Both the position numbers and the translations under genes were made by a program. 64,000 nt of DNA from Catellatospora sp. IY07-71 (GTDB taxonomy: Bacteria; Actinomycetota; Actinomycetes; Mycobacteriales; Micromonosporaceae): assembly GCF_018326265.1 (NCBI RefSeq), contig NZ_AP023360.1:2223501-2287500 (forward strand), given 5' to 3'. Shown piece after piece: positions 1 to 64,000 of this stretch; within the stretch, counting starts at the first letter, position 1, and the number at the start of each line of letters is the position of its first letter. The notes under the pieces were generated by a model. That model did no database searches. It was not told the origin of the DNA and saw only the letters and a program-made list of their open reading frames with translations.

Positions 1-76
1 CTACGACGAGTTCGAGTTCGGGCTGGACCGGATCCTCGACGGTGTGGGGCTCCACATCGAACAGGCGGGCGGCTGA
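1..76 (+). CDS. TetR-family regulator, C-terminal fragment
   Basis: Only the last 24 codons are in the window, read from base 2 to the TGA at 74-76. The encoded tail (FEFGLDRILDGVGLHIE) resembles the end of the TetR/AcrR C-terminal ligand-binding domain, where a Phe-Gly-Leu-x-Arg-hydrophobic-hydrophobic-Asp-Gly pattern is common. The DNA-binding half lies upstream. The ligand and targets cannot be judged. It ends 30 bp before the next gene on the same strand, so the two could be co-transcribed. Confidence 0.6.
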   Translation, partial: YDEFEFGLDRILDGVGLHIEQAGG

Positions 77-106
77 CCGGGACGGACAGACGGTACGGTC
101 TTCGAC

Positions 107-1489
107 GTGACGGACATCCCCTCCCCGGTCACGGTCGTGACGCCGCCCAAGCACGGCCTGGTCTGGTCGCTGCGGCACCTCGCGGCGGTGCTGCGGACCA
201 CCGGCGCGCTGCTGCTGCGGCACTGGCCGGTGCTGTTCGCCCTGATCTTCGCCGCTTTCGCGGTGCGGCGCGGCATGATCATCGTTGCGGTCCAGGCCAG
301 CAAGCTCGGCGGCGTCTACGGCTTCCTGGTGTTCGCGCTGGTGCCGGTCGTGGTGATGACCGCGCTGGTGCTGATGATGCGCACGCTGTCCCGCTCGCTC
401 CCCGCGCTGACCGGCGACGGTGAGCCGGGGGAGCGGTTCCGGCTGCTGGCGAACACCGCCAGCGTGCTGCTGCCGTTCGTCGCGGTGTACGCGTCGTTCG
501 ACTACTTCACCGAGGACCGCAACAACTACATCTACGAGGTGTTCCGGGACGAGACGCTGGCCAATCCCGACACGTTCCTCAACCCGTCGGCGGTGAACGT
601 CGAGGAGCGCCTGCCGTTCGAGCTGAACGCGACCCTGGTCACGGTGGTCGTGGTGGCCATGGTGCTGCGATTCGTGCTCGGCCTGCTGGCCAAGCGCCTG
701 TGGGACTGGGTCAACTTCGTCCGGGCGTACCTGGAGGTGCTGTCGATCACCCTGGTGGTGGTGTTCCTGAGCGGGCTCACCGACAAGGTCATGCCGTTCC
801 TGGAGCAGCGCCGGTTCTACCAGTGGTGGCTGGAGACCTGGGCCGCGGTGGTCGGCCTGCTCGGGCCGCTGGAGCAGCCGGCCCGGATCGCCGGGCGTTT
901 CGCGGTCGACCTGGCCGCCTCCGTGGACACCGTGCTCGTCGTCCCGGTGGCCTGGCTCTTCATCGCCACCACCGTGTACGGCATGAAGGACCCGCCGCTG
1001 ACCGAGAAGGAGGTGCAGCGGGCGCGTCGCGCGGCGCGGCGCTGGTCGCGGATGCCCATGCCGGTGCGCCGGCTCGCCAAGGGCGGCACCGCCGACATGC
1101 GCGAGGCGATGAGCCCGCTGGCCCGGTCCTACCGGCTGGTGGCGTACGCCGGCATGGTGCCCATCCTGCTGTTCTGCCTGCTCTTCGTGTGCACCCAGGG
1201 GCTGCCGCTCTGGCTGTGGGAGCTGGAGCGCGTCATCATCGGCCCGCGGCAGCTCGACACCTGGTGGGTGCCGCTGTCCGGGCCGCTGTCCGCGATCAAC
1301 GAGTCGATCACCATGGTGCTGCAGCTGTGCCTGGTCGCCGCGGCGGTGGACCGGGTGCTGCGGGTCAGCGGCTCAGCGGCCGAGGCGGGCGTACCGGGTC
1401 AGGTCGACCGTGCCGAAGGTGACGCGCACCGCGACGGGCTCGGCGTCGGCGGGCGTGACGAAGTAGGCGGCAGCCTGGTGCCGGCCTGA
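107..1489 (+). CDS. Polytopic membrane protein of unknown function
   Basis: A GTG-started, 460-residue protein with several hydrophobic segments: about residues 40-60, 65-90, 120-130, 180-200, 215-235, 275-290, 345-365 and a pair near 390-420. I do not recognise the family. Between the membrane segments is a basic loop around residues 300-340. The last 40 or so residues are Gly/Ala/Arg/Asp-rich with no hydrophobic pattern and are read antisense to the 3' end of the convergent gene. The true functional end is therefore probably near residue 420 and the tail may be read-through. Confidence 0.6.
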   Translation: MTDIPSPVTVVTPPKHGLVWSLRHLAAVLRTTGALLLRHWPVLFALIFAAFAVRRGMIIVAVQASKLGGVYGFLVFALVPVVVMTALVLMMRTLSRSLPALTGDGEPGERFRLLANTASVLLPFVAVYASFDYFTEDRNNYIYEVFRDETLANPDTFLNPSAVNVEERLPFELNATLVTVVVVAMVLRFVLGLLAKRLWDWVNFVRAYLEVLSITLVVVFLSGLTDKVMPFLEQRRFYQWWLETWAAVVGLLGPLEQPARIAGRFAVDLAASVDTVLVVPVAWLFIATTVYGMKDPPLTEKEVQRARRAARRWSRMPMPVRRLAKGGTADMREAMSPLARSYRLVAYAGMVPILLFCLLFVCTQGLPLWLWELERVIIGPRQLDTWWVPLSGPLSAINESITMVLQLCLVAAAVDRVLRVSGSAAEAGVPGQVDRAEGDAHRDGLGVGGRDEVGGSLVPA

Positions 1490-1930
1490 CGCGGCCGGGA
1501 CCGGGCTGTCCTCGGCCGCGCAGGTGGCCCGGTCCGCGTCGGCGCGCAGCAGCTCGTCGGGCCGGTCTTCGTACACCCGGCCCGCCGCGTCCTCCAGCCG
1601 CACCGAGCAGAACGGCACCTCGGCCCCGGACGGCTGGATCTCGAACACGGCCCGCCAGGCGGTCACGCCCTCCGGCACCGTGAACGGCTGCCCGCCGAAG
1701 CGCTTGAGATCGGTGGCGGGCACGATCTCGACCAGGCGCAGCCGCATCCCGCCGAAGTCGACCCAGCCGTCAGCAGCCGCTGCGACCGGCTGCGGCTCGC
1801 GCTGCTGCCAGTTGTCGAGATCGATGTACACCGAGCCGTAGAGCATCGCCGCGAAGGCGGGCAGCACCACGACCAGGCCCCACACGTTGCGCCGCCACCA
1901 GCCGCGGCCGAGCGCGTCCGGGCCCCTCAC
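1373..1930 (-). CDS. Membrane-anchored extracytoplasmic protein (third of a coupled trio)
   Basis: 185 residues: a short basic cytoplasmic start, one membrane segment at about residues 15-38, then a soluble domain outside the membrane. The GTG start overlaps the upstream stop as GTGA, which implies translational coupling. The soluble part (GVTAWRAVFEIQ... then RLEDAAGRVYEDRPDE) shares a layout with the two genes before it: a beta-rich domain with a phrase of the type D-A-A-G-R-V-Y-E. I infer a DUF4352-like fold, but the function is unknown. It overlaps the convergent membrane gene by 117 bp. Confidence 0.6.
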   Translation of the reverse strand: MRGPDALGRGWWRRNVWGLVVVLPAFAAMLYGSVYIDLDNWQQREPQPVAAAADGWVDFGGMRLRLVEIVPATDLKRFGGQPFTVPEGVTAWRAVFEIQPSGAEVPFCSVRLEDAAGRVYEDRPDELLRADADRATCAAEDSPVPAASGRHQAAAYFVTPADAEPVAVRVTFGTVDLTRYARLGR

Positions 1931-2502
1931 TTCGCGACCCGGGGTGCCAGGACCTCGGTGGAGGCAGGGGTGTCCAGCGCCGCTCGCACGTCGCCGATGG
2001 GCAGCGGGATCTCGGCCATCGAGTCCATCCGGTGGTCGACGAAGGTGGAGGCCAGCAGCAGGGTCAGCGTGCCGGTCGAGGTGGCGGGCACCTCCAGCGC
2101 GATCTCACCCTCGACCGCGATGCCGGGCTGGAGGCGGCGGCCGCCCGCGACGAGCGTCTGCTCGAAGCGGTCGGTCACCTCGTAGACCCGGCCCGCGGCG
2201 TCGCGGATGGCGGCGTACTGGATGCTCGTCACCTCACGGCGCGCGGTCAGCCGCAGCTTGACCACGATCCACACGCCCTGCGTGGTCAGGACCGCGCTGC
2301 CGATCTTCAACTCGGCGGCGCAGCGCACCGCGCCGACCCGCACGGTGAACTCGCGCGCGGACACGTCGGTGCCGAACTCGCCCGTGACCGGGAACGGGCG
2401 CAGCTGCTCGTTGCGGTCGGGCAGGGCGCTGGTCACGGCATGCCCGGCGGCGAGCACCGCGATCACGAAGGCGGCCGCGCCCAGGCGGCGGAGCAGGCTC
2501 AC
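1927..2502 (-). CDS. Membrane-anchored extracytoplasmic protein (second of a coupled trio)
   Basis: 191 residues from a GTG whose G overlaps the upstream TGA (GTGA). Longer upstream readings run antisense to repetitive coding sequence and are not credible. A single membrane segment at about residues 7-24 is followed by an extracytoplasmic domain with alternating beta-type segments (FTVRVGAVRCAAELK, GVWIVVKLRLTARREV) and the phrase DAAGRVYEVTDRF, also found in the downstream gene. It is probably a paralogue of its neighbours. No enzyme motif is visible. Confidence 0.6.
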   Translation of the reverse strand: MSLLRRLGAAAFVIAVLAAGHAVTSALPDRNEQLRPFPVTGEFGTDVSAREFTVRVGAVRCAAELKIGSAVLTTQGVWIVVKLRLTARREVTSIQYAAIRDAAGRVYEVTDRFEQTLVAGGRRLQPGIAVEGEIALEVPATSTGTLTLLLASTFVDHRMDSMAEIPLPIGDVRAALDTPASTEVLAPRVAK

Positions 2503-3239
2503 GGGGTGGCCCGCGCGCTCGGCGAGGCGGTCCGCGGCGAGCGGGTGGGCTTCGGCGACGTGCTCGGCTTCGGGGCGACCGACGCGCTGGGCCGCGGCGA
2601 GGCGCTGGGCGAGGCGGGCGCCCGGTTGTCGATCACCGGGATGGTGACCCGGCCGGCGACCTCGTCGTCGTCCATCCATTTGGCCTCATGGCTGAGCGAG
2701 TCCTCCCGGTAGGTGCGCGCCTGGACCAGCACGGTGACGCTGGTGGGCAGCGGCGCGTCGCCGTCCTGCTCCCAGAAGAAGACGACCTTCTCGGGCATGT
2801 TCGGGTGCAGCCGCCGGATCACCCGCTTGTCCCGGTCGAGCGCCATGTCGTAGGGCTCCTCGGTCAGCAGCCCCTCCACTCCGGACAGGCGCAGGATCTG
2901 CTTGGTGAGTGTGATCGACTCGTGCGCGGTGATGGTGACGTTCGCGATGACGTACACCCAGCGGTTGTTCTCGTCCTGGCGGCGCAGCGGCGGCATGTCG
3001 CCGGCCACCTTCGCCTCGAGGACCTCGACCCGCCACGGCCCGCCGCCGATCGCGGTGCCCGCGGTGTGCTGCGGCTCCGGTGCGGCGGGCACCGTCTCCC
3101 ACCCGCCGAACAGGCCGGAGATCCCCAGCGCCAGCACCACGATGATCATGCGCAGCCGCGGCGCCGCGGTGTCCAGCAGCCCTCTGCCCAGCCTGCGGCT
3201 CAACGAGCCGCGCCCCGTCACCGACACAGCGGCGAGCAT
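2499..3239 (-). CDS. Membrane-anchored extracytoplasmic protein (first of a coupled trio)
   Basis: 246 residues from an ATG. A membrane segment lies at about residues 28-47. A beta-rich domain of roughly 150 residues (WRVEVLEAKVAG, WVYVIANVTITAHESI) follows, then a 40-residue Pro/Ser/Ala/Lys-rich tail with PSASPRPSAS-type repeats, typical of a disordered or wall-spanning region. It is the first gene of a tight three-gene operon on the minus strand, all with the same one-helix-plus-outer-domain plan. The function is unknown; a surface complex of related subunits is a reasonable guess. Confidence 0.6.
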   Translation of the reverse strand: MLAAVSVTGRGSLSRRLGRGLLDTAAPRLRMIIVVLALGISGLFGGWETVPAAPEPQHTAGTAIGGGPWRVEVLEAKVAGDMPPLRRQDENNRWVYVIANVTITAHESITLTKQILRLSGVEGLLTEEPYDMALDRDKRVIRRLHPNMPEKVVFFWEQDGDAPLPTSVTVLVQARTYREDSLSHEAKWMDDDEVAGRVTIPVIDNRAPASPSASPRPSASVAPKPSTSPKPTRSPRTASPSARATP

Positions 3240-3298
3240 ACGAGACGGACGCCGTCGGTCCCAATCGAACCTGCGGCGTCCGTCGCGAGTGGACCGGC

Positions 3299-4132
3299 TC
3301 AGCCCATCCAGGCGAAGGTCGCCGGGTCGGGGCCGATCCGGGCACCGGTGTCCAGCGTGGACAGCGCGGCCATGTCCTCGTCGTCCAGGGTGAAGTCGAA
3401 GACGGCGAGGTTCTCCGCGATCCGTGACGGGGTGACCGACTTGGGGATGACCACGTTGCCGAGCTGGAGGTGCCAGCGCAGCACCACCTGCGCCGGGGTC
3501 CGGCCGTGCTTGGCCGCGACGGTCGCCAGCGCCGGCTCGTCGAGCAGGCCCTTGCCCTGGCCGAGCGGGCTCCACGCCTCGGTCGCGATGTCGTGCACCG
3601 CGTGCAGCTTGCGCAGCTCCTCCTGAGTGAAGCGGGGGTGCAGCTCGATCTGGTTCACCGCGGGCACCACCTCGAACTCGTCCAGCAGGCGGCTCATGGT
3701 CTGCACGGTGAAGTTGGAGACGCCGATGGCGCGCACCCGCTGGTCGGCGTACAGCTTCTCCAGCGCGCGCCAGGCCTCGGTGTAGCGGTCCTGCGACGGC
3801 ACCGGCCAGTGGATCAGGTACAGGTCCAGGTAGTCCAGGCCCAGCTTGGCCAGGCTCTCGTCGAACGCGCGCAGCGCCCGGTCGTACTCGTGCTCGGTGT
3901 TCCAGAGCTTCGTGGTGACGAACAGTTCCTCGCGGGGCACGCCGGCGGCCCGGATGGCGCGGCCGACCCCCTCCTCGTTGAAGTAGATCTTGGCGGTGTC
4001 GATGCTGCGGTAGCCCGACTCCAGGGCCGTGATCACGGCCTTCTCCGCCGTATCGTCGTCGACCTGCCACACGCCGAACCCGAGCTGGGGCATCCGCACC
4101 CCGTTATTGAGCGTCACATCGGAAACGATCAT
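3299..4132 (-). CDS. Aldo/keto reductase
   Basis: A 277-residue NADPH-dependent aldo/keto reductase of the 2,5-diketo-gluconate reductase/prostaglandin synthase type. The family pattern is complete: GFGVWQ near the N-terminus, GYRSIDTAKIYFNEEGVG holding the catalytic Asp and Tyr, the Lys in ELFVTTKLW, LIHWPVP with the active-site His, and AIGVSNF. The C-terminal cofactor loop (VIPKSVTPSRIAEN) is also present. The ATG with GGAG just upstream fixes the start. It is divergent from the cellulase gene and is not obviously part of it. The substrate cannot be read from sequence. Confidence 0.9.
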   Translation of the reverse strand: MIVSDVTLNNGVRMPQLGFGVWQVDDDTAEKAVITALESGYRSIDTAKIYFNEEGVGRAIRAAGVPREELFVTTKLWNTEHEYDRALRAFDESLAKLGLDYLDLYLIHWPVPSQDRYTEAWRALEKLYADQRVRAIGVSNFTVQTMSRLLDEFEVVPAVNQIELHPRFTQEELRKLHAVHDIATEAWSPLGQGKGLLDEPALATVAAKHGRTPAQVVLRWHLQLGNVVIPKSVTPSRIAENLAVFDFTLDDEDMAALSTLDTGARIGPDPATFAWMG

Positions 4133-4226
4133 GTCTCCATTCTTCCAGCGCCCCTGCCGCCGCCCCGGCGCAACACCTAAAGAGTGACGACCGAAGGCGT
4201 TGATCGAGGTCAGTGAGGTCTTGCTA

Positions 4227-4240
4227 TGGAAGCGCTCCCA
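4227..4240. promoter_or_regulatory. CebR-like operator upstream of the GH48 cellulase
   Basis: TGGAAGCGCTCCCA differs at one base from the 14-bp CebR/CelR operator TGGGAGCGCTCCCA known to control cellulase and cellobiose-uptake genes in Streptomyces and Thermobifida. It lies 157 bp before the proposed cellulase start and 95 bp from the divergent reductase start. Cellobiose-induced derepression is the inferred role. No cebR gene is in the window. Confidence 0.75.
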
Positions 4241-4397
4241 TGCAAGACTGATCAGAATTCGCGACCGGGAGCCATCGTCGCGCGACACGGCACGTCAGGG
4301 CACGGACGAGCCGCTTCGCACCATCGCCGTCGTCGATCGACGGCGCGAAAGGTTTCCCCGCCGGGCCCGATCCCGGCGCATTCGCGAGGAGTTCATC

Positions 4398-7349
4398 TTG
4401 TTGCACACACTGCGGCGTTCCCGCCACAGAATCCTGCGGCGCTCCGGCGCCGTCGCCACCGCGGCGCTCGTCGCCGTCGGCGGCCTGGTGGTGGCGGCGA
4501 GCCCGGCCCAGGCCGCAGTCGCCTGCGAGGTCGTATACACCGCCAACCCGTGGACCGAGGGCGCCGGCACCGGCGGCTTCACCGCCAACCTCACCCTGAA
4601 GAACCTGGGCGACCCGTGGACGAGCTGGTCGCTCGGCTTCACGCTGCCGTCCGGCCAGTCGATCACGCTGCCCGGCTGGTCGGCCAACTACACCGCGTCC
4701 GGCCAGAACATCACCGCGACGAACCTCAACTACAACGGCAACGTCGGCACCGGCAGTTCGACCGGCATCGGCTTCAACGGCCGCTGGAGCGGCACCTACT
4801 CGTCGCCGACGTCGTTCACCATCAACGGCACCCCGTGCACCGGGGCCAACCCGGCGCCGACCGTGAGCATCACGTCGCCGGCCAACAACACGCACTTCAC
4901 CGCGCCGGCCTCGTTCACCATCGCGGCGACCGCGGCGGACACCGCGCCCGGCACCGTGTCGAAGGTCGAGTTCTACCGTGACGGGCTGCTGCTCGGCTCG
5001 GACACCGCGTCCCCGTACACCTGGGACGTCTCGGCGCTGCCGGTGGGCACGTACGTGTTCCAGGCCAAGGCGACCGACAACGGCGGCGCCACCGCCACCG
5101 CCAGCACCACCGTCGTGGTCGACGCCTCCGTCGCCCCGAAGGTGCTGGTCAACGGGGCGAGCGCGGCCGCGGTGAGCGTGCCCGAGGGCGGCACCAACAC
5201 GGTCAAGGTGAAGCTGTCGGCCGCGCCCACGGCGAACGTGACCGTGGCGGTCGCCCGCACCGCCGGTGACACCGACGTGACCGTCTCCACCGGTGCGACG
5301 CTGACGTTCACCCCGGCCAACTACGGCACCGAGCAGACGGTGACCCTGGCCGCGGCGCAGGACGCGGACAACACCTCCGGCACCGCCACGATCACGGCCA
5401 GCGCGACCGGGCACGACCCGGGCGTGGTCACCGCGACCGAGGCCGACGACGAGGTCAACGTCTACACCCAGCGCTTCATCGACCAGTACAACAAGATCAA
5501 GAACACGGCCAACGGGTACTTCTCGCCCGAGGGTGTGCCGTACCACTCGATCGAGACGCTGATCGTCGAGGCGCCGGACTACGGCCACGAGACCACCAGC
5601 GAGGCGTTCTCGTACTGGCTGTGGCTGGAGGCCTACTACGGCCGCTTCACGCAGGACTGGACGAAGTTCAACCAGGCCTGGACCGTGATGGAGCAGTACA
5701 TCATCCCGTCGGCGACCGACCAGCCCAACGCGGGCGTGGCCGGCACCCCGCAGTACGCGGCCGAGTCGCTCAACCCGGCCGACTACCCGGCGCAGCTGCA
5801 GCCCAGCGTGTCCGTCGGTGCCGACCCGCTGCGCAGCGAGCTGACCAGCACCTACGGCAACGGCAACATCTACGGCATGCACTGGCTGCTGGACGTCGAC
5901 AACAAGTACGGCTTCGGCCGCTGCGGCAACGGCACCACGCGCCCGGCGTACATCAACACCTTCCAGCGGGGTCCGCAGGAGTCGGTGTGGGAGACCATCC
6001 CGCAGCCGAGCTGTGACAACCTCGCCTTCGGCGGCCCCAACGGCTACCTGGACCTGTTCGTCAAGGAGTCCAGCGCGCCCGCGCCGCAGTGGAAGTACAC
6101 CAACGCGCCCGACGCCGACGCCCGCGCCATCGAGGCGGCCTACTGGGCGCTGACCTGGGCCACCGAGCAGGGCAAGCAGTCGCAGATCACGTCCACCATC
6201 GCCAAGGCCGCGAAGATGGGCGACTACCTGCGCTACGCCATGTTCGACAAGTACTTCAAGAAGATCGGCAACTGCGTCGGCGCGACCACCTGCGCCGCCG
6301 GCACCGGCCGTGACTCGATGCACTACCTGATGTCCTGGTACTACGCCTGGGGCGGCGGTCTCACCTCCGCCTGGTCGTGGCGCATCGGCTCCAGCCACAA
6401 CCACTTCGGCTACCAGAACCCGATGGCGGCGTACGCCCTGGCGAACGTCCCCGCCCTGAAGCCGCAGTCGCCGACCGCCAACGCGGACTGGACCAACAGC
6501 TTCAACCGGCAGCTCGAGTTCTACCAGTGGCTGCAGTCGGCCGAGGGCGGCATCGCCGGCGGCGCGACCAACAGCTGGAACGGCAACTACGGCCAGCCCC
6601 CGTCGGGCACGCCGACGTTCTACGGCATGTTCTACGACGAGAAGCCGGTCTACCACGACCCGCCGTCGAACCAGTGGTTCGGCATGCAGGTCTGGTCGAT
6701 GGGCCGCATCGCCGAGCTGTACTACGCCACCGGCAACACCAAGGCCAAGGCGCTGCTCGACAAGTGGGTGCCGTGGGCGATCGCCAACACCACGGTGAGC
6801 GGCACGAACTTCGCCGTCCCGTCCGAGCTGGCCTGGACCGGCGCCCCGGCCACCTGGAACCCGTCCAGCCCGGCGGCCAACACCAACCTGCACGTGTCGG
6901 TGATCAGCACCGGCCAGGACGTCGGCGTCACCGCGTCGCTCGCCCGCGCCCTGCTGTTCTACGCGGCCAAGTCCGGCAACGCCGCTGCCAAGACCACGGG
7001 CAAGGGCCTGATCGACGCCCTGTACGCCAAGGCCGAGAGCAAGGGCGTGTCGACCGTGGAGACCCGCGGCGACTACCGCCGGTTCGACGACACCTACAAC
7101 ACCTCCACCGGCCAGGGCATCTACGTCCCGTCCGGCTGGACGGGCGACATGCCCAACGGTGACGTGATCACCGCGGGCAAGTCGTTCATCGACATCCGCT
7201 CCTGGTACAAGCAGGACCCGGAGTGGTCGAAGGTCCAGACGTACCTCGACGGCGGCGCCGAGCCGCAGTTCACGTACCACCGCTTCTGGGCCCAGAGCGA
7301 CGTGGCGATGGCCTTCGCCGACTTCGCCGCCCTGTTCCCCAACGGCTGA
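4398..7349 (+). CDS. Secreted GH48 cellulase (reducing-end cellobiohydrolase) with CBM2
   Basis: A secreted exo-cellulase that releases cellobiose from reducing ends of cellulose. The order is: signal peptide to about residue 37 (hydrophobic core, SPAQAA cleavage region); CBM2 about 40-140 with paired Cys and exposed Trp; an Ig-like domain about 147-245 (PTVSITSPANNTHF); a Calx-beta-like domain about 250-350; and the GH48 catalytic domain about 355-983. The GH48 proton donor is Glu402 in SEAFSYW. The start is a TTG six bases after GAGGAG; TTG 4401 is equally possible. Readings from 4200 cross the operator. Most actinobacterial GH48 enzymes carry CBM2 and FnIII, so the two linker domains are less usual. 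Confidence 0.93.
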   Translation: MLHTLRRSRHRILRRSGAVATAALVAVGGLVVAASPAQAAVACEVVYTANPWTEGAGTGGFTANLTLKNLGDPWTSWSLGFTLPSGQSITLPGWSANYTASGQNITATNLNYNGNVGTGSSTGIGFNGRWSGTYSSPTSFTINGTPCTGANPAPTVSITSPANNTHFTAPASFTIAATAADTAPGTVSKVEFYRDGLLLGSDTASPYTWDVSALPVGTYVFQAKATDNGGATATASTTVVVDASVAPKVLVNGASAAAVSVPEGGTNTVKVKLSAAPTANVTVAVARTAGDTDVTVSTGATLTFTPANYGTEQTVTLAAAQDADNTSGTATITASATGHDPGVVTATEADDEVNVYTQRFIDQYNKIKNTANGYFSPEGVPYHSIETLIVEAPDYGHETTSEAFSYWLWLEAYYGRFTQDWTKFNQAWTVMEQYIIPSATDQPNAGVAGTPQYAAESLNPADYPAQLQPSVSVGADPLRSELTSTYGNGNIYGMHWLLDVDNKYGFGRCGNGTTRPAYINTFQRGPQESVWETIPQPSCDNLAFGGPNGYLDLFVKESSAPAPQWKYTNAPDADARAIEAAYWALTWATEQGKQSQITSTIAKAAKMGDYLRYAMFDKYFKKIGNCVGATTCAAGTGRDSMHYLMSWYYAWGGGLTSAWSWRIGSSHNHFGYQNPMAAYALANVPALKPQSPTANADWTNSFNRQLEFYQWLQSAEGGIAGGATNSWNGNYGQPPSGTPTFYGMFYDEKPVYHDPPSNQWFGMQVWSMGRIAELYYATGNTKAKALLDKWVPWAIANTTVSGTNFAVPSELAWTGAPATWNPSSPAANTNLHVSVISTGQDVGVTASLARALLFYAAKSGNAAAKTTGKGLIDALYAKAESKGVSTVETRGDYRRFDDTYNTSTGQGIYVPSGWTGDMPNGDVITAGKSFIDIRSWYKQDPEWSKVQTYLDGGAEPQFTYHRFWAQSDVAMAFADFAALFPNG

Positions 7350-7370
7350 TCCTCTCTCAGCCACCCCTCA

Positions 7371-7407
7371 GGCGGGCGCCCCTCCCGGGGCGCCCGCCCC
7401 TTTCTTT
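7371..7407 (+). terminator. Rho-independent-type terminator after the cellulase
   Basis: A perfect 12-bp GC-only stem (GGCGGGCGCCCC / GGGGCGCCCGCC) with a TCCC loop starts 21 bp after the cellulase stop and is followed by CCTTTCTTTCTG, giving a T-rich 3' tract. Confidence 0.85.
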
Positions 7408-7414
7408 CTGCGTC

Positions 7415-7469
7415 GATCATGAACTTATGGACGTGTTCAACGGCGTGCCGCCACCCTAACTTCATGATC
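7415..7469. repeat. Imperfect inverted repeat, GATCATGAA type
   Basis: GATCATGAACTTA at the left end and TAACTTCATGATC at the right form an imperfect inverted repeat of about 55 bp directly after the cellulase terminator. The overall design (GATC outer end, about 25-base loop) resembles the P2 palindromes elsewhere in the window, but the arms differ in sequence, so I do not assign it to that family. Confidence 0.5.
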
Positions 7470-7486
7470 ATCTAGGAGTTGGGTGA

Positions 7487-7532
7487 ATCTAGAAGAGTTG
7501 TTGTCGTGGGGGCGACAACAACTCTTCTAGAT
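7487..7532. repeat. Perfect 20-bp inverted repeat with TGGGGG loop
   Basis: The left arm (7487-7506, beginning ATCTAGAAGAG) and right arm (7513-7532, ending CTCTTCTAGAT) are exact reverse complements across 20 bp with a 6-base loop. The arms are AT-richer than the surroundings. It lies between the ends of the convergent cellulase and YesL-like genes, so it could end transcription in both directions. Confidence 0.75.
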
Positions 7533-7573
7533 CTACTGTCTGGAGGCCGCTGCGGCGGCAAGGATGCCGGGTG

Positions 7574-8137
7574 TTACGGGACTCGGCGGGCGATGGTGTA
7601 TAGGGCGAAGAGGAAGTAGCCAGCGAGCAGGGGCGCCGTCACCGGGAGGATCGAGCCGATCATGGCGGCGATGCCGAGCACGCCGACGCAGGCCAGGATC
7701 AGCTTCGGGCGGGTGACGGCGGTACGCAGCGCGCGCAGGTACCCATACCCCCGGCCCAGGAAAGGGATGGCCAGGCAGACCGCGCCCGCCAGCGCGAGGA
7801 TCGCGGCGACCGTGACGGCCGTGAGGGCGGCGCCGCCGGGCGCGAGGCCCTGGCGCAGCCAGTAGAGGTTCAGGCCCAGCAGCAGGGCGGCGGCGAGCAC
7901 CGCCAGCGTGGCCAGGAAGCCGGGGAGCAGCCGGCGGCCGAAGGAGCGCAGCAGGTCGGCGAAGCCGGGCCAGCGGCCCTCGGCGAAGCGCAGGTGCACG
8001 GCCTCGGCGCCGACGGCGACGGCGGCGCCGGTCGTCACGACCGGCACCGCCGCGACGGTCACCACGATGCCGACCAGGGCTAGGTCGGCCGCGTCACGCA
8101 GGGTGTCGCGCCAGTCCGTGGTGGTCGTCGCCGTCAT
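7574..8137 (-). CDS. YesL/DUF624-family membrane protein
   Basis: 187 residues with about five hydrophobic segments. The N-terminal helix with VTTGAAVAVGAEAVHLRF, then a short basic stretch (SFGRRLLPGFL), matches the YesL/DUF624 family, whose members sit at the end of plant-polysaccharide ABC operons in Bacillus and actinomycetes. It starts 3 bp after the upstream permease stop, with AAGGGC serving as ribosome site inside the permease 3' end, so it is the last gene of the five-gene pectin-uptake operon. Its biochemical role is unknown; an accessory to the transporter is inferred from context. Confidence 0.75.
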   Translation of the reverse strand: MTATTTTDWRDTLRDAADLALVGIVVTVAAVPVVTTGAAVAVGAEAVHLRFAEGRWPGFADLLRSFGRRLLPGFLATLAVLAAALLLGLNLYWLRQGLAPGGAALTAVTVAAILALAGAVCLAIPFLGRGYGYLRALRTAVTRPKLILACVGVLGIAAMIGSILPVTAPLLAGYFLFALYTIARRVP

Positions 8138-8140
8138 GGG

Positions 8141-8974
8141 TCAGCCCTTCAGTCCGCTCGTGTTGATGCCCTGGACCAGGAAGCGCTGGAAGCCGAGGAA
8201 GAACAGGAACACCGGGAGCAGCGAGACTACCGACATGGCCAGCATCGGGCCGATGGAGGTCTGCCCGCTGGAGTCGATGAACAGCCGCAGCGCCACCGGG
8301 ACCGTGTAGCTCTCCACGCTGGGCAGGTACACCAGCTGCGTGAAGAAGTCGTTCCAGGTCCAGATGAACGAGAAGATCGCCGTGGTGATCAGCGCCGGCC
8401 GGGACAGCGGCAGGATGACGTGCCAGAACGTGCGGTACGGGCCCGAGCCGTCGATCTTCGCCGCGTCGTCCAGCTCGCGCGGGATGCCCCGCATGAACTG
8501 CACCATGAGGAAGATGAAGAACGCCTCGGTGGCCAGCAGCTTCGGCACGATCAGCGGCAGCGGGGTGTCGATCCAGTCGAACTCGTTGAACAGCACGTAC
8601 TGCGGCACGATCAGCACGTGGCCGGGCAGCAGCAGCGTCGCGATCATCAGCGCGAAGTAGAACTTGCGGCCCCGGAACTTCAGCCGGGCGAACGCGTACG
8701 CGGTCACCAGGCAGCTCAGCGCGTTGGCCACCACCGTCGCCAGCGAGATCACCAGGCTGTTCGTGATGAACCGGGTGAAGCTGAGGCCGGGGATGTAGTT
8801 CCAGCCGTCGGAGTAGTTCGACCAGGTCAGCTCCTCCGGCCAGACCGACAGGTTGCTGGTGATCTCGGTCGGGGACTTCAGTGACGAGCCCACCACCCAG
8901 ATGAGCGGATACAGCACGACGGTGAGCACGCCCAGTAGGGCGAGCACCCGCAGCCAGCCACGGACGCGGGCCAT
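8141..8974 (-). CDS. ABC sugar permease, MalG type
   Basis: A 277-residue inner-membrane permease of the CUT1 carbohydrate importer class, with six predicted membrane segments. The EAA loop that contacts the ATPase is clear (ELDDAAKIDGSGPYRTFWHV, then LPLSRP), and the C-terminus (FLVQGINTSGLKG) is typical of MalG partners. Its ATG overlaps the preceding permease stop by one base (TGATG), so the two are translated together. No ATPase gene lies nearby, so a shared MsiK-type ATPase elsewhere is expected, as is usual in actinomycetes. Substrate by context: oligogalacturonides or similar pectin fragments. Confidence 0.92.
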   Translation of the reverse strand: MARVRGWLRVLALLGVLTVVLYPLIWVVGSSLKSPTEITSNLSVWPEELTWSNYSDGWNYIPGLSFTRFITNSLVISLATVVANALSCLVTAYAFARLKFRGRKFYFALMIATLLLPGHVLIVPQYVLFNEFDWIDTPLPLIVPKLLATEAFFIFLMVQFMRGIPRELDDAAKIDGSGPYRTFWHVILPLSRPALITTAIFSFIWTWNDFFTQLVYLPSVESYTVPVALRLFIDSSGQTSIGPMLAMSVVSLLPVFLFFLGFQRFLVQGINTSGLKG

Positions 8975-9957
8975 CAGTTCTCTCCGTCCGAGTAGTGCAC
9001 CCAGAACTTGCCGGTGCTGAAGAAGACCACCGTGATCAGGCCGATCGCGGCCAGGAAGATCCAGGCCAGCGCCGACGAGTAGCCCATCTGGAAGTCGGTG
9101 AACGCCTTGTCGTAGATGTGCAGGGTGTAGAGCTTGGTCGAGTACACCGGCCCGCCGGTGCCGTTGCTGATGACGAAGGCCGAGGTGAAGCCCTGGAAGC
9201 CGTTGATGGTCTCCAGCACCAGGTTGAAGAAGATGACCGGGGACAGCATCGGCAGCGTGATGTGGAAGAACTGCCGGACCTTGCTGGCCCCGTCCACCGA
9301 CGCGGCCTCGTAGAGCTCGCTGGGGACCTGCTTGAGGCCGGCCAGGAAGATCACCATCGGGGCGCCGAACTGCCAGATGGTCAGCACCATCAGGGTCTCC
9401 AGGGCCCAGTCCGGGTCGTTGATCCACGGCTTGCCCTCGATGCCGAACAGGCCGAGGAAGGCGTTGAAGGAGCCCTCGCCGTTGAACATGGCGACCCAGA
9501 CCAGCGCCAGCGCCACCGAGCCGCCGAGCAGCGACGGCAGGTAGAACATGCTGCGGAACAGGCCCACCCCGCGCCGCTCGCGGTTGAGCAGCAGCGCGAC
9601 GCCGAGGGAGGCGGCGAGCTTCAGCGGGATGGCGATCAGGCCGTAGGTGAGGGTGACCCGCACCGACTTCCAGAAGATCGGATCACCGGTGAAGATCTTC
9701 TCGTAGTTGTCGAAGCCGACCCACTCCACGAACTCCCAGCTCGACAGGATGTCGTAGTTGGTGAAGCTCAGGTACAGCGAGAAGAGCATGGGGAACGCGG
9801 TGATGGCCATCAGGCCCATCAGCCACGGAGACAGGAAGACATAGCCCGCCAGGCCCTCCTGGCGGCGGGAGGCATAATTCTTGCGCCGGCCCCGTTTCGG
9901 CGGCGGCGTGGGCGCAGCGGCCGTGAGGGCCGGTCGGGAAGCCGTGGTGAGCGCCAC
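8974..9957 (-). CDS. ABC sugar permease, MalF type
   Basis: 327 residues from a GTG preceded by GGAAGGGG at 7 bases. A 35-residue basic, Pro-rich cytoplasmic lead precedes the first membrane helix (YVFLSPWLMGLMAI). The EAA loop reads ELYEAASVDGASKVRQFFHI followed by LPMLSP. With the MalG-type partner it forms the membrane channel of the pectin-oligomer importer. A 167-bp gap with strong hairpins separates it from the binding-protein gene, which would let the binding protein be made in excess. Confidence 0.92.
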   Translation of the reverse strand: MALTTASRPALTAAAPTPPPKRGRRKNYASRRQEGLAGYVFLSPWLMGLMAITAFPMLFSLYLSFTNYDILSSWEFVEWVGFDNYEKIFTGDPIFWKSVRVTLTYGLIAIPLKLAASLGVALLLNRERRGVGLFRSMFYLPSLLGGSVALALVWVAMFNGEGSFNAFLGLFGIEGKPWINDPDWALETLMVLTIWQFGAPMVIFLAGLKQVPSELYEAASVDGASKVRQFFHITLPMLSPVIFFNLVLETINGFQGFTSAFVISNGTGGPVYSTKLYTLHIYDKAFTDFQMGYSSALAWIFLAAIGLITVVFFSTGKFWVHYSDGEN

Positions 9958-10007
9958 GCGCGGTCCCCTTCCAGGTTGTGATACGTGGGTGGGCCCCTCT
10001 CGGACGC

Positions 10008-10115
10008 GTGGCCGCAACTCGGGAAGGAGTTGCGGCCACGGCGTTCCTCTGAGGGTGGTGTCCGTCAGAGCTGCGGTACGGGTGCGGCGGGCCGGCCCGG
10101 GACGGCCGGCCCGCC
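10008..10115 (-). terminator. Hairpin cluster between binding-protein and permease genes
   Basis: There are three inverted repeats in the gap. GTGGCCGCAACTC pairs with 10027-10039 (13-bp stem, 6-base loop). CTCTGA pairs with TCAGAG. The strongest is GGCGGGCCGGCC pairing with GGCCGGCCCGCC (10086-10115, perfect 12-bp stem, 6-base loop). No T-run follows. I infer partial termination or 3'-end stabilisation of the binding-protein mRNA, as is known for other binding-protein-dependent sugar operons. Confidence 0.6.
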
Positions 10116-10124
10116 GGGGCCGGG

Positions 10125-11495
10125 TCACGCCAGGGCGGCGGTGGCCTCGGTGAAGAACTGCTTCGCGGCGGCCTCGGGGGTCTGCTTGCCGTACGCCACC
10201 GTCTCGGCGATGTCGCGCAGCGTGTTGCGCAGGCCGCTGTGGCCCTTCGGCGGCGGCGCGGGGGCCGGGCCGAACTTCGGCGTGATCTCGTTCTCGAAGG
10301 CGACCGTGTCCTTCATCTTCTGGTCGGTCAGCGCGTCGGAGACCGCCTTGCGCACGTCGAGGTTGTTCGGCAGGCCCCGGTCCACACCCAGGATCTTGCC
10401 GGCCTCCACGTCGTTGACCAGGAAGTTGATGATGTCGGCCACCACGTCCGGCGACTTGGTGGTGCGCGAGGCGGCCCAGTACGTCGACGCGCGCGCCCAC
10501 TGGCCCTTCGGGTCGCCCGGGTACGCCGTCATGGCCAGGTCGTTCTTGGTGGCCTTCTGCATCTCGGAGAGCTGGTTGGACCACATGAACGACACGCCGG
10601 CCTTCTTGGTCACCACGAGCTGGGTGGCGACGCTGCCGGTGACCGCCTCGTGGCAGACGTCGGCCGGCGGGATCGCGCCCTTGGTCCGGGCGTCCACCCA
10701 CAGCTTGAACCAGCCGACCAGGTCGGCCTCGGTGAAGGCGAGCTTCGGGCCGTCGTAGAACTCCTTGCCCTGGGCGCGCAGCCACAGCCACAGCGCCTTG
10801 TAGTCGGAGCTCGGGTCCATCAGGCCCCAGTACTTGCCGCCGGACTTCGTGGTGACGCCCGCGCCCCAGGTGATGATCTGCTCGTACGTCCAGCCGATCT
10901 GCGGGACCTCGACGCCCAGCTCGCCCAGCTTGGTCTTGTCGTAGATGATCGCCGGGGTGTTCTCGCCGGTGGCGATGGCCACCTGCTTGCCGCCGAGCTG
11001 GCCGTACTTGGTCAGGCTCTCGGGGTGCTTGGACACGTCGATCTTGTTGTTCGCCGTGTACTTGGACAGGTCCAGGGTGACGTTGCGGCCGGCGTACTCG
11101 GCCAGGCCGTTGTCGTCGATCTGGAAGATGTCCGGCGCGTTGCCGCCCGCCGCGATGGTGGCGAGCTTGTCGTAGTAGCCGGTGAACGCCTGCCAGGTGG
11201 GCGTGATGGTGACGTTCTTGTGCTTGTCCATGTAGAGCTTGAGCGCCTGCTCGGTGAGCTTGGCGCGGGCCTCGCCACCCCACCAGAAGAAGGAGATGTT
11301 GACCGGCGCGTTCGGGTCGGCAGCGGGCTCCTCCTCGCCGCAGGCGGCCAGCAGGCCCCCCGCGGGCACGGCGATCGCGGTGCCGGCGAGCATGCGCAGC
11401 AGGTGGCGGCGATTCATACCGCCCGCCGGCAGGCTACCGTGGAGCTGCGACGGCTGGTCGGCCGGCGCGGGTGTCGCTGGGTGCATAGCTTTCAC
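10125..11495 (-). CDS. Extracellular sugar-binding lipoprotein of ABC importer
   Basis: 456 residues if started at the GTG that overlaps the lacI stop (GTGA); an ATG nine bases in (11486) with GGGAG upstream is the alternative. Its signal has a twin-arginine-like run (MNRRHLLRML, residues 27-36) and a lipobox LLAAC, so it is probably a Tat-exported lipoprotein. The mature part has the family-1 solute-binding fold pattern (VTITPTWQAFTGYYDKLATIAAGGNAPDIFQIDD). It should capture oligosaccharides for the two downstream permeases. The surrounding uronate enzymes and pectate lyases suggest oligogalacturonides. Confidence 0.9.
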   Translation of the reverse strand: MKAMHPATPAPADQPSQLHGSLPAGGMNRRHLLRMLAGTAIAVPAGGLLAACGEEEPAADPNAPVNISFFWWGGEARAKLTEQALKLYMDKHKNVTITPTWQAFTGYYDKLATIAAGGNAPDIFQIDDNGLAEYAGRNVTLDLSKYTANNKIDVSKHPESLTKYGQLGGKQVAIATGENTPAIIYDKTKLGELGVEVPQIGWTYEQIITWGAGVTTKSGGKYWGLMDPSSDYKALWLWLRAQGKEFYDGPKLAFTEADLVGWFKLWVDARTKGAIPPADVCHEAVTGSVATQLVVTKKAGVSFMWSNQLSEMQKATKNDLAMTAYPGDPKGQWARASTYWAASRTTKSPDVVADIINFLVNDVEAGKILGVDRGLPNNLDVRKAVSDALTDQKMKDTVAFENEITPKFGPAPAPPPKGHSGLRNTLRDIAETVAYGKQTPEAAAKQFFTEATAALA

Positions 11496-12538
11496 TCCCT
11501 GCTCTCGGAAGCGACACCGTCAACGGGCGGCTGATGCCGTCCGCCCGGGCCCGCAGTGCGATGCGGGCCCGGGCCTGACGAGTCGCGGATGACCAACTCG
11601 GTCTGGAGCGTTACCAGTGCGGTGGTGCGGCGGTCGTCGCCATGCTGGAGCAGCATGTCGACGGCCGCCCGTCCGGCGGCCGCCGTAGGGGTGGCCACCG
11701 TCGTCAACATGGGGCGGGTGCGCCGGCTCAGCGCGGTGTCGTCTATGCCGACGACGCTGATCTGATCCGGGACCTTGACCCCGCGGTGGTCGAGCGCGTC
11801 GATGAGGCCCACGGCCATGAGGTCGTTGTACGCGAGCACGGCGCTGACGCCGGCCCGCAGCACGGCGTCGGCCGCGGCCGACCCGCTCTCCTCGGTGGGC
11901 GGGTTGGGGCCGATGACCACCAGCTCGGCCCCGGCGGTGCGGGCGGCCAGGGTGGCCGACCGGCGGATCTCCCGGTTGGTCCACGAGCCGCGCGGGCCGC
12001 CCAGCAGGGCGATCGAGCGGTGGCCGAGGCTCACCAGGTGCTCCACCGCCAGGCGGGCGCCCTGCGCGACGTCCATCACGACCGCGGGCAGGCCCGGCAC
12101 CGGCCGGTTGACCACGACCAGCGGGACCTCGCGGGACAGCTGCTCGATCTGGGTGTTGCTCATGCGCGGGCTGCACAGCAGCACGCCGTCGACCTGCTTG
12201 GCGAGGGCGAGCACCAGCTCCTCCTCGACGCCGGCGTCCTCGTTGGTGTCGGCGACGAAGACGTGGTAGTCGCGGCCGCGCGCATGGCTCTCCGCCGCCT
12301 TGATGAGCGGCGGGAAGAACGGGTTGGCGATGTCCGCCACGATCAGCCCGATGTTGTGGGTGCGCCCGGTGATGAGCGCGCGGGCCGCCCGGTTGGGGCG
12401 GTAGCCGAGCTCTTCGGCCGCCGCGAGGACGTGCGCCCGGGTCTCGGCGTTCACCAGCTGCGGTGCGCTGAAGGCACGCGACACGGTGGAGACGTGCACG
12501 CCACTTGCTCGGGCGACGTCGCGGATTGTGGCCGGCAC
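11492..12538 (-). CDS. LacI-family regulator of the pectin/hexuronate locus
   Basis: 348 residues from a GTG with AAAGGAG upstream. The N-terminal helix-turn-helix (TIRDVARASGVHVSTVSRAF) and hinge (LGYRPNRAARALITGRT) are followed by a periplasmic-binding-protein-like sensor domain to about residue 320, then a loose Gly/Pro-rich tail. It is the first gene of the leftward uptake operon, and its stop overlaps the binding-protein start. Two LacI-type palindromes lie in the divergent promoter region and similar ones before the pectate lyases. It is therefore the likely local repressor, with a hexuronate or oligouronide as inducer (inferred). Confidence 0.9.
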   Translation of the reverse strand: MPATIRDVARASGVHVSTVSRAFSAPQLVNAETRAHVLAAAEELGYRPNRAARALITGRTHNIGLIVADIANPFFPPLIKAAESHARGRDYHVFVADTNEDAGVEEELVLALAKQVDGVLLCSPRMSNTQIEQLSREVPLVVVNRPVPGLPAVVMDVAQGARLAVEHLVSLGHRSIALLGGPRGSWTNREIRRSATLAARTAGAELVVIGPNPPTEESGSAAADAVLRAGVSAVLAYNDLMAVGLIDALDHRGVKVPDQISVVGIDDTALSRRTRPMLTTVATPTAAAGRAAVDMLLQHGDDRRTTALVTLQTELVIRDSSGPGPHRTAGPGGRHQPPVDGVASESRE

Positions 12539-12595
12539 CTGCGCTCCTTTGTGGACACGAGCCTGTGGTGGCTATCACGGTGGTCACCCATTAGA

Positions 12596-12610
12596 TGCAA
12601 ACGGTTGCGA
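12596..12610. promoter_or_regulatory. LacI-type operator near the lacI operon promoter
   Basis: TGCAAACGGTTGCGA is a near-palindrome with the central CG and TGCAA/TTGC arms typical of LacI-family operators. It lies 58 bp upstream of the lacI start. Confidence 0.6.
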
Positions 12611-12745
12611 CTCTGTCAACGGTCGAATATGACGATCCGGTTTCGACAGTGGACCTTGCGCGCCGTTGTGGGGGTAAAAATTAGGACAATCAAGGCCGAT
12701 TCTGGTACGCCCATTGACGCGATCGAAACACGATGGTTAGTTCTG

Positions 12746-12761
12746 CTGCAAACGTTTGTAG
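12746..12761. promoter_or_regulatory. LacI-type operator before the uronate operon
   Basis: CTGCAAACGTTTGTAG is a near-perfect palindrome (CTGCAAAC / GTTTGTAG) 22 bp upstream of the first gene of the rightward operon. It shares the TGCAAACG core with the site at 12596, so both divergent operons are probably under the same repressor. Confidence 0.7.
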
Positions 12762-12783
12762 TCCCTGAGGCCCAGGAGGCCGG

Positions 12784-14097
12784 ATGACCACGCGGTACGC
12801 GATCGTGGGGACCGGGGCTCGTGCGCAGATGTTCGCGCAGGTCCTGACCCGGTACGGCGAGCTGGTGGCGCTCGCCGACGTCAACCCCGCCCGGATCGCG
12901 GCGCAGCAGCGCCGGCTGCAGGCCGCGGGTGTTGCGCCCGCTGTCGCATACGACGCCGCCGACGTGCCCGAGATGCTGGCGAAGGAGCGCATCGACACGC
13001 TCGTGGTGTGCAGCGTCGACGCGACCCACGACGAGTACATCGTGGCGGCGCTCGACGCCGGCTGCGCCGTGGTCACCGAGAAGCCGATGACGGTCGACGT
13101 GCCGAAATGCCGGCGCATCCTGGAGGCCGTGCGGCGCACCGGCGGCGACGTGAAGGTCGCCTTCAACTACCGCTTCCACCCGGTGCACGAGCAGGTGCGC
13201 ACGCTGCTCGCCGAAGGAGCCATCGGCGAGATCGGCTCGGTGCACTTCGAGTGGCTGCTCGACGTGCGGCACGGCGCGGACTACTTCCGCCGCTGGCACC
13301 GCGACCGGGCGCACTCCGGCGGCCTGCTGGTGCACAAGGCGACGCACCACTTCGACCTGGTCAACTGGTGGCTGGGCAGCACCCCGGTGCGGGTCACCGC
13401 CGAGGGACGGCTGTTCCTGTACGGCGCGGACGGCGCCCGCCACGGCTACGCCCGCGACTACGCCCGCGCCCACGGCTCCCCGGCGGCGCAGGGCGACCCG
13501 TTCGCGCTGCACCTGGCCGACAACCCGAACCTCGCCGAGCTGTACCTCGACGCCGAGGCGCACGACGGCTACCACCGCGACGTCAACGTGTTCGCGCCCG
13601 GCACCGACATCGAGGACGACATGGCGGTGCTGGTCCGCTACGCCTCCGGCGCGACGATGAGCTACCACCTCACCGCGTACGCGCCCTGGGAGGGCTACCG
13701 GATCGCCTTCAACGGCAGCCGGGGCCGCCTGGAGCTGGAGATCGTCGAGTCCGACCACGTCGCCCCCGGGGTCGCCGGGGCGGTGAAGGGCCACTCGGCG
13801 GCGCTGCACGGGGTCGAGGCCGCCGCCGAGCAGGGCGGCGTCTCGCTGCGCCTGCGCCGCTACTGGGAGCCCCCGGTGGACGTGCCGGTGGCCTCGTACG
13901 ACCGCCAGGGGCACGGCGGCGCGGACGCCCGGATGACCGGGGTGCTCTTCAACGGCGACACCGACCCGCTGCACCGCTCGGCCACGGCGCTCGACGGCGC
14001 GCGCTCGCTGCTGACCGGTCTGGCGGCCAACGCCTCGATCGCCTCCGGGCGCAGCGTGGACGTGGCCGCCCTGCTCGATCTTTCAGAATGGGAGTGA
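12784..14097 (+). CDS. Gfo/Idh/MocA-family oxidoreductase
   Basis: 437 residues, ATG with CAGGAGG upstream. The N-terminal Rossmann fold starts YAIVGTGARAQMF (GxGxxx for NAD(P)). The family lysine is in VVTEKPMT, and KATHHFDLVNWWLG is the C-terminal active-site His region. The C-terminal domain has a Gfo/Idh/MocA_C pattern. It leads the uronate operon and its stop (TGA 14095-14097) overlaps the run-in of the next gene. It probably oxidises or reduces a sugar released from pectin; the exact substrate is not clear. Confidence 0.85.
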   Translation: MTTRYAIVGTGARAQMFAQVLTRYGELVALADVNPARIAAQQRRLQAAGVAPAVAYDAADVPEMLAKERIDTLVVCSVDATHDEYIVAALDAGCAVVTEKPMTVDVPKCRRILEAVRRTGGDVKVAFNYRFHPVHEQVRTLLAEGAIGEIGSVHFEWLLDVRHGADYFRRWHRDRAHSGGLLVHKATHHFDLVNWWLGSTPVRVTAEGRLFLYGADGARHGYARDYARAHGSPAAQGDPFALHLADNPNLAELYLDAEAHDGYHRDVNVFAPGTDIEDDMAVLVRYASGATMSYHLTAYAPWEGYRIAFNGSRGRLELEIVESDHVAPGVAGAVKGHSAALHGVEAAAEQGGVSLRLRRYWEPPVDVPVASYDRQGHGGADARMTGVLFNGDTDPLHRSATALDGARSLLTGLAANASIASGRSVDVAALLDLSEWE

Positions 14098-14099
14098 CC

Positions 14100-15506
14100 G
14101 TGGACGACCTGCTGTTCCCGGCGGAGGCGCGCACCCGGGCGATCGCCCGCGAGCTGTACACGCACGCGCGGAACCTGCCGCTGATCAGCCCGCACGGTCA
14201 CGTCGACCCGGGCATCCTGGCCGACGACGCGCCGTTCCCCGACCCGGCGCGGCTGATCGTGGTGCCCGACCACTACGTCACCCGGATGCTGCTCAGCCAG
14301 GGCATCCCGCCGAGCGAGCTGGGCGTGCCCCGCATCGACGGCGGCCCGTCCGAGACCGACCCGCGCCTGATCTGGCGCCGCCTGGCCGAGAACTGGCACC
14401 TGTTCCGGGGTACGCCCTCGCGGCTGTGGCTGGAGCAGACGTTCCGCACCGTCTTCGGCATCGAGACCCCGTTCAGCGGGCAGACGGCGGACCGGGTCTA
14501 CGACGAGCTGGCCGCGAAGCTGGCCGAGCCGCAGTACCGGCCGCGCGCGCTGTTCCAGCGGTTCAACCTGGAGGTGCTGGCCACCACCGAGTCGCCGCTG
14601 GACGACCTGTCCCGGCACGCGAAGCTCGCGGCGGACGGCTGGGGCGGCCCCGGCGGGCGCGTGATCACCACGTTCCGCCCGGACGACCTGGTGGACATGG
14701 ACTGGCCCGGCTGGCCCGACCGGGTGGTCAAGCTGGGTGAGATCACCGGCCAGGACACCGCGACGTACGAGGGCTTCCTGCACGCGCTGGCCCAGCGGCG
14801 GCGCGACTTCATCGCGGCCGGGGCGACCTGCTCCGACCACGGGCACCCGACCGCGGCCACCGGCGGGATGACCGCGGCCGAGGCGAAGTCGCTGTTCGAG
14901 CGGGTGGTGCACGGCGGCGCGACGGCGGCCGAGGCCGAGGCGTTCCGCGCGCACATGCTGATGGAGTTCGCCCGGATGTCGCTGGACGACGGCCTCGTCA
15001 TGCAGCTGCACCCGGGTTCGTCGCGCAACCACAACGCCACGCTGTTCCGCACGCACGGGCGCGACGTCGGCGGGGACATCCCGGTGGCCACCGAGTACAC
15101 CAACGCGCTGCGGCCGCTGCTGGAGGAGTTCGGGCACGACCCGCGCTTCCGGGTGGTCGTGTACACGCTGGACGAGTACACGTTCAGCCGCGAGCTGGCC
15201 CCGCTGGCCGGCGGCTACCCGGCCATGTTCATCGGCGCCCCGTGGTGGTTCCTCGACGCGCCGGAGGCGCTGCGCCGCTGGCGGGAGGCGGTCACCGAGA
15301 CCGCGGGCTTCTACAACACCGCCGGGTTCGTCGACGACACCCGCGCGTACTGCTCGATCCCGGTCCGGCACGACGTGGCCCGGCGGGTCGACGCGGGCTT
15401 CCTTGCGCGCCTGGTCGCCGAGCACCGCCTCGGCCTCGACGAGGCCGCCGAGACCATCGCCGACCTGGCGTACCACCTGCCCAAGAAGATCTTCCGAGTA
15501 GGGTGA
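14100..15506 (+). CDS. uxaC: Uronate isomerase (glucuronate/galacturonate isomerase)
   Basis: 468 residues from a GTG five bases after GGGAG; an in-frame ATG at 14088 is the alternative start. The amidohydrolase-type metal motif is SPHGHVDP (HxH), followed by DHYVTRMLLSQG and, near the C-terminus, IGAPWWFLDAPEALRRWREA and YCSIPVRHDVARR, all matching UxaC. It converts D-glucuronate to D-fructuronate or D-galacturonate to D-tagaturonate, the first intracellular step after pectin cleavage. It sits between the Gfo/Idh gene and the enolase-superfamily dehydratase with minimal spacing, in one transcription unit. Confidence 0.9.
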   Translation: MDDLLFPAEARTRAIARELYTHARNLPLISPHGHVDPGILADDAPFPDPARLIVVPDHYVTRMLLSQGIPPSELGVPRIDGGPSETDPRLIWRRLAENWHLFRGTPSRLWLEQTFRTVFGIETPFSGQTADRVYDELAAKLAEPQYRPRALFQRFNLEVLATTESPLDDLSRHAKLAADGWGGPGGRVITTFRPDDLVDMDWPGWPDRVVKLGEITGQDTATYEGFLHALAQRRRDFIAAGATCSDHGHPTAATGGMTAAEAKSLFERVVHGGATAAEAEAFRAHMLMEFARMSLDDGLVMQLHPGSSRNHNATLFRTHGRDVGGDIPVATEYTNALRPLLEEFGHDPRFRVVVYTLDEYTFSRELAPLAGGYPAMFIGAPWWFLDAPEALRRWREAVTETAGFYNTAGFVDDTRAYCSIPVRHDVARRVDAGFLARLVAEHRLGLDEAAETIADLAYHLPKKIFRVG

Positions 15507-15508
15507 CC

Positions 15509-16789
15509 ATGAAAATCATCGACGCCAAGGTGCACGACGTACGCTTCCCGACCGCGGCGGCCGGCGACGGCTCCGACGCGATCAACCGGGGCGACTACTC
15601 CGCCGCGTACGTGGAGCTGCACACCGACGCCGGAATCTTCGGCGCGGGCTTCACCTTCACCAACGGGCGCGGCAACGAGATCGCCTGCGCGGCGATCCGG
15701 GCCCTGTCGTACCACGTGGTCGGTAAGACGCTGGAGGAGCTGTTCGCCGACCCGGTGACGTTCTGGCGCTCGCTGTCGGCCGACGTGCAGCTGCGCTGGC
15801 TCGGGCCGGAGAAGGGCGTCATCCACATGGCGACCGGCGCGCTGGTCAACGCGGTGTGGGACCTGCGGGCCAAGGCCGAGGGCAAGCCGATGTGGCGCCT
15901 GCTGGCCGAGATGCCGGCCGAGGAGCTGGTGAACAACGTCGACTTCCACCACATCTCCGACGCGATCACCCGCGAGGAGGCGCTGGCGCTGCTCGCCGAC
16001 GACGGCGGCTACGCCGAGCGGCTGGCGGTGCTGGAGCGCGACGGGTTCCCGTCGTACACCACCTCGGTGGGCTGGCTGGGCTACCCCGACGAGCAGGTGC
16101 GCGAGCTGACCCGCGCGGCGTACGCGCAGGGCTGGCGGGCCATGAAGATGAAGGTCGGCGGCCCGATCGAGGACGACATCCGCCGCGCCCGGCTCATCCG
16201 GGCGGAGATCGGCCCGGACGCGCTGCTGATGATGGACGCCAACCAGGTCTGGGACGTGGACGAGGCGATCGCCAACATGAAGGTGCTGGCGGAGGTGGAC
16301 CCGTACTGGATCGAGGAGCCGACGCACGCCGACGACGTGCTGGGCCACGCGGCCGTGGCGCGCGCGGTGAACCCCATCCGGGTGGCCACCGGCGAGGTCG
16401 CCGCCAACCGGGTCATCTTCAAGCAGCTCATGCAGGCGAACGCGATCCAGGTGTGCCAGATCGACGCGTGCCGGGTCGGCGGCGTCAACGAGGTGCTGTC
16501 CATCCTGCTGATGGCGGCCAAGTTCGGCGTGCCGGTGTGCCCGCACGCGGGCGGCGTCGGGCTGTGTGAGTACGTGCAGCACCTGTCGGTCTTCGACTAC
16601 CTGCGGCTGGGCCGCTCGCTGGACGGGCGCATGGTGGAGTACGTCGCGCACCTGCACGAGCACTTCGAGGACCCGATCACCGTGGTCGACGGCCGCTACC
16701 GGCTGCCCGCCCAGCCCGGCTACTCGGTGACGTTCAAGCCGGAGTCGATCGCGCAGTACAGCTTCCCGGACGGCCCCGTATGGCGATGA
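15509..16789 (+). CDS. Enolase-superfamily sugar-acid dehydratase (L-fuconate dehydratase-like)
   Basis: 426 residues, ATG two bases after the isomerase stop. It resembles L-fuconate dehydratase along its length: HDVRFPT and DGSDAIN at the start, QLRWLGPEKGVIHMA, the KxK base motif in MKMKVGG, the metal ligands in MDANQVWDV, WIEEPT and TGE, and the His in PHAGGVGLCEYVQHL. The position after TGE is Val, where fuconate dehydratase has His. The operon lacks a mannonate or altronate dehydratase, so this enzyme may fill that step and yield 2-keto-3-deoxygluconate. That is inference, and true fuconate activity remains possible. Confidence 0.82.
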   Translation: MKIIDAKVHDVRFPTAAAGDGSDAINRGDYSAAYVELHTDAGIFGAGFTFTNGRGNEIACAAIRALSYHVVGKTLEELFADPVTFWRSLSADVQLRWLGPEKGVIHMATGALVNAVWDLRAKAEGKPMWRLLAEMPAEELVNNVDFHHISDAITREEALALLADDGGYAERLAVLERDGFPSYTTSVGWLGYPDEQVRELTRAAYAQGWRAMKMKVGGPIEDDIRRARLIRAEIGPDALLMMDANQVWDVDEAIANMKVLAEVDPYWIEEPTHADDVLGHAAVARAVNPIRVATGEVAANRVIFKQLMQANAIQVCQIDACRVGGVNEVLSILLMAAKFGVPVCPHAGGVGLCEYVQHLSVFDYLRLGRSLDGRMVEYVAHLHEHFEDPITVVDGRYRLPAQPGYSVTFKPESIAQYSFPDGPVWR

Positions 16790-18144
16790 CCACCTCGGCG
16801 ACCCGGCTCGGCCGGGCGACGCTGTCGCGGCTGCCCGCCGACAGCCGCCCGGCCGTGCTGCCGGGCGACGTCCGGGCCGGGGTGCTGCACCTTGGCCTGG
16901 GCGCCTTCTTCCGCGCCCACCAGGCCGTCTACATCGAGGCGGCGATGGCCGCGTCCGGCGGGGATTGGGGCATCGTCGCGGTCGCGCCGCGCTCGCGGGA
17001 CGTGCTGGAGGCGCTGCGCGCGCAGGACCACCTCTACAGCGTGGTCACGCTCGACGGCGCCGCCTCGCGGACCCGTGCGATCGGCGCGCTGACCGGCACG
17101 GTGCACGCCGCCAGCGACCCCGGCTCGGTCGTCGCGCACCTGGCCGATCCGGCGATCCGGGTGGTGACGCTGACCGTGACGGAGAAGGCGTACGTGCCCG
17201 ACTCGGCGGTGACGCGGCTGCTGGTGGACGGGCTGGCCGCGCGCCGCCGCGCCGACGCGGGGCCGATCACGCTGCTCAGCTGCGACAACCTGCCGTCCAA
17301 CGGGGTGGTGCTGGGCCGCCTGCTGGCGGGGGTGATCCCCGACGAGCTGCGCGACTGGTACGCCACGTCGGTGCGCTGCCCGTCCAGCATGGTCGACCGG
17401 ATCGTGCCCGCCACCACGCCCGCGCTGCTGGCCACGGCCGAGCGTGACCTCGGCGTGGCCGACCTCGCCGCCGTCGTGGGGGAGCCGTTCTCCCAGTGGG
17501 TGATCGAGGACGACTTCGCCGGGGCCCACCCGGACTGGGCGGCGGCGGGCGCGGTGCTCACCGGCGACGTCACGCCCTGGGAGCACCTGAAGCTGCGCGC
17601 CCTCAACGGCGTGCACAGCACCCTGGCGTACCTGGGCGCGCTGGCCGGCTGCGAGTACATCGCCGACGCGCTGGCCCTGCCCGGCATGACCGAGCTGCTG
17701 CGCCGCTACGTCGCCACCGAGGTCGCGGCGTCGATGACCCCGCCGGACGGGGTCACCGTGGCCGGGTACGGCGACGCGGCGCTGGAGCGCTTCGCCAACG
17801 CGGCCCTGGGCCACCGCTGCCTCCAGGTGGCGATGGACGGCACGCAGAAGCTGCCGCAGCGAGCGCTGTCCGTGCTCAACACGGTCCCCGACCCGGCCCT
17901 GGCCACGCTGATCCTGGCCGCCTGGGCCCGGTTCGCCGAGGGCACGGCCGACAGCGGCCAGGAGCTGCCGCTGAACGACCCGCGCGCCACCGAGGTCCGC
18001 GCGGACCCGAGCACGGAGGCGTTGTTCGGCGAGGGCGGCGTGCTGCCCGTCCCCGATCCCGCCCGCCGCAGGATGATCGAGAGATGGCGTTCCGAACTGG
18101 CCACCCACGGCGCCGCGGACCTGGTCCGGCGGGCCGCGGCGTGA
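16786..18144 (+). CDS. uxuB: Mannitol-dehydrogenase-family reductase, probably fructuronate reductase
   Basis: 452 residues. The ATG chosen overlaps the previous stop (ATGA); another ATG lies six bases earlier. The N-terminal Rossmann motif (VLHLGLGAFFRAHQAVY), the catalytic-lysine region LKLRALNGVHSTLAYLG, and the CDNLPSNG and VVGEPFSQWVIED segments are diagnostic of the UxuB/UxaB/MtlK family. Next to uronate isomerase, the expected reaction is NADH-linked reduction of fructuronate to mannonate. Tagaturonate or mannitol activity cannot be excluded from sequence alone. Confidence 0.85.
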   Translation: MTTSATRLGRATLSRLPADSRPAVLPGDVRAGVLHLGLGAFFRAHQAVYIEAAMAASGGDWGIVAVAPRSRDVLEALRAQDHLYSVVTLDGAASRTRAIGALTGTVHAASDPGSVVAHLADPAIRVVTLTVTEKAYVPDSAVTRLLVDGLAARRRADAGPITLLSCDNLPSNGVVLGRLLAGVIPDELRDWYATSVRCPSSMVDRIVPATTPALLATAERDLGVADLAAVVGEPFSQWVIEDDFAGAHPDWAAAGAVLTGDVTPWEHLKLRALNGVHSTLAYLGALAGCEYIADALALPGMTELLRRYVATEVAASMTPPDGVTVAGYGDAALERFANAALGHRCLQVAMDGTQKLPQRALSVLNTVPDPALATLILAAWARFAEGTADSGQELPLNDPRATEVRADPSTEALFGEGGVLPVPDPARRRMIERWRSELATHGAADLVRRAAA

Positions 18145-18262
18145 ACCCCACGTGCGCCGCCGCTGCGCGGGTGACCCCCGGGACACGGGCGAACCGGACG
18201 TGCCGGAGGGCTGTCCGCGCAGGATCGGCGCACCACGGGGCTGGAATGAGGAGAGGGGCACG

Positions 18263-19381
18263 ATGACGGCGACGTCGGTCGCGCTGATCGGCGCGAACGG
18301 GCACGGCATGTACCACCGGCGGCAGCTCGCGGAGCTGGCCGAGGCGGGCGTGGCGGTGCGGCTGGTGGGGCTCGCGGACACGCGCGAGGTGCAGGAGGCG
18401 CCGGCCGGGGTGCCCGTCTACACCGACCACCGGGCGCTGCTGGACGAGGTCAAGCCGCAGGTGGTCATCGTCTGCACGCCGCCGCACACGCATCTCGCGC
18501 TGACCCGGGACGCGCTGCGGGCCGGGGCGGACGTGCTGCTGGAGAAGCCGCCCGTGCTCGACAGGGCGGAGCACGAGGCGCTCACGGCGGCGGAGGCCGA
18601 GACCGGCCGGGTGGTCCAGGTGGGCTTCCAGGCGCTGGCCTCGCCGGCGCTGGTCCGCCTGCGCGCGGCGGTCGTGGGCGGCGCGCTCGGCGCGGTCCGG
18701 CACATCTCCGTGCTCGGCTGCTGGAAGCGCGACGACGCCTACTGGGCCCGCTCGCCGTGGTCGGGCCGGCGCACCGTGGACGGCCGCCCGTCGCTGGACG
18801 GGGCGCTGGCCAACCCGTTCGCGCACGCGGTGATGCAGGCGCTGTCGGTGCTGGACGCGCCGGTCGAGCGGGTCGAGGTGGACTGGCTGCGGGTACGCCC
18901 GATCGAGGTCGAGGACACCGCGACGCTGCGCATCACGCTGGCGGGCGGGGTGACCGTGCTGGTCGCGGTGACGCTGGCGGGCGAGGGCTTCGTCGACGGG
19001 GACCTCACCGTGTACGGCGAGCGCGGCGACGCCGAGCTGGGCTTCCGCGAGGACCTGCTGCGGCTGCCGGGTGAGGCGGCGGCGGTGCAGGTCACGGGCC
19101 GCCGCACCCTGCTGGAGAACCTGCTGGCCCACCGGTCGGACGGCGAGCCGCTGCTGGCGCCGCTGTCCCGCACCGCGCCGTTCACCGCCGTGCTCGAGCG
19201 GCTGCGGGCGGCGCCGCCGCCCTACCAGGTCGCCGAGGAGGCGCTCGACGTGGCCGACGGGCACCGGACGCTGCGCGGGGTGAACACCGTACTGGCCCGC
19301 TGCGCCGCTCGGGGAGCCCTCATGAACGAGCTTTCCCGGCCGTGGTCTGCAACGGTTCCGGGCGGGACTGCAAACGGCTGA
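18263..19381 (+). CDS. Second Gfo/Idh/MocA-family oxidoreductase
   Basis: 372 residues, ATG with GAGGAGAGGGG upstream. The Rossmann start (VALIGANGHGMYHRR) and VLLEKPPVL with the conserved Lys place it in the Gfo/Idh/MocA family. The C-terminal domain contains ANPFAHAVMQAL, where the family usually has its catalytic His. The last codons overlap a LacI-type operator (TGCAAACGGCTGA ends at the stop codon). It is last in the uronate operon, 118 bp after uxuB. The substrate is unknown; a deoxy- or unsaturated uronate derivative is plausible. Confidence 0.8.
   Translation: MTATSVALIGANGHGMYHRRQLAELAEAGVAVRLVGLADTREVQEAPAGVPVYTDHRALLDEVKPQVVIVCTPPHTHLALTRDALRAGADVLLEKPPVLDRAEHEALTAAEAETGRVVQVGFQALASPALVRLRAAVVGGALGAVRHISVLGCWKRDDAYWARSPWSGRRTVDGRPSLDGALANPFAHAVMQALSVLDAPVERVEVDWLRVRPIEVEDTATLRITLAGGVTVLVAVTLAGEGFVDGDLTVYGERGDAELGFREDLLRLPGEAAAVQVTGRRTLLENLLAHRSDGEPLLAPLSRTAPFTAVLERLRAAPPPYQVAEEALDVADGHRTLRGVNTVLARCAARGALMNELSRPWSATVPGGTANG
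19348..19381. promoter_or_regulatory. Two LacI-type half-palindromes before the pectate lyases
   Basis: TGCAACGGTTCCG (19348-19360) and TGCAAACGGCTGA (19369-19381) share the TGCAA-CG core of the operators at 12596 and 12746. They lie inside the end of the oxidoreductase gene, 183-216 bp before the first pectate-lyase start. They could bring the lyases under the same repressor. They are less symmetric than the other two sites. Confidence 0.45.
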
Positions 19382-19409
19382 CACCGCATTCGAATGCCGA
19401 CCTGAATAG

Positions 19410-19447
19410 TCGCTGGATCCAGCCTTCCAACGGGCTGGACCAGCGAA
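19410..19447 (+). terminator. Hairpin after the uronate operon
   Basis: CGCTGGATCCAGCC pairs with GGCTGGACCAGCG across an 8-base loop, with one bulged base. It lies 29 bp after the oxidoreductase stop, with no T-run. It is a probable terminator of the uronate operon, or a leader structure of the lyase gene. The rest of 19448-19563 is AT-richer and likely holds the lyase promoter. Confidence 0.55.
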
Positions 19448-19563
19448 TACTGTTCGAGAATAGCTGCAACAAACCTGCTATTCCGATCCATTGACTTCAC
19501 TATTCGTGCTTCCCTACGTTGTCTGATGACGTAACACATCGGACACATTCTTTGGAGAGCGCG

Positions 19564-20916
19564 ATGCGAATAGACGACGTGGTCGGCCGGCGGCTGCGGC
19601 GGGTCGCCGCCGGGTGCGCCCTGGGCGCGTTGCTGCTGCTGGCGGGCGCGACGCCCGCGGCGGCCACCGGCGACCCGAGCGGCCCCGGCTGGTGGGCCAG
19701 CCAGCTCGCCCGGCAGCCGCTCGCCGCGAACGACGGCTGGGCCGCCTCCGGCGCCGGCACCACGGGCGGCTCGGCCGCCGACGATGCCCACGTGTTCGTG
19801 GTGCGCGACCGCAACGCCCTCGCCGCGGCGGTCACCGGCACCGACCCGAAGATCGTCTTCGTGGAGGGTGTCGTCGACGGCCTGACCTCCGCCGAGGGCA
19901 ACCCGATCACCTGCGCGGACCTCGCCGACCCCGGCTACACGCTGGAGAGCTACCTGGCCGCGTACGACCCGGCGGTGTGGGGCCGCGCGGCCGACCCCAG
20001 CGGCCCGATCGAGCAGGCCCGCGTGCGCTCGGTCGCCGCCCAGCGCGCCCGCACCGAGATCAAGGTCGGTGCCAACACCACCATCGTGGGCCTGGGCGAC
20101 GCCACCCTGAAGCACGTCACCCTGATGATCGACGGCGCGCCGAACGTGATCGTGCGCAACCTGAACTTCCAGGACGCCGCCGACTGCTTCCCCCGCTGGC
20201 GGCCCACCGACGGCGCCGAGGGCAACTGGAACTCCGAGTACGACCTGGTCTCGGTGCGGCGCTCGACCAACGTGTGGATCGACCACAACACGTTCAGCGA
20301 CGGTGACAACCCCGACTCCAACCAGCCGGTGTACTTCGGCCGCCCGTGGCAGGTGCACGACGGCGCGCTCGACATCACGCACACCTCCGACCTGGTCACG
20401 GTGTCGGCGAACGTGTTCACCCACCACGACAAGACCATGCTGATCGGCTCCTCGGACACGGTCGGCCCGGACGTCGGCAAGCTGCGGGTCACGCTGCGAC
20501 ACAACGTCTTCGACGGGGTCGGCCAGCGCGCGCCGCGGGTCCGCTTCGGCCAGGTCGACGTGTACAACAACCAGTTCCGCGTCGCCGAGCCCTACGACTA
20601 CAGCGTCGGCCTGGGCATCCAGTCGGCGGTGTACCTGGAGAACAACTTCTTCACGCTGCAGGACGGCATCCCCGCCGACCGGGTGCTGAAGGACTGGAAG
20701 GGCACCGCCGTCACCGAGCTCGGCAGCTGGGGCAAGGACGGCGACGCCCGGCCCGGCCCGCTGAGCCTGCTGGCGGCGTACAACGCGGTGCACGACCCGG
20801 ACTTCGGTCCCGACGCGGGCTGGACCCCCACCCTGCGCCAGCACAAGCCGCTGCCCGCCTTCGCGGTCCCGCTGGTCACCCTGCTCTCCGGCGCGGGGAG
20901 GCTCGGCCTCCACTGA
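19564..20916 (+). CDS. Secreted pectate lyase, PL1
   Basis: 450 residues, ATG after GGAGAG. A signal peptide (about residues 1-34, ATPAAA cleavage) precedes a single PL1 right-handed beta-helix domain. The family signatures are VWIDHNTFSDGDNP, with the Ca-site aspartates, and RAPRVRFGQVDVYNN, with the catalytic Arg. It cleaves polygalacturonate by beta-elimination outside the cell. Unlike the next three genes it carries no N-terminal binding module. It begins the four-gene lyase block downstream of LacI-type operators. Confidence 0.93.
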   Translation: MRIDDVVGRRLRRVAAGCALGALLLLAGATPAAATGDPSGPGWWASQLARQPLAANDGWAASGAGTTGGSAADDAHVFVVRDRNALAAAVTGTDPKIVFVEGVVDGLTSAEGNPITCADLADPGYTLESYLAAYDPAVWGRAADPSGPIEQARVRSVAAQRARTEIKVGANTTIVGLGDATLKHVTLMIDGAPNVIVRNLNFQDAADCFPRWRPTDGAEGNWNSEYDLVSVRRSTNVWIDHNTFSDGDNPDSNQPVYFGRPWQVHDGALDITHTSDLVTVSANVFTHHDKTMLIGSSDTVGPDVGKLRVTLRHNVFDGVGQRAPRVRFGQVDVYNNQFRVAEPYDYSVGLGIQSAVYLENNFFTLQDGIPADRVLKDWKGTAVTELGSWGKDGDARPGPLSLLAAYNAVHDPDFGPDAGWTPTLRQHKPLPAFAVPLVTLLSGAGRLGLH

Positions 20917-20940
20917 GCCCTCCCCGCACCGTGCGACTCC

Positions 20941-20989
20941 CGCACCCGGTGGCGCCCTCCGTTGCGCCCGCAGCGGACCACCGGGTGCG
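20941..20989 (+). terminator. Hairpin between the first two pectate lyases
   Basis: CGCACCCGGTGG (20941-20952) pairs perfectly with CCACCGGGTGCG (20978-20989) around a 25-base loop, 25 bp after the first lyase stop. No T-run follows. It could be a terminator or an mRNA-stabilising stem. Confidence 0.55.
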
Positions 20990-21013
20990 GTCCCTCCCAA
21001 GGAGGTTCCGCAC

Positions 21014-22669
21014 ATGTCCGTATCCATGCGCGCGGCTCCACGGCGCACCCGTCTCGCCGCCGCTCTCGGCGCCGGCCTGACCGCCCTCGTCGTCGCCCTC
21101 GGCGTGACGTGGTCCGGCGGCACCGCGTACGCGGCGACCCTGTTCTCGGACGACTTCGAGGACGGCAACTCGACCGGCTGGTCGAAGTCCGGCGGCAGCT
21201 GGTCGGTGGTCTCCGACGGCAGCCAGGTCTGGCGGCAGACCGGCACCGGCGCCGACGCCAAGGCACAGGCCGGCTCGTCCTGGACCGGCCAGTCCGTCTC
21301 GGCGCGGGTCAAGCCGATCGCCTTCGGCAACTCGTCCCGCTCGGTCGGCGTCGCCGCCCGGCTGCAGAGCCTGTCCAACTACTACTCGCTGGTGCTGACC
21401 GGCGGCGGCGCGGTGCAGCTGCGCCGGGTCTCCGGCGGCGGCGTCACCACGCTGGCCACGCTGGTGTTCCCGGTGTCCACGAACACCTGGTACACGCTGC
21501 GGCTGGACGTGTTCGGCTCGACGCTGACCGGCTTCGTCAACAACACCCAGCTGCTCACGGCCACGGACACGACCTTCTCCTCGGGGAAGATCGGCCTGAT
21601 GGCGTCGTACGCCAGCGCGTCCTTCGACGACGTCACGGTGTCCGACACGGCGGGCCCGGGCAACCCCGGCAGCCCGTCGCCGTACCCGCCGACGCCCTCG
21701 GTGCCGCCGTCGCCGAGCACCTCCCCGCCGCCGCCCGGCACCTGCAACACCGGCGGCAGCCCGACCGGCTTCGCGGCCGTGAACGCCTGGGGCCGCAGCG
21801 GCACCACCGGCGGCGCGGGCGGCCCGACCATCGAGGTCGACACCGCGAACGAGCTGATCTCGGCGATCGCCCAGGCCGGCGCGCTGAACATCTGCGTCAA
21901 GGGCATGATCACGCTGCCCGCCGGCATGTACAACGTGGCCTCGCACAAGTCGATCATCGGCGTGGGCTCGGCCTCCGGCGTCACCGGCGGCGGTTTCAAC
22001 ATCGGCCTGCCGATCGACGACGCGATCACGTCGCCGCCCGCGAACGCGGTGCAGAACGTGATCATCCGCAACCTGGTGTTCCGCAACGCCAGCGACGACT
22101 CGATCAACGTGCAGATGTTCTCGCACCACGTCTGGATCGACCACAACGACCTGGCGCAGGGCTACGACGGCCTGATCGACGTCAAGCGCGGCTCGTCGTA
22201 CGTGACCATCTCGTGGAACCACACCCACCACCACAGCAAGAACATGCTGCTGGGCCGCGACGACGCCGACGACGAGCAGGACACCGGCCGCCTCAAGGTC
22301 AGCTACCACCACAACTGGTTCGACGAGACCCCGCAGCGCAACCCGCGGGTGCGCTACGGCGAGCCGGTGCACATCTACAACAACTACTACTTCCACAACA
22401 CCGACGCGGGCGTGGCCTGCCAGACCAACGCCGGCTGCATGGTCGAGGGCAACTACTTCGAGAGCGTCGAGGAGCCGATCACCAACAGCTACGCCGGCCC
22501 GTCCGGCCGCTGCGTCGCGCGCAACAACGTGTTCACCGGCACCGAGCCGGGCGCTCCCGACTGCTCGGGCTCCGTCGAGGAGCCGAGCAACTACTACAGC
22601 TACGTGCTCGACAACCCGAACGACGTCAAGGCCATCGTCACGGCCGGCGCGGGTGTCGGAAAGATCTAG
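21014..22669 (+). CDS. Secreted modular pectate lyase: jelly-roll module plus PL1
   Basis: 551 residues, ATG after AAGGAGG. Signal peptide to about residue 41 (GGTAYAA). An N-terminal beta-sandwich module follows, about residues 42-215 (LFSDDFEDGNSTGWSKSGGSW ... YASASFDDVTVSD), similar to LamG/DUF1080-type carbohydrate modules. Next comes a Pro/Ser-rich linker of about 30 residues and a PL1 domain about 250-551. PL1 signatures are VWIDHNDLAQGYDG and RNPRVRYGEPVHIYNN. The same N-terminal module occurs in the next two genes. Role: secreted cleavage of pectate, with the module probably binding plant wall or aiding folding. Confidence 0.92.
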   Translation: MSVSMRAAPRRTRLAAALGAGLTALVVALGVTWSGGTAYAATLFSDDFEDGNSTGWSKSGGSWSVVSDGSQVWRQTGTGADAKAQAGSSWTGQSVSARVKPIAFGNSSRSVGVAARLQSLSNYYSLVLTGGGAVQLRRVSGGGVTTLATLVFPVSTNTWYTLRLDVFGSTLTGFVNNTQLLTATDTTFSSGKIGLMASYASASFDDVTVSDTAGPGNPGSPSPYPPTPSVPPSPSTSPPPPGTCNTGGSPTGFAAVNAWGRSGTTGGAGGPTIEVDTANELISAIAQAGALNICVKGMITLPAGMYNVASHKSIIGVGSASGVTGGGFNIGLPIDDAITSPPANAVQNVIIRNLVFRNASDDSINVQMFSHHVWIDHNDLAQGYDGLIDVKRGSSYVTISWNHTHHHSKNMLLGRDDADDEQDTGRLKVSYHHNWFDETPQRNPRVRYGEPVHIYNNYYFHNTDAGVACQTNAGCMVEGNYFESVEEPITNSYAGPSGRCVARNNVFTGTEPGAPDCSGSVEEPSNYYSYVLDNPNDVKAIVTAGAGVGKI

Positions 22670-22677
22670 GAGAATTC

Positions 22678-24552
22678 ATGCGTACCCCTCACTCCGGTCG
22701 CGCCCGGCGCGCCGGCCTCGTCACGGCGGCGGTCACCGCGCTGCTCGCCATGGTGATGACGGTCCTGATCAACCTCACCGGCGGCGTGGCCATGGCCGCG
22801 ACGCTGTTCTCCGACAACTTCAACAGCGGCACGGCCACCGGCTGGTCCAAGTCCGGCGGCGACTGGACCGTCGTCACCGACGGCACCGGCGTGTTCCAGC
22901 AGAGCAAGACCGACAGCGAGCTGGCCCGGCAGTTCGCGGGCAGCAGCTCGTGGACCAACTACACGGTCACCGCCCGGGTCAAGCCGACCGCGTTCAACGG
23001 CACCGGCCGCTACGCGTCACTGGGCGCCCGGTCCACCGGCAGCTCGACCCGCTACCAGCTCGCGCTGCTCAACACCGGGCGGGCCGAGCTGCAGGTGGTC
23101 AACGGCAGCAGCGTCACCGTCATCGGCGGCACGAACCTGTCCGTGACCACCGGCACCTGGTACAGCCTGCAGCTCACCGTCAGCGGCAACACGCTGACCG
23201 GCTGGGTCAACGGCGCGCAGGTCGCCACGGGCAGCAGCAGCCTGTTCAGTGCGGGCCGGATCGTGCTGGCGACGTCGTACGCCGCCGCCCGCTTCGACGA
23301 CATCGTGGTCTCCGACGGAGCCGCGCCGTCGCCGAGCGCCCCGGCCAGCCCGAGCGCGAGCCCGAGCACCCCGGCGAGCCCCAGCGCCTCGCCGAGCGCC
23401 CCGGCCAGCCCGAGCGCGTCGCCCAGCGCCCCGGCCAGCCCGAGCGCGAGCCCGAGCACCCCGCCCGGCACCACGCTGTACGTGGCGCCGGGCGGCACCG
23501 ACGGCGCGTCCGGCACGCAGTCGAACCCGACCACGCTCACCTCGGCGATCACCCGGATCGCGGCGGGCGGGACGATCTACATGCGCGCCGGCACCTACAA
23601 CTACTCCTCGACGGTGACCATCGCGCCGGGCAACAACGGCACCTCCAGCGCCCGCAAGAAGCTGTCCGCGTACCCCGGCGAGACGCCCGTGCTGAACTTC
23701 TCGGCGCAGGCGGAGGACCCGGCCAACCGGGGCCTGGCCGTCAACGGCAACTACTGGCACGTCTACGGCCTGATCGTGGAGCGCGCCGGGGACAACGGCA
23801 TCTTCGTCGGCGGCAGCAACAACATCCTCGAGCGCACCATCACCCGCTACAACCGGGACACCGGCCTGCAGCTGTCGCGCATCGCGTCCGACACGCCCAA
23901 CAGCCTGTGGCCGGCCAACAACCTGATCCTCAGCGCGGAGTCGCACGACAACGCCGACTCCGACGGTGAGGACGCGGACGGCTTCGCCGCCAAGCTGACC
24001 GTCGGCTCCGGCAACGTCTTCCGCTACTGCGTGTCCCACAACAACATCGACGACGGCTGGGACCTCTACACCAAGACCGACACCGGACCGATCGGCGCGG
24101 TGACGATCGAGGACTCCCTCGCCTACAACAACGGCACGCTGAGCAACGGCGGCCAGGCCGGCAACGGCGACCGCAACGGCTTCAAGCTGGGCGGCGAGGA
24201 CATCGGCGTGAACCACCTCGTGCGCCGCACCATCGCGGTCGGCAACGGCAAGCACGGCTTCACCTACAACCGCAACAACGGCTCGATGACGATCTCGAAC
24301 AACCTGAGCATCAACAACACCGAGCGCAACTTCACCTTCGAGGCCGGCTCCTCGGTCTTCCGCAACAACACGTCCTGCCGCAGCTCCAGCGGCACCAACG
24401 ACAAGATCGTCGGCAACACGGACAGCACCAACCAGTGGTGGATGGGCTCCAACGGCTCCCGGTGCGCCAACTTCACCGGCAGCCTCGGCTGGTCCTTCAA
24501 CTCCACCGGCGCGCTGATCGTCACCCTCGGCGGCCGCGTCGTAGTCCTGTAG
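22678..24552 (+). CDS. Secreted modular pectate lyase: jelly-roll module plus PL9
   Basis: 624 residues, ATG after TAGGAG, 8 bp beyond the previous stop. Signal peptide to about residue 40 (GGVAMAA). The same beta-sandwich module as its neighbours spans about 41-215. A linker of SPSAPASPSAS-type repeats covers about 219-262, and the rest is a beta-helix of polysaccharide lyase family 9. The PL9 hallmark is the Ca-binding Asp cluster and catalytic Lys in SDGEDADGFAAKLTVGSGN; the start TLYVAPGGTDGASGTQSNP is also typical. It is an endo-acting polygalacturonate lyase of a different family from the flanking PL1 enzymes, fused to the same module. Confidence 0.9.
   Translation: MRTPHSGRARRAGLVTAAVTALLAMVMTVLINLTGGVAMAATLFSDNFNSGTATGWSKSGGDWTVVTDGTGVFQQSKTDSELARQFAGSSSWTNYTVTARVKPTAFNGTGRYASLGARSTGSSTRYQLALLNTGRAELQVVNGSSVTVIGGTNLSVTTGTWYSLQLTVSGNTLTGWVNGAQVATGSSSLFSAGRIVLATSYAAARFDDIVVSDGAAPSPSAPASPSASPSTPASPSASPSAPASPSASPSAPASPSASPSTPPGTTLYVAPGGTDGASGTQSNPTTLTSAITRIAAGGTIYMRAGTYNYSSTVTIAPGNNGTSSARKKLSAYPGETPVLNFSAQAEDPANRGLAVNGNYWHVYGLIVERAGDNGIFVGGSNNILERTITRYNRDTGLQLSRIASDTPNSLWPANNLILSAESHDNADSDGEDADGFAAKLTVGSGNVFRYCVSHNNIDDGWDLYTKTDTGPIGAVTIEDSLAYNNGTLSNGGQAGNGDRNGFKLGGEDIGVNHLVRRTIAVGNGKHGFTYNRNNGSMTISNNLSINNTERNFTFEAGSSVFRNNTSCRSSSGTNDKIVGNTDSTNQWWMGSNGSRCANFTGSLGWSFNSTGALIVTLGGRVVVL
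23331..23465 (+). repeat. Tandem repeats encoding a Pro/Ser/Ala linker
   Basis: Inside the PL9 gene, near-identical units of about 30 bp (AGCGCCCCGGCCAGCCCGAG type) encode SAPASPSASPS/T repeats between binding module and catalytic domain. Such arrays change length by slippage. The reading frame is kept throughout. Confidence 0.8.
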
Positions 24553-24557
24553 CTCCG

Positions 24558-24611
24558 AAAGGAAGGGCACCTTCTTATCGCCTTCTGTATAGGAAGGTGC
24601 CCTTCTTAACG
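24558..24611 (+). repeat. P1 palindromic element, copy A (54 bp)
   Basis: Arms GAAGGGCACCTTC and GAAGGTGCCCTTC are exact reverse complements. They sit in a constant frame: AAAG before the first arm, TTATCG after it, a 12-base variable centre (CCTTCTGTATAG), the second arm, then TTAACG. It starts 5 bp after the PL9 stop and ends 45 bp before the next lyase. Orientation is called plus from the AAAGGAAGG end. Confidence 0.9.
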
Positions 24612-24656
24612 CTCACCGCACCGTCCCCTTCCGGCACCGTCCCTAACGGAGGAGAG

Positions 24657-26249
24657 ATGTCGACAACGCACGGCCGACGCCTCGCGATCCTGGCCGGCAC
24701 CACCGCCACCGCCCTCGCCCTGGCGGTCGGCCTCACCACGGCCGCCTCGGCGGCCACCCTGTTCACCGACGACTTCGAGGACGGCAACGCCTCGGGCTGG
24801 AGCAGCTCCGGCGGCAGCTGGTCGGTGGTCGCCGACGGCTCGCGCGCCTACCGCCAGTCCAGCACCAGCGCCGACGCGAAGTCCCTGTCCGGCTCCAGCA
24901 CCTGGACCGACTACACCGTGTCGGCCCGGGTCAAGCCGATCGCCTTCGCCAACTCCAGCCGGGCCGCGGGTGTCGCCGCCCGCGCCCAGAGCACGTCCAG
25001 CTTCTACTCGCTCGTGCTGGTCGGCGCCGGCCGCGCCGAGCTGCGCCGCACCAGCGGTGGCGGGGTGACCGTGCTGGCGCAGGCCGCCACCGCCGTCAGC
25101 CCAGGCACCTGGTACACCCTCGCGCTGTCGGTCTCCGGCAGCACGGTGCGGGGGGCCGTGAACGGAACGCAGCTGGTCAGCGCCACCGATGCCACGTTCG
25201 GCACCGGCCGGATCGGGCTCGTCGGGCAGTACGCCAGCGCGTCCTTCGACGACGTGCAGGTGTTCACCGGTCCCGGGCCGGACCCGTCCGCACCCGCGTC
25301 GCCCACGGCCTCCGCGTCGGCCTCGCCGTCGCCGAGCGGCAGCCCGCCGCCTCCGCCCCCGCCGGGACAGGCCGACGGGTACGCCTCCGTCAGCGGGCAG
25401 GGGCAGAACGGCACGTACGGCGGCGCGGGCGGGCAGACCGTCACCGTCACGTCCGCGGCGCAACTGGCCGACTATGCGGGACGGGCGGAGCCGTACATCA
25501 TCATGGTCTCCGGCCGGATCACGGTCAGCGACATGATCCTCGTCGTCGCGAACAAGAGCATCATCGGCGTCGGCAGCACGGCCGAGATCGTGGACGGCGG
25601 GCTGCAGCTGGGCTCGACCACGCGGCCGGGCAACAACGTGATCATCCGCAACATCACCTTCCGCAACCCGTCCGACGACTCGGTGAGCGTGCACAACGGC
25701 TCGCACCACGTATGGATCGACCACAACGAGTTCTGGCCGGGCTACGACGGCTCGGTCGACGTGAAGCGGCAGTCGAACTACGTGACCGTGTCCTGGAACG
25801 TGTTCCACGGCACGGACAAGTCGATGCTGCTCGGGCACTCGGACTCGTTCCCGGCGGACACCGGGTATCTGAAGGTGACCTACCACCACAACCTGTTCGA
25901 CGGGTCCAACCAGCGGCATCCGCGGGTGCGGTTCGGCGAGCCGGTGCACGTGTACAACAACCACTACCGGAACATCGGGCTCTACGGCGTGGCGTCCACC
26001 GAGAACGCGGGCGTGGTCGTGGAGGGCAACTACTTCGAGAACACGGCGTATCCGTGCTACTCGACGAACGGGTACGCCGACAGCGCGCCCGGCCGCCTGG
26101 TCCAGCGCGCGAACGCGTTCGTCAACTCCGGCGTGTGCGAGGCGAACGGGTCGGTGCTCGAGCCGGGGACGTTCTACTCGTACACCCTGGACAGCGCGTC
26201 CACCGTCCCCGCCAAGGTCGCCGCCGGCGCCGGCGTCGGCAAGCTCTAG
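24657..26249 (+). CDS. Secreted modular pectate lyase: jelly-roll module plus PL1
   Basis: 530 residues, ATG after CGGAGGAG. Signal peptide to about residue 32 (TTAASAA). The shared beta-sandwich module (LFTDDFEDGNASGWSSSGGSW ... YASASFDDVQVF) spans about 33-205. A Ser/Ala/Pro linker ending in a run of prolines follows, then PL1 from about 240. PL1 signatures are VWIDHNEFWPGYDG and RHPRVRFGEPVHVYNN. It is closest in plan to the lyase at 21014 and is probably a duplicate of it, separated by the PL9 gene. A P1 repeat follows the stop codon by one base. Confidence 0.92.
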   Translation: MSTTHGRRLAILAGTTATALALAVGLTTAASAATLFTDDFEDGNASGWSSSGGSWSVVADGSRAYRQSSTSADAKSLSGSSTWTDYTVSARVKPIAFANSSRAAGVAARAQSTSSFYSLVLVGAGRAELRRTSGGGVTVLAQAATAVSPGTWYTLALSVSGSTVRGAVNGTQLVSATDATFGTGRIGLVGQYASASFDDVQVFTGPGPDPSAPASPTASASASPSPSGSPPPPPPPGQADGYASVSGQGQNGTYGGAGGQTVTVTSAAQLADYAGRAEPYIIMVSGRITVSDMILVVANKSIIGVGSTAEIVDGGLQLGSTTRPGNNVIIRNITFRNPSDDSVSVHNGSHHVWIDHNEFWPGYDGSVDVKRQSNYVTVSWNVFHGTDKSMLLGHSDSFPADTGYLKVTYHHNLFDGSNQRHPRVRFGEPVHVYNNHYRNIGLYGVASTENAGVVVEGNYFENTAYPCYSTNGYADSAPGRLVQRANAFVNSGVCEANGSVLEPGTFYSYTLDSASTVPAKVAAGAGVGKL

Positions 26250-26250
26250 G

Positions 26251-26304
26251 AAAGGAAGGGCACCTTCTTATCGTTTTCCGTAGAGAAAGGTGCCCTTCCT
26301 AACG
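26251..26304 (+). repeat. P1 palindromic element, copy B (54 bp)
   Basis: Same 54-bp frame as copy A, with centre TTTTCCGTAGAG and second arm AAAGGTGCCCTTC. It begins one base after the TAG of the PL1 gene. It could act as the 3' stem of that mRNA, although its identical length and ends in unrelated sites point to a mobile repeat. Confidence 0.9.
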
Positions 26305-26361
26305 CGCTCGCGCGGTGGAGTGGGCCGCTCAGCAGGGTCGAGCGGCGTGGGCTGGGCTCAT

Positions 26362-26422
26362 GATCGCGACTTCGTGCCAAGATCTGCGGTTCTGCCCAGC
26401 AAAGTGACACGAAACTGCGATC
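26362..26422. repeat. P2 palindromic element, copy a
   Basis: GATCGCGACTTCGTGCCAAG at the left and TGACACGAAACTGCGATC at the right form an imperfect inverted repeat of 61 bp. The loop text (AAGATCTGCGG) is shared with the copy at 54324. The stretch 26305-26512 otherwise holds no gene that I can support. Confidence 0.75.
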
Positions 26423-26512
26423 TTCAGGCGCTCAGCGGCACGTCACCACCGTCCACCCATGCGTTCGCGGCCGTCCGGCGAGCCGGAACACGGCTCGGCC
26501 AGCAGGCTGACA

Positions 26513-26566
26513 CGTTAAGAAGGGCACCTTCTACCACGGAAAGCGATAAGAAGGTGCCCTTCCTTT
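26513..26566 (-). repeat. P1 palindromic element, copy C (54 bp, reverse orientation)
   Basis: Reverse-oriented P1 unit with centre CTTTCCGTGGTA. Its AAAG end fuses to the minus-strand ORF ending at 26566 so that the element supplies the last A of that ORF's TGA stop codon. Arms are GAAGGGCACCTTC and its exact complement. Confidence 0.9.
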
Positions 26567-26709
26567 CAGCTGACGGTGCAGGTGGCGCCCTGGGCGGGCG
26601 CCCCGGCCAGGCCGACCGCGAGGGTGGAGAGGGTGACGACGCCGCAGGCTCCGGCGAACAAACGGCGCCACCGGCCCGGAGGGCGGATGGCGTCACTGTG
26701 GGTAGGCAC
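26566..26709 (-). pseudogene. Truncated secreted-protein gene: signal peptide plus six residues
   Basis: A GTG with GGAG seven bases upstream opens a 47-codon ORF. It has a basic N-region (RPPGRWRR), a hydrophobic core (LFAGACGVVTLSTLAVGLA) and a cleavage site near APAQG-A, then only ATCTVS before the stop. The stop is made at the junction with a P1 repeat. A CebR-like operator lies 146 bp upstream, nearly the spacing seen at the GH48 gene. ATCTVS looks like the first residues of a CBM2 (compare ACEVVYT in the cellulase). I read it as the 5' stub of a cellulose-active gene interrupted at the repeat. A genuine short exported peptide is less likely. Confidence 0.5.
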
Positions 26710-26855
26710 TAGGATTCTCCTGTCCGTGGAGCCGCGCGACGCGAGTCGCCGCGGTAGGGCACTGACGGGGCGGATGTGGGCGCATCCGCCCCGTCGCTAC
26801 CTCGTATCGCGTGCGCGGGGTGTCAGGGATTTCCAGGCGTTTCGGCAGACATCGA

Positions 26856-26869
26856 TGGAAGCGCTCCCA
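26856..26869. promoter_or_regulatory. CebR-like operator, orphan
   Basis: TGGAAGCGCTCCCA, identical to the site before the GH48 cellulase. The only reading frame in position to be controlled is the truncated minus-strand secreted ORF at 26709. The site also lies 81 bp beyond the stop of the lacI gene ending at 26950, so it does not serve that gene's promoter. Confidence 0.7.
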
Positions 26870-26949
26870 CCTCTGTCAGCACGATTTAACCGCGCGGTTG
26901 CCGTCTTGTGAAGTCCCGATTTCCGGGAAAACCCTTACCGCGCAGGCGA

Positions 26950-27999
26950 TCAGGGGCGCGCGGGCGCGGCGGTGCTGGCGCGGGCGGTGAGCTTCGGCGC
27001 GAGCAGCGTCGAGTCGGGCACGGGCACCCCGTCGAGCTTCTGCATCAGCAGCTCCACGGCATAGCGGCCGACGTCCTCGGCCGGGATCTGCACCGAGCTG
27101 AGCACGGGCGAGGAGCGCTCGGCCAGCTCGTCGGGGCAGATCGCGACCACCGACACGTCCTCGGGCACCCGGCGGTCCAGCGTGCGCAGCGCGGCCAGCA
27201 CGTGCGCGACGGCCGCCTCGTTGTGCACGACCAGGCCGGTCAGCCCCGGGTGGTGGTCGAGCAGCTGGGAGAGCGAGGTCTGCACCGCCTCCGGGTGCTC
27301 CTCGAACGGCTGCGCGTACGCGGTCAGCTTCAGCCGCTTCGCGGCCTCCAGGAAGCCGTCCCGGGTGCGGTGCGCGAAGCCGGTGTCCCGGTCGTAGACC
27401 ACGCGCGGCGCGCCGAGCAGCGCCACCTCCCGGTGGCCGAGTGCGGCCAGGTGCTCCACGCACACCGCGCCGGCCCGGTGGAAGTCGAGGTCGACGCAGG
27501 TCAGCCCGGCCGAGTCGGCGGGCAGGCCGATCAGCACGCTGGGCCGCTCCAGCCGCCGCAGCGTGGGCACGCGCGGGTCGTGCATCTCCACGTCCATCAG
27601 CACCAGGCCGTCCACCAGCGCCCCGGCGGCGACCCGGCGCAACCCGGCCGGGCCCTCGTCGGCGGTCACCAGCAGCACGTCGTGGTGGTGCATCCGGGCG
27701 CTGGTCACCACCGCGGTGGCGAACTGCATCAGCACGGGCAGGTGCATGCCCTGCCGCAGCGGCAGCACCAGCGCGATCACGCTGGACCGGTTGCTGGCCA
27801 GGGAACGGGCTCCCGCGTGCGGGTGGAAGCCCAGCGCGCGGATGCTGGCGTGCACCCGGGCGCTGGTCGAGGCGGAGATGGCCCGCTTGCCGCTGAGCAC
27901 GTACGACACCGTGCTCGTGGACACGCCCGCGTGCCTGGCCACGTCGGCGATCGTCACCACGCTGTCGCGCTGCGCCGACCGCCGCGTCCTGCCGTTCAT
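26950..27999 (-). CDS. LacI-family regulator paired with the GH3 gene
   Basis: 349 residues from the ATG with GGGAG five bases upstream; a GTG at 28032 is less well placed. The helix-turn-helix is VTIADVARHAGVSTSTVSYVL, with hinge LGFHPHAGARSLASNRS. The C-terminal sensor domain is of the sugar-binding type and ends near KLTARASTAAPARP. It follows the GH3 gene by 55 bp on the same strand, so the two are probably one transcript. Two identical 16-bp palindromes upstream of GH3 are the likely targets. The effector is unknown. Confidence 0.9.
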   Translation of the reverse strand: MNGRTRRSAQRDSVVTIADVARHAGVSTSTVSYVLSGKRAISASTSARVHASIRALGFHPHAGARSLASNRSSVIALVLPLRQGMHLPVLMQFATAVVTSARMHHHDVLLVTADEGPAGLRRVAAGALVDGLVLMDVEMHDPRVPTLRRLERPSVLIGLPADSAGLTCVDLDFHRAGAVCVEHLAALGHREVALLGAPRVVYDRDTGFAHRTRDGFLEAAKRLKLTAYAQPFEEHPEAVQTSLSQLLDHHPGLTGLVVHNEAAVAHVLAALRTLDRRVPEDVSVVAICPDELAERSSPVLSSVQIPAEDVGRYAVELLMQKLDGVPVPDSTLLAPKLTARASTAAPARP

Positions 28000-28054
28000 G
28001 GCTGCTCCCGCCTGTTCTCCCCGTGCGGTCATACCCGCCGTCCGCCGTACCCGA

Positions 28055-30892
28055 TCACGAGAACCGCAGCTCGCTCACGATGATGCCGGGCGCGTCGCAG
28101 ACCAGGTATAGGTCGGTCCGGCCGGTCGGGGCCAGCTCCCGGCTGATCTTCGTGTACGCGTACCGCTCCCCGCCCGCCGAGACCGCCTCGGCCAGCACCT
28201 CACCGTCCAGCGGGTCGCCGTCCAGCAGCGCCACCCGGCCCGGTGCGCCGGTCACCGCGAACTCCACCGCCGCGCAGCCGGACAGGTCCGTCGCGCCGAA
28301 CGACAGCCACGCCCCGGCGTCGGCGGCCCGCACCGAGTCGCCCCGCTCGGGAGCGGTGTCCACCAGCGCCACCGCGCACGCCTCGTCGTGGTCGATCGCG
28401 CGCAGCACGCCGGGCAGCCGGCGCGGGCCGATGCGCTCGCCGCGCACGGTCAGCGTCGCGCAGCCGCGAATGTCGGTGGCCGAGCGGCCGACCATGACCT
28501 TGTGCCGGGCCGCCTCGACCACGAACCGGCTCGTGGTCACGTCCCAGAAGGCCAGGTCGGCGGCCTTCAGCTCGATGGTCACCACGGTCTTCTCGCCGGG
28601 CGCGAGCGCGATCCGCTGGAAGCCGCGCAACCGGCGCAGCGGCTGCTTGACCCGCGAGCGCTGCTGGTGGGTGTAGAGCTGGACGACCTCCTCGCCGGGA
28701 CGCTCGCCGGTGTTGGCCACCTCGACCCGCACGGTGACCACGCCGTCGGCGTCCACCGCGTCGGTGTCCAGGGTCACCGCGCCGTACTCGAACTCGCCCC
28801 AGCTCAGGCCGTGCCCGAACGGGTAGAGCGGGGTGCCGCGGTAGTAGAGGTACGTCGCGTCGCTGGTGATGATGTCGTAGTCGTAGAGGTCGGGCAGCTC
28901 GCAGTGGCTGCGGTACCAGGTCTGCGGCAGCCGCCCGGCCGGCTCGGCGTCGCCGAACAGCACGTCGGCCAGGGCGTGACCGTACTCCTGACCCCCGTGC
29001 GAGCTCCACAGGATCGCGGGCAGGTGCACGTCGGCCCAGCTGATCGCGTACGGGTAGCTGCTGGTCAGCACCAGGGCGGTGCGCGGGTTGGCGGCGTACA
29101 CGGCGCGCAGCAGCGCCTCCTGCGCGGGCGGCAGGGCCAGGTTCTCCCGGTCCTCGGTCTCCCGGCCGTTGACCAGCGGGTGGTTGCCGAGCACCACCAC
29201 CACCGCGTCGGCCTCGGCGGCGGCGGCCGCGGCCTGCTCGACGCCGCTGCGCCGCAGCTCCACGGTCAGCCGGGCGGCCTGGTCGTACGCCGCGCCCACG
29301 GCGGCGACCCCGTCCTCGCCCACGGTGAGGTAGCTCTGGCTCAGCTCGTGGTGCAGCGACAGCGTGCCGTCGGCCCGCTCGACGAGGCGGAACGTCTCAT
29401 GCACGTCCCAGCCGTGCGGGCCGGACGAGTCGGCGACCAGCACGCCGTCCTTGACCGTCACGTGCCGGCCGTTGGCGGCCGAGCGCAGCGCGAGCACGCT
29501 GGTGCCCTGGTGGCCGCCCCGGCCGGGGTGGCTGCCCCAGTCGAACACGTCGAAGCCGTGCGGGTCGGCGAACGCCCGCCGCAGCCCGGCCGCCCCCGCG
29601 TCGCCGTCGGCGACCGCCAGGTAGCCGCCACCGGCCAGGCGCAGCGCGATGCGGTCCGCCCCGTCGGCGAAGTCCACGTTGTCCGCGCCGAGCCGCGCGG
29701 CCAGCCCGTCCCGCGCGGTGACCTGGTAGGGCAGGGTGCCGCTGTACCAGTCGGCCATCAGCTGGTCGCCCAGCGGCCCGATCACCGCGACCCGGCGGAC
29801 CTCGGCGGAGTCGAACGGCAGCAGCCGGCACTCCTGCTTGAGCAGCACCATGCTGCGGGTGGCCGCCTCGCGGGCCAGCGCCTGGTGGGCCGGGCAGTTC
29901 ACCACGTCCGGGTCGATCCGGGTGTACGGGTTCTCGTCCGCCGCGTCGAACTCGCCCAGCCGCAGCCGGATCGTCAGGATGCGGCGCACCGCGCGGTCCA
30001 CGTCCGCCTCGGTGATCAGCCCGCGCTCCAGCGCCTCGGTCAGCCGCTCGATGGTGACGTGCGAACGCGCGTCGGCGTCGGTGAAGCTGTCCACGCCCGC
30101 CTTGAGCGACGCGGCGTGACTGGTGGCGTGATCGGGGAAGTACGCCTGCTGCGCCGGGTCGGCGAGGTTGCTCGGCGCGTACGCGTCCGACACCACCAGC
30201 ACCTCGTCGTCGGTCCACGACCGCAGGTCGTCGGCCAGGTGCGGGCTGACGTGCGCGGGCCGCCCGTTGACCAGGTTGTACGACGCCATCACCGCGACCG
30301 CCGCGCCGCTGGAGATCGCCGGGCGGTACGCGGGCAGCTCGTACTCGTGCAGCACGCGCGGGCCGAGGTTGCTGGAGCTGACGCAGCGGTCGTTCTCGTT
30401 GTTGTAGCCGAGGAAGTGCTTCAGCGTCGGGGCCGTCTTCAGGTAGACGGGGTGGTCGCCGCGCAGGCCGCGCGCGTACGCCTCGCCCATGATCCCGGTG
30501 AGCCAGGCGTCCTCGCTGTAGCCCTCCTCGTTGCGGCCCCAGCGCGGGTCGCGCAGCGGGTTGACCACGGGTGCCCACACGTTGAGCTGGGCGCCGGACG
30601 GGTCCTTGTGGTGGCTGGCCCGGACCTCGTCGCCGGTGGCCGCGCCGACTCGGCGCGCCAGCTCAGGGTCCCAGCTCGCGCCGAGCCCGACGGCCTGCGG
30701 GAACACCGTCGCCTCACCGAGCCAGGCCAGGCCGTGCAGGGCCTCGGTGCCGGTGCGGAACGGGCCGAGCCCGAGCCGGGGGATCGGGGGCTGGTGCTGG
30801 TGCAGCAGGGACACCTTCTCGGGCAGCGTGAGCTGGGCGAGCAGGTCGTCGACGCGATCGGGCAGGGGAGCGCTGGGGTCGCGGAAGTTCAT
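28055..30892 (-). CDS. GH3 beta-glycosidase (beta-glucosidase/xylosidase type), intracellular
   Basis: 945 residues, ATG with GAAGGAA upstream and no signal peptide, so cytoplasmic. The N-terminal GH3 barrel contains LKHFLGYNNEND, VMASYNLVNGRPAHVSP and the nucleophile Asp in VLVVSDAYAPS. The second GH3 domain is split by an insert of about 130 residues (GGYLAVADG ... LTVGEDG) of fascin or beta-trefoil appearance, and resumes at VVVVLGNHPLVNGRETEDRENLALP. A fibronectin-III-like domain follows, then about 90 residues of CBM6-like sandwich at the C-terminus. It probably releases terminal sugars from imported oligosaccharides. The exact sugar cannot be read. Confidence 0.88.
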   Translation of the reverse strand: MNFRDPSAPLPDRVDDLLAQLTLPEKVSLLHQHQPPIPRLGLGPFRTGTEALHGLAWLGEATVFPQAVGLGASWDPELARRVGAATGDEVRASHHKDPSGAQLNVWAPVVNPLRDPRWGRNEEGYSEDAWLTGIMGEAYARGLRGDHPVYLKTAPTLKHFLGYNNENDRCVSSSNLGPRVLHEYELPAYRPAISSGAAVAVMASYNLVNGRPAHVSPHLADDLRSWTDDEVLVVSDAYAPSNLADPAQQAYFPDHATSHAASLKAGVDSFTDADARSHVTIERLTEALERGLITEADVDRAVRRILTIRLRLGEFDAADENPYTRIDPDVVNCPAHQALAREAATRSMVLLKQECRLLPFDSAEVRRVAVIGPLGDQLMADWYSGTLPYQVTARDGLAARLGADNVDFADGADRIALRLAGGGYLAVADGDAGAAGLRRAFADPHGFDVFDWGSHPGRGGHQGTSVLALRSAANGRHVTVKDGVLVADSSGPHGWDVHETFRLVERADGTLSLHHELSQSYLTVGEDGVAAVGAAYDQAARLTVELRRSGVEQAAAAAAEADAVVVVLGNHPLVNGRETEDRENLALPPAQEALLRAVYAANPRTALVLTSSYPYAISWADVHLPAILWSSHGGQEYGHALADVLFGDAEPAGRLPQTWYRSHCELPDLYDYDIITSDATYLYYRGTPLYPFGHGLSWGEFEYGAVTLDTDAVDADGVVTVRVEVANTGERPGEEVVQLYTHQQRSRVKQPLRRLRGFQRIALAPGEKTVVTIELKAADLAFWDVTTSRFVVEAARHKVMVGRSATDIRGCATLTVRGERIGPRRLPGVLRAIDHDEACAVALVDTAPERGDSVRAADAGAWLSFGATDLSGCAAVEFAVTGAPGRVALLDGDPLDGEVLAEAVSAGGERYAYTKISRELAPTGRTDLYLVCDAPGIIVSELRFS

Positions 30893-30960
30893 CGCCGGGT
30901 TCCTTCGTCTGGGCGGACGGTCGGAAGAGTGCGTGGAGTATGGGCAGCTCTGGAGGGGTA

Positions 30961-30976
30961 GTCGAAGCGCTTCGAC
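30961..30976. promoter_or_regulatory. LacI-type operator 1 before GH3
   Basis: GTCGAAGCGCTTCGAC is a perfect 16-bp palindrome with the central GCGC typical of LacI-family sites. It lies 69 bp upstream of the GH3 start and is repeated identically 49 bp away. The downstream lacI gene is the natural partner. The 30893-31218 gap holds only these sites and a CebR-like site. Confidence 0.75.
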
Positions 30977-31009
30977 AATGGATCGAGGATGGAGCATCCC
31001 TGATCCACA

Positions 31010-31025
31010 GTCGAAGCGCTTCGAC
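31010..31025. promoter_or_regulatory. LacI-type operator 2 before GH3
   Basis: Second exact copy of GTCGAAGCGCTTCGAC. Centre-to-centre spacing to the first is 49 bp, between four and five helical turns, allowing either a flanked promoter or a small loop. Confidence 0.75.
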
Positions 31026-31118
31026 GATCGGCCGAAAAATACTCCGCCCGGCGCTGTTTCCACCTGATTTCACAACGGAGTACGCCAGAGGTTTACCGCG
31101 CGCGGCGGGCCGTCGTCA

Positions 31119-31132
31119 AGGGAGCGTTCCCA
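31119..31132. promoter_or_regulatory. CebR-like site upstream of GH3
   Basis: On the minus strand this reads TGGGAACGCTCCCT, two bases from the CebR consensus and identical to the site at 33613 before the ABC operon. It lies 227 bp before the GH3 start and 100 bp from the end of the sulfotransferase gene. Shared control of GH3 and the importer is inferred. Confidence 0.5.
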
Positions 31133-31218
31133 TCCGATCTTGACGGGTCACCGGCCCGCACGCTTCGGACAGCGCCCCAGCAGCGCGCCCAGGTGAATCG
31201 ATCATGCTTTGTGGATCG

Positions 31219-32238
31219 TCAGCGGGAGAGCAGCTCGCGAGGCGCGGCGGGCCGGTAGGCGAGGGACTCGGCGGGCCGCATCCGGTCGCGCAGCCCACCG
31301 AAGGCGCGGCGGACGCCGACCGTGCGGCGCGGGCCGTCCAGCCGCGGGTAGTGCAGGTAGTGCACCCGGCCGGGGCCCTTCCACCAGGGCGAGCCCGCGC
31401 CCGACAGCGGGTAGCCCAGCTCGCGCAGGTGGCGGCCGAGCTTCGCCTCGCACAGCGTGATCTGCCACGGCGCCAGCCGCTCCCGCCAGCTGCCCACCCG
31501 GTCCGTGGTCACCGGCGCGTGCGTCAGCTTGTGCCAGCTCTTGCGGCTGGGCACCGCCACGTCGGCCACCCGGGCCGGCTCGGCCATCGCGGGGTCGTAC
31601 TCCTCACCCAGGAAGCGGCAGATCGTGCGCAGCTCCGGCTCCGGGTCGGCGACCAGCCGCTCGTAGCGCACCTCGTGGTAGCTGTCGGCGGACAGGCTGC
31701 GGCGGGCGCGGGCCGAGCTGTCCATCGCCCGCGCCCAGTCCGAGATCGCGTGGCACACGTCCTTGCCCTGCTGCCACGGCGTCTCGCCGAGCGAGGCGAC
31801 GCAGTCGCGCCCGTCCCGCACGATGTTCACGATCTGCGCGTCCGGAAACAGCCGCAGCAGCGCGCCGAGGTTGTTCAGATACGCCGGGCGCTTGTCGCCC
31901 CAGCGGGGCTTGTCGAAGCGGCGGGCGTACGCCTGGAACACGATGCCCATCGCCGAGCCCAGGGTCGGCGGGCCGGCCGCGATCTCCTCGATGATCACGT
32001 CCGCGTCGAGGCCGAGGTCGCCGAACGCGGTCTTCCCGTCCACGATCCACTCGGCCAGGCGGCGGCGGTTGGCGGGCTCGGCCAGGTCGCCGTAGGAGCG
32101 GCGGTTGGCGTACGCGGCCAGCAGGAACCGGGTCTCCGGAGGGATCGCGATGCGCGGGTGCGCGTGCAGCATCAGCTGCAGCATCGTCGTGCCCGACCGC
32201 GGGCAGCCCACCACGAACACCGGCCGGTCACTGCCCAC
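31219..32238 (-). CDS. PAPS-dependent sulfotransferase-family protein
   Basis: 339 residues from a GTG. The 5'-phosphosulfate-binding loop is at the N-terminus (FVVGCPRSGTTMLQLML), and the 3'-phosphate-binding Arg/Ser region follows at IVNIVRDGRDCVASL, with RYERLVADPEPELRTICRFLG further on. This is the Sulfotransfer_3 type found in many actinomycetes. The C-terminal 60 residues are basic and have no clear domain. It sits 72 bp after the ROK gene on the same strand and may share its transcript. The acceptor is unknown, and a link to the sugar genes is only positional. Confidence 0.8.
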   Translation of the reverse strand: MGSDRPVFVVGCPRSGTTMLQLMLHAHPRIAIPPETRFLLAAYANRRSYGDLAEPANRRRLAEWIVDGKTAFGDLGLDADVIIEEIAAGPPTLGSAMGIVFQAYARRFDKPRWGDKRPAYLNNLGALLRLFPDAQIVNIVRDGRDCVASLGETPWQQGKDVCHAISDWARAMDSSARARRSLSADSYHEVRYERLVADPEPELRTICRFLGEEYDPAMAEPARVADVAVPSRKSWHKLTHAPVTTDRVGSWRERLAPWQITLCEAKLGRHLRELGYPLSGAGSPWWKGPGRVHYLHYPRLDGPRRTVGVRRAFGGLRDRMRPAESLAYRPAAPRELLSR

Positions 32239-32310
32239 GGGTATCGCTCCGTCCAGTTGGTCCGGATTACACCCGTAATAACGGCTCGCGAACGGATAAC
32301 GATGCGCGCG

Positions 32311-33531
32311 TCAGAGGCGGGGGAGGCGGCCCGCGTCGACGTGGTCGAGGACGGTGGCGGCGCCGCCGGTGGCCGCCGCGCCGTGGTCCAGGATGGATGC
32401 GGCCACGCGCACGCCGCCCTGCTCCGGGCCGATGCGGCGGTCGCGCAGCTCGGTCTCGACCGCGGGCAGCAGCCAGGGCGCGAGCGGCACGAAGTAACCG
32501 CCGAGCACCACGACCTCCGGGTCGAGCAGGTTCGCCAGGATGGAGACGCCGATGCCGAGCGCCCGGCCGACCTCGTCCAGCGCCCGCAGCGCCGCCGGGT
32601 CGTTGCCGCGTGCCCGGCGTACCACCTCGTCGACCTCGGGCTGCAGGTCGGTGATGTCGCCGTCGCCCGCGACCTCGGGGAGGACCCGCGCGATGATCGC
32701 GGAGATGCCGGCGATGGCCTCCAGGCAGCCGCGGCGGCCGCAGCCGCACGGCGGGCCCTGCGGGTCGACGGTGATGTGGCCGATCTCGCCGGGAAAGCCG
32801 CGGTGGCCGCGCAGCGGGTGGCCGTCGCTGATGATGCCCGCGCCGATGCCGACCTCGCCGGTCAGGTAGATGAGGTTCTGCGCGCCGGCGAACTCGCCGT
32901 AGCGCGACTCGGCCAGCACCGCGAGGTTGGCGTCGTTGTCGACGGCGACCGGGAAGCCGGGCTCGCCGAGGGCGCGGTTGACGATGTCGCGCAGGTTGAC
33001 GTCGTGCCAGCCCAGGTTGGGGGCCATGATGACGACGCCGTCCGGGTCGACCAGGCCGGGCACGCCGATGGTCAGGCCGAGCACCCGCCGCTCCTCCTTG
33101 AGCACGCGGTTGACCGCGCGGCGGCCCAGCGCGGCGATCGCGGTGGCGGCCTGGGCCGGGCTGGAGGCGAGCCCGGCGAACGAGCGCCGCCAGGACAGCA
33201 CCTGCTGCCCGGCGAGGTCGATGGCCACGGCGGTGAGGTAGTCGGCGTTCACCTCGATGCCGATCGCGGCGTACGGTGAGCCGTCGAGGACCAGCATGGT
33301 GGCCGGGCGGCCGATGCGGTGCTCGGTCAGCCCGGTCTCGCGCAGCAGCCGCCGGTCGATGAGGTCGGCGACGAGGCTGGACACGGTGGCCTTGTTCAGG
33401 CCGGTCGCCGCCGCGATCTCGGCGCGGGAGCAGGGCGCGTGGCCGCGAACGTAGCGCAGCACGACGGCGAGGTTCGTGGCCCTGACGTCGGCGAAGTCCG
33501 CCGGCTGAGGGCCGCGCTGCATCGTGATCAC
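32311..33531 (-). CDS. ROK-family transcriptional repressor
   Basis: 406 residues, GTG six bases after GGAGGG. The N-terminal winged helix-turn-helix (CSRAEIAAATGLNKATVSSLVADLIDRRLL) is followed by a ROK sugar-binding domain. The zinc motif is CGCGRRGCLEAIA, and GFPGEIGHITV is the ROK signature. It is divergent from the ABC importer at 33752, with a 31-bp inverted repeat between them. It is therefore the likely repressor of the importer, released by the imported sugar or its phosphate. NagC/XylR-type proteins are the closest known group. Confidence 0.92.
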   Translation of the reverse strand: MITMQRGPQPADFADVRATNLAVVLRYVRGHAPCSRAEIAAATGLNKATVSSLVADLIDRRLLRETGLTEHRIGRPATMLVLDGSPYAAIGIEVNADYLTAVAIDLAGQQVLSWRRSFAGLASSPAQAATAIAALGRRAVNRVLKEERRVLGLTIGVPGLVDPDGVVIMAPNLGWHDVNLRDIVNRALGEPGFPVAVDNDANLAVLAESRYGEFAGAQNLIYLTGEVGIGAGIISDGHPLRGHRGFPGEIGHITVDPQGPPCGCGRRGCLEAIAGISAIIARVLPEVAGDGDITDLQPEVDEVVRRARGNDPAALRALDEVGRALGIGVSILANLLDPEVVVLGGYFVPLAPWLLPAVETELRDRRIGPEQGGVRVAASILDHGAAATGGAATVLDHVDAGRLPRL

Positions 33532-33612
33532 CGTCTGCCCTCCGGTGTGACTGCACTGGTCGCACCATCATGCCGTATCCGCACATCCGGCGGCACGGGT
33601 GCGGACCCCGCG

Positions 33613-33626
33613 TGGGAACGCTCCCT
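33613..33626. promoter_or_regulatory. CebR-like site in the ABC importer promoter
   Basis: TGGGAACGCTCCCT, identical to the GH3-upstream site at 31119 and two bases from TGGGAGCGCTCCCA. It lies 126 bp before the binding-protein start, beside the ROK-type palindrome. Confidence 0.5.
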
Positions 33627-33646
33627 TGTGGTCGGCAGGACCATGG

Positions 33647-33677
33647 GTTAGTTTGTTTAGTCGAAAGACGAACTAAC
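33647..33677. promoter_or_regulatory. Probable ROK operator
   Basis: GTTAGTTTGT and ACGAACTAAC form an inverted repeat matching at nine of ten positions, with an 11-bp spacer. It lies between the divergent rok gene and the importer operon. AT-rich TTAGTTT-type arms are usual for ROK repressor sites in actinomycetes. Confidence 0.65.
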
Positions 33678-33751
33678 TGTACCGCGTACCCCGCTCCACA
33701 CACACCCCTTTCCCTGATCCTGAGCTTGACAAATGACGAAGGGAGCACGCC

Positions 33752-35422
33752 GTGGACAACCCCCTCGCGGGCGCGGCGGCGAACCGCCGGTCGTTCCTGA
33801 GCCTGATGGGCCTGGGCGCGATCGCCGTGGCCGGCGGCGGCACGCTCGCCGGCTGCGGTGAGAAGGCGGCGAACGAGGGCACCGCGCAGCAGGTCGACCA
33901 GCTGTCCGCGGTCCTGCCGAAGTACCAGCCGCTCGAGCTGGTCCAGCCGGACATCAAGGGCGTCTCGCCGGTCGCCAACGGGTTCACCAAGTACCCGGCC
34001 TCGCTGGTCGACGCGATCACCGAGAAGCCCGGCCGGGGCAGCACCATCACCACGATGACGCCGTACTGGGGCCAGGTGCCGGCCGGTCCCGGCCAGAACG
34101 CCTACCTCGACGCGATCAACGCGGAGCTGGGCGCCGTGGTGACCCCGGGCATCCAGGACGGCAACACCTACGCCGACAAGCTGAACGCGATCCTGCCCGC
34201 CCGGGACATCCCGGACGTGCTGTGCATCCCCAGCTGGGAGATCCCGAAGATCCCGAACTTCTCCGAGGCCGTCAAGGCCCTGTTCGAGGACCTGTCCGAC
34301 CACCTCGCCGGGGACAAGGTCAAGCCGTACGCGATGCTGGCCAACCTGCCCACCGTGGCCTGGTCGAACGCGATCTGGAACCAGCGCCTGATGGCGGTGC
34401 CGTGGCCCACCGACGGCCCGTACCCGTGGGCGCTGTTCTACCGCAAGGACATCACCGACGTCCTCGGCGCGGCCGTCCCCAAGACCGCCGACGAGCTCTA
34501 CCAGTTCGGCAAGAAGGTGACCAGCCCCGACAAGGGCGTGTGGGCCTTCAACAACATCCTGGCCATGGTCGAGATGATCTTCCGAGTGCCGGGCGCCAAG
34601 GAGGGCTGGCGGTACAAGGACGGCAAGGTCGAGTTCAAGTACGAGACGGCCGAGTTCAAGGCCGCGCTGGAGTTCATGGCCCGCCTCTACAAGGAGGGCC
34701 TGGTCCACCCGGAGGTGGTGGCGAGCAAGGGCGCCGACGCCAAGCTGCTGTTCTCCAGTGGCAAGATCGTCATGGTGCAGGACGGCGTGGGCTCGTGGCT
34801 CGGCGTGCAGGCGGAGCAGCAGAAGGTCACCCAGGGCTTCAACATGCAGCCGGTGCCCTACTTCGCCGCCGACGGCGGGCAGCCGCTGGTGCACGGCTCC
34901 GGCGACCCGATCTTCTACACCTTCGTCAAGAAGGGCCTGCCCAAGGAGAAGATCGCCGAGATCCTGGGCGTGCTCAACTTCGCCGCCGCCCCGCTGGGCA
35001 CCAAGGAGTTCGAGCTCATCGAGTACGGCGTCGAGGGCAAGCACTTCACCCGGGGCGAGGGCGGCTGGCCGCAGGGCACCGACCTGCAGGCCAAGGAGAA
35101 GGCCGACCAGTTCCGGTTCCTGGCCGGGACGGCGCCGACGATCAAGTACGACGCGCGCGTCCCCACGTACGTCAACGACCTGATCAACTGGGAGAACGCC
35201 GCGGTGGGCTTCCTGGAGAAGGACCCGTGGTCGGGCATCAAGATCGAGATGCCGGCCGGCTACGTGAAGGTGAAGCAGCCGACCGAGGACAAGATCACCG
35301 ACATCGCGCGCGGCCGGCGGCCGCTGTCCGACCTCGACGTCGTGCTGAAGGAGTGGCGCGACGGGGGCGGCGAGGAGGGGCGTACCTTCTTGGCCAAGGC
35401 GCTGTCCGACGCGGGCCGATGA
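33752..35422 (+). CDS. Large extracellular sugar-binding lipoprotein (LipO/YtcQ type)
   Basis: 556 residues, GTG after GAAGGGAG. The signal (NRRSFLSLMGLGAIAVAGGGTLAGC) has a twin Arg and lipobox LAGC, so it is an exported lipoprotein, possibly by Tat. The long mature chain resembles the 500-plus-residue binding proteins that pair with LplB/LplC permeases: ITTMTPYWGQVPAGPG near the start and MVQDGVGSWLGVQAEQQKV mid-chain. It is first in the three-gene importer divergent from rok. The substrate is probably a complex oligosaccharide; alpha-xylosidase, beta-galactosidase and GH3 genes nearby suggest a xyloglucan or cello-oligomer. Confidence 0.9.
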   Translation: MDNPLAGAAANRRSFLSLMGLGAIAVAGGGTLAGCGEKAANEGTAQQVDQLSAVLPKYQPLELVQPDIKGVSPVANGFTKYPASLVDAITEKPGRGSTITTMTPYWGQVPAGPGQNAYLDAINAELGAVVTPGIQDGNTYADKLNAILPARDIPDVLCIPSWEIPKIPNFSEAVKALFEDLSDHLAGDKVKPYAMLANLPTVAWSNAIWNQRLMAVPWPTDGPYPWALFYRKDITDVLGAAVPKTADELYQFGKKVTSPDKGVWAFNNILAMVEMIFRVPGAKEGWRYKDGKVEFKYETAEFKAALEFMARLYKEGLVHPEVVASKGADAKLLFSSGKIVMVQDGVGSWLGVQAEQQKVTQGFNMQPVPYFAADGGQPLVHGSGDPIFYTFVKKGLPKEKIAEILGVLNFAAAPLGTKEFELIEYGVEGKHFTRGEGGWPQGTDLQAKEKADQFRFLAGTAPTIKYDARVPTYVNDLINWENAAVGFLEKDPWSGIKIEMPAGYVKVKQPTEDKITDIARGRRPLSDLDVVLKEWRDGGGEEGRTFLAKALSDAGR

Positions 35423-35432
35423 GGTAGCACGA

Positions 35433-36461
35433 ATGACAGGCAAGACCGGGGTGGCCGGGCCCGTGCAGGCCCGGCCCCTCCCCGTCCAGGCGACACCCGA
35501 GCCGCAGGCGGCCCCGCCGCCCGCCCGGCGCGGCATGACGCTGCGCGCGAAGTTCCACCGCGACCGCGCGCTGCTGCTGATGACCGTGCCCGCGGTGCTG
35601 CTGCTCGCGGTCTTCCACTACCTGCCGCTGCTGGGCAACGTGGTCGCCTTCATGGACTACGACCAGTGGGCCGGGGACAGCGCCGTCGAGGCGATCGTGA
35701 ACAGCCCGTTCATCGGGTTCACCAACTTCGCCGAGCTGTTCGAGGACTCGCAGTTCTGGGACGCGCTGCGCAACACGCTCACCCTCACCGCGTTCCAGCT
35801 GGTCTTCTTCTTCCCGCTGCCGATCGCGCTGGCCATCCTGCTCAACAGCGTGCTGTCGCCGCGGCTGCGCGGCTTCATCCAGACCGTCGTCTACCTGCCG
35901 CACTTCTTCAGCTGGGTGCTGGTGGTGACGTTCTTCGTGCAGATGCTCGGCGGGGCGGGCCTGCTCGCCACGGTGCTGCGCGACAACGGCATGGAGCCGT
36001 GGAACATCATGGGCAACCCCGACACGTTCATCCTCCTGGTCAGCACGCAGGGGCTGTGGAAGGACGTCGGCTGGGGCACCATCATCTTCCTCGCCGCGCT
36101 CACCGCGATCGACCAGAGTTTGTACGAGGCGGCCGCCTCCGACGGCGCCACCCGGTGGCGGCGGCTGTGGCACGTCACCCTGCCCGGCCTGCGGCCGGTC
36201 GTGGTGCTGCTGCTCATCCTCCAGCTCGGCAACGCGCTCACCGTCGGCTTCGAGCAGTTCTACCTGCAGCGCGAGGCCGTCGGCCGACAGGCCGCCGAGG
36301 TGCTCGACACGTACGTGTACTACCTCGGCCTGGCCACCCAGGACTACGGCGTCGGCACGGCGGCCGGCCTGTTCAAGGCGGTCATCGGCCTGGTCCTGAT
36401 CCTGATCGCCAACCGGTTGGCCCGCCGCTTCGGCGAGGAGGGGGTGTTCGTCCGCTCATGA
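35433..36461 (+). CDS. ABC sugar permease, LplB type
   Basis: 342 residues, ATG 11 bp after the binding-protein stop. A 45-residue Pro/Ala-rich cytoplasmic lead precedes six membrane segments (first ALLLMTVPAVLLLAVFHYLPL). EAA loop: SLYEAAASDGATRWRRLWHV, then LPGLRP. The region GFTNFAELFEDSQFWDALRNTL is typical of LplB. It pairs with the following gene. No ATPase is encoded nearby, so a shared multi-sugar ATPase is expected. Confidence 0.92.
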   Translation: MTGKTGVAGPVQARPLPVQATPEPQAAPPPARRGMTLRAKFHRDRALLLMTVPAVLLLAVFHYLPLLGNVVAFMDYDQWAGDSAVEAIVNSPFIGFTNFAELFEDSQFWDALRNTLTLTAFQLVFFFPLPIALAILLNSVLSPRLRGFIQTVVYLPHFFSWVLVVTFFVQMLGGAGLLATVLRDNGMEPWNIMGNPDTFILLVSTQGLWKDVGWGTIIFLAALTAIDQSLYEAAASDGATRWRRLWHVTLPGLRPVVVLLLILQLGNALTVGFEQFYLQREAVGRQAAEVLDTYVYYLGLATQDYGVGTAAGLFKAVIGLVLILIANRLARRFGEEGVFVRS

Positions 36462-37390
36462 CCGCTCTGCTGAACCCGGCCGCGCGTGCCAGGCGGCGCA
36501 ACCGGCGGCCCGCCTGGGAGGAGCCGCCCACCGTCGCCGGGCAGCTCGCCAAGGGCGCCGTGCTCACCGGCGTGGTGCTGGCCGTGCTGATCCCGGTGTG
36601 GTCGATCCTGGTGACGAGCTTCTCGTCCCGCCAGGCCATCGCGGACGCGGGCGGCATGGTGTTCCGGCCGCGGGACTTCGACATCTCGGCGTACGTGCTG
36701 ATCTTCACGCGGGGTGAGGTGTCCCGCGCGGTTTGGAACAGCATGTTCGTGACGATCGTCGGCACGCTGCTGGCCCTGGTCTGCACCGTGCTCGCCGCCT
36801 ACGGGCTGTCCCGGCCGGGCAGCCTGTTCCACCGGCCGCTGCTGCTGTTCTTCCTGATCACGTTCCTGATCGGACCGGGCCTGATCCCCAGCTACGTGGT
36901 GGTGACCAGCCTCGGGCTGAAGGACTCGCACTGGTCGCTGATCCTGCCCGCCGCCGTCAACGCGTTCAACCTGATCGTGGTACGCCAGTTCTTCATGGGC
37001 ATACCCGGCGAGCTGGTCGACAGCGCGCGCATCGACGGGGCGGGGGAGTGGCGCATCCTGACCCGGATCGTGCTGCCGCTGTCCAAGGCCGTGGTCGCCG
37101 TCGTCGGGCTGTTCTACGCCGTCGGCTACTGGAACATGTACTTCAACGCGGTGCTGTACCTCAACAACTCCGAGGACCACGTCGTGCAGCAGGTGCTGCA
37201 GGCGTACATCCTGGCCGGCCAGAGCCCGGCGGGCATCGGCTCGCCGCCGGCGCTCGGGTTCCAGGCCCCGCCCAGCCTCGCCGTGAAGATGGCGGTCGTG
37301 GTCGTGGTGCTGATCCCGATCGTCATCGTGTACCCGTTCATCCAGCGCCACTTCACCAAGGGCGTCATCACCGGCGCCCTCAAGGGCTGA
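36458..37390 (+). CDS. ABC sugar permease, LplC type
   Basis: 310 residues. The ATG overlaps the preceding stop (ATGA), implying coupled translation. The LplC/YtcP pattern is present: SFSSRQAIADAGGMVFRPRDF after the first membrane helix, RQFFMGIPGELVDSARIDGAGEWRI as EAA loop, and YPFIQRHFTKGVITGALKG at the C-terminus. It completes the importer, and a strong terminator follows at once. Confidence 0.93.
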   Translation: MTALLNPAARARRRNRRPAWEEPPTVAGQLAKGAVLTGVVLAVLIPVWSILVTSFSSRQAIADAGGMVFRPRDFDISAYVLIFTRGEVSRAVWNSMFVTIVGTLLALVCTVLAAYGLSRPGSLFHRPLLLFFLITFLIGPGLIPSYVVVTSLGLKDSHWSLILPAAVNAFNLIVVRQFFMGIPGELVDSARIDGAGEWRILTRIVLPLSKAVVAVVGLFYAVGYWNMYFNAVLYLNNSEDHVVQQVLQAYILAGQSPAGIGSPPALGFQAPPSLAVKMAVVVVVLIPIVIVYPFIQRHFTKGVITGALKG

Positions 37391-37425
37391 TCGCCGCGGC
37401 ACTCCCTTCGCCGCGGCGATCAGCC
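37385..37425 (+). terminator. Terminator of the ABC importer operon
   Basis: GGCTGATCGCCGCGG and CCGCGGCGATCAGCC form a perfect 15-bp stem with an 11-base loop. The left arm begins in the last codons of the permease gene. No T-run follows, as is common in high-GC actinomycetes. Confidence 0.8.
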
Positions 37426-37507
37426 GTCCCCCACGGTGGCCGTCCTGCCCAGCCGTGCGCTGCTCTGCTCTGCCCTGCCCCGGCCCTGCCCCGGCCCTGC
37501 CCGGCAA

Positions 37508-37568
37508 GATCGCTAGTTCGTGTCCAAACCTGAGGTTCTACCCGAGGTTCTGACACGAAACCGCGATC
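37508..37568. repeat. P2 palindromic element, copy b
   Basis: GATCGCTAGTTCGTGTC at the left and TGACACGAAACCGCGATC at the right, 61 bp in all, in the gap between the convergent importer operon and hydrolase gene. The loop includes GAGGTTCTACCC, comparable to GCGGTTCTGCCC in copy a. Confidence 0.75.
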
Positions 37569-37573
37569 ATGGG

Positions 37574-37608
37574 CCAGCCGCCAGCCGCCAGCCGCCAGCC
37601 GCCAGCCG
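37574..37608. repeat. Five tandem CCAGCCG heptamers
   Basis: Five exact 7-bp units directly after the P2 copy. It is non-coding and close to the hydrolase stop. It is likely slippage-generated, and no function is evident. Confidence 0.85.
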
Positions 37609-37628
37609 CCGTCGGCTGCGCGACGGGG

Positions 37629-38393
37629 TCAGGTCAGGAAGGCGGTGAGGACGGCGGCGAACTCCGGGTTGCGGACGACGGTGAGGTGGTCGCCGGCCAG
37701 GACCTTCCAGCGCGCGTCGGGCAGCCCGGCCGCGAGGACCTCCGGCCGCCGCGCGAGCCAGTCGTCGGTGCCCGCGAGAACCAGCGCGGGGATGGTGATC
37801 CGGTCCAGCGGGATCGGCGTGCGGTGACTCGCCTGCGCCTGCGCGGCCAGGGCCCGCCGGTCGGCGCCCGTCGCCTCGGCGAACATGCGGAAGCCCATGA
37901 CCCGTTCGTCGGTGATGGTGGCGGGGTCGTCGGTGAGCAGGCCGTCGATCAGCTCGCGCCCCGGCAGCGCCGCCCGGTCCAGGCCGCCCTGCTCGACGAC
38001 GCTCGCGCCGATCCCGCCCGTGACCAGGCGGCGGACCCGGTGGTCGCCCGCTGCGGCGAGCAGCGCGACGATGCCGCCCATCGAGTAGCCGGCCAGGTCG
38101 TAGCGGTTCAGCCCCAGCAGGTCGATGAGGACGCCGAGGTCTCGGGCCATCTTGTCCTCGCCGTACCGGTCGGGGTCGGTGTGCTTCTCGGACGCGCCGT
38201 GGCCCCGGGCGTCGATCGCGACGACGTGGCGGCCTGCCGCGACCAGCGCGTCGACCACGCCCGGCAGGTGCCAGTTGCCCAGCGCCGAGGAGCTGAAGCC
38301 GTGGTGCAGCACGACGGCGGGCAGGTCGCCGGTGGTCTCGCCCCAGGTGTAGTACGCCAGGGTGGTGCCGTCGTACGAGGTGAAGGTGTGCAT
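37629..38393 (-). CDS. Alpha/beta-fold hydrolase
   Basis: 254 residues, ATG after GGAGAG. Typical features are VVLHHGFSSS (oxyanion-hole region), the nucleophile Ser in LAGYSMGGIVAL, an acidic residue in LAGTDDWLARR, and the catalytic His in VLAGDHLTVV. The length and plan fit haloperoxidase or esterase-type hydrolases. It is on the opposite strand to the importer operon and separated from xylB by a P1 repeat. There is no clear link to sugar use, and the substrate is unknown. Confidence 0.85.
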   Translation of the reverse strand: MHTFTSYDGTTLAYYTWGETTGDLPAVVLHHGFSSSALGNWHLPGVVDALVAAGRHVVAIDARGHGASEKHTDPDRYGEDKMARDLGVLIDLLGLNRYDLAGYSMGGIVALLAAAGDHRVRRLVTGGIGASVVEQGGLDRAALPGRELIDGLLTDDPATITDERVMGFRMFAEATGADRRALAAQAQASHRTPIPLDRITIPALVLAGTDDWLARRPEVLAAGLPDARWKVLAGDHLTVVRNPEFAAVLTAFLT

Positions 38394-38531
38394 GGCGGCT
38401 CTCCGATCAGGTCAGGGACTGCGGGTCCGCTGCACTCGATCGGCACGCCGCCGCGCGCGCGGCGCTCCGTGATCAGTCTCCGCACGCGCGCCGGGCCGGA
38501 CATCGGCGATTTCACCGGTCTGCCGAGACGG

Positions 38532-38585
38532 CGTTAGGAAGGGCACCTTCTACATCGGAAAACGATAAGAAGGTGCCCTTCCTTT
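38532..38585 (-). repeat. P1 palindromic element, copy D (54 bp, reverse orientation)
   Basis: Reverse-oriented P1 unit with centre TTTTCCGATGTA and the same arms. Its AAAG end supplies the final A of the xylulokinase TGA stop codon, the same junction seen between copy C and the truncated ORF. It fills most of the gap between two minus-strand genes. Confidence 0.9.
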
Positions 38586-39979
38586 CAGAGGGTGAGGTCG
38601 CGGGCTTCGGCGTAGCGGGCGCGGACCGTGGGGGCCGGGTCGGCTTCGAAGAGTTCGGCGCCGGACAGGGTCCAGTCGGGGGACTGGCCGGTGGTGAGCC
38701 AGGCGGCCTGGCGGGCGGCGCCGTCGGCGACGTACTCGCCGGGCGGCGGGACCAGGACGGGGCAGCCGAAGACCGAGGGGGCGATGCGGCGGACCGCCTC
38801 GGAGCGGGCGCCGCCGCCGACCAGGACCACGCGGTTGACGGTGGCGCCCTGGCCGCGCAGGGCGTCGAGGCCGTCGGCCAGGGCGCAGAGCATGCCCTCG
38901 ACGGCGGCGCGGGCCAGGTGGGCGGGGGTGGACGTGCCCAGGGTCAGGCCGTGCAGGGAGCCGGTGGCATCGGGCTTGTTGGGGGTGCGCTCGCCCTCCA
39001 GGTACGGGACGAGCACCAGGCCGCCCGCTCCGGCGGGGGCGGACAGGGCCAGCTCGGCGAGGCGGGCGTGGTCGACGCCGAGCATGGTCGCGGCGGCGTC
39101 CAGCACGCGGGCGGCGTTGAGGGTGCAGACCAGCGGCAGGAAGTGGCCGCTGGCGTCGGCGAAGCCGGCGACGGTGCCGGTGGGGTCGGCGGCGGGCACG
39201 GTGGCCACGCTGAACACGGTGCCCGAGGTGCCGATGGAGACGACCACGTCGCCGGGGCGGGCGCCGACGCCGAGCGCGGCGGCGGCGTTGTCCCCCGCGC
39301 CGGGGCCGAGCAGCGCGCCCGAGGCGGTGCGCCCGGCGGAGTCGGCGGGGCCGAGCACGACGGGCAGCAGCACGTCTTTGCCGAAGGCGAGCTTGAGCAG
39401 GTCGCGGCGGTATTCCCCGGTGGCGGGGGACCAGTAGCCGGTGCCGGAGGCGTCGCTGCGGTCGGTGGCCAGCGCGGCGAGGTCGCCGCTGCCGCCCAAC
39501 CGCCAGGTCAGCCAGTCGTGCGGCAGGCACACGGCCTCGGTACGGGCGGCGTTGGCCGGCTCGTTGCGGGCCAGCCAGCGCAGCTTGGTCACGGTGAACG
39601 AGGCGACCGGCACGCTGCCGACGCCCTCGGCCCAGGCGCGCGGGCCGGCCTCGCCCGGCCCCAGCTCCGCGACCAGGTCGGCGGCGTCCGGGGCCGAGCG
39701 GGTGTCGTTCCACAGCAGCGCGTCGCGCACGACCGCGCCGTTCGCGTCGAGGCAGACCATGCCGTGCTGCTGCGCGCCGACCGAGACCGCCGCGACGTCG
39801 TCCAGCCCGCCCGCCTCGGCGATCGCCGTCTGGAGGGCCTGCCACCAGGCGTCGGGCGGGCAGGACGTGCCGTCGGGATGCGCGGCGCGGCCTTGGCGGA
39901 CGAGCGCGCCGGTGCCGGCGTCGCGTACCACCACCTTGCACGACTGGGTGGAGGAGTCGATGCCGGCGACGAGTGCCAT
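38585..39979 (-). CDS. xylB: Xylulokinase
   Basis: 464 residues, FGGY carbohydrate kinase. The N-terminal phosphate motif [15 protein letters not shown], the substrate region [13 protein letters not shown] (typical of xylulokinase), [17 protein letters not shown], and the C-terminal [22 protein letters not shown] are all present. It phosphorylates D-xylulose with ATP to feed the pentose phosphate pathway. It starts 4 bp after the alpha-xylosidase stop, so the xylose released by that enzyme is probably its source. No xylose isomerase gene is in the window. The stop codon is completed by a P1 repeat. Confidence 0.93.
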
Positions 39980-39983
39980 GGGT

Positions 39984-42344
39984 TCAGTCTCCCGGTGCCT
40001 GCCAGGTCGCCGTGAGCAGGCCGTCCACCATGCTGAGCGTGGCCTCGTCGCCGTTGACCAGCACGGTGGCCGGAGGGGTGCCGCCGGCGACGGTGGGGAA
40101 AGCGATCGCCGTGACCCGGGCAGGCCCGGCGATGGTCACCGAGAGCGTATCCCCGTCCCGGCGTGCCGCGACAGTGCTTGCGTGACCGTCGTCGCGGATC
40201 TCGCACCGGCCGTCGCCGCCGCCGAAGCTGAGCAGGGTGAGCCGCTCCCACGGCCCGTCGGCCAGGCGGTCGGCGGGCACGGCCACGGGCAGCAGGGCGT
40301 CGCGGCGTACCCACAGCGGCACCTGCTCCAGCGGCGGGGCGACCCGCAGCGTGCGGCCGCCGGCCACCGCGTCGCCGGTCCACCAGTCGACCCACTCGCC
40401 CGGCGGCAGGTACACGTCGCGCTGCTGAGCCTCGCTGATCATGGGGGCGACCAGCAGGTCCGGCCCGAGGCGGTACACGTGCTCGGCGCGCCACGAGCCC
40501 GGATCGGCGGGGGAGTCCACGGCCAGCGCCCGCATCATCGGCTCGCCGGTCTCGGCCGCGCGCAGCGCGAGCGAGTACAGGTACGGCATGATCCGGTAGC
40601 GCAGCCGCAGCGTCTCGATGACGGCCGGCTCGACCGCCGGAAAGCGCCACGGCTCGCGGGTGGTGGTGCCGTGGAAGCGCAGCAGCGGCGACAGCGCGCC
40701 GAACTGCGCCCAGCGCAGGAACAGGTCGTCGCTGGGCACGCCGCAGAAGCCGCCGGTGTCGTGCGACCAGTACGGCACCCCCGACAGCCCGTGCGCGAGC
40801 CCGCCGTTCATGGAGGAGGCCAGCGCCTCGTACGAGCACATGGTGTCGCCGCCCCACTGGGCCGCGTGGCGCTGCCCGCCGAGGTACGACGAGCGGGCCC
40901 ACACCAGGTCGCGCCCGTGCACCTCACGGGTGACCGCGACGACCGCGTCGTTGAACAGCAGCGTGTACACGTTGTGCAGCTCGGTGCCGGTCATGCCGTT
41001 GTGGGCGACCGCGTCGGCGGGCACGCCCTCGGCGAAGTCGGTCTTGAACACGGCCACGCCCTGCGCCAGCAGCGGACGCAGCAGGCCCTGGAACCACGCG
41101 GTGGCGTCCGGGTTGGTGAAGTCGACGATGCCGCCCGCCGGGAACGAGCCGTGCCAGGAGTCGGCGACGTACACGCTGCCGTCCGCGCGGCGCAGCAGGT
41201 AGCCCAGCTCGGCGGCCTCGGTGAAGCGCGCCGACTTCGCCGACAGGTAGGGGTTCATCCACAGGCACACCCGGAAGCCCTGCTCGCGCAGCTCGGCCAG
41301 CATCGCGTCCGGGTCGGGGAAGGCCTTGGCGTCCCAGCTCATCCCGGACCAGGTGCCCTCGGCCTGCCAGTAGCAGTCCAGGTGCAGCACGTCGCAGGGG
41401 ATGCCGTGGGCGCGGATGGTCGCCGCCCGCTCCAGCACCGCCCGCTGGCTGTCGCGGAAGAAGCCGGACGAGATCCAGGAGCCGAACGCCCACTTCGGCG
41501 GGCAGACGGGCCGCCCGGTGAGGGCGTGGTAGCGGTCGATCACGTCGGCGGGGCCGGGACCGGCGAGCACGTAGTACTCGACCAGGTCGTCGGGGACGAG
41601 CAGCTGGGTGACGCTGCCGGTGGAGGCGCCGAAGTCGAACTCGACCGGCATGCCCGAGTCGACCACCACCCCGTAGCCGCGGCTGGACTGGTAGAACGGG
41701 ATGTTCTTGTACGCCCGGTCGGACTCGCTGCCGAAGGCGTCGTAGTTCCACATCACCGGGCGCTGGCCGCGCAGGTTGAGCGCGGTGAAGCGCTCTCCCG
41801 TGCCCGACAGGACCTCGTCGGCGGGCAGGCTGAAACTTTCATGAAAAGCCACGATGCGCCCGTCCACCCGCGAGCACCCCAGCGGCAGGTTGCGCATCCG
41901 GCCGGAGATGTCGGTCAGGCCCGGATCGCTGCGCAGCAGCAGCCTGCCGTCCGCGTCGTGGAACGACAGCCGCCACGGGCTCAGCGTGATCTCGGCGGTG
42001 AGCGGGCCGCTGGTGATGGTGACGGTGTTCTCACCGGCCGATACGGTGGCCACGGCGCCCGGGTCGGGGTGGGTGAGCGGCAGCAGGCGGGCCGAGCGGC
42101 TGCGCGCGGACGGGTCCTCGGACAGGCGTACCCGCAGCACGCCGTCGCCCGCGGCGCCGACCTGGATGTGCAGCGTGTTGCCCGCGTCGGTGCGGGCCTG
42201 GAACGTCGCGCCGGCCGAGTCCTTGCCGGTCAGCTCGGCCCGGACCACACACTCCGGGCCGGGTTCGCCGTAGGCGCGGCGCGGCAGCTCGGGTGGGTCG
42301 GCGGAGAAATACTCGTGAGCCACCAGCGGCGGGCGGAACGGCAT
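39984..42344 (-). CDS. GH31 alpha-xylosidase
   Basis: 786 residues. The second of two adjacent ATGs is better placed after GGGAG. There is no signal peptide, so it acts inside the cell. The GH31 catalytic nucleophile is the Asp in [13 protein letters not shown], and the acid/base Asp is in [21 protein letters not shown], the [13 protein letters not shown] region and [12 protein letters not shown] match YicI-type alpha-xylosidases rather than alpha-glucosidases. It removes alpha-1,6-xylose from xyloglucan oligosaccharides such as isoprimeverose. It is in an operon with xylulokinase and divergent from a beta-galactosidase, as expected for xyloglucan breakdown. Confidence 0.9.
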
Positions 42345-42411
42345 CATCGGCTCCCTGTACGGCGTCTACTGCAGATATAACCTGTTTTAGTTTTCCGTGT
42401 AGCCAAACAAA

Positions 42412-42426
42412 CGTCAACGGTTGACG
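42412..42426. promoter_or_regulatory. Palindromic operator between alpha-xylosidase and beta-galactosidase
   Basis: CGTCAAC-G-GTTGACG is a perfect 7-bp inverted repeat around one base, midway between divergent starts (68 bp from GH31, 22 bp before the GH42 start). It is LacI-like in symmetry. Its partner regulator is not identifiable. Confidence 0.6.
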
Positions 42427-42447
42427 CTCGCGAGAGGGGCCTCTAAT

Positions 42448-44415
42448 TTGGCCGCCGTGCCGAACCACCCGTACTTCTACGGCGCCGACTGGAATCCGGA
42501 GCAGTGGCCCGAATCCGTCCGCGCCGCCGACCTCGACCTGATGCGCCAGGCCGGGGTCACCGCCGCCACCGTCGGCGTCTTCAGCTGGTCACGGCTGGAG
42601 CCCACGCCCGGGGCGTACGACTTCACCCTGCTCGACCGCGTCCTCGACGGGCTGCACGCGGCCGGGATCGGGGCGGTGCTCGCCACCCCGACCGCCTCGC
42701 CGCCGCCCTGGTTCACCGTCGCCCACCCCGACGCGCTGGCGCAGCGGCGCGACGGCGTACGCCTGGTGCACGGCTCGCGCGACACGTACTGCGTGAACGC
42801 GCCCGCGTACCGGGCCGCGAGCCGGGGCGTCGCCGCCGCGCTGGCCTCCCGCTACGCCCACCACCCGGCCGTGGTGCTGTGGCACGTGCACAACGAGTAC
42901 GGCACCTGGTGCTTCTGCGACCACTGCGCCGCCGCGTTCCGGGGCTGGCTGCGCGCCCGCCACGGTGATCTCGCCGCGCTCAACGAGGCGTGGTGCACCG
43001 ACTTCTGGAGCCAGCGCTACGGCGACTGGGCGCAGGTGCTGCCGCCGCGCGCGACGCAGTACCTGACCAACCCCGCGCACGAGCTGGACTACCGGCGCTT
43101 CCTGTCCGACAGCATGCTGGCCGCGTACGCCGAGCAGCGGGACGTGATCAAGGCGGTCGCGCCGGACGCGCCCGTCACCACGAACTTCGTGCTCGGCGGG
43201 TGGGTGCCGGTCGACCACGCCCGCTGGTCCGGCCAGGTGGATCTGGTCGCCATCGACCACTACCCGTCCTCGCCGGCCGATGCCCCGGCGCAGAGCGCGT
43301 TCGCGGCCGACGCCGCGCGGGGCTGGTCCGCCGCGGCCGGCCACGGCGGGCACTGGCTGCTCATGGAGCACGCCCCCGCGCACGTCACCGAGCACGGCGT
43401 GCAACGCCGCAAACCACCCGGCATGCTCGCCCGCATCGCGCTGGCCCACATCGCCCGCGGCTCCCGCGGCGCCATGTACTTCCAGTGGCGCGCCAGCCGC
43501 GGCGGCGCCGAACAGTGGCACTCCGCCCTGGTCGACCACCCCGGCCCCGACACCCGCCTCTTCCGCGAAGCCGTCGCCCTCGGCACCCGCCTCGCCGACC
43601 TGGAAAGGAAGGGCACCTTCTTAACGCATTGCGTAGAGGAAGGGCACCTTCTTAACGCCTCGCCGGTGGCGGTGTGGTTCGACGAGGTGTGCGGGTGGGC
43701 GATCGGGGCGTCGCACCTGCCCGCGCCGGTGGACTACCAGGGGATCGTCGAAGGGTGGCACCGGGCGCTGTGGCGGCGCGGCCACGCCGTCGACGTGGTG
43801 CCGCCCGCCGCCCGGCTGGGCGGTTACCGGGTGCTCGTCGTCCCGGCGGCGTACCTGCTCACGGACGTCTCGGCGCGGCGGCTCGCGGAGTACGTGCGCG
43901 ACGGCGGGCACCTGGTGGTGACGTACCTGTCGGGGATCGTGGACGAGCACGCGCGGGTCCGCACCGGCGGCCACCCGGGCGCGTTGCGCGACCTGCTCGG
44001 CGTGCGGGTGGAGGAGTTCGACCCGCTGCCCGCGGGGGAGTCGCTGGTCCTCGACTCGGGCGACGTCGCGGCGGCGTGGACGGAGCACCTCACCGCGCCG
44101 GACGCCGCGGTGCTCGCCGCGTATCCGGACGGCAGACCCGCGGTGACCAGGCGCGAGCACGGCGCGGGGGTGGCGTACTACGTCTCGTGCGGGCTGGACG
44201 ACGCCGCGACGGCGCGGCTGCTCGCCGAGGTGTGCGCGGCGGCCGGAACCGAGCCGCTGGTGCCGGATCTACCGGAAGGTGTCGAGGCGGTGGCCACACC
44301 GCAGGGGCTGTGGCTGTTCAACCACACCGACCTGACCCACGAGATCGCGGGCCGTGACGTCGCACCGGGGGAGGCCGCGCTCGTCACGTCGGCCAGCACA
44401 CCGTCGCCGGACTGA
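42448..44415 (+). CDS. GH42 beta-galactosidase with in-frame repeat insertion
   Basis: 655 residues from a TTG eight bases after GAGGGG; GTG 42457 is the next option. There is no signal peptide. The GH42 barrel has FYGADWNPEQWP at the start, the proton donor Glu in LWHVHNEYGTWCFC, and the nucleophile Glu in WLLMEHAPAHV. Cysteines of the family Zn site are visible (DTYC, WCFCDHC). Then come the trimerisation domain and a small C-terminal domain. Between barrel and trimerisation domain, after RLADL, 18 residues (RKGTFLTHCVEEGHLLNA) come from a 54-bp P1 element that keeps the frame. It cleaves terminal beta-galactose from imported oligosaccharides; activity despite the insert is likely but unproven. 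Confidence 0.9.
   Translation: MAAVPNHPYFYGADWNPEQWPESVRAADLDLMRQAGVTAATVGVFSWSRLEPTPGAYDFTLLDRVLDGLHAAGIGAVLATPTASPPPWFTVAHPDALAQRRDGVRLVHGSRDTYCVNAPAYRAASRGVAAALASRYAHHPAVVLWHVHNEYGTWCFCDHCAAAFRGWLRARHGDLAALNEAWCTDFWSQRYGDWAQVLPPRATQYLTNPAHELDYRRFLSDSMLAAYAEQRDVIKAVAPDAPVTTNFVLGGWVPVDHARWSGQVDLVAIDHYPSSPADAPAQSAFAADAARGWSAAAGHGGHWLLMEHAPAHVTEHGVQRRKPPGMLARIALAHIARGSRGAMYFQWRASRGGAEQWHSALVDHPGPDTRLFREAVALGTRLADLERKGTFLTHCVEEGHLLNASPVAVWFDEVCGWAIGASHLPAPVDYQGIVEGWHRALWRRGHAVDVVPPAARLGGYRVLVVPAAYLLTDVSARRLAEYVRDGGHLVVTYLSGIVDEHARVRTGGHPGALRDLLGVRVEEFDPLPAGESLVLDSGDVAAAWTEHLTAPDAAVLAAYPDGRPAVTRREHGAGVAYYVSCGLDDAATARLLAEVCAAAGTEPLVPDLPEGVEAVATPQGLWLFNHTDLTHEIAGRDVAPGEAALVTSASTPSPD
43604..43657 (+). 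repeat. P1 palindromic element, copy E, in frame inside GH42
   Basis: Same 54-bp frame as the intergenic copies: AAAG, arm GAAGGGCACCTTC, TTAACG, 12-base centre CATTGCGTAGAG, then a second arm and TTAACG. Here both arms read GAAGGGCACCTTC, so they are direct rather than inverted copies. It adds 18 codons without a stop. The flanks continue as normal GH42 sequence on both sides. Confidence 0.9.
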
Positions 44416-44461
44416 ATCTTGTGCAGTTCGTGTCGTCCCGGCAGCACGAACTGCACAAGAT
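44416..44461. terminator. Inverted repeat at the GH42 stop codon
   Basis: ATCTTGTGCAGTTCGTG and CACGAACTGCACAAGAT are exact complements (17-bp stem, 12-base loop) starting directly after the TGA. The gene on the other side (DUF1254) converges on it, so a bidirectional terminator is likely. Its design resembles the other dispersed palindromes, but it has no second copy here. Confidence 0.75.
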
Positions 44462-44520
44462 CTGGTGGGCGTGGCGCCCGGGTGGACGCGGACGGCCGGG
44501 TGTGCGGCCCGGCGGGGCGG

Positions 44521-45930
44521 TCAGCCGCGGGGCTCGATCTCGCCGGGGCGCCAGGTCTGGTCGTACCAGGGCTGCGTCGGGTCGTAGAGGCGGAGCATGG
44601 CGAACCAGTGCTTGCCGGGCACGGTCTGGATCCAGTTCGATCCGCGTCCGGGCGGTGGCTCCGGGCCGAACCAGAGGTCGGTGCTGCCGTCCTCGTTCGC
44701 GGCGACGGTGCCGGACAGGCTGCTCACGCTCGGCTGCGGCTGATCGGTGACCAGCAGCGAGCGGGTCTGCGTGTCGTACGCGGTGACCGACCAGAAGGCC
44801 TTCGCGGGCACCCGCCGGGGCAGGCGCAGCACGTACGAGCGGCCGCCGTCGAGCCACTCGCCGGTGCCGTCCTCAGCGGTGTATGCGTACACCGAGCCGG
44901 TCCCGACGGGCGGGTCGGCCATGGCCGGGGTGATCACGGTGGCCAGGTAGTGGAAGGCGGCGCGGGCGTCGAGCAGCCGGGCACCGGCGTGCAGGAACTC
45001 GTGGCTGCCGCCGTAGAACAGCCGCTTCCAGGAGGAACCGGGGTGGTAGTACGCCTCGGCGGCGCGCGGCCGGAACGCCAGCGCCCGCGCCATGCCCGCG
45101 GCCAGCGGTGCCGCCCGGCCGAGGATCGCGCGCATCCGGTCGTCGGGGGCGAACAGGTCGTCCTTGACGATGCCGACGGCGGCCAGCACGCCGCGCCGCT
45201 CGGGGTCGAGCGAGTCCGGCGGCTCCTCCTGGACCACCGTGTCGACCTGCTCGTAGAAGGTCGCGTCGCTGGCGAACACGGTGTCGTGCGGCCGCCCGGT
45301 GACGTCGACGAACTCGTTCGGCGGCGGGTAGGCGGCCTGGTCGAGGGGGTAGACGCGGACCTGCCGGATGGTGTCGGCGCCGTCGAGGGCGCGGAACACC
45401 GCCCAGTTGGTGTAGGTCGGGCAGCGGAACACGTAGTAGCCGTCCGGGAACTCGCCCTCATGGTCGGGCGGCAGGAACAGGTACTTGCCGCCCCGGCCCT
45501 CGTCGGGACCGGCCAGGCCCAGGTCGGTGACGTGCCGGAACCAGAAGTCGTCCACCACGCACCGCGAGTTCGGCGGGGCCTCGACCACGGTCGGGCCGTC
45601 CCGGTTCAGGTCGAGGAACGTGTGGGCGAACGCGGTGTCGGTGTCGGGTGTCAGATACAGGCTGGTCGACTCGGGGCGCGGGCCGGTGATCGCGATCTGG
45701 CGGGCCGAGGTGACGCCGATGTTGCGCAGCCCGGCCCGCATCGCGGCCAGCGACGCGGCGGGCATGGCCACCAGGAACGCCTCGACCGCGCGCATCAGGT
45801 CGAGCGCGTCGTACAGTCCGGCGACGCTGTCCGGCGCGGGCAGGCCGTCGGCGAACGCGAACCGGCCCAGCGGCGTGTTCAGCTGATCCGGCACGCCGAG
45901 CGACGCCAGGATCTCCTTCGGGATGGACAA
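44521..45930 (-). CDS. DUF1254/DUF1214-domain protein
   Basis: 469 residues, ATG six bases after GGAG, no signal peptide. The N-terminal half matches the DUF1254 pattern (STSLYLTPDTDTAFAHTFLDLNRDGPTVVEAPP), and the C-terminal half DUF1214 (GTGEWLDGGRSYVLRLPRRVPAKAFWSVTAYDTQTRSLL ... NWIQTVPGKHWFAMLRLYDPTQPWYDQTW). Members are common in soil bacteria, often exported and of unknown activity; this one lacks a leader. It stands alone between the sugar island and the housekeeping block. Confidence 0.85.
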   Translation of the reverse strand: MSIPKEILASLGVPDQLNTPLGRFAFADGLPAPDSVAGLYDALDLMRAVEAFLVAMPAASLAAMRAGLRNIGVTSARQIAITGPRPESTSLYLTPDTDTAFAHTFLDLNRDGPTVVEAPPNSRCVVDDFWFRHVTDLGLAGPDEGRGGKYLFLPPDHEGEFPDGYYVFRCPTYTNWAVFRALDGADTIRQVRVYPLDQAAYPPPNEFVDVTGRPHDTVFASDATFYEQVDTVVQEEPPDSLDPERRGVLAAVGIVKDDLFAPDDRMRAILGRAAPLAAGMARALAFRPRAAEAYYHPGSSWKRLFYGGSHEFLHAGARLLDARAAFHYLATVITPAMADPPVGTGSVYAYTAEDGTGEWLDGGRSYVLRLPRRVPAKAFWSVTAYDTQTRSLLVTDQPQPSVSSLSGTVAANEDGSTDLWFGPEPPPGRGSNWIQTVPGKHWFAMLRLYDPTQPWYDQTWRPGEIEPRG

Positions 45931-46005
45931 CTCCGGCCTCCTGCCCCCACGTCCGCGCCTTATCGCACGGTATGCGCAGAAGGAGAGGCCCGTCCGGCGA
46001 TCGCG

Positions 46006-47277
46006 TTATTCGGCGACCGCGCGCAGCGGGCGGCGGGCCGGCGCGGGCACGTGCCCGTTGGCGGACGCCTGGCTCGGCGGCAGCGGCACCTGGCCCGAGG
46101 CGGTCGCCGGCAGGTAGCCGTGGTGCCCGTTGGCCACCGGGTGGCCGTTGGCGATCGGGTGCCCGTTGGCGGCGGGGTGGTGCCCGTTCGATGCGGCGGG
46201 GCCGGTGGCCGAGGGCGGCTGCGTGCTCGAGATCGGGACCATGACCGGCACGTATCCGCCGGTCGCGGGCTCCGGCTCGGCGGCCGCGGCGGGCACCGGG
46301 ATGGCGGTGGTGGGGATCGCGCCGGTGCGCGGGCCGGGCTGGGACGCGCCGGGCACCTGGAACACGCCGCGGGCCGGGTGGTCGGGCAGGCCGGGCACCG
46401 AGACGGAGGTGAACCGCACCGGCAGCGGCACCGGCTCGGCCACCAGGTCGTGCTGCGGCTCGGCGTACCTGGTGAGCGCGATGACGGCGCCCAGCGTGAC
46501 CACGAAGCCCAGCGCGGCGACCCAGGCCATGCCGGGGCGGATCTGGTCGCCGAGCAGCAGCATGCCGATCGCGGCGGCGGGCGCCGCACCGGCGGCGTCC
46601 ATCGCGGCGACCGCGGCGTTGGTGGAGCCGCGCTGCATGGCGAGACCCAGCAGCAGCTGGCCCGTGAGTGAATGTGCGATGACTAGATAGAGCAGCGGAT
46701 TCAGGCCGAACTCGACGATGCTCTGCGCCGAGGCCAGCGGCCGGGCGGCGATCGCGGCGGAGGCGAAGCAGAGGCCCGCGAGCGAGCCCAGCACCACCGA
46801 GCCGAGCACGCCCTTCACCTTGCCCGCGAAGGTGCTCACGCCCGCGATCACGGCCAGCGCCACGACCAGCGAGATGATGCCCTTGGCGTCCAGCGGCTCG
46901 GCGTGGCCCGGCTTGGCCGACGCGGCCAGCATGCCGATGCCCGCGACCACCGCTGTGAGCAGCAGGATCTCCGCGGGCGGCAGCTTCCACTTGAGCACCA
47001 GCACCCCGGCGAACGCGGTGACGCACAGGCCCGCGGTCACCGCCGACTGCACCAGGAACAGCGGCAGGTCGCGCCGCGCGCCCAGGGCGAGGATGAAACC
47101 GAGGATCTGGCAGCCGAGACCGAGCAGGTACGTACGGTTGCCGAACAGCCGCAGCAGCAGACCCGGATCAAGGTTCTCGGTCGTCGCTGTGCGTGTCGCC
47201 GCGACGGACTGCAGCAGGTTGGCGATGCCGTACGCGGCGATCATCGCCGCCAGGAACCACCAGCCAGAGGACACCAC
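46006..47277 (-). CDS. DMT/EamA-like membrane protein with disordered tail
   Basis: 423 residues from a GTG. Nine or ten membrane segments in the first 290 residues show two related halves, as in drug/metabolite transporters (MAAYGIANLLQS region; AMDAAGAAPAAAIGMLLLGDQIRPGMAWVAALGFVVTLGAVIAL). From about residue 300 a soluble Pro/Ala-rich tail carries NGHHPAANGHPIANGHPVANGHH-type repeats and ends RRPLRAVAE. The tail is His/Asn-rich and probably cytoplasmic. Transport substrate unknown. It lies between the DUF1254 gene and hisN, all on the minus strand, with gaps that do not require one operon. Confidence 0.75.
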   Translation of the reverse strand: MVSSGWWFLAAMIAAYGIANLLQSVAATRTATTENLDPGLLLRLFGNRTYLLGLGCQILGFILALGARRDLPLFLVQSAVTAGLCVTAFAGVLVLKWKLPPAEILLLTAVVAGIGMLAASAKPGHAEPLDAKGIISLVVALAVIAGVSTFAGKVKGVLGSVVLGSLAGLCFASAAIAARPLASAQSIVEFGLNPLLYLVIAHSLTGQLLLGLAMQRGSTNAAVAAMDAAGAAPAAAIGMLLLGDQIRPGMAWVAALGFVVTLGAVIALTRYAEPQHDLVAEPVPLPVRFTSVSVPGLPDHPARGVFQVPGASQPGPRTGAIPTTAIPVPAAAAEPEPATGGYVPVMVPISSTQPPSATGPAASNGHHPAANGHPIANGHPVANGHHGYLPATASGQVPLPPSQASANGHVPAPARRPLRAVAE

Positions 47278-47349
47278 CCACGCAGCTTAGACCCTTAGGG
47301 GTCGGCAGCGCCCTACCCGGAGCCGACTTAACCGAGTGAATGATGCTGA

Positions 47350-48153
47350 CTACAGAGCGCGAAGACCGGCCGGGCTCAACCGCTCCAGCACGTCGTCGTG
47401 CAGCAGGCCGTTGGTGGCCACGGCCGAGCCGCCGTTCGCGCCCGGCCGACCGGACAGGTCGGTGAACGTGCCGCCCGCCTCGGTCACGATCGGCACCAGC
47501 GCGGCGGTGTCCCACAGCATCAGCTCGGGCTCGATCATGATGTCCAGCGCGCCCTCGGCCAGCAGCATGTAGCCGTAGAAGTCGCCGTACGCGCGGCTGC
47601 GCCAGGTCTTGCGCATCAGGTCGAGCACCGAGGCCAGGCGGCCGGTCTGCTCCCAGCCGTCCAGGGAGGAGTAGCAGAAGCTCGCGTCGGCCAGGCGGCG
47701 CACCCCGGAGACCCGGATCGGCTGCGCGGCGGCCTGGTGGCGGCCCGCGAACGCGCCCAGCCCGCGCGCGGCCCACCAGCGGCGGCCCAGTGCGGGCGCG
47801 GAGACCATGCCGACGACCGGCTCGTCGCCCTCCATCAGCGCGATCAGGGTGCCCCAGATCGGCACCCCGCGGATGAAGTTCTTGGTGCCGTCGATCGGGT
47901 CGATGACCCACTGCCGGCTGCCGCTGGCGCCGGTCACCCCGAACTCCTCGCCCAGCACCCCGTCCCGCGAGCGGGTGCGGGCCAGCGTCGAGCGCAGCGC
48001 CTTCTCCACCGCCGTGTCCGCGTCCGAGACCGGGGTCAGGTCCGGCTTGCTCTCGACGTACAGGTCGAGCGCCTTGAACCGGGACATGGAGATGCTGTCG
48101 GCGGTGTCCGCCAGCACATGGGCAAGCCCAAGGTCATCGGAGTAGCGGGCCAT
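47350..48153 (-). CDS. hisN: Histidinol-phosphatase, inositol-monophosphatase type
   Basis: 267 residues. Metal-binding motifs of the inositol-monophosphatase superfamily are complete: GEEFG, WVIDPIDGTKNFIRGVPIWGTLIAL (with DPIDGT), and LWDTAALVPIVTEAGGTFTDLSG near the C-terminus. The actinobacterial members next to aroA and rsgA are histidinol-phosphate phosphatases, the penultimate step of histidine synthesis, and the same order here supports that name. No ribosome site is obvious before the ATG. Confidence 0.88.
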   Translation of the reverse strand: MARYSDDLGLAHVLADTADSISMSRFKALDLYVESKPDLTPVSDADTAVEKALRSTLARTRSRDGVLGEEFGVTGASGSRQWVIDPIDGTKNFIRGVPIWGTLIALMEGDEPVVGMVSAPALGRRWWAARGLGAFAGRHQAAAQPIRVSGVRRLADASFCYSSLDGWEQTGRLASVLDLMRKTWRSRAYGDFYGYMLLAEGALDIMIEPELMLWDTAALVPIVTEAGGTFTDLSGRPGANGGSAVATNGLLHDDVLERLSPAGLRAL

Positions 48154-48222
48154 GGCGAGAACTTATCGGATCTCCCTGCGTCCCTGGTACCGGGTTGGCC
48201 GACCCGCCCGAAATGGGAACGC

Positions 48223-48534
48223 GTGGATCAGCACGTACGGGGTACCTTCCACCCCATGGGCGCGGATGCGGAGAAGGTGCTCCGGACGTTCCTCGACGAG
48301 CACGGGCGGATTTCGGCGATCCCCGCGAAGGCGGGCAAGCGGCGGGTGCTGCTGGAGCACATCGTCGCGGCGTTCGAGCCCGGGGTGAAGATGACCGAGC
48401 GCGAGGTCGACGCCGTGCTGCGGGCGTTCTACGAGCCCGACTGGGTGTCGCTGCGGCGCTACCTGATCGACACCGGCCTGATGGCCCGCGCCGACGGGGT
48501 CTACTGGCGCACCGGCGGCTACGTCGAGGTCTGA
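48223..48534 (+). CDS. DUF2087-domain small protein
   Basis: 103 residues from a GTG preceded by GGGA; an ATG 33 bases in (48256) would give 92 residues and is equally possible. The body is one DUF2087 domain: FLDEHGRISAIPAKAGKRRVLLEHIVAAFEPGVKMTEREVDAVLRAFYEPDWVSLRRYLIDTGLMARADGVYWRTGG. The domain is thought to be nucleic-acid binding and is often linked to regulators. Divergent from hisN and convergent with rsgA. Its role is unknown. Confidence 0.8.
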   Translation: MDQHVRGTFHPMGADAEKVLRTFLDEHGRISAIPAKAGKRRVLLEHIVAAFEPGVKMTEREVDAVLRAFYEPDWVSLRRYLIDTGLMARADGVYWRTGGYVEV

Positions 48535-48547
48535 CCGGCCACGCCGG

Positions 48548-49606
48548 TCACGGGCGGGGAGCGGACGGGCCGCGCTCGTCGGCCGGGCCGGGCTCGGCGT
48601 CCCCGGAGCGGGACGCGAGCAGGCGGCGGAACGACGCCAGCCGCCGCGCGTCGGCCTTGCCCTGCGCCACCCAGCCGTCCAGCGCGCACTCGCCCCCGCT
48701 GTGCTCGCAGTTGGGCGGGCAGTCGACGGTGCCCTCGACCAGGTCGGGGAAGCCGTGCAGCAGGTCGTCGGAGGAGACCAGGGCCAGGCCGAAGCTGCGT
48801 ACGCCAGGGGTGTCGATGATCCAGGACTCGCGCTTGTCGGGCAGCCGCAGCGCGACCGCGCTGGTCGAGGTGTGCCGGCCCTTGCCGATCGCGCTGACCA
48901 CGCCCACCGCCCGGCCCGCGTCCGGGATCAGCCGGTTGACCAGCGTCGACTTGCCCACGCCGGAGTGCCCGACCAGCACCGACACCCGGCCGGACAGCTT
49001 CTCGCGCAGCTCGGCCAGGTCGCCGTCAGGGCGGGTCAGCACGTAGGCCAGGTCCAGCTCGGTGTAGTAGCTCAGCAGCTGCTCCGGCCCGGCCAGGTCC
49101 GCCTTGGTCAGGCACAGCAGCGGCTCGATGTCGGCGGCGTACGCGGCGACCAGGCAGCGGTCGATGAAGCCCGCCCGCGGTGGCGGGTCGGCCAGCGCGC
49201 TCACGATGACCAGCTGGTCGGCGTTGGCCACCACCACCCGCTCGATACGCCCCTCGGCCGTGGTGTCGTCGTCGTCGGCGGTGCGCCGCAGCACCGACCG
49301 GCGCTCCTCGATCCGCACGATCCGGGCGAGGCTGCCCGGGTCGCCGGTGACGTCGCCGACCAGGCCGACGTCGTCACCGACGACCACCGACTTGCGGCCC
49401 AGCTCGCGGGCGCGCATCGCGGTGACCTCGAACGTCTTGCGCCCCTCGGTCACCACGCAGGTGTAGCGGCCGCGGTCGACGGCCACCACGAAGCCGGTCA
49501 CCGCGTCGTCGTGCTTCGGGCGGGTGCGGGTGCGCGGACGCGAGCGGGACGACTTGGTGGCCCGCACCTTCACGTCGTCCTCGTCGTACTCCCGCTTGCG
49601 CTTCAC
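48548..49606 (-). CDS. rsgA: Ribosome small-subunit biogenesis GTPase
   Basis: 352 residues from a GTG. The order of parts is circularly permuted as in RsgA/YjeQ: OB-fold near the N-terminus, TKAD (G4) before the P-loop GHSGVGKST (G1), then DTPGVR (G3), and a C-terminal zinc motif CPPNCEHSGGEC. The basic N-terminus (KRKRE ... SRSRPRTRTRPK) fits RNA binding. It helps mature the 30S subunit. It starts 10 bp after the aroA stop and is probably co-transcribed with it. Confidence 0.95.
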   Translation of the reverse strand: MKRKREYDEDDVKVRATKSSRSRPRTRTRPKHDDAVTGFVVAVDRGRYTCVVTEGRKTFEVTAMRARELGRKSVVVGDDVGLVGDVTGDPGSLARIVRIEERRSVLRRTADDDDTTAEGRIERVVVANADQLVIVSALADPPPRAGFIDRCLVAAYAADIEPLLCLTKADLAGPEQLLSYYTELDLAYVLTRPDGDLAELREKLSGRVSVLVGHSGVGKSTLVNRLIPDAGRAVGVVSAIGKGRHTSTSAVALRLPDKRESWIIDTPGVRSFGLALVSSDDLLHGFPDLVEGTVDCPPNCEHSGGECALDGWVAQGKADARRLASFRRLLASRSGDAEPGPADERGPSAPRP

Positions 49607-49616
49607 GGCTGCACCC

Positions 49617-50903
49617 TCATCGTCCGGCGACCACCGCGCTCCATAGTGCCGGGAATTCGGGCAGCGTCTTGGCGGTACACGCCACGTCGCTGAGCTGGAC
49701 GCCGGGCACCCGCAGGCCGATGACCGCCGCGGCGTGCGCCATCCGGTGGTCGTCGTACGTCTCGAAGACGCCGCCGGTCAGCGGGCCGGGCGTGATGGAC
49801 AGGCCGTCCGGGGTCTCCTCGACCCGCGCGCCGAGCGCGGTCAGCTCGCGGGCCAGCGCGGCGAGCCGGTCGGTCTCGTGGGTGCGGATGTGGCCGACGC
49901 CGCGCAGCGTGGACGGCCCGTCGGCGAGCGCGGCGAGCGCCGCGACGACCGGGGTCAGCTCGCCCACCTCGGACAGGTCGGCGTCGATGCCCTTGACCGC
50001 GCCGGTGCCGGTGACGGTCAGCCCGTGCTCGGACAGGGTCACCCCGCCGCCCAGCGCGCCGAGCAGCTCGCGCACCCGGCCCACCGGCTGCACGCTGCTG
50101 CGCGGCCAGCCGGTGAGGGTGACGCTGCCGCCGGTGACCAGCGCCGCCGCGAAGAACGGCGCCGCGCCGGACAGGTCGGGCTCGATCTGCCAGGCCCGGC
50201 CGGACAGCCGCCCGGGGGCCACGTGCCACACGTCCCGCTGGCCGTCGTCCACGGCCGCGCCTGCGGCGCGCAGCATCTGTACGGTCATCCGCAGGTGCGG
50301 GGCGCTGGGCACCGGGTTGTCGCCGACGTGGCGGACGGTGACGCCCTCGTCGAAGTCGGCGGCGGCCAGCAGCAGGCCGGAGATGAGCTGGCTGGACAGC
50401 GACGCGTCGACGGCGACCTCGCCGCCGCGCAGCCGGCCCTTGCCGTGCACGGTCAGCGGCAGGCCGTCGATGGCCGACGCCTCGATCTGCGCGCCCAGCT
50501 CGCGCAGCGCCTTGAGCAGCGGGCCCAGTGGGCGCTGCCGGGCGCGCGGGTCGCCGTCGAAGGTGACCGGGCCGTTGGCCAGCGCGGCGACCGGGGGCAG
50601 GAAGCGCATGACGGTGCCGGCCAGGCCCACGTCGACGTGCGCGGGACCGGCCAGCGGCCGGGGCCGCACCTCCCAGCGCTCGTCGTCCGAGGTGGACACG
50701 TGCGAGCCGAGCGCGCGCAACCCGGCTGCCATCAGCTCGGTGTCGCGGGCGCGCAGCGGGGCCAGCAGCGTCGACGGCCCCAGTCCGAGCGCGGACAGCA
50801 CGAGCGCCCGCGCGGTGATGGACTTCGAACCCGGCAGGCGGACGACGGCGTCCACGGCATCGGCGGCGGTAGGCGCGGTCCACGGCACGAGTGGTCTGCT
50901 CAC
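49617..50903 (-). CDS. aroA: 3-phosphoshikimate 1-carboxyvinyltransferase (EPSP synthase)
   Basis: 428 residues from a GTG. EPSP-synthase signatures: VRLPGSKSITARALVLSAL, DVGLAGTVMRFLPPVAAL, and HIRTHETDRLAALARELTALG near the C-terminus, with ETYDDHRMAHAAAVIGL. It joins shikimate-3-phosphate and phosphoenolpyruvate on the path to aromatic amino acids. It is upstream of rsgA in one unit and divergent from the SRAP gene, an order that recurs in actinobacterial genomes near sigR. Confidence 0.96.
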   Translation of the reverse strand: MSRPLVPWTAPTAADAVDAVVRLPGSKSITARALVLSALGLGPSTLLAPLRARDTELMAAGLRALGSHVSTSDDERWEVRPRPLAGPAHVDVGLAGTVMRFLPPVAALANGPVTFDGDPRARQRPLGPLLKALRELGAQIEASAIDGLPLTVHGKGRLRGGEVAVDASLSSQLISGLLLAAADFDEGVTVRHVGDNPVPSAPHLRMTVQMLRAAGAAVDDGQRDVWHVAPGRLSGRAWQIEPDLSGAAPFFAAALVTGGSVTLTGWPRSSVQPVGRVRELLGALGGGVTLSEHGLTVTGTGAVKGIDADLSEVGELTPVVAALAALADGPSTLRGVGHIRTHETDRLAALARELTALGARVEETPDGLSITPGPLTGGVFETYDDHRMAHAAAVIGLRVPGVQLSDVACTAKTLPEFPALWSAVVAGR

Positions 50904-51010
50904 GCCTCACAGTCTGCCTGATGGACCCCGGTGGGAAATCGTCGGTGGTCCGCCGTCCGGACGGACCGCCGGGACGAGCCGTCAGCGTGCGGTGGCGTAT
51001 GGTGACCGGC

Positions 51011-51697
51011 ATGTGTGGGCGGTACGCGACGACTCGTACGGCGGCTGATCTGTCCCAGATCTTCGCCGCGGCGGACGAGACCGCCGAGTCGCTGGCCCCC
51101 GACTACAACCTGGCGCCCACCGATCCCGCCCCGATCGTGCGGGTCTCCGCGTCCGGCGGGGGCCGGGTGCTGAGCGTGGCGCGCTGGGGCCTGGTGCCGC
51201 CGTGGGCCGCCGACGCCCGCACCGGCCTCAAGATGATCAACGCGCGGTCCGAGACGCTGGCCACCTCGCGCGCGTTCGGGCCGTCGTTCACGGGCAAGCG
51301 GTGCATCGTGCCGGCCGACGGCTGGTACGAGTGGCTGCGCACGGACAAGGGCCGCCAGGCGTATTACATGACCGACCCGGCCGAGGGTGCCGGGCTGGCC
51401 TTCGCCGGCCTGTGGACCGCCTCGAAGCACGGTCTGACCTGCACCATCGTCACCACGGCCGCGCTCGGCGAGCTGGCCCGGGTGCACGACCGCATGCCGC
51501 TGCTGCTGGAGCCGGCGCGCTGGCAGGAGTGGCTGCACGCGCCCGCCGACCCGGCGCTGCTCGCGCCGCCCGCCGAGGCGTACCTGTCCACTCTGGAGAT
51601 CCGTCCGGTGGGCGCCGCGGTCGGTAGCGTATACAACGACGGTCCTGAATTGACCGCGCGCGTGGCCGACCTGGCTGCCCAGCAGGGCCTCTTCTGA
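51011..51697 (+). CDS. SRAP-family abasic-site DNA-crosslink protein
   Basis: 228 residues. The initiator Met is followed by the catalytic Cys (MCGRYATTRT), the HMCES/YedK hallmark that forms a covalent link with abasic sites in single-stranded DNA. The other active-site parts are NARSET, PADGWYEW and VHDRMPLLL (catalytic His and the DRMP box). It shields and resolves abasic sites during replication. It is divergent from aroA with 107 bp between starts. Confidence 0.95.
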   Translation: MCGRYATTRTAADLSQIFAAADETAESLAPDYNLAPTDPAPIVRVSASGGGRVLSVARWGLVPPWAADARTGLKMINARSETLATSRAFGPSFTGKRCIVPADGWYEWLRTDKGRQAYYMTDPAEGAGLAFAGLWTASKHGLTCTIVTTAALGELARVHDRMPLLLEPARWQEWLHAPADPALLAPPAEAYLSTLEIRPVGAAVGSVYNDGPELTARVADLAAQQGLF

Positions 51698-51874
51698 TTT
51701 TTGCGCTGGAACGTGGCATTTTGTGCCACCAGTTTGCGGGTAAACCCTTGTCTGAACCTCGTAAGGTGCGGTAAGACACAGCGTCGGTGGTAAGCGGTTC
51801 GCCCGCGCGTCACCGTCTGTCTGAGCCGGATCCCCCCGCTGGCCGGGGGACCGACCCACGGGGGAGGTGGGTGG

Positions 51875-52414
51875 ATGACCCGGGCGCGGATTCCACGCCC
51901 GCATGAAGTCGCCGCTGCTCGCAGGGACCCGCGTCTGGTGCGGGCCGTGCGGGAGCGTCACGACAACGCCTGGCGCACCAGAGGTGCCTGCCAGGCCGTC
52001 GATCCGGAGACGTTCTTTCCGGCACCGCTGGAGCCCGCCGACGCGGCCGTCCAGCTGTGCGGGCGGTGTCCGGTGTCGGGGGCCTGTCTGGCCTGGGCGC
52101 TGAGCGTCGGCGACTGTCACGGCGTATGGGGCGGCACGACCGCCCGCGAAAGGCGGGCCATGCTGGTCGCCTGGCGCACCGAGGAGCAGCAGGAGGAGTT
52201 GCCGTACGCGGCCTACGGGCCGCAGGCCGACGTGGTGGTCTCGGCCGGGGAGCTGCGCGCGCCGCAGCGCCCGGCGGCCGGGGCGACCCGCCAGGTGCCA
52301 CGGATCCCGGTGCAGCGCACCGGGCTGGCCCTGCGCACGCTGGGCGACGCGGAGCGCGACTCCGTGCTGCACGGCGTGCCGCTACTGGCCAGGGAGCCCG
52401 TCCACGCCGCATGA
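51875..52414 (+). CDS. WhiB-family iron-sulfur regulator
   Basis: 179 residues, ATG after GGGGGAGG. The four cluster cysteines are C39 (RGACQ), C62, C65 and C71 (CGRCPVSGAC), followed by the turn GVWGGTTARERRAM. This defines the WhiB fold that binds a [4Fe-4S] cluster and the principal sigma factor. The C-terminal 80 residues extend past the usual family length and show no known domain. The 177-bp gap upstream contains a CCCCC/GGGGG hairpin near the ribosome site but no promoter that I can name. The target genes are unknown. Confidence 0.93.
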   Translation: MTRARIPRPHEVAAARRDPRLVRAVRERHDNAWRTRGACQAVDPETFFPAPLEPADAAVQLCGRCPVSGACLAWALSVGDCHGVWGGTTARERRAMLVAWRTEEQQEELPYAAYGPQADVVVSAGELRAPQRPAAGATRQVPRIPVQRTGLALRTLGDAERDSVLHGVPLLAREPVHAA

Positions 52415-52442
52415 TCGCGGCATGCGAGGCGGTTCCCGATCA

Positions 52443-53102
52443 GTGGAGACCGGGCGCGGCCCGGCCCGAATCGAAGTGACCCGGCCCGGCGACGATGCCG
52501 GGACGGCCGACGATCGAGCACAGCGGCGGTCCGGGGCGGGCGCACGGCGTCCCGCCCCGGTCGCGCTGCTCGTGCTCGGACACGGGGCGGGCGGTGACGT
52601 CGACGCGCCCGATCTGGTCGCCACACGTGATGCCGCGCTCGCGGCCGGGGTCGCGGTCGCGCTGGTCACCCAGCCGTATCGGGTGGCCGGGCGGCGTGCG
52701 CCCGCTCCGGCGGGCCACCTCGACGAGGCGTGGCGCGACGTGCTGGCCGTGCTCACCGCCGAGTTCGCGGGGCTGCCGCTGATCGTCGGCGGGCGCTCCA
52801 GCGGCGCCCGGGTGGCCTGCCGCACGGCCGGCGACGTCGGCGCGTCGGGCATCGTCGCGCTGGCGTTCCCGCTGCACCCGCCGGGCAAGCCGGACCGCAG
52901 CCGAGCCGGTGAGCTGCTCACCGGGCTGCCCACGCTGGTCGTCAACGGCGACCGCGATCCCTTCGGCGTGCCCGAGGCCACTCCCGGGGTGGAGGTCGTC
53001 GTGCTGCCCGGCCAGCGGCACGACCTGCGCGGCGGCCGGGAGGATGCGGGCCGGGCGGTCGTTACCTGGCTGGCCGCCCGAGGCTGGGCCCGCCCGGAGT
53101 GA
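52443..53102 (+). CDS. Alpha/beta hydrolase, KANL3/Tex30-like
   Basis: 219 residues from a GTG preceded by GAGGCGG; an ATG at 52422 would add seven residues. The signatures of this small hydrolase group are LLVLGHGAGGDVDAPDL, VTQPYRVAGRR, the nucleophile Ser in IVGGRSSGARVACR, NGDRDPFG and a final His in PGQRHDL. The substrate is unknown. It is positioned between whiB-like and sigR, 28 bp before a sigma-R-type promoter. Confidence 0.82.
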   Translation: METGRGPARIEVTRPGDDAGTADDRAQRRSGAGARRPAPVALLVLGHGAGGDVDAPDLVATRDAALAAGVAVALVTQPYRVAGRRAPAPAGHLDEAWRDVLAVLTAEFAGLPLIVGGRSSGARVACRTAGDVGASGIVALAFPLHPPGKPDRSRAGELLTGLPTLVVNGDRDPFGVPEATPGVEVVVLPGQRHDLRGGREDAGRAVVTWLAARGWARPE

Positions 53103-53129
53103 CGGTGGTCACCGCCCGGGGCGTCCCAC

Positions 53130-53156
53130 GGAATGCGACGGCCGCCGGACGGCGTT
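53130..53156 (+). promoter_or_regulatory. Candidate SigR-dependent promoter of sigR
   Basis: GGAAT (53130-53134), a 19-base spacer, then GTT (53154-53156). This matches the GGAAT-N18/19-GTT recognition pattern known for SigR of Streptomyces and SigH of mycobacteria, whose genes are autoregulated. Transcription would begin near 53164, about 45 bases before the chosen sigR start. Confidence 0.55.
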
Positions 53157-53207
53157 GTTCACCGCGGATGGGCCGATCAACCTCGGCCCTCGGCGAGAGG
53201 TGGTCTG

Positions 53208-54035
53208 ATGGTGCGGACGCGTTACCTGACGCGGTCGGGCGAAGACCCGGCGGTGCAGGCCGTGGAGCGGCTGCTGACGGCGCCCGAGTGGCCGGCGGCG
53301 CTGGACGGTGAAGCCGTGTCCGGCATTACCGCGGTGCCCGCCCCGCGGGTGCACCTGGCATCGGTAGAGTCAGCCTCAGTGCCGCGAACCGCGCAGAGGG
53401 AGTCGCGGACCGGCCGATCTTCGAGGGTGGTCTCGCGCTTGACCAGCACCGACAGCGTCGAAGAGCGTCGTTCCCGCTTCGAGCGGGACGCGATGCCCTT
53501 CCTCGACCAGCTCTACGCGGCCGCACTGCGGATGACGCGCAACCCGGCCGACGCCGAGGACCTGCTGCAGGAGACCTTCCTCAAGGCGTACGCCGCGTTC
53601 CACCAGTTCGAGGACGGCACGAACCTGAAGGCGTGGCTGTACCGCATCCTCACGAACACCTTCATCAACTCGTACCGCAAGAGGCAACGGCAGCCCATCC
53701 AGGCGCCGACGGACGAGATCACCGACTGGCAGCTGGCCGAGGCGGAGTCGCACACCTCCACCGGCCTGCGCTCGGCCGAGACCGAGGCGCTGGACCGGCT
53801 GCCCGACAGCGACGTCAAGGACGCGCTCCAGTCGCTGCCGGAGGAGTTCCGGCTGGCGGTCTACCTCGCCGACGTGGAAGGCTTCTCCTATAAGGAGATC
53901 GCAGACATCATGAACACGCCCATCGGCACCGTGATGTCCAGGCTGCACCGTGGCCGACGCAACCTGCGCAAGCTCCTGGAGGGCTACGCCGCGGAGCGCG
54001 GATTCTCGGGCCAGACCAGCGCTCGGGAGGCGTGA
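53208..54035 (+). CDS. sigR: ECF sigma factor of the SigR/SigH thiol-stress type
   Basis: 275 residues, ATG after GAGAGGTGG. From about residue 90 it is very close to SigR of Streptomyces: [39 protein letters not shown] (region 2), [25 protein letters not shown], and [36 protein letters not shown] (region 4). The first 85 or so residues are a weakly structured extension; internal GTG/TTG starts at 53427 or 53439 would give the short form. It directs transcription of thioredoxin and other thiol-repair genes and is held by RsrA until oxidative stress. Confidence 0.93.
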
Positions 54036-54310
54036 TGAGCGAACACGAGGACAACGACTGCCGCGAGGTGCTCACCGAGGTCTACCTCTACCTCGACCTC
54101 GAGTGCTCCGACGACCGGCGGACGCTGATCAAGCAGCATCTCGACGAGTGCTCGCCGTGCCTGCGTGAATACGGCATCGAGCAGGAGGTCAAGGCGCTGG
54201 TCAACCGCTGCTGCGGCCAGGAGCAGGCGCCCGCCGAGCTCAAGGACCGGCTGCGCGCGAAGCTCTCCGAGCTGGTGGTCGAGGTCGAGGCCACGCGGGA
54301 GCTGGGCTGA
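54035..54310 (+). CDS. rsrA: Zinc-binding anti-sigma factor of SigR
   Basis: 91 residues. The ATG overlaps the sigR stop by one base (TGATG) and follows GGGAGG. The ZAS motif is exact: H35-x3-C39-x2-C42, with C9 (NDCREVL) as the other redox partner, and C59-C60 as in known RsrA proteins. In the reduced state it binds zinc and SigR; disulfide stress expels the zinc and frees the sigma factor. Coupled translation keeps the two in balance. Confidence 0.95.
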   Translation: MSEHEDNDCREVLTEVYLYLDLECSDDRRTLIKQHLDECSPCLREYGIEQEVKALVNRCCGQEQAPAELKDRLRAKLSELVVEVEATRELG

Positions 54311-54323
54311 TCGTTTCGGGGTG

Positions 54324-54388
54324 AAGATCGCTGTTTCGTGTCAAGATCTGCGGCTGGACTGCATTTCTTGACACGAGACAGCGATCTT
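54324..54388. repeat. P2 palindromic element, copy c
   Basis: AAGATCGCTGTTTCGTGTCA pairs almost perfectly with the right end (TGACACGAGACAGCGATCTT), giving a stem of about 23 bp. It lies 14 bp after rsrA and 29 bp before the convergent VWA gene end, so it probably also terminates both transcripts. The loop AAGATCTGCGG matches copy a. Confidence 0.8.
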
Positions 54389-54416
54389 TGTCTGTCACCG
54401 CCGCGAGCGGCCCGGC

Positions 54417-56258
54417 TCAACGCAGGCGGAACACCTCGCCGCGCGGGGTGAAGGGCAGCCTGCCCCGCTCCGGCATCAGGTACGCGTGCTCGCGGCGTAC
54501 CCGCAGCACGTCGCAGTCCCCGTCCGTGATGATCAGGATCGGCCCGTCGGCGGGGAAGTCCTCGGCCCGCTCCAGCAGGCGGATGCCGGGCTGCAGCTCG
54601 GTGCCGCCGCGGCCGCGCACCTTCACCCGGCCGGCGATCTCCTCGACCGGCAGGTAACCCGCGTCGTACGCGGCCGCGTCGCAGAACACCACGCGAGCCG
54701 CCGGCACGTCGCGGGCCAGCGCGTACGCGGCGATCGCGCCCAGCGCCCGGCCCATCAGCTCGTGGTTCATCGAGCCCGAGGTGTCCAGCACGACGCCGAA
54801 CGTGCGCTGCTTCTCGACCAGCTCCGGCCGCACCCGGCCGGGGCGCGGGATGTCCGGCGTGGCCGCCTGGCGCCGTGAGGCGCGCGCGTACGACCGGGTC
54901 GGCTCCAGCGGCGTGAAGTAGCGGTCGAACCAGCGGGCCAGCTGCACGTCCCACGGCGGGGGCGGGTTGTCCAGCACCCGGATCTCGGCGACCAGGCCCG
55001 CCGGCAGGTAACCCCGGCCGTGCTGCTCGTGGTACGCCAGCCCGCCGCCCAGCGCGCGGCGGCAGAAGTCGTCGACGTCGCCCGCGCGCCGCGCCTCGTC
55101 CGCGCCGCCCACCGGCCGGTCCAGCATGTCGCCCCGCCCGCGCCCGCGCAGCGTGGCCAGCTTGCGGTAGCGGCGCAGGTTGGCCGTGATGAGGTCGTAC
55201 ACCTCCTCGCTGGAGTGGTCCTTGAGCGCGGGGTCGTAGAGCACGTCCTCGGGCAGCTCGCCGACGCCCATCTGCACCAGCCAGCCGTTGATCACGTAGT
55301 CGGTGGCGATGTTCCACAGGTACGGGTCGCGCGGGCCGACCCGCTGCCCGTGCCGCAGCGCGGCGTGCAGCATCTCGTGGGCCAGCACGAAGCGGCAGTG
55401 CGGCTCCGGCATACGGCGCAGCGGGTTGACGTAGATCTCGCCGGCCGCGGCGTCCACCGCCGCGATCGAGATCTGCCAGGCGCGCGCCAGCTCCGCGTCG
55501 GCGACGATGCGGAAACCGGCGGCCAGCGCCCCGAGCAGCGGGTACGACGACACGAACCAGCGCCGCGCCTTCTCCCACGGGCTGTCCGGGTCGATCTCGC
55601 CTTCGGGGCGGCGGGCCTGGCCCGCGTCCTCGACGGCGGCGGTCGCGGCGGCGGCCAGCCCGATCGCGAACAGCTCCGGCCAGGTCAGCGTCGGCACGCT
55701 CGTCGCCTGGCGCAGGTGCCGGGGCAGGCGCGTCTCGTCGGGCTCGGCGACGTCCAGGTCGCCGAGCGCGCCGCCGCAGCCGAGCGCGGCGTACTCGGGC
55801 GGCACGCCGGTGTCGCGCCACAGGTCGGCCAGCCGGTCCTCGTCGGTGCCGGGCAGGTCGGCGGGTACCTGGAAGGGCGGCGTGCCCAGCCGCAGCTGCT
55901 GCTGGAACCGGGCCACCACCAGGCAGGCCGCCGCCTGCGCGGCATGGTCGGCGCGGCGGCCGGGCTCCAGGTGGCCGAAGCCGAGGTGCAGCGCGCAGTG
56001 GGTGAGCACCCAGATCCACTCGACCGGCTCGGCGGGGGCGTTGCGGTTGACGGTGATCCGGCCGTCCCGGCGCACCTGGGCCCAGCCGCGGGCGCGGCCC
56101 AGCTCCGGGTGCTCGGCCCAGTCGGTGGACAGCCAGCGGTCGCCGTGCGGCGAGTCGCGCATCGCGCTGAAGATGCGCTCGCCGAACACCGCCTGCACCG
56201 CCGCGTCGAACGCCTCCTTGCGCGGGTCCTTACGCTTCTCCCCGCCGCGCCGGCTCAT
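54417..56258 (-). CDS. VWA-like metallopeptidase-fold protein (DUF2201)
   Basis: 613 residues from the ATG of MSRRGGEKRK; longer readings would run through an upstream palindrome. The middle contains an HExxH-like zinc motif, FVLAHEMLHAALRHGQRVG, then WNIATDYVINGWLVQMGVG, characteristic of the DUF2201 putative metallopeptidase region. The C-terminal third is a VWA-like domain with a MIDAS motif (VVLDTSGSMNHELMG, and later IITDGDCD). The MoxR-type ATPase lies upstream on the same strand, and such pairs act as chaperones or metal inserters. The specific client is unknown. Confidence 0.88.
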   Translation of the reverse strand: MSRRGGEKRKDPRKEAFDAAVQAVFGERIFSAMRDSPHGDRWLSTDWAEHPELGRARGWAQVRRDGRITVNRNAPAEPVEWIWVLTHCALHLGFGHLEPGRRADHAAQAAACLVVARFQQQLRLGTPPFQVPADLPGTDEDRLADLWRDTGVPPEYAALGCGGALGDLDVAEPDETRLPRHLRQATSVPTLTWPELFAIGLAAAATAAVEDAGQARRPEGEIDPDSPWEKARRWFVSSYPLLGALAAGFRIVADAELARAWQISIAAVDAAAGEIYVNPLRRMPEPHCRFVLAHEMLHAALRHGQRVGPRDPYLWNIATDYVINGWLVQMGVGELPEDVLYDPALKDHSSEEVYDLITANLRRYRKLATLRGRGRGDMLDRPVGGADEARRAGDVDDFCRRALGGGLAYHEQHGRGYLPAGLVAEIRVLDNPPPPWDVQLARWFDRYFTPLEPTRSYARASRRQAATPDIPRPGRVRPELVEKQRTFGVVLDTSGSMNHELMGRALGAIAAYALARDVPAARVVFCDAAAYDAGYLPVEEIAGRVKVRGRGGTELQPGIRLLERAEDFPADGPILIITDGDCDVLRVRREHAYLMPERGRLPFTPRGEVFRLR

Positions 56259-56300
56259 CGCCGCCCCCGGGCGCCCTGTGCCGATGCGCCCCCCGCCGCC

Positions 56301-56379
56301 TTGATCGTCCGACTTGCCTGGCACATGGGCGTATCTTGAGCTGGCTTTCGCCCAAGTGCCAGGCAAATCGGACGATCAA
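56301..56379. repeat. P4 palindromic element, copy a
   Basis: TTGATCGTCCGACTTGCC at the left pairs with GGCAAATCGGACGATCAA at the right; the full stem is 24 bp with one mismatch, and the loop contains GGGCGTATCTTG. A second copy lies at 63895. Located in the 187-bp gap between the MoxR and VWA genes, it may reduce read-through from one to the other. Confidence 0.8.
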
Positions 56380-56445
56380 CGGCCACGCCCGCCTTGGTCC
56401 GCGGGGTGGCGGGTCGTGTGGCGCGGGTTCGTGGCGGGTGGGTGC

Positions 56446-57507
56446 TCATGCGCGGGCCGCGACCAGGCGCGGCAGGTCGCGGGTGACCTCGACGAGGAAC
56501 CAGGCGGGCAGCACCGGCTTGCCCTCGGCGTCGGCGGCGACCACGAGCTGCGCGCACTCCAGCGAGATCTCGGCCAGCTCGACCAGCAGGCCCTTGGCGC
56601 GCAGGGCGAACTCGCGCACCGCGCGGCTCGCGTGCTCGCGGCTGTCGGGCAGATCCTTGACCAGCCGCGCCCGGAACGTCTCGGCGAAGAAGTAGAGCAG
56701 GTCGCGGTCGGTCGCGGCGCGCGGCCACGAGGCGTCGCCACGGATGATCGCGTCCAGGCCGTAGCGGTGGCGGACCGTCTTGACGTACGCGCAGAAACCC
56801 GACGCATGCGCCGGGGTGAGCGTGCCGTACGCCAGCAGCCGCAGCGTCTCCTCCGCGATCTCCTCCCCGTAGGAGTGCAGCGCGTCGGACAGCATGTGCC
56901 AGGCGCGCGGGGTGGAGAACGGCTCCTCGGTCTTGGGTGGCTGCACCCACAGGTGATCCGGGCGCTGGGTGAGGTAGTCCAGCACCCACGGGTGCACGCC
57001 CGCGCCGCCCGCCCAGCCCAGCCAGTCCACTGCCGACGCCCGCAGATGCAGGTGCAGCAGGCGGTTGACCAGTGCGGACGCCATCGGGCGGGCGAGCGCG
57101 TTGTCGGTGGCGCGGTTGCCCGCGCCGATCACGATCGAGCCGGCGGGCAGCTCGTACGCGCCGATGCGGCGGTCCAGGATGAGGGAGTAGAAGGCCTTCT
57201 GCACCTCGGGCGAGGACGCGTTCAGCTCGTCGAGGAACAGACAGTAGGGCTCGCTGCGGGCGATCATCTCGGGCGGCGCGAAGCGGCTGCGGCCGTCGCG
57301 CAGCTCGGGCACGCCGATCAGGTCCTCGGCGGCGAGCTGGGTGCCCACGAGGGTGACGCAGGGCAGGCCGAGCGAGTCGGCGAACGCGCGGACCAGCGAG
57401 CTCTTGCCGATGCCCGGCGCGCCCCACACGAAGACGGGCCGGACCACCGCGACGTGCAGCAGCAGGTCGGGCAGCTGGGCCGGGGTGAGGGTGAGCGCGG
57501 AGTGCAC
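56446..57507 (-). CDS. MoxR-family AAA+ ATPase
   Basis: 353 residues. Walker A GAPGIGKSSLV, Walker B CLFLDELNASSPEVQKAF, and sensor-type IVIGAGNRATDNALARPM. The C-terminal half is helical (EEIAEETLRLLAYGTLTPAHASGF), as in the MoxR branch. It probably remodels or loads metal into targets together with the VWA protein encoded downstream. No operon partner lies upstream, and bL37 begins beyond a 42-bp gap on the same strand. Confidence 0.9.
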   Translation of the reverse strand: MHSALTLTPAQLPDLLLHVAVVRPVFVWGAPGIGKSSLVRAFADSLGLPCVTLVGTQLAAEDLIGVPELRDGRSRFAPPEMIARSEPYCLFLDELNASSPEVQKAFYSLILDRRIGAYELPAGSIVIGAGNRATDNALARPMASALVNRLLHLHLRASAVDWLGWAGGAGVHPWVLDYLTQRPDHLWVQPPKTEEPFSTPRAWHMLSDALHSYGEEIAEETLRLLAYGTLTPAHASGFCAYVKTVRHRYGLDAIIRGDASWPRAATDRDLLYFFAETFRARLVKDLPDSREHASRAVREFALRAKGLLVELAEISLECAQLVVAADAEGKPVLPAWFLVEVTRDLPRLVAARA

Positions 57508-57549
57508 GCCGGGAAATGATCCGCCCCGAGGTGCACCCCGGCAACGGGA

Positions 57550-57624
57550 TTAGCTGTTGGGTCGCTTGCCGTGGTTGGCCTTCGAGCCCTTGCGGGACTT
57601 CTTCTTGCGAGCACGCTTGCCCAT
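57550..57624 (-). CDS. Ribosomal protein bL37
   Basis: A 24-codon gene: ATG seven bases after GGAAGGGG, product MGKRARKKKSRKGSKANHGK followed by RPNS and TAA. Half of the residues are Lys/Arg. The ANHGKRPN ending and length match the small actinobacteria-specific 50S protein bL37 found in mycobacterial ribosome structures. It is too short for ordinary gene finding and is often left unannotated. It stands alone and is divergent from the biotinyl-carrier gene. Confidence 0.88.
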   Translation of the reverse strand: MGKRARKKKSRKGSKANHGKRPNS

Positions 57625-57753
57625 GGACACACCCCTTCCGGTAACGGCGCTCAGTCAGGGACAAATCCTATGCGCCGGTTGAGCGTCACCGGACCGGCGC
57701 TCCGTGATTGGATACGGTCGTCTTGCACGCGAGTCAGGGGAAGGGGCCGGCTG

Positions 57754-57969
57754 ATGGCCGAGGAGATCAAGGCCGAGATGGTGGCGAACGTGTGGAAGGT
57801 CGTGGCGGCGGCGGGGGACGAGGTCGCCGAGGGTGACACCCTGGTCATCCTGGAATCGATGAAGATGGAGATCCCCGTGATCGCCGAGTCGGACGGCGTG
57901 GTCTCCAAGATCGCCGTGAACGAGGGTGACGTCGTCCAGGAGGGCGACCTCATCGCCGTCATCGAGTAG
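57754..57969 (+). CDS. Small biotinyl/lipoyl-carrier protein
   Basis: 71 residues, ATG after GGGGAAGGGG. One biotinyl-domain covers the whole chain, with the modified Lys in VILESMKMEIPVIAE, the canonical biotin motif. It should be a free-standing carrier domain for an acyl-CoA or related carboxylase, whose other subunits are not in this window. It is separated by 14 bp from the following acetyltransferase. Confidence 0.92.
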   Translation: MAEEIKAEMVANVWKVVAAAGDEVAEGDTLVILESMKMEIPVIAESDGVVSKIAVNEGDVVQEGDLIAVIE

Positions 57970-57983
57970 TAGCGTCACCCGCC

Positions 57984-58484
57984 ATGACCGAGATCCTCGT
58001 CCGGCCGGCGCTGCCGGCCGACTACGACGCGATCGGTGCGCTGTCCGTCGCCGCCTACCGGGGCGACGGGCAGACCGCGGACGGCCACCCGTACGAGGCG
58101 CACCTGTCCGACGCCGCCGCCCGCGCCCGCGCCGCCGACGTGCTGGTCGCCGTGGACGAGGCCAGCGGGGCCGTGCTCGGCTCGGTGACCTTCGTGCTGC
58201 CCGGCAGCCCGCTGGCCGACCTGGCCCGGGAGGGGGAGGCCGAGTTCCGCATGCTGGCCGTGTCGCCGCAGGCCCAGGGCCGGGGCGCGGGCGAGGCGCT
58301 GGCCCGCGCGTGCCTGGAGCGCGCCGCCGCCCACGGCTGCCGCAGCGTCGTGATCTGCGTACGCGACTTCGCCGCCGACGCGCGCCGCCTCTACGCCCGG
58401 ATGGGCTTCGAGCGGCTGCCCGAGCGCGACTGGTCGCCGCTGCCCGGGGTCACCCTGCTGGCCCTGCGCTATCCGCTGGCCTGA
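57984..58484 (+). CDS. GNAT-family N-acetyltransferase
   Basis: 166 residues. The acetyl-CoA-binding motif A is FRMLAVSPQAQGRGAGEALARACLERA, preceded by the beta strands of the GNAT core (AVLGSVTFVLPGS) and followed by ARRLYARMGFERLPERDW. The acceptor is unknown. It is just downstream of the biotinyl carrier on the same strand and meets the TetR gene end to end, with 10 bp between. Confidence 0.9.
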   Translation: MTEILVRPALPADYDAIGALSVAAYRGDGQTADGHPYEAHLSDAAARARAADVLVAVDEASGAVLGSVTFVLPGSPLADLAREGEAEFRMLAVSPQAQGRGAGEALARACLERAAAHGCRSVVICVRDFAADARRLYARMGFERLPERDWSPLPGVTLLALRYPLA

Positions 58485-58494
58485 GCGCGGCCGC

Positions 58495-59085
58495 TCAGTC
58501 CCCGTCGCGGATGAGGTCGAGGGCGACCTCCATCGCCGCCTCGCGCCGCTGCTCGTCGGTGATGTCCTCGCCCTGCAGCAGCAGCCAGCTCGTGTTGAGC
58601 GCGAACACCGCCATGCCGGCCCGCAGCCGTGCGGTCGGCGCCGAGCCGGGCTCGGCAAGCAGGCCGATGATGTCGATGATGGCGTCGCGCATCTTCGTGC
58701 CGGCCGGCTGGTTCTTGAACGCCAGCTGGTTCTGGTGGAAGAAGCGCATCACCTTGAGGAACGGGCCGCTGTGCAGCTCGTCGGCGTAGCGGGCGAGCAG
58801 CTCGCGCCGGAACCCGGCCGAGTGCGGCTCCGGCTGGCTGCGCCCCCACTCGATCAGCGCGTCCATCCGGGTGAGGCGGTCGGCGCTGAAGCTGTCGACG
58901 ATCTCCTCTTTGCTCTTGAAGTGGTAGTAGAGGGCCGCCTTGGTGACGCCCAGCCGCTCGGCGATCTCCCGCAGCGAAGTGCCCTCGTAGCCCTGCTCGG
59001 TGAAGAGGTCGAGGGCGACGGCCTGGATGCGGGCGCGCGTGTCCGGCCGGGCGTCGGCCCGGCCTGCGGCGAGGTCGTCGTTCAT
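58495..59085 (-). CDS. TetR-family regulator of the adjacent efflux pump
   Basis: 196 residues, ATG five bases after GGAG. The N-terminal helix-turn-helix is ALDLFTEQGYEGTSLREIAERLGVTKAALYYHFKSKEEI. The C-terminal ligand domain is variable. It is divergent from the MFS transporter, with a large palindrome between them, so it most likely represses the pump until a toxic compound binds. The ligand is unknown. Confidence 0.92.
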   Translation of the reverse strand: MNDDLAAGRADARPDTRARIQAVALDLFTEQGYEGTSLREIAERLGVTKAALYYHFKSKEEIVDSFSADRLTRMDALIEWGRSQPEPHSAGFRRELLARYADELHSGPFLKVMRFFHQNQLAFKNQPAGTKMRDAIIDIIGLLAEPGSAPTARLRAGMAVFALNTSWLLLQGEDITDEQRREAAMEVALDLIRDGD

Positions 59086-59157
59086 CGCTGCTCCGTGTTC
59101 CCTGGATCACACCGTCAGCCGGGCGGGGTAACCAACTTGACGGCCGGCAAGTAGGAA

Positions 59158-59199
59158 ACTTACCGTACGGCTAGTAAATATTCTAGCCGGGCGGCAAGT
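59158..59199. promoter_or_regulatory. Large palindromic operator between tetR and MFS genes
   Basis: The left arm ACTTACCGTACGGCTAG and right arm CTAGCCGGGCGGCAAGT match at 14 of 17 positions around TAAATATT. A related half-palindrome, ACTTG(N8)CAAGT, lies at 59135-59152. This is the expected target of the divergent TetR protein and overlaps the MFS promoter region, ending 29 bp before its ATG. Confidence 0.7.
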
Positions 59200-59228
59200 A
59201 AGGTCGCCGGTGAACGAGCGGAGCCCCC

Positions 59229-60818
59229 ATGACTGAAGTCCTGGACCGGACGACGTCGTCGCCCGACATCCCGAAGCCCAACCTCCGCGTGGTGCTGCCC
59301 GGCCTGATGCTCGCCATCCTGCTGGCCATGCTCGACAACATGATCATCGGTACAGCCATGCCGCGTATCGTCGGCGAGCTGGGTGGACTGGACAAGCTGT
59401 CCTGGGTGGTCACCGCGTACGTGCTCGGCACCACGATCTCGACTCCGATCTGGGGCAAGCTGGGCGACCTCTACGGGCGCAAGACCATCTTCCTGGTCTC
59501 GATCGTCATCTTCCTCGTCGGCTCGGCGCTGTCCGGCGCGGCCGGTGAGATCGACCCGGCCTCCGGCATGAACCAGCTGATCGCCTTCCGGGCGCTGCAG
59601 GGCCTCGGCGCGGGCGGTCTGATGGTCGGCGCGATGGCCATCATCGGCGACCTCGTCCCGCCCCGCGAGCGCGGCAAGTACCAGGGCATGATGGCCGCCA
59701 TCATGGCCGTCGCGATGATCGCCGGCCCGCTCGTGGGCGGCCTGATCACCGACCACGCCGACTGGCGCTGGGCCTTCTACGTCAACCTGCCGATCGGCGG
59801 CATCGCCCTGTTCGTGCTGGCCACCACCCTGCACCTGCCGAAGTACCGCACCGAGCACCGCATCGACTGGATCGGCGCGGCCCTGCTCAGCCTCGGCGTC
59901 ACCGCGCTCGTCCTGATCACCACCTGGGGCGGCAACAAGTACGCGTGGAACTCGGCCGAGATCCTGGGCCTGGGTGCGGCCGGTGTCGTGCTGCTGGGCA
60001 TCTTCCTGTGGACGCAGACCCGGGTCGCCGAGCCGATCCTGCCGCTGGGCATCTTCCGCAACCGCAACTTCAGCCTGGTCTCGATCATCGGCTTCATGGT
60101 CGGCTTCGCGATGTTCGGCGCGATCTCCTTCCTGCCGCTCTACATCCAGACCGTGCAGGGCGCCTCGGCGACCAACAGCGGCCTGCTGCTGCTGCCGATG
60201 ATGCTCGGCATGATGGTCACCTCGATCGTCGCGGGCCGGACCATCACCAAGACCGGCCGCTACCGGATCTTCCCGATCCTCGGCGGCATCACCCTCGCCC
60301 TGGCGATGGTGCTGCTCACCCGCCTCGACGTGGACACCAGCATCACCGAGTCCTCGATCTACATGGTGGTGCTCGGCGTCGGCATGGGCTTCCTCATGCA
60401 GACCACCATGCTCATCGCGCAGAACAGCGTGGAGCAGAAGGACCTGGGCGTGTCCAGCTCGACGGCGACGTTCGTGCGCTCCATCGGCGGCTCGTTCGGT
60501 GTGTCGATCTTCGGCGCGGTGTTCGTCGACCGGCTCAAGGACGACCTCGGCAGCGTGCTGCCCGCGGGCGCGCCCGGCGGCAACATGGAGTTCAACGTCG
60601 GCGGCCTGCAGCCGGACAAGCTCGACCTGCTGCCCGCGCCGATGAAGGAGGCGGTGCTGCACGGCATCGCGTACGCCACCTCGGGTCTGTTCTGGTGGGC
60701 GCTGGGCTTCGCGATCCTGGTCCCGATCGCGGCCTGGTTCATCAAGGAGGTCCCGCTGCGCGGCGGCGAGCCCACCGCCGAAGGCGCCGAGGCCCGTCCC
60801 CTGGTCGCCGTCGAGTAA
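59229..60818 (+). CDS. DHA2-type MFS multidrug efflux transporter
   Basis: 529 residues with about 14 membrane segments, the EmrB/QacA layout. Motif A is LGDLYGRKTIFL, and the DHA2 stretch MLDNMIIGTAMPRIVGELGG follows the first helix. RALQGLGAGGLMVGAMAIIGDLVPPRERGKYQG and AGPLVGGLITDHADWRWAFYVNLPIG are also typical. A long loop near residues 440-475 is usual for the group. It is divergent from its probable TetR repressor. The drug range is not predictable. Confidence 0.93.
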   Translation: MTEVLDRTTSSPDIPKPNLRVVLPGLMLAILLAMLDNMIIGTAMPRIVGELGGLDKLSWVVTAYVLGTTISTPIWGKLGDLYGRKTIFLVSIVIFLVGSALSGAAGEIDPASGMNQLIAFRALQGLGAGGLMVGAMAIIGDLVPPRERGKYQGMMAAIMAVAMIAGPLVGGLITDHADWRWAFYVNLPIGGIALFVLATTLHLPKYRTEHRIDWIGAALLSLGVTALVLITTWGGNKYAWNSAEILGLGAAGVVLLGIFLWTQTRVAEPILPLGIFRNRNFSLVSIIGFMVGFAMFGAISFLPLYIQTVQGASATNSGLLLLPMMLGMMVTSIVAGRTITKTGRYRIFPILGGITLALAMVLLTRLDVDTSITESSIYMVVLGVGMGFLMQTTMLIAQNSVEQKDLGVSSSTATFVRSIGGSFGVSIFGAVFVDRLKDDLGSVLPAGAPGGNMEFNVGGLQPDKLDLLPAPMKEAVLHGIAYATSGLFWWALGFAILVPIAAWFIKEVPLRGGEPTAEGAEARPLVAVE

Positions 60819-60931
60819 CCCCCGCGCCACCACCGAGGCCCCGCCCGCGCCGCCGTTCCCGGCCGCGCCGGCGGGGCCTCGCCATACCCGGCCCTGCGCC
60901 GACCCTCCCCGCCCGGCCCGGTCGCGCGGGA

Positions 60932-60992
60932 GATCGCCGTCTCGTGTCACAAAGTGTGGCTGGACCCCAGGTTGTGACACGAAATCGCGATC
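60932..60992. repeat. P2 palindromic element, copy d
   Basis: GATCGCCGTCTCGTGTCACA at the left and TGTGACACGAAATCGCGATC at the right (61 bp). The loop GTGTGGCTGGACCCC is comparable to the loop of copy c. It lies between the convergent MFS and TPR genes. Confidence 0.78.
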
Positions 60993-61042
60993 ATGGGCCC
61001 TTCGGCCACGGCGCTGGCCCCGGATCGGGCGGAGCGAGGAGG

Positions 61043-62668
61043 TCAGGGGCGGCGGAGGAGGCGGGAGAGCCAGGGGCGGCGGGGCCGGGGGAGGGCGGTG
61101 GCCGGGTTGGCGGCGGAGCCGGAGCCGAGGAGGGCGTCGCCGGTGATGCGGCCGGCCAGGGTGCGGGCGGCGGGGGGCATGCCGGGGGTGATGTAGGCGA
61201 GCTGAGCCACCGCGACGTCGGCGGTGAACGGGTGGATGCGGCGTCCTTCGGGAACCGCGCGCAGCCGGGCCTCCAGCAGGGCGGCGACGTCGGCGCGGCA
61301 GGCGGGGTCCACCCACGCCGCGGCGACCAGCGCGTACAGCGCCTCGACGGCACCGTCCCCGGCGCCGAGGGCGACGTCCAGCAGCAGCCGCCGCCGGGTG
61401 GAGCCGAACCAGGGCTCCCCGGCACGGTGGTGCAGCAGACCGAGGCAGCACCACAGCCGCAGGAGGCGCCGCGCGGCGGGCACCCGTTCAGGATCGGCGC
61501 CCGCCGGGACGGGTGGGTGGGACAGCGCCGCGAGCAGGTCCTCGGCGGGTATGCCGGCCAGCCGCACCGCGGCGTCGTAGGTCATCGGCGGGGGTGCCCA
61601 GCCGAGCGGCAGCATGGCGGCGATCGCGCGGGCGGCGGCGGGCTGCGGCGGGTCGGGCCGGGGTCCGGCGGGCGGGACCGGGTCGCCCTCCTCGGGCACG
61701 AAGCCGAGCCAGGGCAGCCGTTCGCAGCACTGCTGCAGGTCGTGGTGCTCGTGGCTGGCGTCGGTGGTGGCGCGCATGAAGTCGGCGAGGGCGACCAGGT
61801 GGCCGGGGTCGCCGTCGGCGAGGAAGCGCAGCCGGTGCGCGGTGTGCACGGCGCAGTCGTACGACGGGTCCTTGGCGGTGGCCTCCTCGATGAGGGCGAG
61901 GGCTTCGGCGGTGTGGCCGAGCTCGGTGAGCCACAGCGCGAGGTCGGAGGCGACGGACAGGTCGTCGGGGTCGTGCCGCTGGGCGGCCCGCATGGCCCGC
62001 ACCGCTTCGTCCAGCCGCCCGTCGGCGCGCAGGGCGTTGCCCCACCACATCTCGGTGAGCTTGCCGGACTGCAGGCGTACCCCCCGCTCGGCCCAGGCCA
62101 GCGCGAGTGGCAGCTCGCGCAGCCGCCGCGCCACCCCGGAGGCGGCGCCGTGCAGCAGGGCCTCGCGGGGGTGGGCCACCAGGGCGCGGCGGGCCAGGTC
62201 GAGGTATGGCCGGGTGGCCCGCGCGATGTGCGCGGGGGCGGGGTCGGGGAGCGCGCCCAGCACCGACAGCAGCACCCGGAGCAGGTGCTCCGGCGGGAGG
62301 GCGGCCGGGTCGAGGGCCTGCACCCAGCTGACGTCGGCCCAGGGCCGGGCGGGGTCGTGCACGGTGGCCTGGGCGAGCAGGGTGAGCGCGTCGGCGTGGC
62401 GGCCGTGCCGGGCGAGCACGTGCGCGAAGGCGACCACGCGGCCGGCGGTGGCGCGCTCGCCGGGGTGGAACAGCCTGAGCCCGCCGTCGTCGGCGCGGGC
62501 GGCGATCTTCGCGAGCAGTTCGTGCGCCTCGGGCAGGCGCGGGTCGTGGCCGAGCGCGGCGGCGAGGTGGCGTACCGCGTGCTCGGCGTCGTGCTCGTCG
62601 AGGGCGAGGGTGGCGAGGGCGAGCTCGCCCAAGGCCTCCTGCTGCGGATCGTTGACGCCGTCGGACAC
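61043..62668 (-). CDS. TPR-repeat protein of unknown role
   Basis: 541 residues, GTG after GAGGGAGGG. It is helical throughout and Ala/Leu/Arg-rich, with several tetratricopeptide-like pairs in the first 300 residues (e.g. LALDEHDAEHAVRHLAAALGHDPRLPEAHELLAKIA, RADGRLDEAVRAMRAAQRHDPDDLSVASDLALWLTELGHTAEALALIEEA). The C-terminal half has no repeat that I recognise. TPR proteins are usually scaffolds for protein contacts. It is divergent from the SIS-domain gene, and no enzyme motif is visible. Confidence 0.75.
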   Translation of the reverse strand: MSDGVNDPQQEALGELALATLALDEHDAEHAVRHLAAALGHDPRLPEAHELLAKIAARADDGGLRLFHPGERATAGRVVAFAHVLARHGRHADALTLLAQATVHDPARPWADVSWVQALDPAALPPEHLLRVLLSVLGALPDPAPAHIARATRPYLDLARRALVAHPREALLHGAASGVARRLRELPLALAWAERGVRLQSGKLTEMWWGNALRADGRLDEAVRAMRAAQRHDPDDLSVASDLALWLTELGHTAEALALIEEATAKDPSYDCAVHTAHRLRFLADGDPGHLVALADFMRATTDASHEHHDLQQCCERLPWLGFVPEEGDPVPPAGPRPDPPQPAAARAIAAMLPLGWAPPPMTYDAAVRLAGIPAEDLLAALSHPPVPAGADPERVPAARRLLRLWCCLGLLHHRAGEPWFGSTRRRLLLDVALGAGDGAVEALYALVAAAWVDPACRADVAALLEARLRAVPEGRRIHPFTADVAVAQLAYITPGMPPAARTLAGRITGDALLGSGSAANPATALPRPRRPWLSRLLRRP

Positions 62669-62784
62669 GTGACCCTCCCTCGGTGGCACAGGGTAGAGCC
62701 GCGCGCGGGCGTTGTGTGCCCCTGCTCGTTTCTGCGCGCAGTGTTGCCTTCGCAGTCAACATCGTGCAAGACTGCGCACCGAAC

Positions 62785-62798
62785 GCGCGATATCGCGC
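62785..62798. promoter_or_regulatory. GC-rich palindrome before the SIS gene
   Basis: GCGCGATATCGCGC is a perfect 14-bp palindrome 32 bp upstream of the SIS-domain start. Nearby, CGCAGT (62751) and ACTGCG (62771) form a second small inverted repeat. Either could be a repressor site; the cognate protein is unknown. Confidence 0.45.
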
Positions 62799-62830
62799 AG
62801 CATCACCGGGCGAAGTGGTAGGGAGAAGAG

Positions 62831-63886
62831 ATGGGCCAGCGCGGCAGCGGGATGGCAGCGGACATCGCCGAGCAGCCGGAGGTGTACGCCGGGCTGCTGG
62901 CGCCCGCGCGCGCCGACGCCATCGCACAGGTCGCCAAGGTGATCGCCGAGCGGAAGCCCAAGCACGTGGTGTTCACCGCGCGCGGCACGTCCGACCACGC
63001 GGCGCTGTACGCGGCCTACCTCACCGAGATCCGGCTGGGCCTGCCCGCCGGGCTCGCCTCGCCGAGCGCGATCACCGTCTTCGGTGCCCGCCCCGACCTG
63101 TCGCACGCGCTGGTGATCGGCGTCTCGCAGAGCGGCGGCTCGCCCGACCTGGCCGAGGTGCTGCGGGTCGCCCGCGGCTCCGGCGCGCTCACCCTCGCGG
63201 TGACCAACAACCCCGAGTCCGTGCTCGCGCAGACCGCCGAGCTGTCGGTCGACGTCGCGGCCGGGCACGAGCGGGCGGTCGCCGCCACCAAGACGTACAC
63301 CGCCGAGCTGTTCGCGCTGCTGATGCTCATCGAGGGGGTACGCGCCGGCGACGGTGCGCTGCCCGCCGAGGAGCGCGCCGCGCTGGAGCGGCTGCCGGAG
63401 CTGGCCCGGCAGACCCTGGCCGACCCGACCGCCGCCGAGCTGGCCGCGCGCTACCGGTTCGCGGCCCGGATGGTGACCACCGGCCGCGGCTACGCCTACC
63501 CGACCGCCCGCGAGGCGGCGCTGAAGCTGATGGAGACGTCGTACCTGCCGGCGCTCGCGTTCTCCGGTGCGGACCTGCTGCACGGTCCGCTGGCGATGAC
63601 CGACCCGGACGTGCCGGTGCTGGCCATGGTCGGCGCCGGACTGGGCGGCCAGGCCATGCGCGAGGTGCTCACCCGCCTCGACGAGCGCCGCGCGGACGTC
63701 GTGGTGGTCGGCCCCGAGTCCGTCCCCGGCGCCTCGGCCCGCCTCGACGTCCCCGCCGTCGACGAGCGCTACGCCCCCCTCCTGGAGATCCTCCCCCTCC
63801 AGCAGCTCGCCCTCTCCCTGGCGCTGGCCCGCGGCGAAGACCCCGACGCCCCCCGCGGCCTCAAGAAGGTCACCGCGACCCTCTGA
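62831..63886 (+). CDS. SIS-domain sugar isomerase (GlmS C-terminal type)
   Basis: 351 residues, ATG after GGGAGAAGAG. Two SIS domains: the first with VVFTARGTSDHAALYAAYL and VIGVSQSGGSPDLAEVLR (phosphosugar Ser loop), the second with GRGYAYPTAREAALKLMETSYLPALAFSGADLLHGPLAM, containing the Glu-Ala-Ala-Leu-Lys-Leu core of the GlmS isomerase. There is no glutaminase domain, so it is a GlmS-like isomerase or deaminase (NagB-II/AgaS group) acting on an amino-sugar phosphate. It stands alone in this window. Confidence 0.88.
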   Translation: MGQRGSGMAADIAEQPEVYAGLLAPARADAIAQVAKVIAERKPKHVVFTARGTSDHAALYAAYLTEIRLGLPAGLASPSAITVFGARPDLSHALVIGVSQSGGSPDLAEVLRVARGSGALTLAVTNNPESVLAQTAELSVDVAAGHERAVAATKTYTAELFALLMLIEGVRAGDGALPAEERAALERLPELARQTLADPTAAELAARYRFAARMVTTGRGYAYPTAREAALKLMETSYLPALAFSGADLLHGPLAMTDPDVPVLAMVGAGLGGQAMREVLTRLDERRADVVVVGPESVPGASARLDVPAVDERYAPLLEILPLQQLALSLALARGEDPDAPRGLKKVTATL

Positions 63887-63894
63887 CCCCGCCG

Positions 63895-63971
63895 AGATCA
63901 TCCGACTTGCCAGGCAACCGGGCGTATCGCGCGCCAAGATACGCACACCTGCCCGGCAAGTCGGGTGATCT
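63895..63971. repeat. P4 palindromic element, copy b
   Basis: AGATCATCCGACTTGCC at the left pairs with GGCAAGTCGGGTGATCT at the right; the loop holds GGGCGTATC and its own complement GATACGC. It shares CCGACTTGCC and GGGCGTATC with the copy at 56301. It lies 9 bp after the SIS gene stop. Confidence 0.8.
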
Positions 63972-64000
63972 TCGGGTGGGTGTGCGGGCGGTGGCCGCGC

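Follow-up and report, generated by a model that had tools for sequence, protein, structure and literature searches.

A REP-like hairpin repeat of Catellatospora adjoins stop codons, lies in frame within several proteins and seems to evolve in concert

The window analysed here, a stretch of 64,000 nucleotides from Catellatospora sp. IY07-71 (G000:C1:2223501-2287500; the genome, G000, is a single contig of 8.6 Mb), contains a GH42 beta-galactosidase gene that harbors a copy of a dispersed palindromic repeat. This raises the question of what the repeat is, where it normally resides, and how it is accommodated within a protein-coding gene. The gene and the parts of its repeat copy are as follows, in window coordinates.

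42457..44415, + strand: GH42 beta-galactosidase gene, 652 aa from the inferred start codon
42487..43599, + strand: GH42 catalytic barrel domain, PF02449 (residues 11-381, Pfam E 4.3e-125)
43605..43656, + strand: in-gene element, 52-nt core; with the preceding GA it covers 43603-43656, that is, 18 codons
43608..43620, + strand: first arm of the in-gene copy, GAAGGGCACCTTC
43639..43651, + strand: second arm of the in-gene copy, GAAGGGCACCTTC, in direct orientation (most copies have the inverted form, GAAGGTGCCCTTC)
43666..44244, + strand: GH42 trimerisation domain, PF08532 (residues 404-596, Pfam E 1.5e-48)

Positions 43603-43656 translate to ERKGTFLTHCVEEGHLLN, residues 383-400 of the GH42 protein, and the frame reads through without a stop; the Pfam boundaries at residues 381 and 404 place the element between the barrel and trimerisation domains. 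A sequence-only reading of the window had proposed both the open frame and this placement, correctly in each case. The whole repeat match found in the gene by the window repeat search spans 43603-43658. The GH42 protein matches 16 distinct PDB sequences at E<=1e-20, and the best of them, 9ta3, the closest solved GH42 sequence, shows an alignment gap opposite the element residues. A predicted structure of the protein was set aside as too poor (mean pLDDT 46). Directly behind the GH42 stop codon, at 44413-44464, lies a long inverted repeat (CTTGTGCAGTTCGTG ... CACGAACTGCACAAG), which is likely a terminator-type hairpin.

The element belongs to a hairpin family present in tens to hundreds of copies per Catellatospora genome, usually at gene ends. 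The five copies of the window served to build a profile for a census of 2.46 Mb of G000, which covered the window and 120 systematically sampled 20-kb stretches. The census returned 82 copies, or about 285 when scaled to the whole genome; later counts refer to 81 of them, one copy without the anchor motif (L153) being left out. All 81 contain the anchor AAGGAAGG or a near form of it and align without any indel across 52 positions, with nearly invariant arms and a variable spacer. The proposal that the GH42 copy has the same length as the others therefore holds for the 52-nt core but not for a 54-nt insertion unit, for which the compared sites yielded no clean pair of empty and filled states with a footprint. 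Consensus positions 28-31, mostly GTAG, adjoin the second arm and are internal to the unit, and the first arm has no counterpart of them. The second arm is inverted (TGC) in 64/81 copies and direct in 15/81. The in-gene copy is of the direct-arm variant, with GAAGGGCACCTTC twice on the + strand, and thus does not share its arms with the other copies as had been thought; at the same site of the sister genome G002 the second arm is GAAGGTGCCCCTC. Among in-gene forward copies direct arms occur in 3/4, compared with 12/77 of the remainder (p 0.019), but these are four copies only and we do not claim an enrichment.

The four other copies of the window are listed below with the ends of the genes upstream of them.

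24557..24612, + strand: element copy; the upstream stop codon starts 7 nt before the projected first base
26250..26305, + strand: element copy; the upstream stop codon starts 3 nt ahead
26514..26569, - strand: element copy; the upstream gene shows no codon-usage signal
38533..38588, - strand: element copy; TGA of the upstream gene at the element 5' end, offset +1

Four copies outside intact genes had indeed been described in the window; three of these adjoin a stop codon, and the fourth gives no codon-usage signal on its upstream side. These copies fold at -32.1 to -36.1 kcal/mol (z -4.7 to -8.4), which none of 200 shuffles equals, and the GH42 copy at -28.0 kcal/mol (z -3.1; 2/200 shuffles equally good). 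Together with the 64/81 inverted arms, the hairpins of the four intergenic copies give the family the palindromic, stem-loop structure of REPs. Its abundance also agrees with a REP family, for which more than 100 highly similar copies are expected: exact 14-mer arms number 414 across G000, and an 18-mer arm with <=2 mismatches gives 253+236 matches in the whole genome, the reversed-pattern control giving 0. An apparent strand bias of the arm matches along the chromosome was dismissed as an artefact of the listing, since the copies at 26514 and 38533, each with a perfect minus-strand arm, are absent among the matches listed. The window has no match in Rfam at gathering scores.

These data also bear on whether the GH42 segment could be a normal linker whose likeness to the repeat is accidental. 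Long variable linkers do exist at the element-free GH42 sites of two relatives (108 nt in G005 and 135 nt in G009). However, the GH42 copy is up to 97% identical to other genome copies over nearly the whole unit, the window holds 10 matches to the 13-nt arm GAAGGGCACCTTC at <=1 mismatch compared with 0.06 expected from shuffles, and seven relatives have the same type of element at this site. We regard chance similarity as refuted by these observations, its probability being close to nil. An assembly error was likewise ruled out, as the site is filled in those seven other Catellatospora genomes, G002 included.

The window contains further repeats. The window repeat search also found four copies of another dispersed palindrome, an imperfect one of about 69 nt (D3; AGATCGC..TTCGTGTC ... 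GACACGA..GCGATC).

26361-26429: D3 palindrome copy
37507-37575: D3 palindrome copy
54325-54393: D3 palindrome copy
60931-60999: D3 palindrome copy

The region 20550-26000 holds the repeated-sequence families D1, D4, D6, D8, D11, and D13, which suggests two or three related genes in tandem.

In a search of 61 genomes at E<=0.001, the element was found in 11/11 Catellatospora genomes and in one genome of another genus (G020), and was absent from the 49 others. G020 belongs to the same family of bacteria; it yielded 56 first-look candidates, of which 15 were scored and all 15 matched, and its repeat is possibly the result of transfer, or of old inheritance followed by loss elsewhere. Copy number varies within Catellatospora, with 414 exact arms (two types summed) in G000 compared with 72 in G008.

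The main niche of the family is the end of genes. Gene ends were judged by a purpose-made codon-usage score trained on long sample ORFs, which takes the place of validated gene calls. By this score, the sequence lying 5' of the element codes in the same direction in 66/81 copies, codes in the opposite direction in 8/81, and is under the threshold in 7/81. An upstream stop codon starts within -14 to +4 of the anchor in 57/81 copies, compared with 38/5000 random positions (Fisher p 3e-88) and with 16/81 when the same procedure is applied to the 3' side, so that the element is tied to stop codons and sits there in a preferred orientation to the gene. Fifteen exceptions were inspected: three are in-gene copies, and a few lie against the stop codon of their other neighbouring gene. 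With 57/81 copies at a stop codon and at least 5/82 within genes, the family resembles REPs in being mostly extragenic and often located at gene ends. The sequence-only reading mentioned neither this niche nor the direct arms nor the arm changes shared among copies described below.

Such placement invites the explanation that the family consists primarily of selected mRNA 3'-end signals, acting as terminators or stabilisers, with the in-gene copies as strays. Gene-oriented adjacency to stop codons and the strong hairpins of the four intergenic window copies speak for it, as does the report that translation is lowered when an E. coli REP and a stop codon are <16 nt apart (PMC12306157). Nevertheless, no T run follows the stem in the 81 aligned copies, and the near-identity of so many copies needs dispersal whatever their function. 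We consider this explanation a tenable one that falls somewhat short of an even chance. It is compatible with, and does not exclude, the explanation we prefer, namely a REP-like, non-autonomous hairpin family of Catellatospora that is located mostly at gene ends and is tolerated in protein linkers in the manner of Rickettsia palindromic elements (RPEs), which we hold to be probable. In this REP-like family, a hairpin at a gene end could act on the mRNA 3' end through RNA stability, transcription termination, or translation termination.

The GH42 gene is not the only one with an in-frame copy. Copies were taken as in-gene when an open frame ran through the element and coding scores were found on both sides; applied to 132 distinct places, this filter returned eight, namely five genes of G000 and three orthologous places in G002 and G010. 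It missed the GH42 copies of five other genomes, and the proportion of in-gene copies, at least 5/82 of those sampled, is therefore a minimum. For comparison, 1365/5000 random positions read through in the co-directional frame. Besides GH42, the genes concerned are these, with positions in G000.

438290: element in FdhD (Pfam-supported family)
7683507: element in a molybdopterin-binding hydroxylase subunit, reverse in the gene (Pfam-supported family)
4386125: element in GH95 (Pfam-supported family)
654183: element in a CysS_C-domain protein, of which Pfam assigns only the C-terminal part

Thus, as with RPEs, in-frame copies are found in unrelated conserved protein genes, and the Rickettsia-like presence first suggested by a single gene recurs in five, with presence and absence across the genus in three of them and presence in 11/11 genomes in a fourth. 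Related genomes contain the unit inside genes as well, in orthologues of GH42, FdhD, the hydroxylase, GH95, and the CysS_C protein. The data support tolerance of coding insertion but not selection for it, the genic copies (at least 5/82) being a small share of the family. Nor does a length that is a multiple of three appear to be an adaptation: the core has 52 nt, some sites seem to have lost part of the native segment to the element, and the GH42 copies are read in two frames.

The history of these sites was followed by comparing them across genomes. For GH42, a match was obtained in 62 genomes, and their 30 best loci were compared, 11 from Catellatospora and 19 from other genera, G020 not being among them. 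The site is filled in 8/11 Catellatospora genomes and in 0/19 loci of other genera. The linker of the window genome has 72 nt, compared with 33-48 nt in all 19 homologues outside the genus, which carry shorter linkers without the element, as the insertion reading anticipated; however, the net gain is 8-13 codons, not the exactly 18 codons that had been claimed. Within the genus, the element-free linkers are 45 nt in G008, 108 nt in G005, and 135 nt in G009; the latter two genomes carry the repeat elsewhere, yet their long GH42 linkers are without it. The eight carriers form one clade, which the concatenated tree supports at 100% and the tree of GH42 at 97%. Two frames are read: ERKGTFLT in G000 and G002, and EGRAPS...KVPF or close forms in the six others, where base changes away from the G000 consensus open the second frame. 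Both frames would derive from one insertion only with compensating indels. We suggest that the element entered the GH42 linker once, in the ancestor of the eight-genome clade, entry on more than one occasion seeming less likely. Linkers rich in Gly, Ala, or Pro and of very unequal length adjoin the GH42 and CysS_C elements, and G005 and G009 have such linkers too at their GH42 site, which lacks the element.

In FdhD (16 loci), the element is present in 8/11 genomes of the genus (G000, G002, G003, G006, G010, G007, G009, and G005), and the site is empty in G004, G008, and 5/5 outgroups; G001 could not be read owing to overlapping matches and is counted neither way. The FdhD element of G002 (L276), G010 (L279), and G007 (L280) is broken by a common in-frame insert of about 36 nt that starts with GTCGGCTCGCGTCAGCG.

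The hydroxylase comparison comprised 16 loci, one of them without usable flanks and one too distant for judgement. A reverse element occurs in G000, G002, G005, and G009, where the native segment seems to have been replaced rather than interrupted, and a shortened remnant in G008. In G006, a forward element lies at the same place beside the retained native segment, which is best explained as an independent gain. The element is lacking in G010, G003, G004, G001, G007, and three outgroups (G064, G017, and G068). The base of the genus is poorly supported in the gene trees (60 and 73%), so that the hydroxylase element may or may not reflect a single gain. For GH95, 13/16 loci were unreadable at the site (nine matched on one side and four on neither), and the comparison rests on G000 and G002, both of which have the element, and on the nearest homologue, in G011, which does not. 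The CysS_C protein has the element in 11/11 Catellatospora genomes, in one frame and followed by a variable, mostly Gly/Ala-rich linker; most simply, this element would predate the radiation of the genus. The five window copies are all present in G002, with largely equal arms and with spacers that differ in four of five; as all five sites are filled there, no recent movement is seen at them.

Species-specific arm changes are common to in-gene and other copies. Exact arms of the GGGCACC and GGGCCCC types, counted on both strands, number 414/0 in G000, 382/0 in G002, 68/4 in G008, 113/146 in G005, and 3/147 in G009. The in-gene arms of G005 and G009 (FdhD, hydroxylase, and CysS_C) follow the same trend: GGGCAC or its complement is found in 0/12 of them and GGGCCC in 9/12. 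In these genomes, the change from GGGCACC to GGGCCCC is accompanied by changes in the encoded residues: the copies of FdhD and of the CysS_C protein have KGPF or KGPL instead of KGTF, and that of the hydroxylase has KKGPFL instead of KKVPFL. Since the CysS_C element occupies one place and one frame in 11/11 genomes, the arm change is best read as homogenisation, and the shared changes suggest concerted evolution, which could proceed through gene conversion or through new insertions landing on existing copies. One may go further and suppose that genome-wide homogenising through such conversion or repeated re-insertion rewrites all copies, so that a mostly non-coding drive alters several unrelated proteins at once; we put this forward tentatively, as a proposal somewhat less likely than not.

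The GH42 copies show a related pattern, four stem pairs being changed on both sides among the eight of them. None of 1000 column shuffles reaches this, in a test that ignores relatedness and in which three of these double changes neighbour one another in a single genome (G001). The pattern would suit a GH42 element that is functional as RNA or DNA and selected rather than tolerated, for example as a hairpin that times the passage of ribosomes from one folding domain to the next; so would the retention of the element in all eight clade members and the strong folds of the G003 (-38.4 kcal/mol) and G001 (-43.5 kcal/mol) copies. However, the three adjacent changes in G001 may represent one event, the inverted arms have been lost in the G000 copy, the neighbouring linker is highly variable, and templated quasipalindrome correction or conversion would give the same pattern. 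We consider such a function unlikely, and within the REP-like family set out above the GH42 element would instead be a tolerated passenger that encodes a flexible linker.

How the family spreads was approached through its possible transposase. The arrangement recalls that of typical REPINs, pairs of inverted REPs that a REP-associated tyrosine transposase (RAYT) mobilises: two REP-like arms are joined in one hairpin, inverted in 64/81 copies, the length is fixed, copies are many, and arms are more conserved than the spacer, as described for REPINs (PMC3116915, PMC2817692), and GTAG stands beside the second arm in the consensus. On the other hand, the 15 direct-arm copies do not conform to this structure, and a search covering G000 found no RAYT. 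The sole Y1 protein found in this genome (one PF01797 match) is an IS200/IS605 transposase (134.9 bits, cut-off 55) that scores 22.9 bits against a RAYT cut-off of 80, and the element is absent from its 3.4-kb locus, within 1.5 kb of the gene, where a RAYT gene would be flanked by repeats. In the control of the Y1 family search, 5 of 14 control genomes matched, E. coli included. Mobilisation by a RAYT is thus quite unlikely. As for a MITE, no linked transposase was found, and we infer the act of insertion, because the compared sites offer no clean empty/filled pair with a duplication or target-site footprint.

Taken together, the repeat is a stop-codon-hugging, REP-like family that lies recurrently in frame in proteins and seems to evolve in concert. 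Within one genus, the same protein sites can be seen empty, filled, with a reversed element, or with an interrupted one, which makes both REP-like spread where no RAYT was found and protein change by repeat homogenisation testable, and the tight, gene-oriented placement at stop codons makes a 3'-end function directly testable. Rickettsia is known to have in-frame palindromic repeats, and some other bacteria have intragenic REPs; here such repeats are found in high-GC actinomycetes with genomes of 8-10 Mb. Relatives of the RPEs reportedly exist in Wolbachia.

Among the known systems, RPEs, which occur in Alphaproteobacteria, are dispersed repeats of 105-150 bp that occur in intergenic DNA and also, in frame, within conserved protein genes that are unrelated to one another (PMC10969869, PMC2229807). 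The Catellatospora repeat is likewise a dispersed palindrome, both intergenic and in frame within unrelated genes; in contrast, its unit has 52-54 nt and lies mostly at stop codons in gene orientation, and the two are likened here by their arrangement. RPE-4 and RPE-6 have been classed among the CGTC REPs (PMC3733652). According to the same source, GTAG/CGTC REPs are small palindromes located <20 bp from the 3' ends of ORFs, the GTAG types often supply the stop codon, some lie wholly within ORFs (in O. terrae, R. conorii, and others), and dimers or grouped repeats encode 20-30 residues; its main text does not mention Actinobacteria by that word. The Catellatospora family differs from these in that its GTAG-like tag is internal and present at one arm only, no RAYT was found in G000, and its in-gene copies could be traced across a genus together with shared arm changes.

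The earlier statement that no such elements have been described in actinomycetes agrees with the literature matches listed, which cover few subscription journals and do not include this family. The E. coli REPs offer a further parallel. Their unit has 14-40 nt (PMC12306157), the size of a single Catellatospora arm, whereas the whole Catellatospora unit has 52 nt. Both can form a hairpin <=15 nt from an upstream stop codon, but this source places 446 of its 4,072 predicted E. coli REPs within that distance, compared with 57/81 in Catellatospora (-14 to +4), where a single orientation to the gene prevails. From REPIN/RAYT systems the family is set apart by its direct-arm subfamily and its in-frame coding copies, and membership of these systems fails in G000, where the RAYT is missing. 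By analogy, the Catellatospora family would rather work in the manner of RPEs and intragenic REPs.
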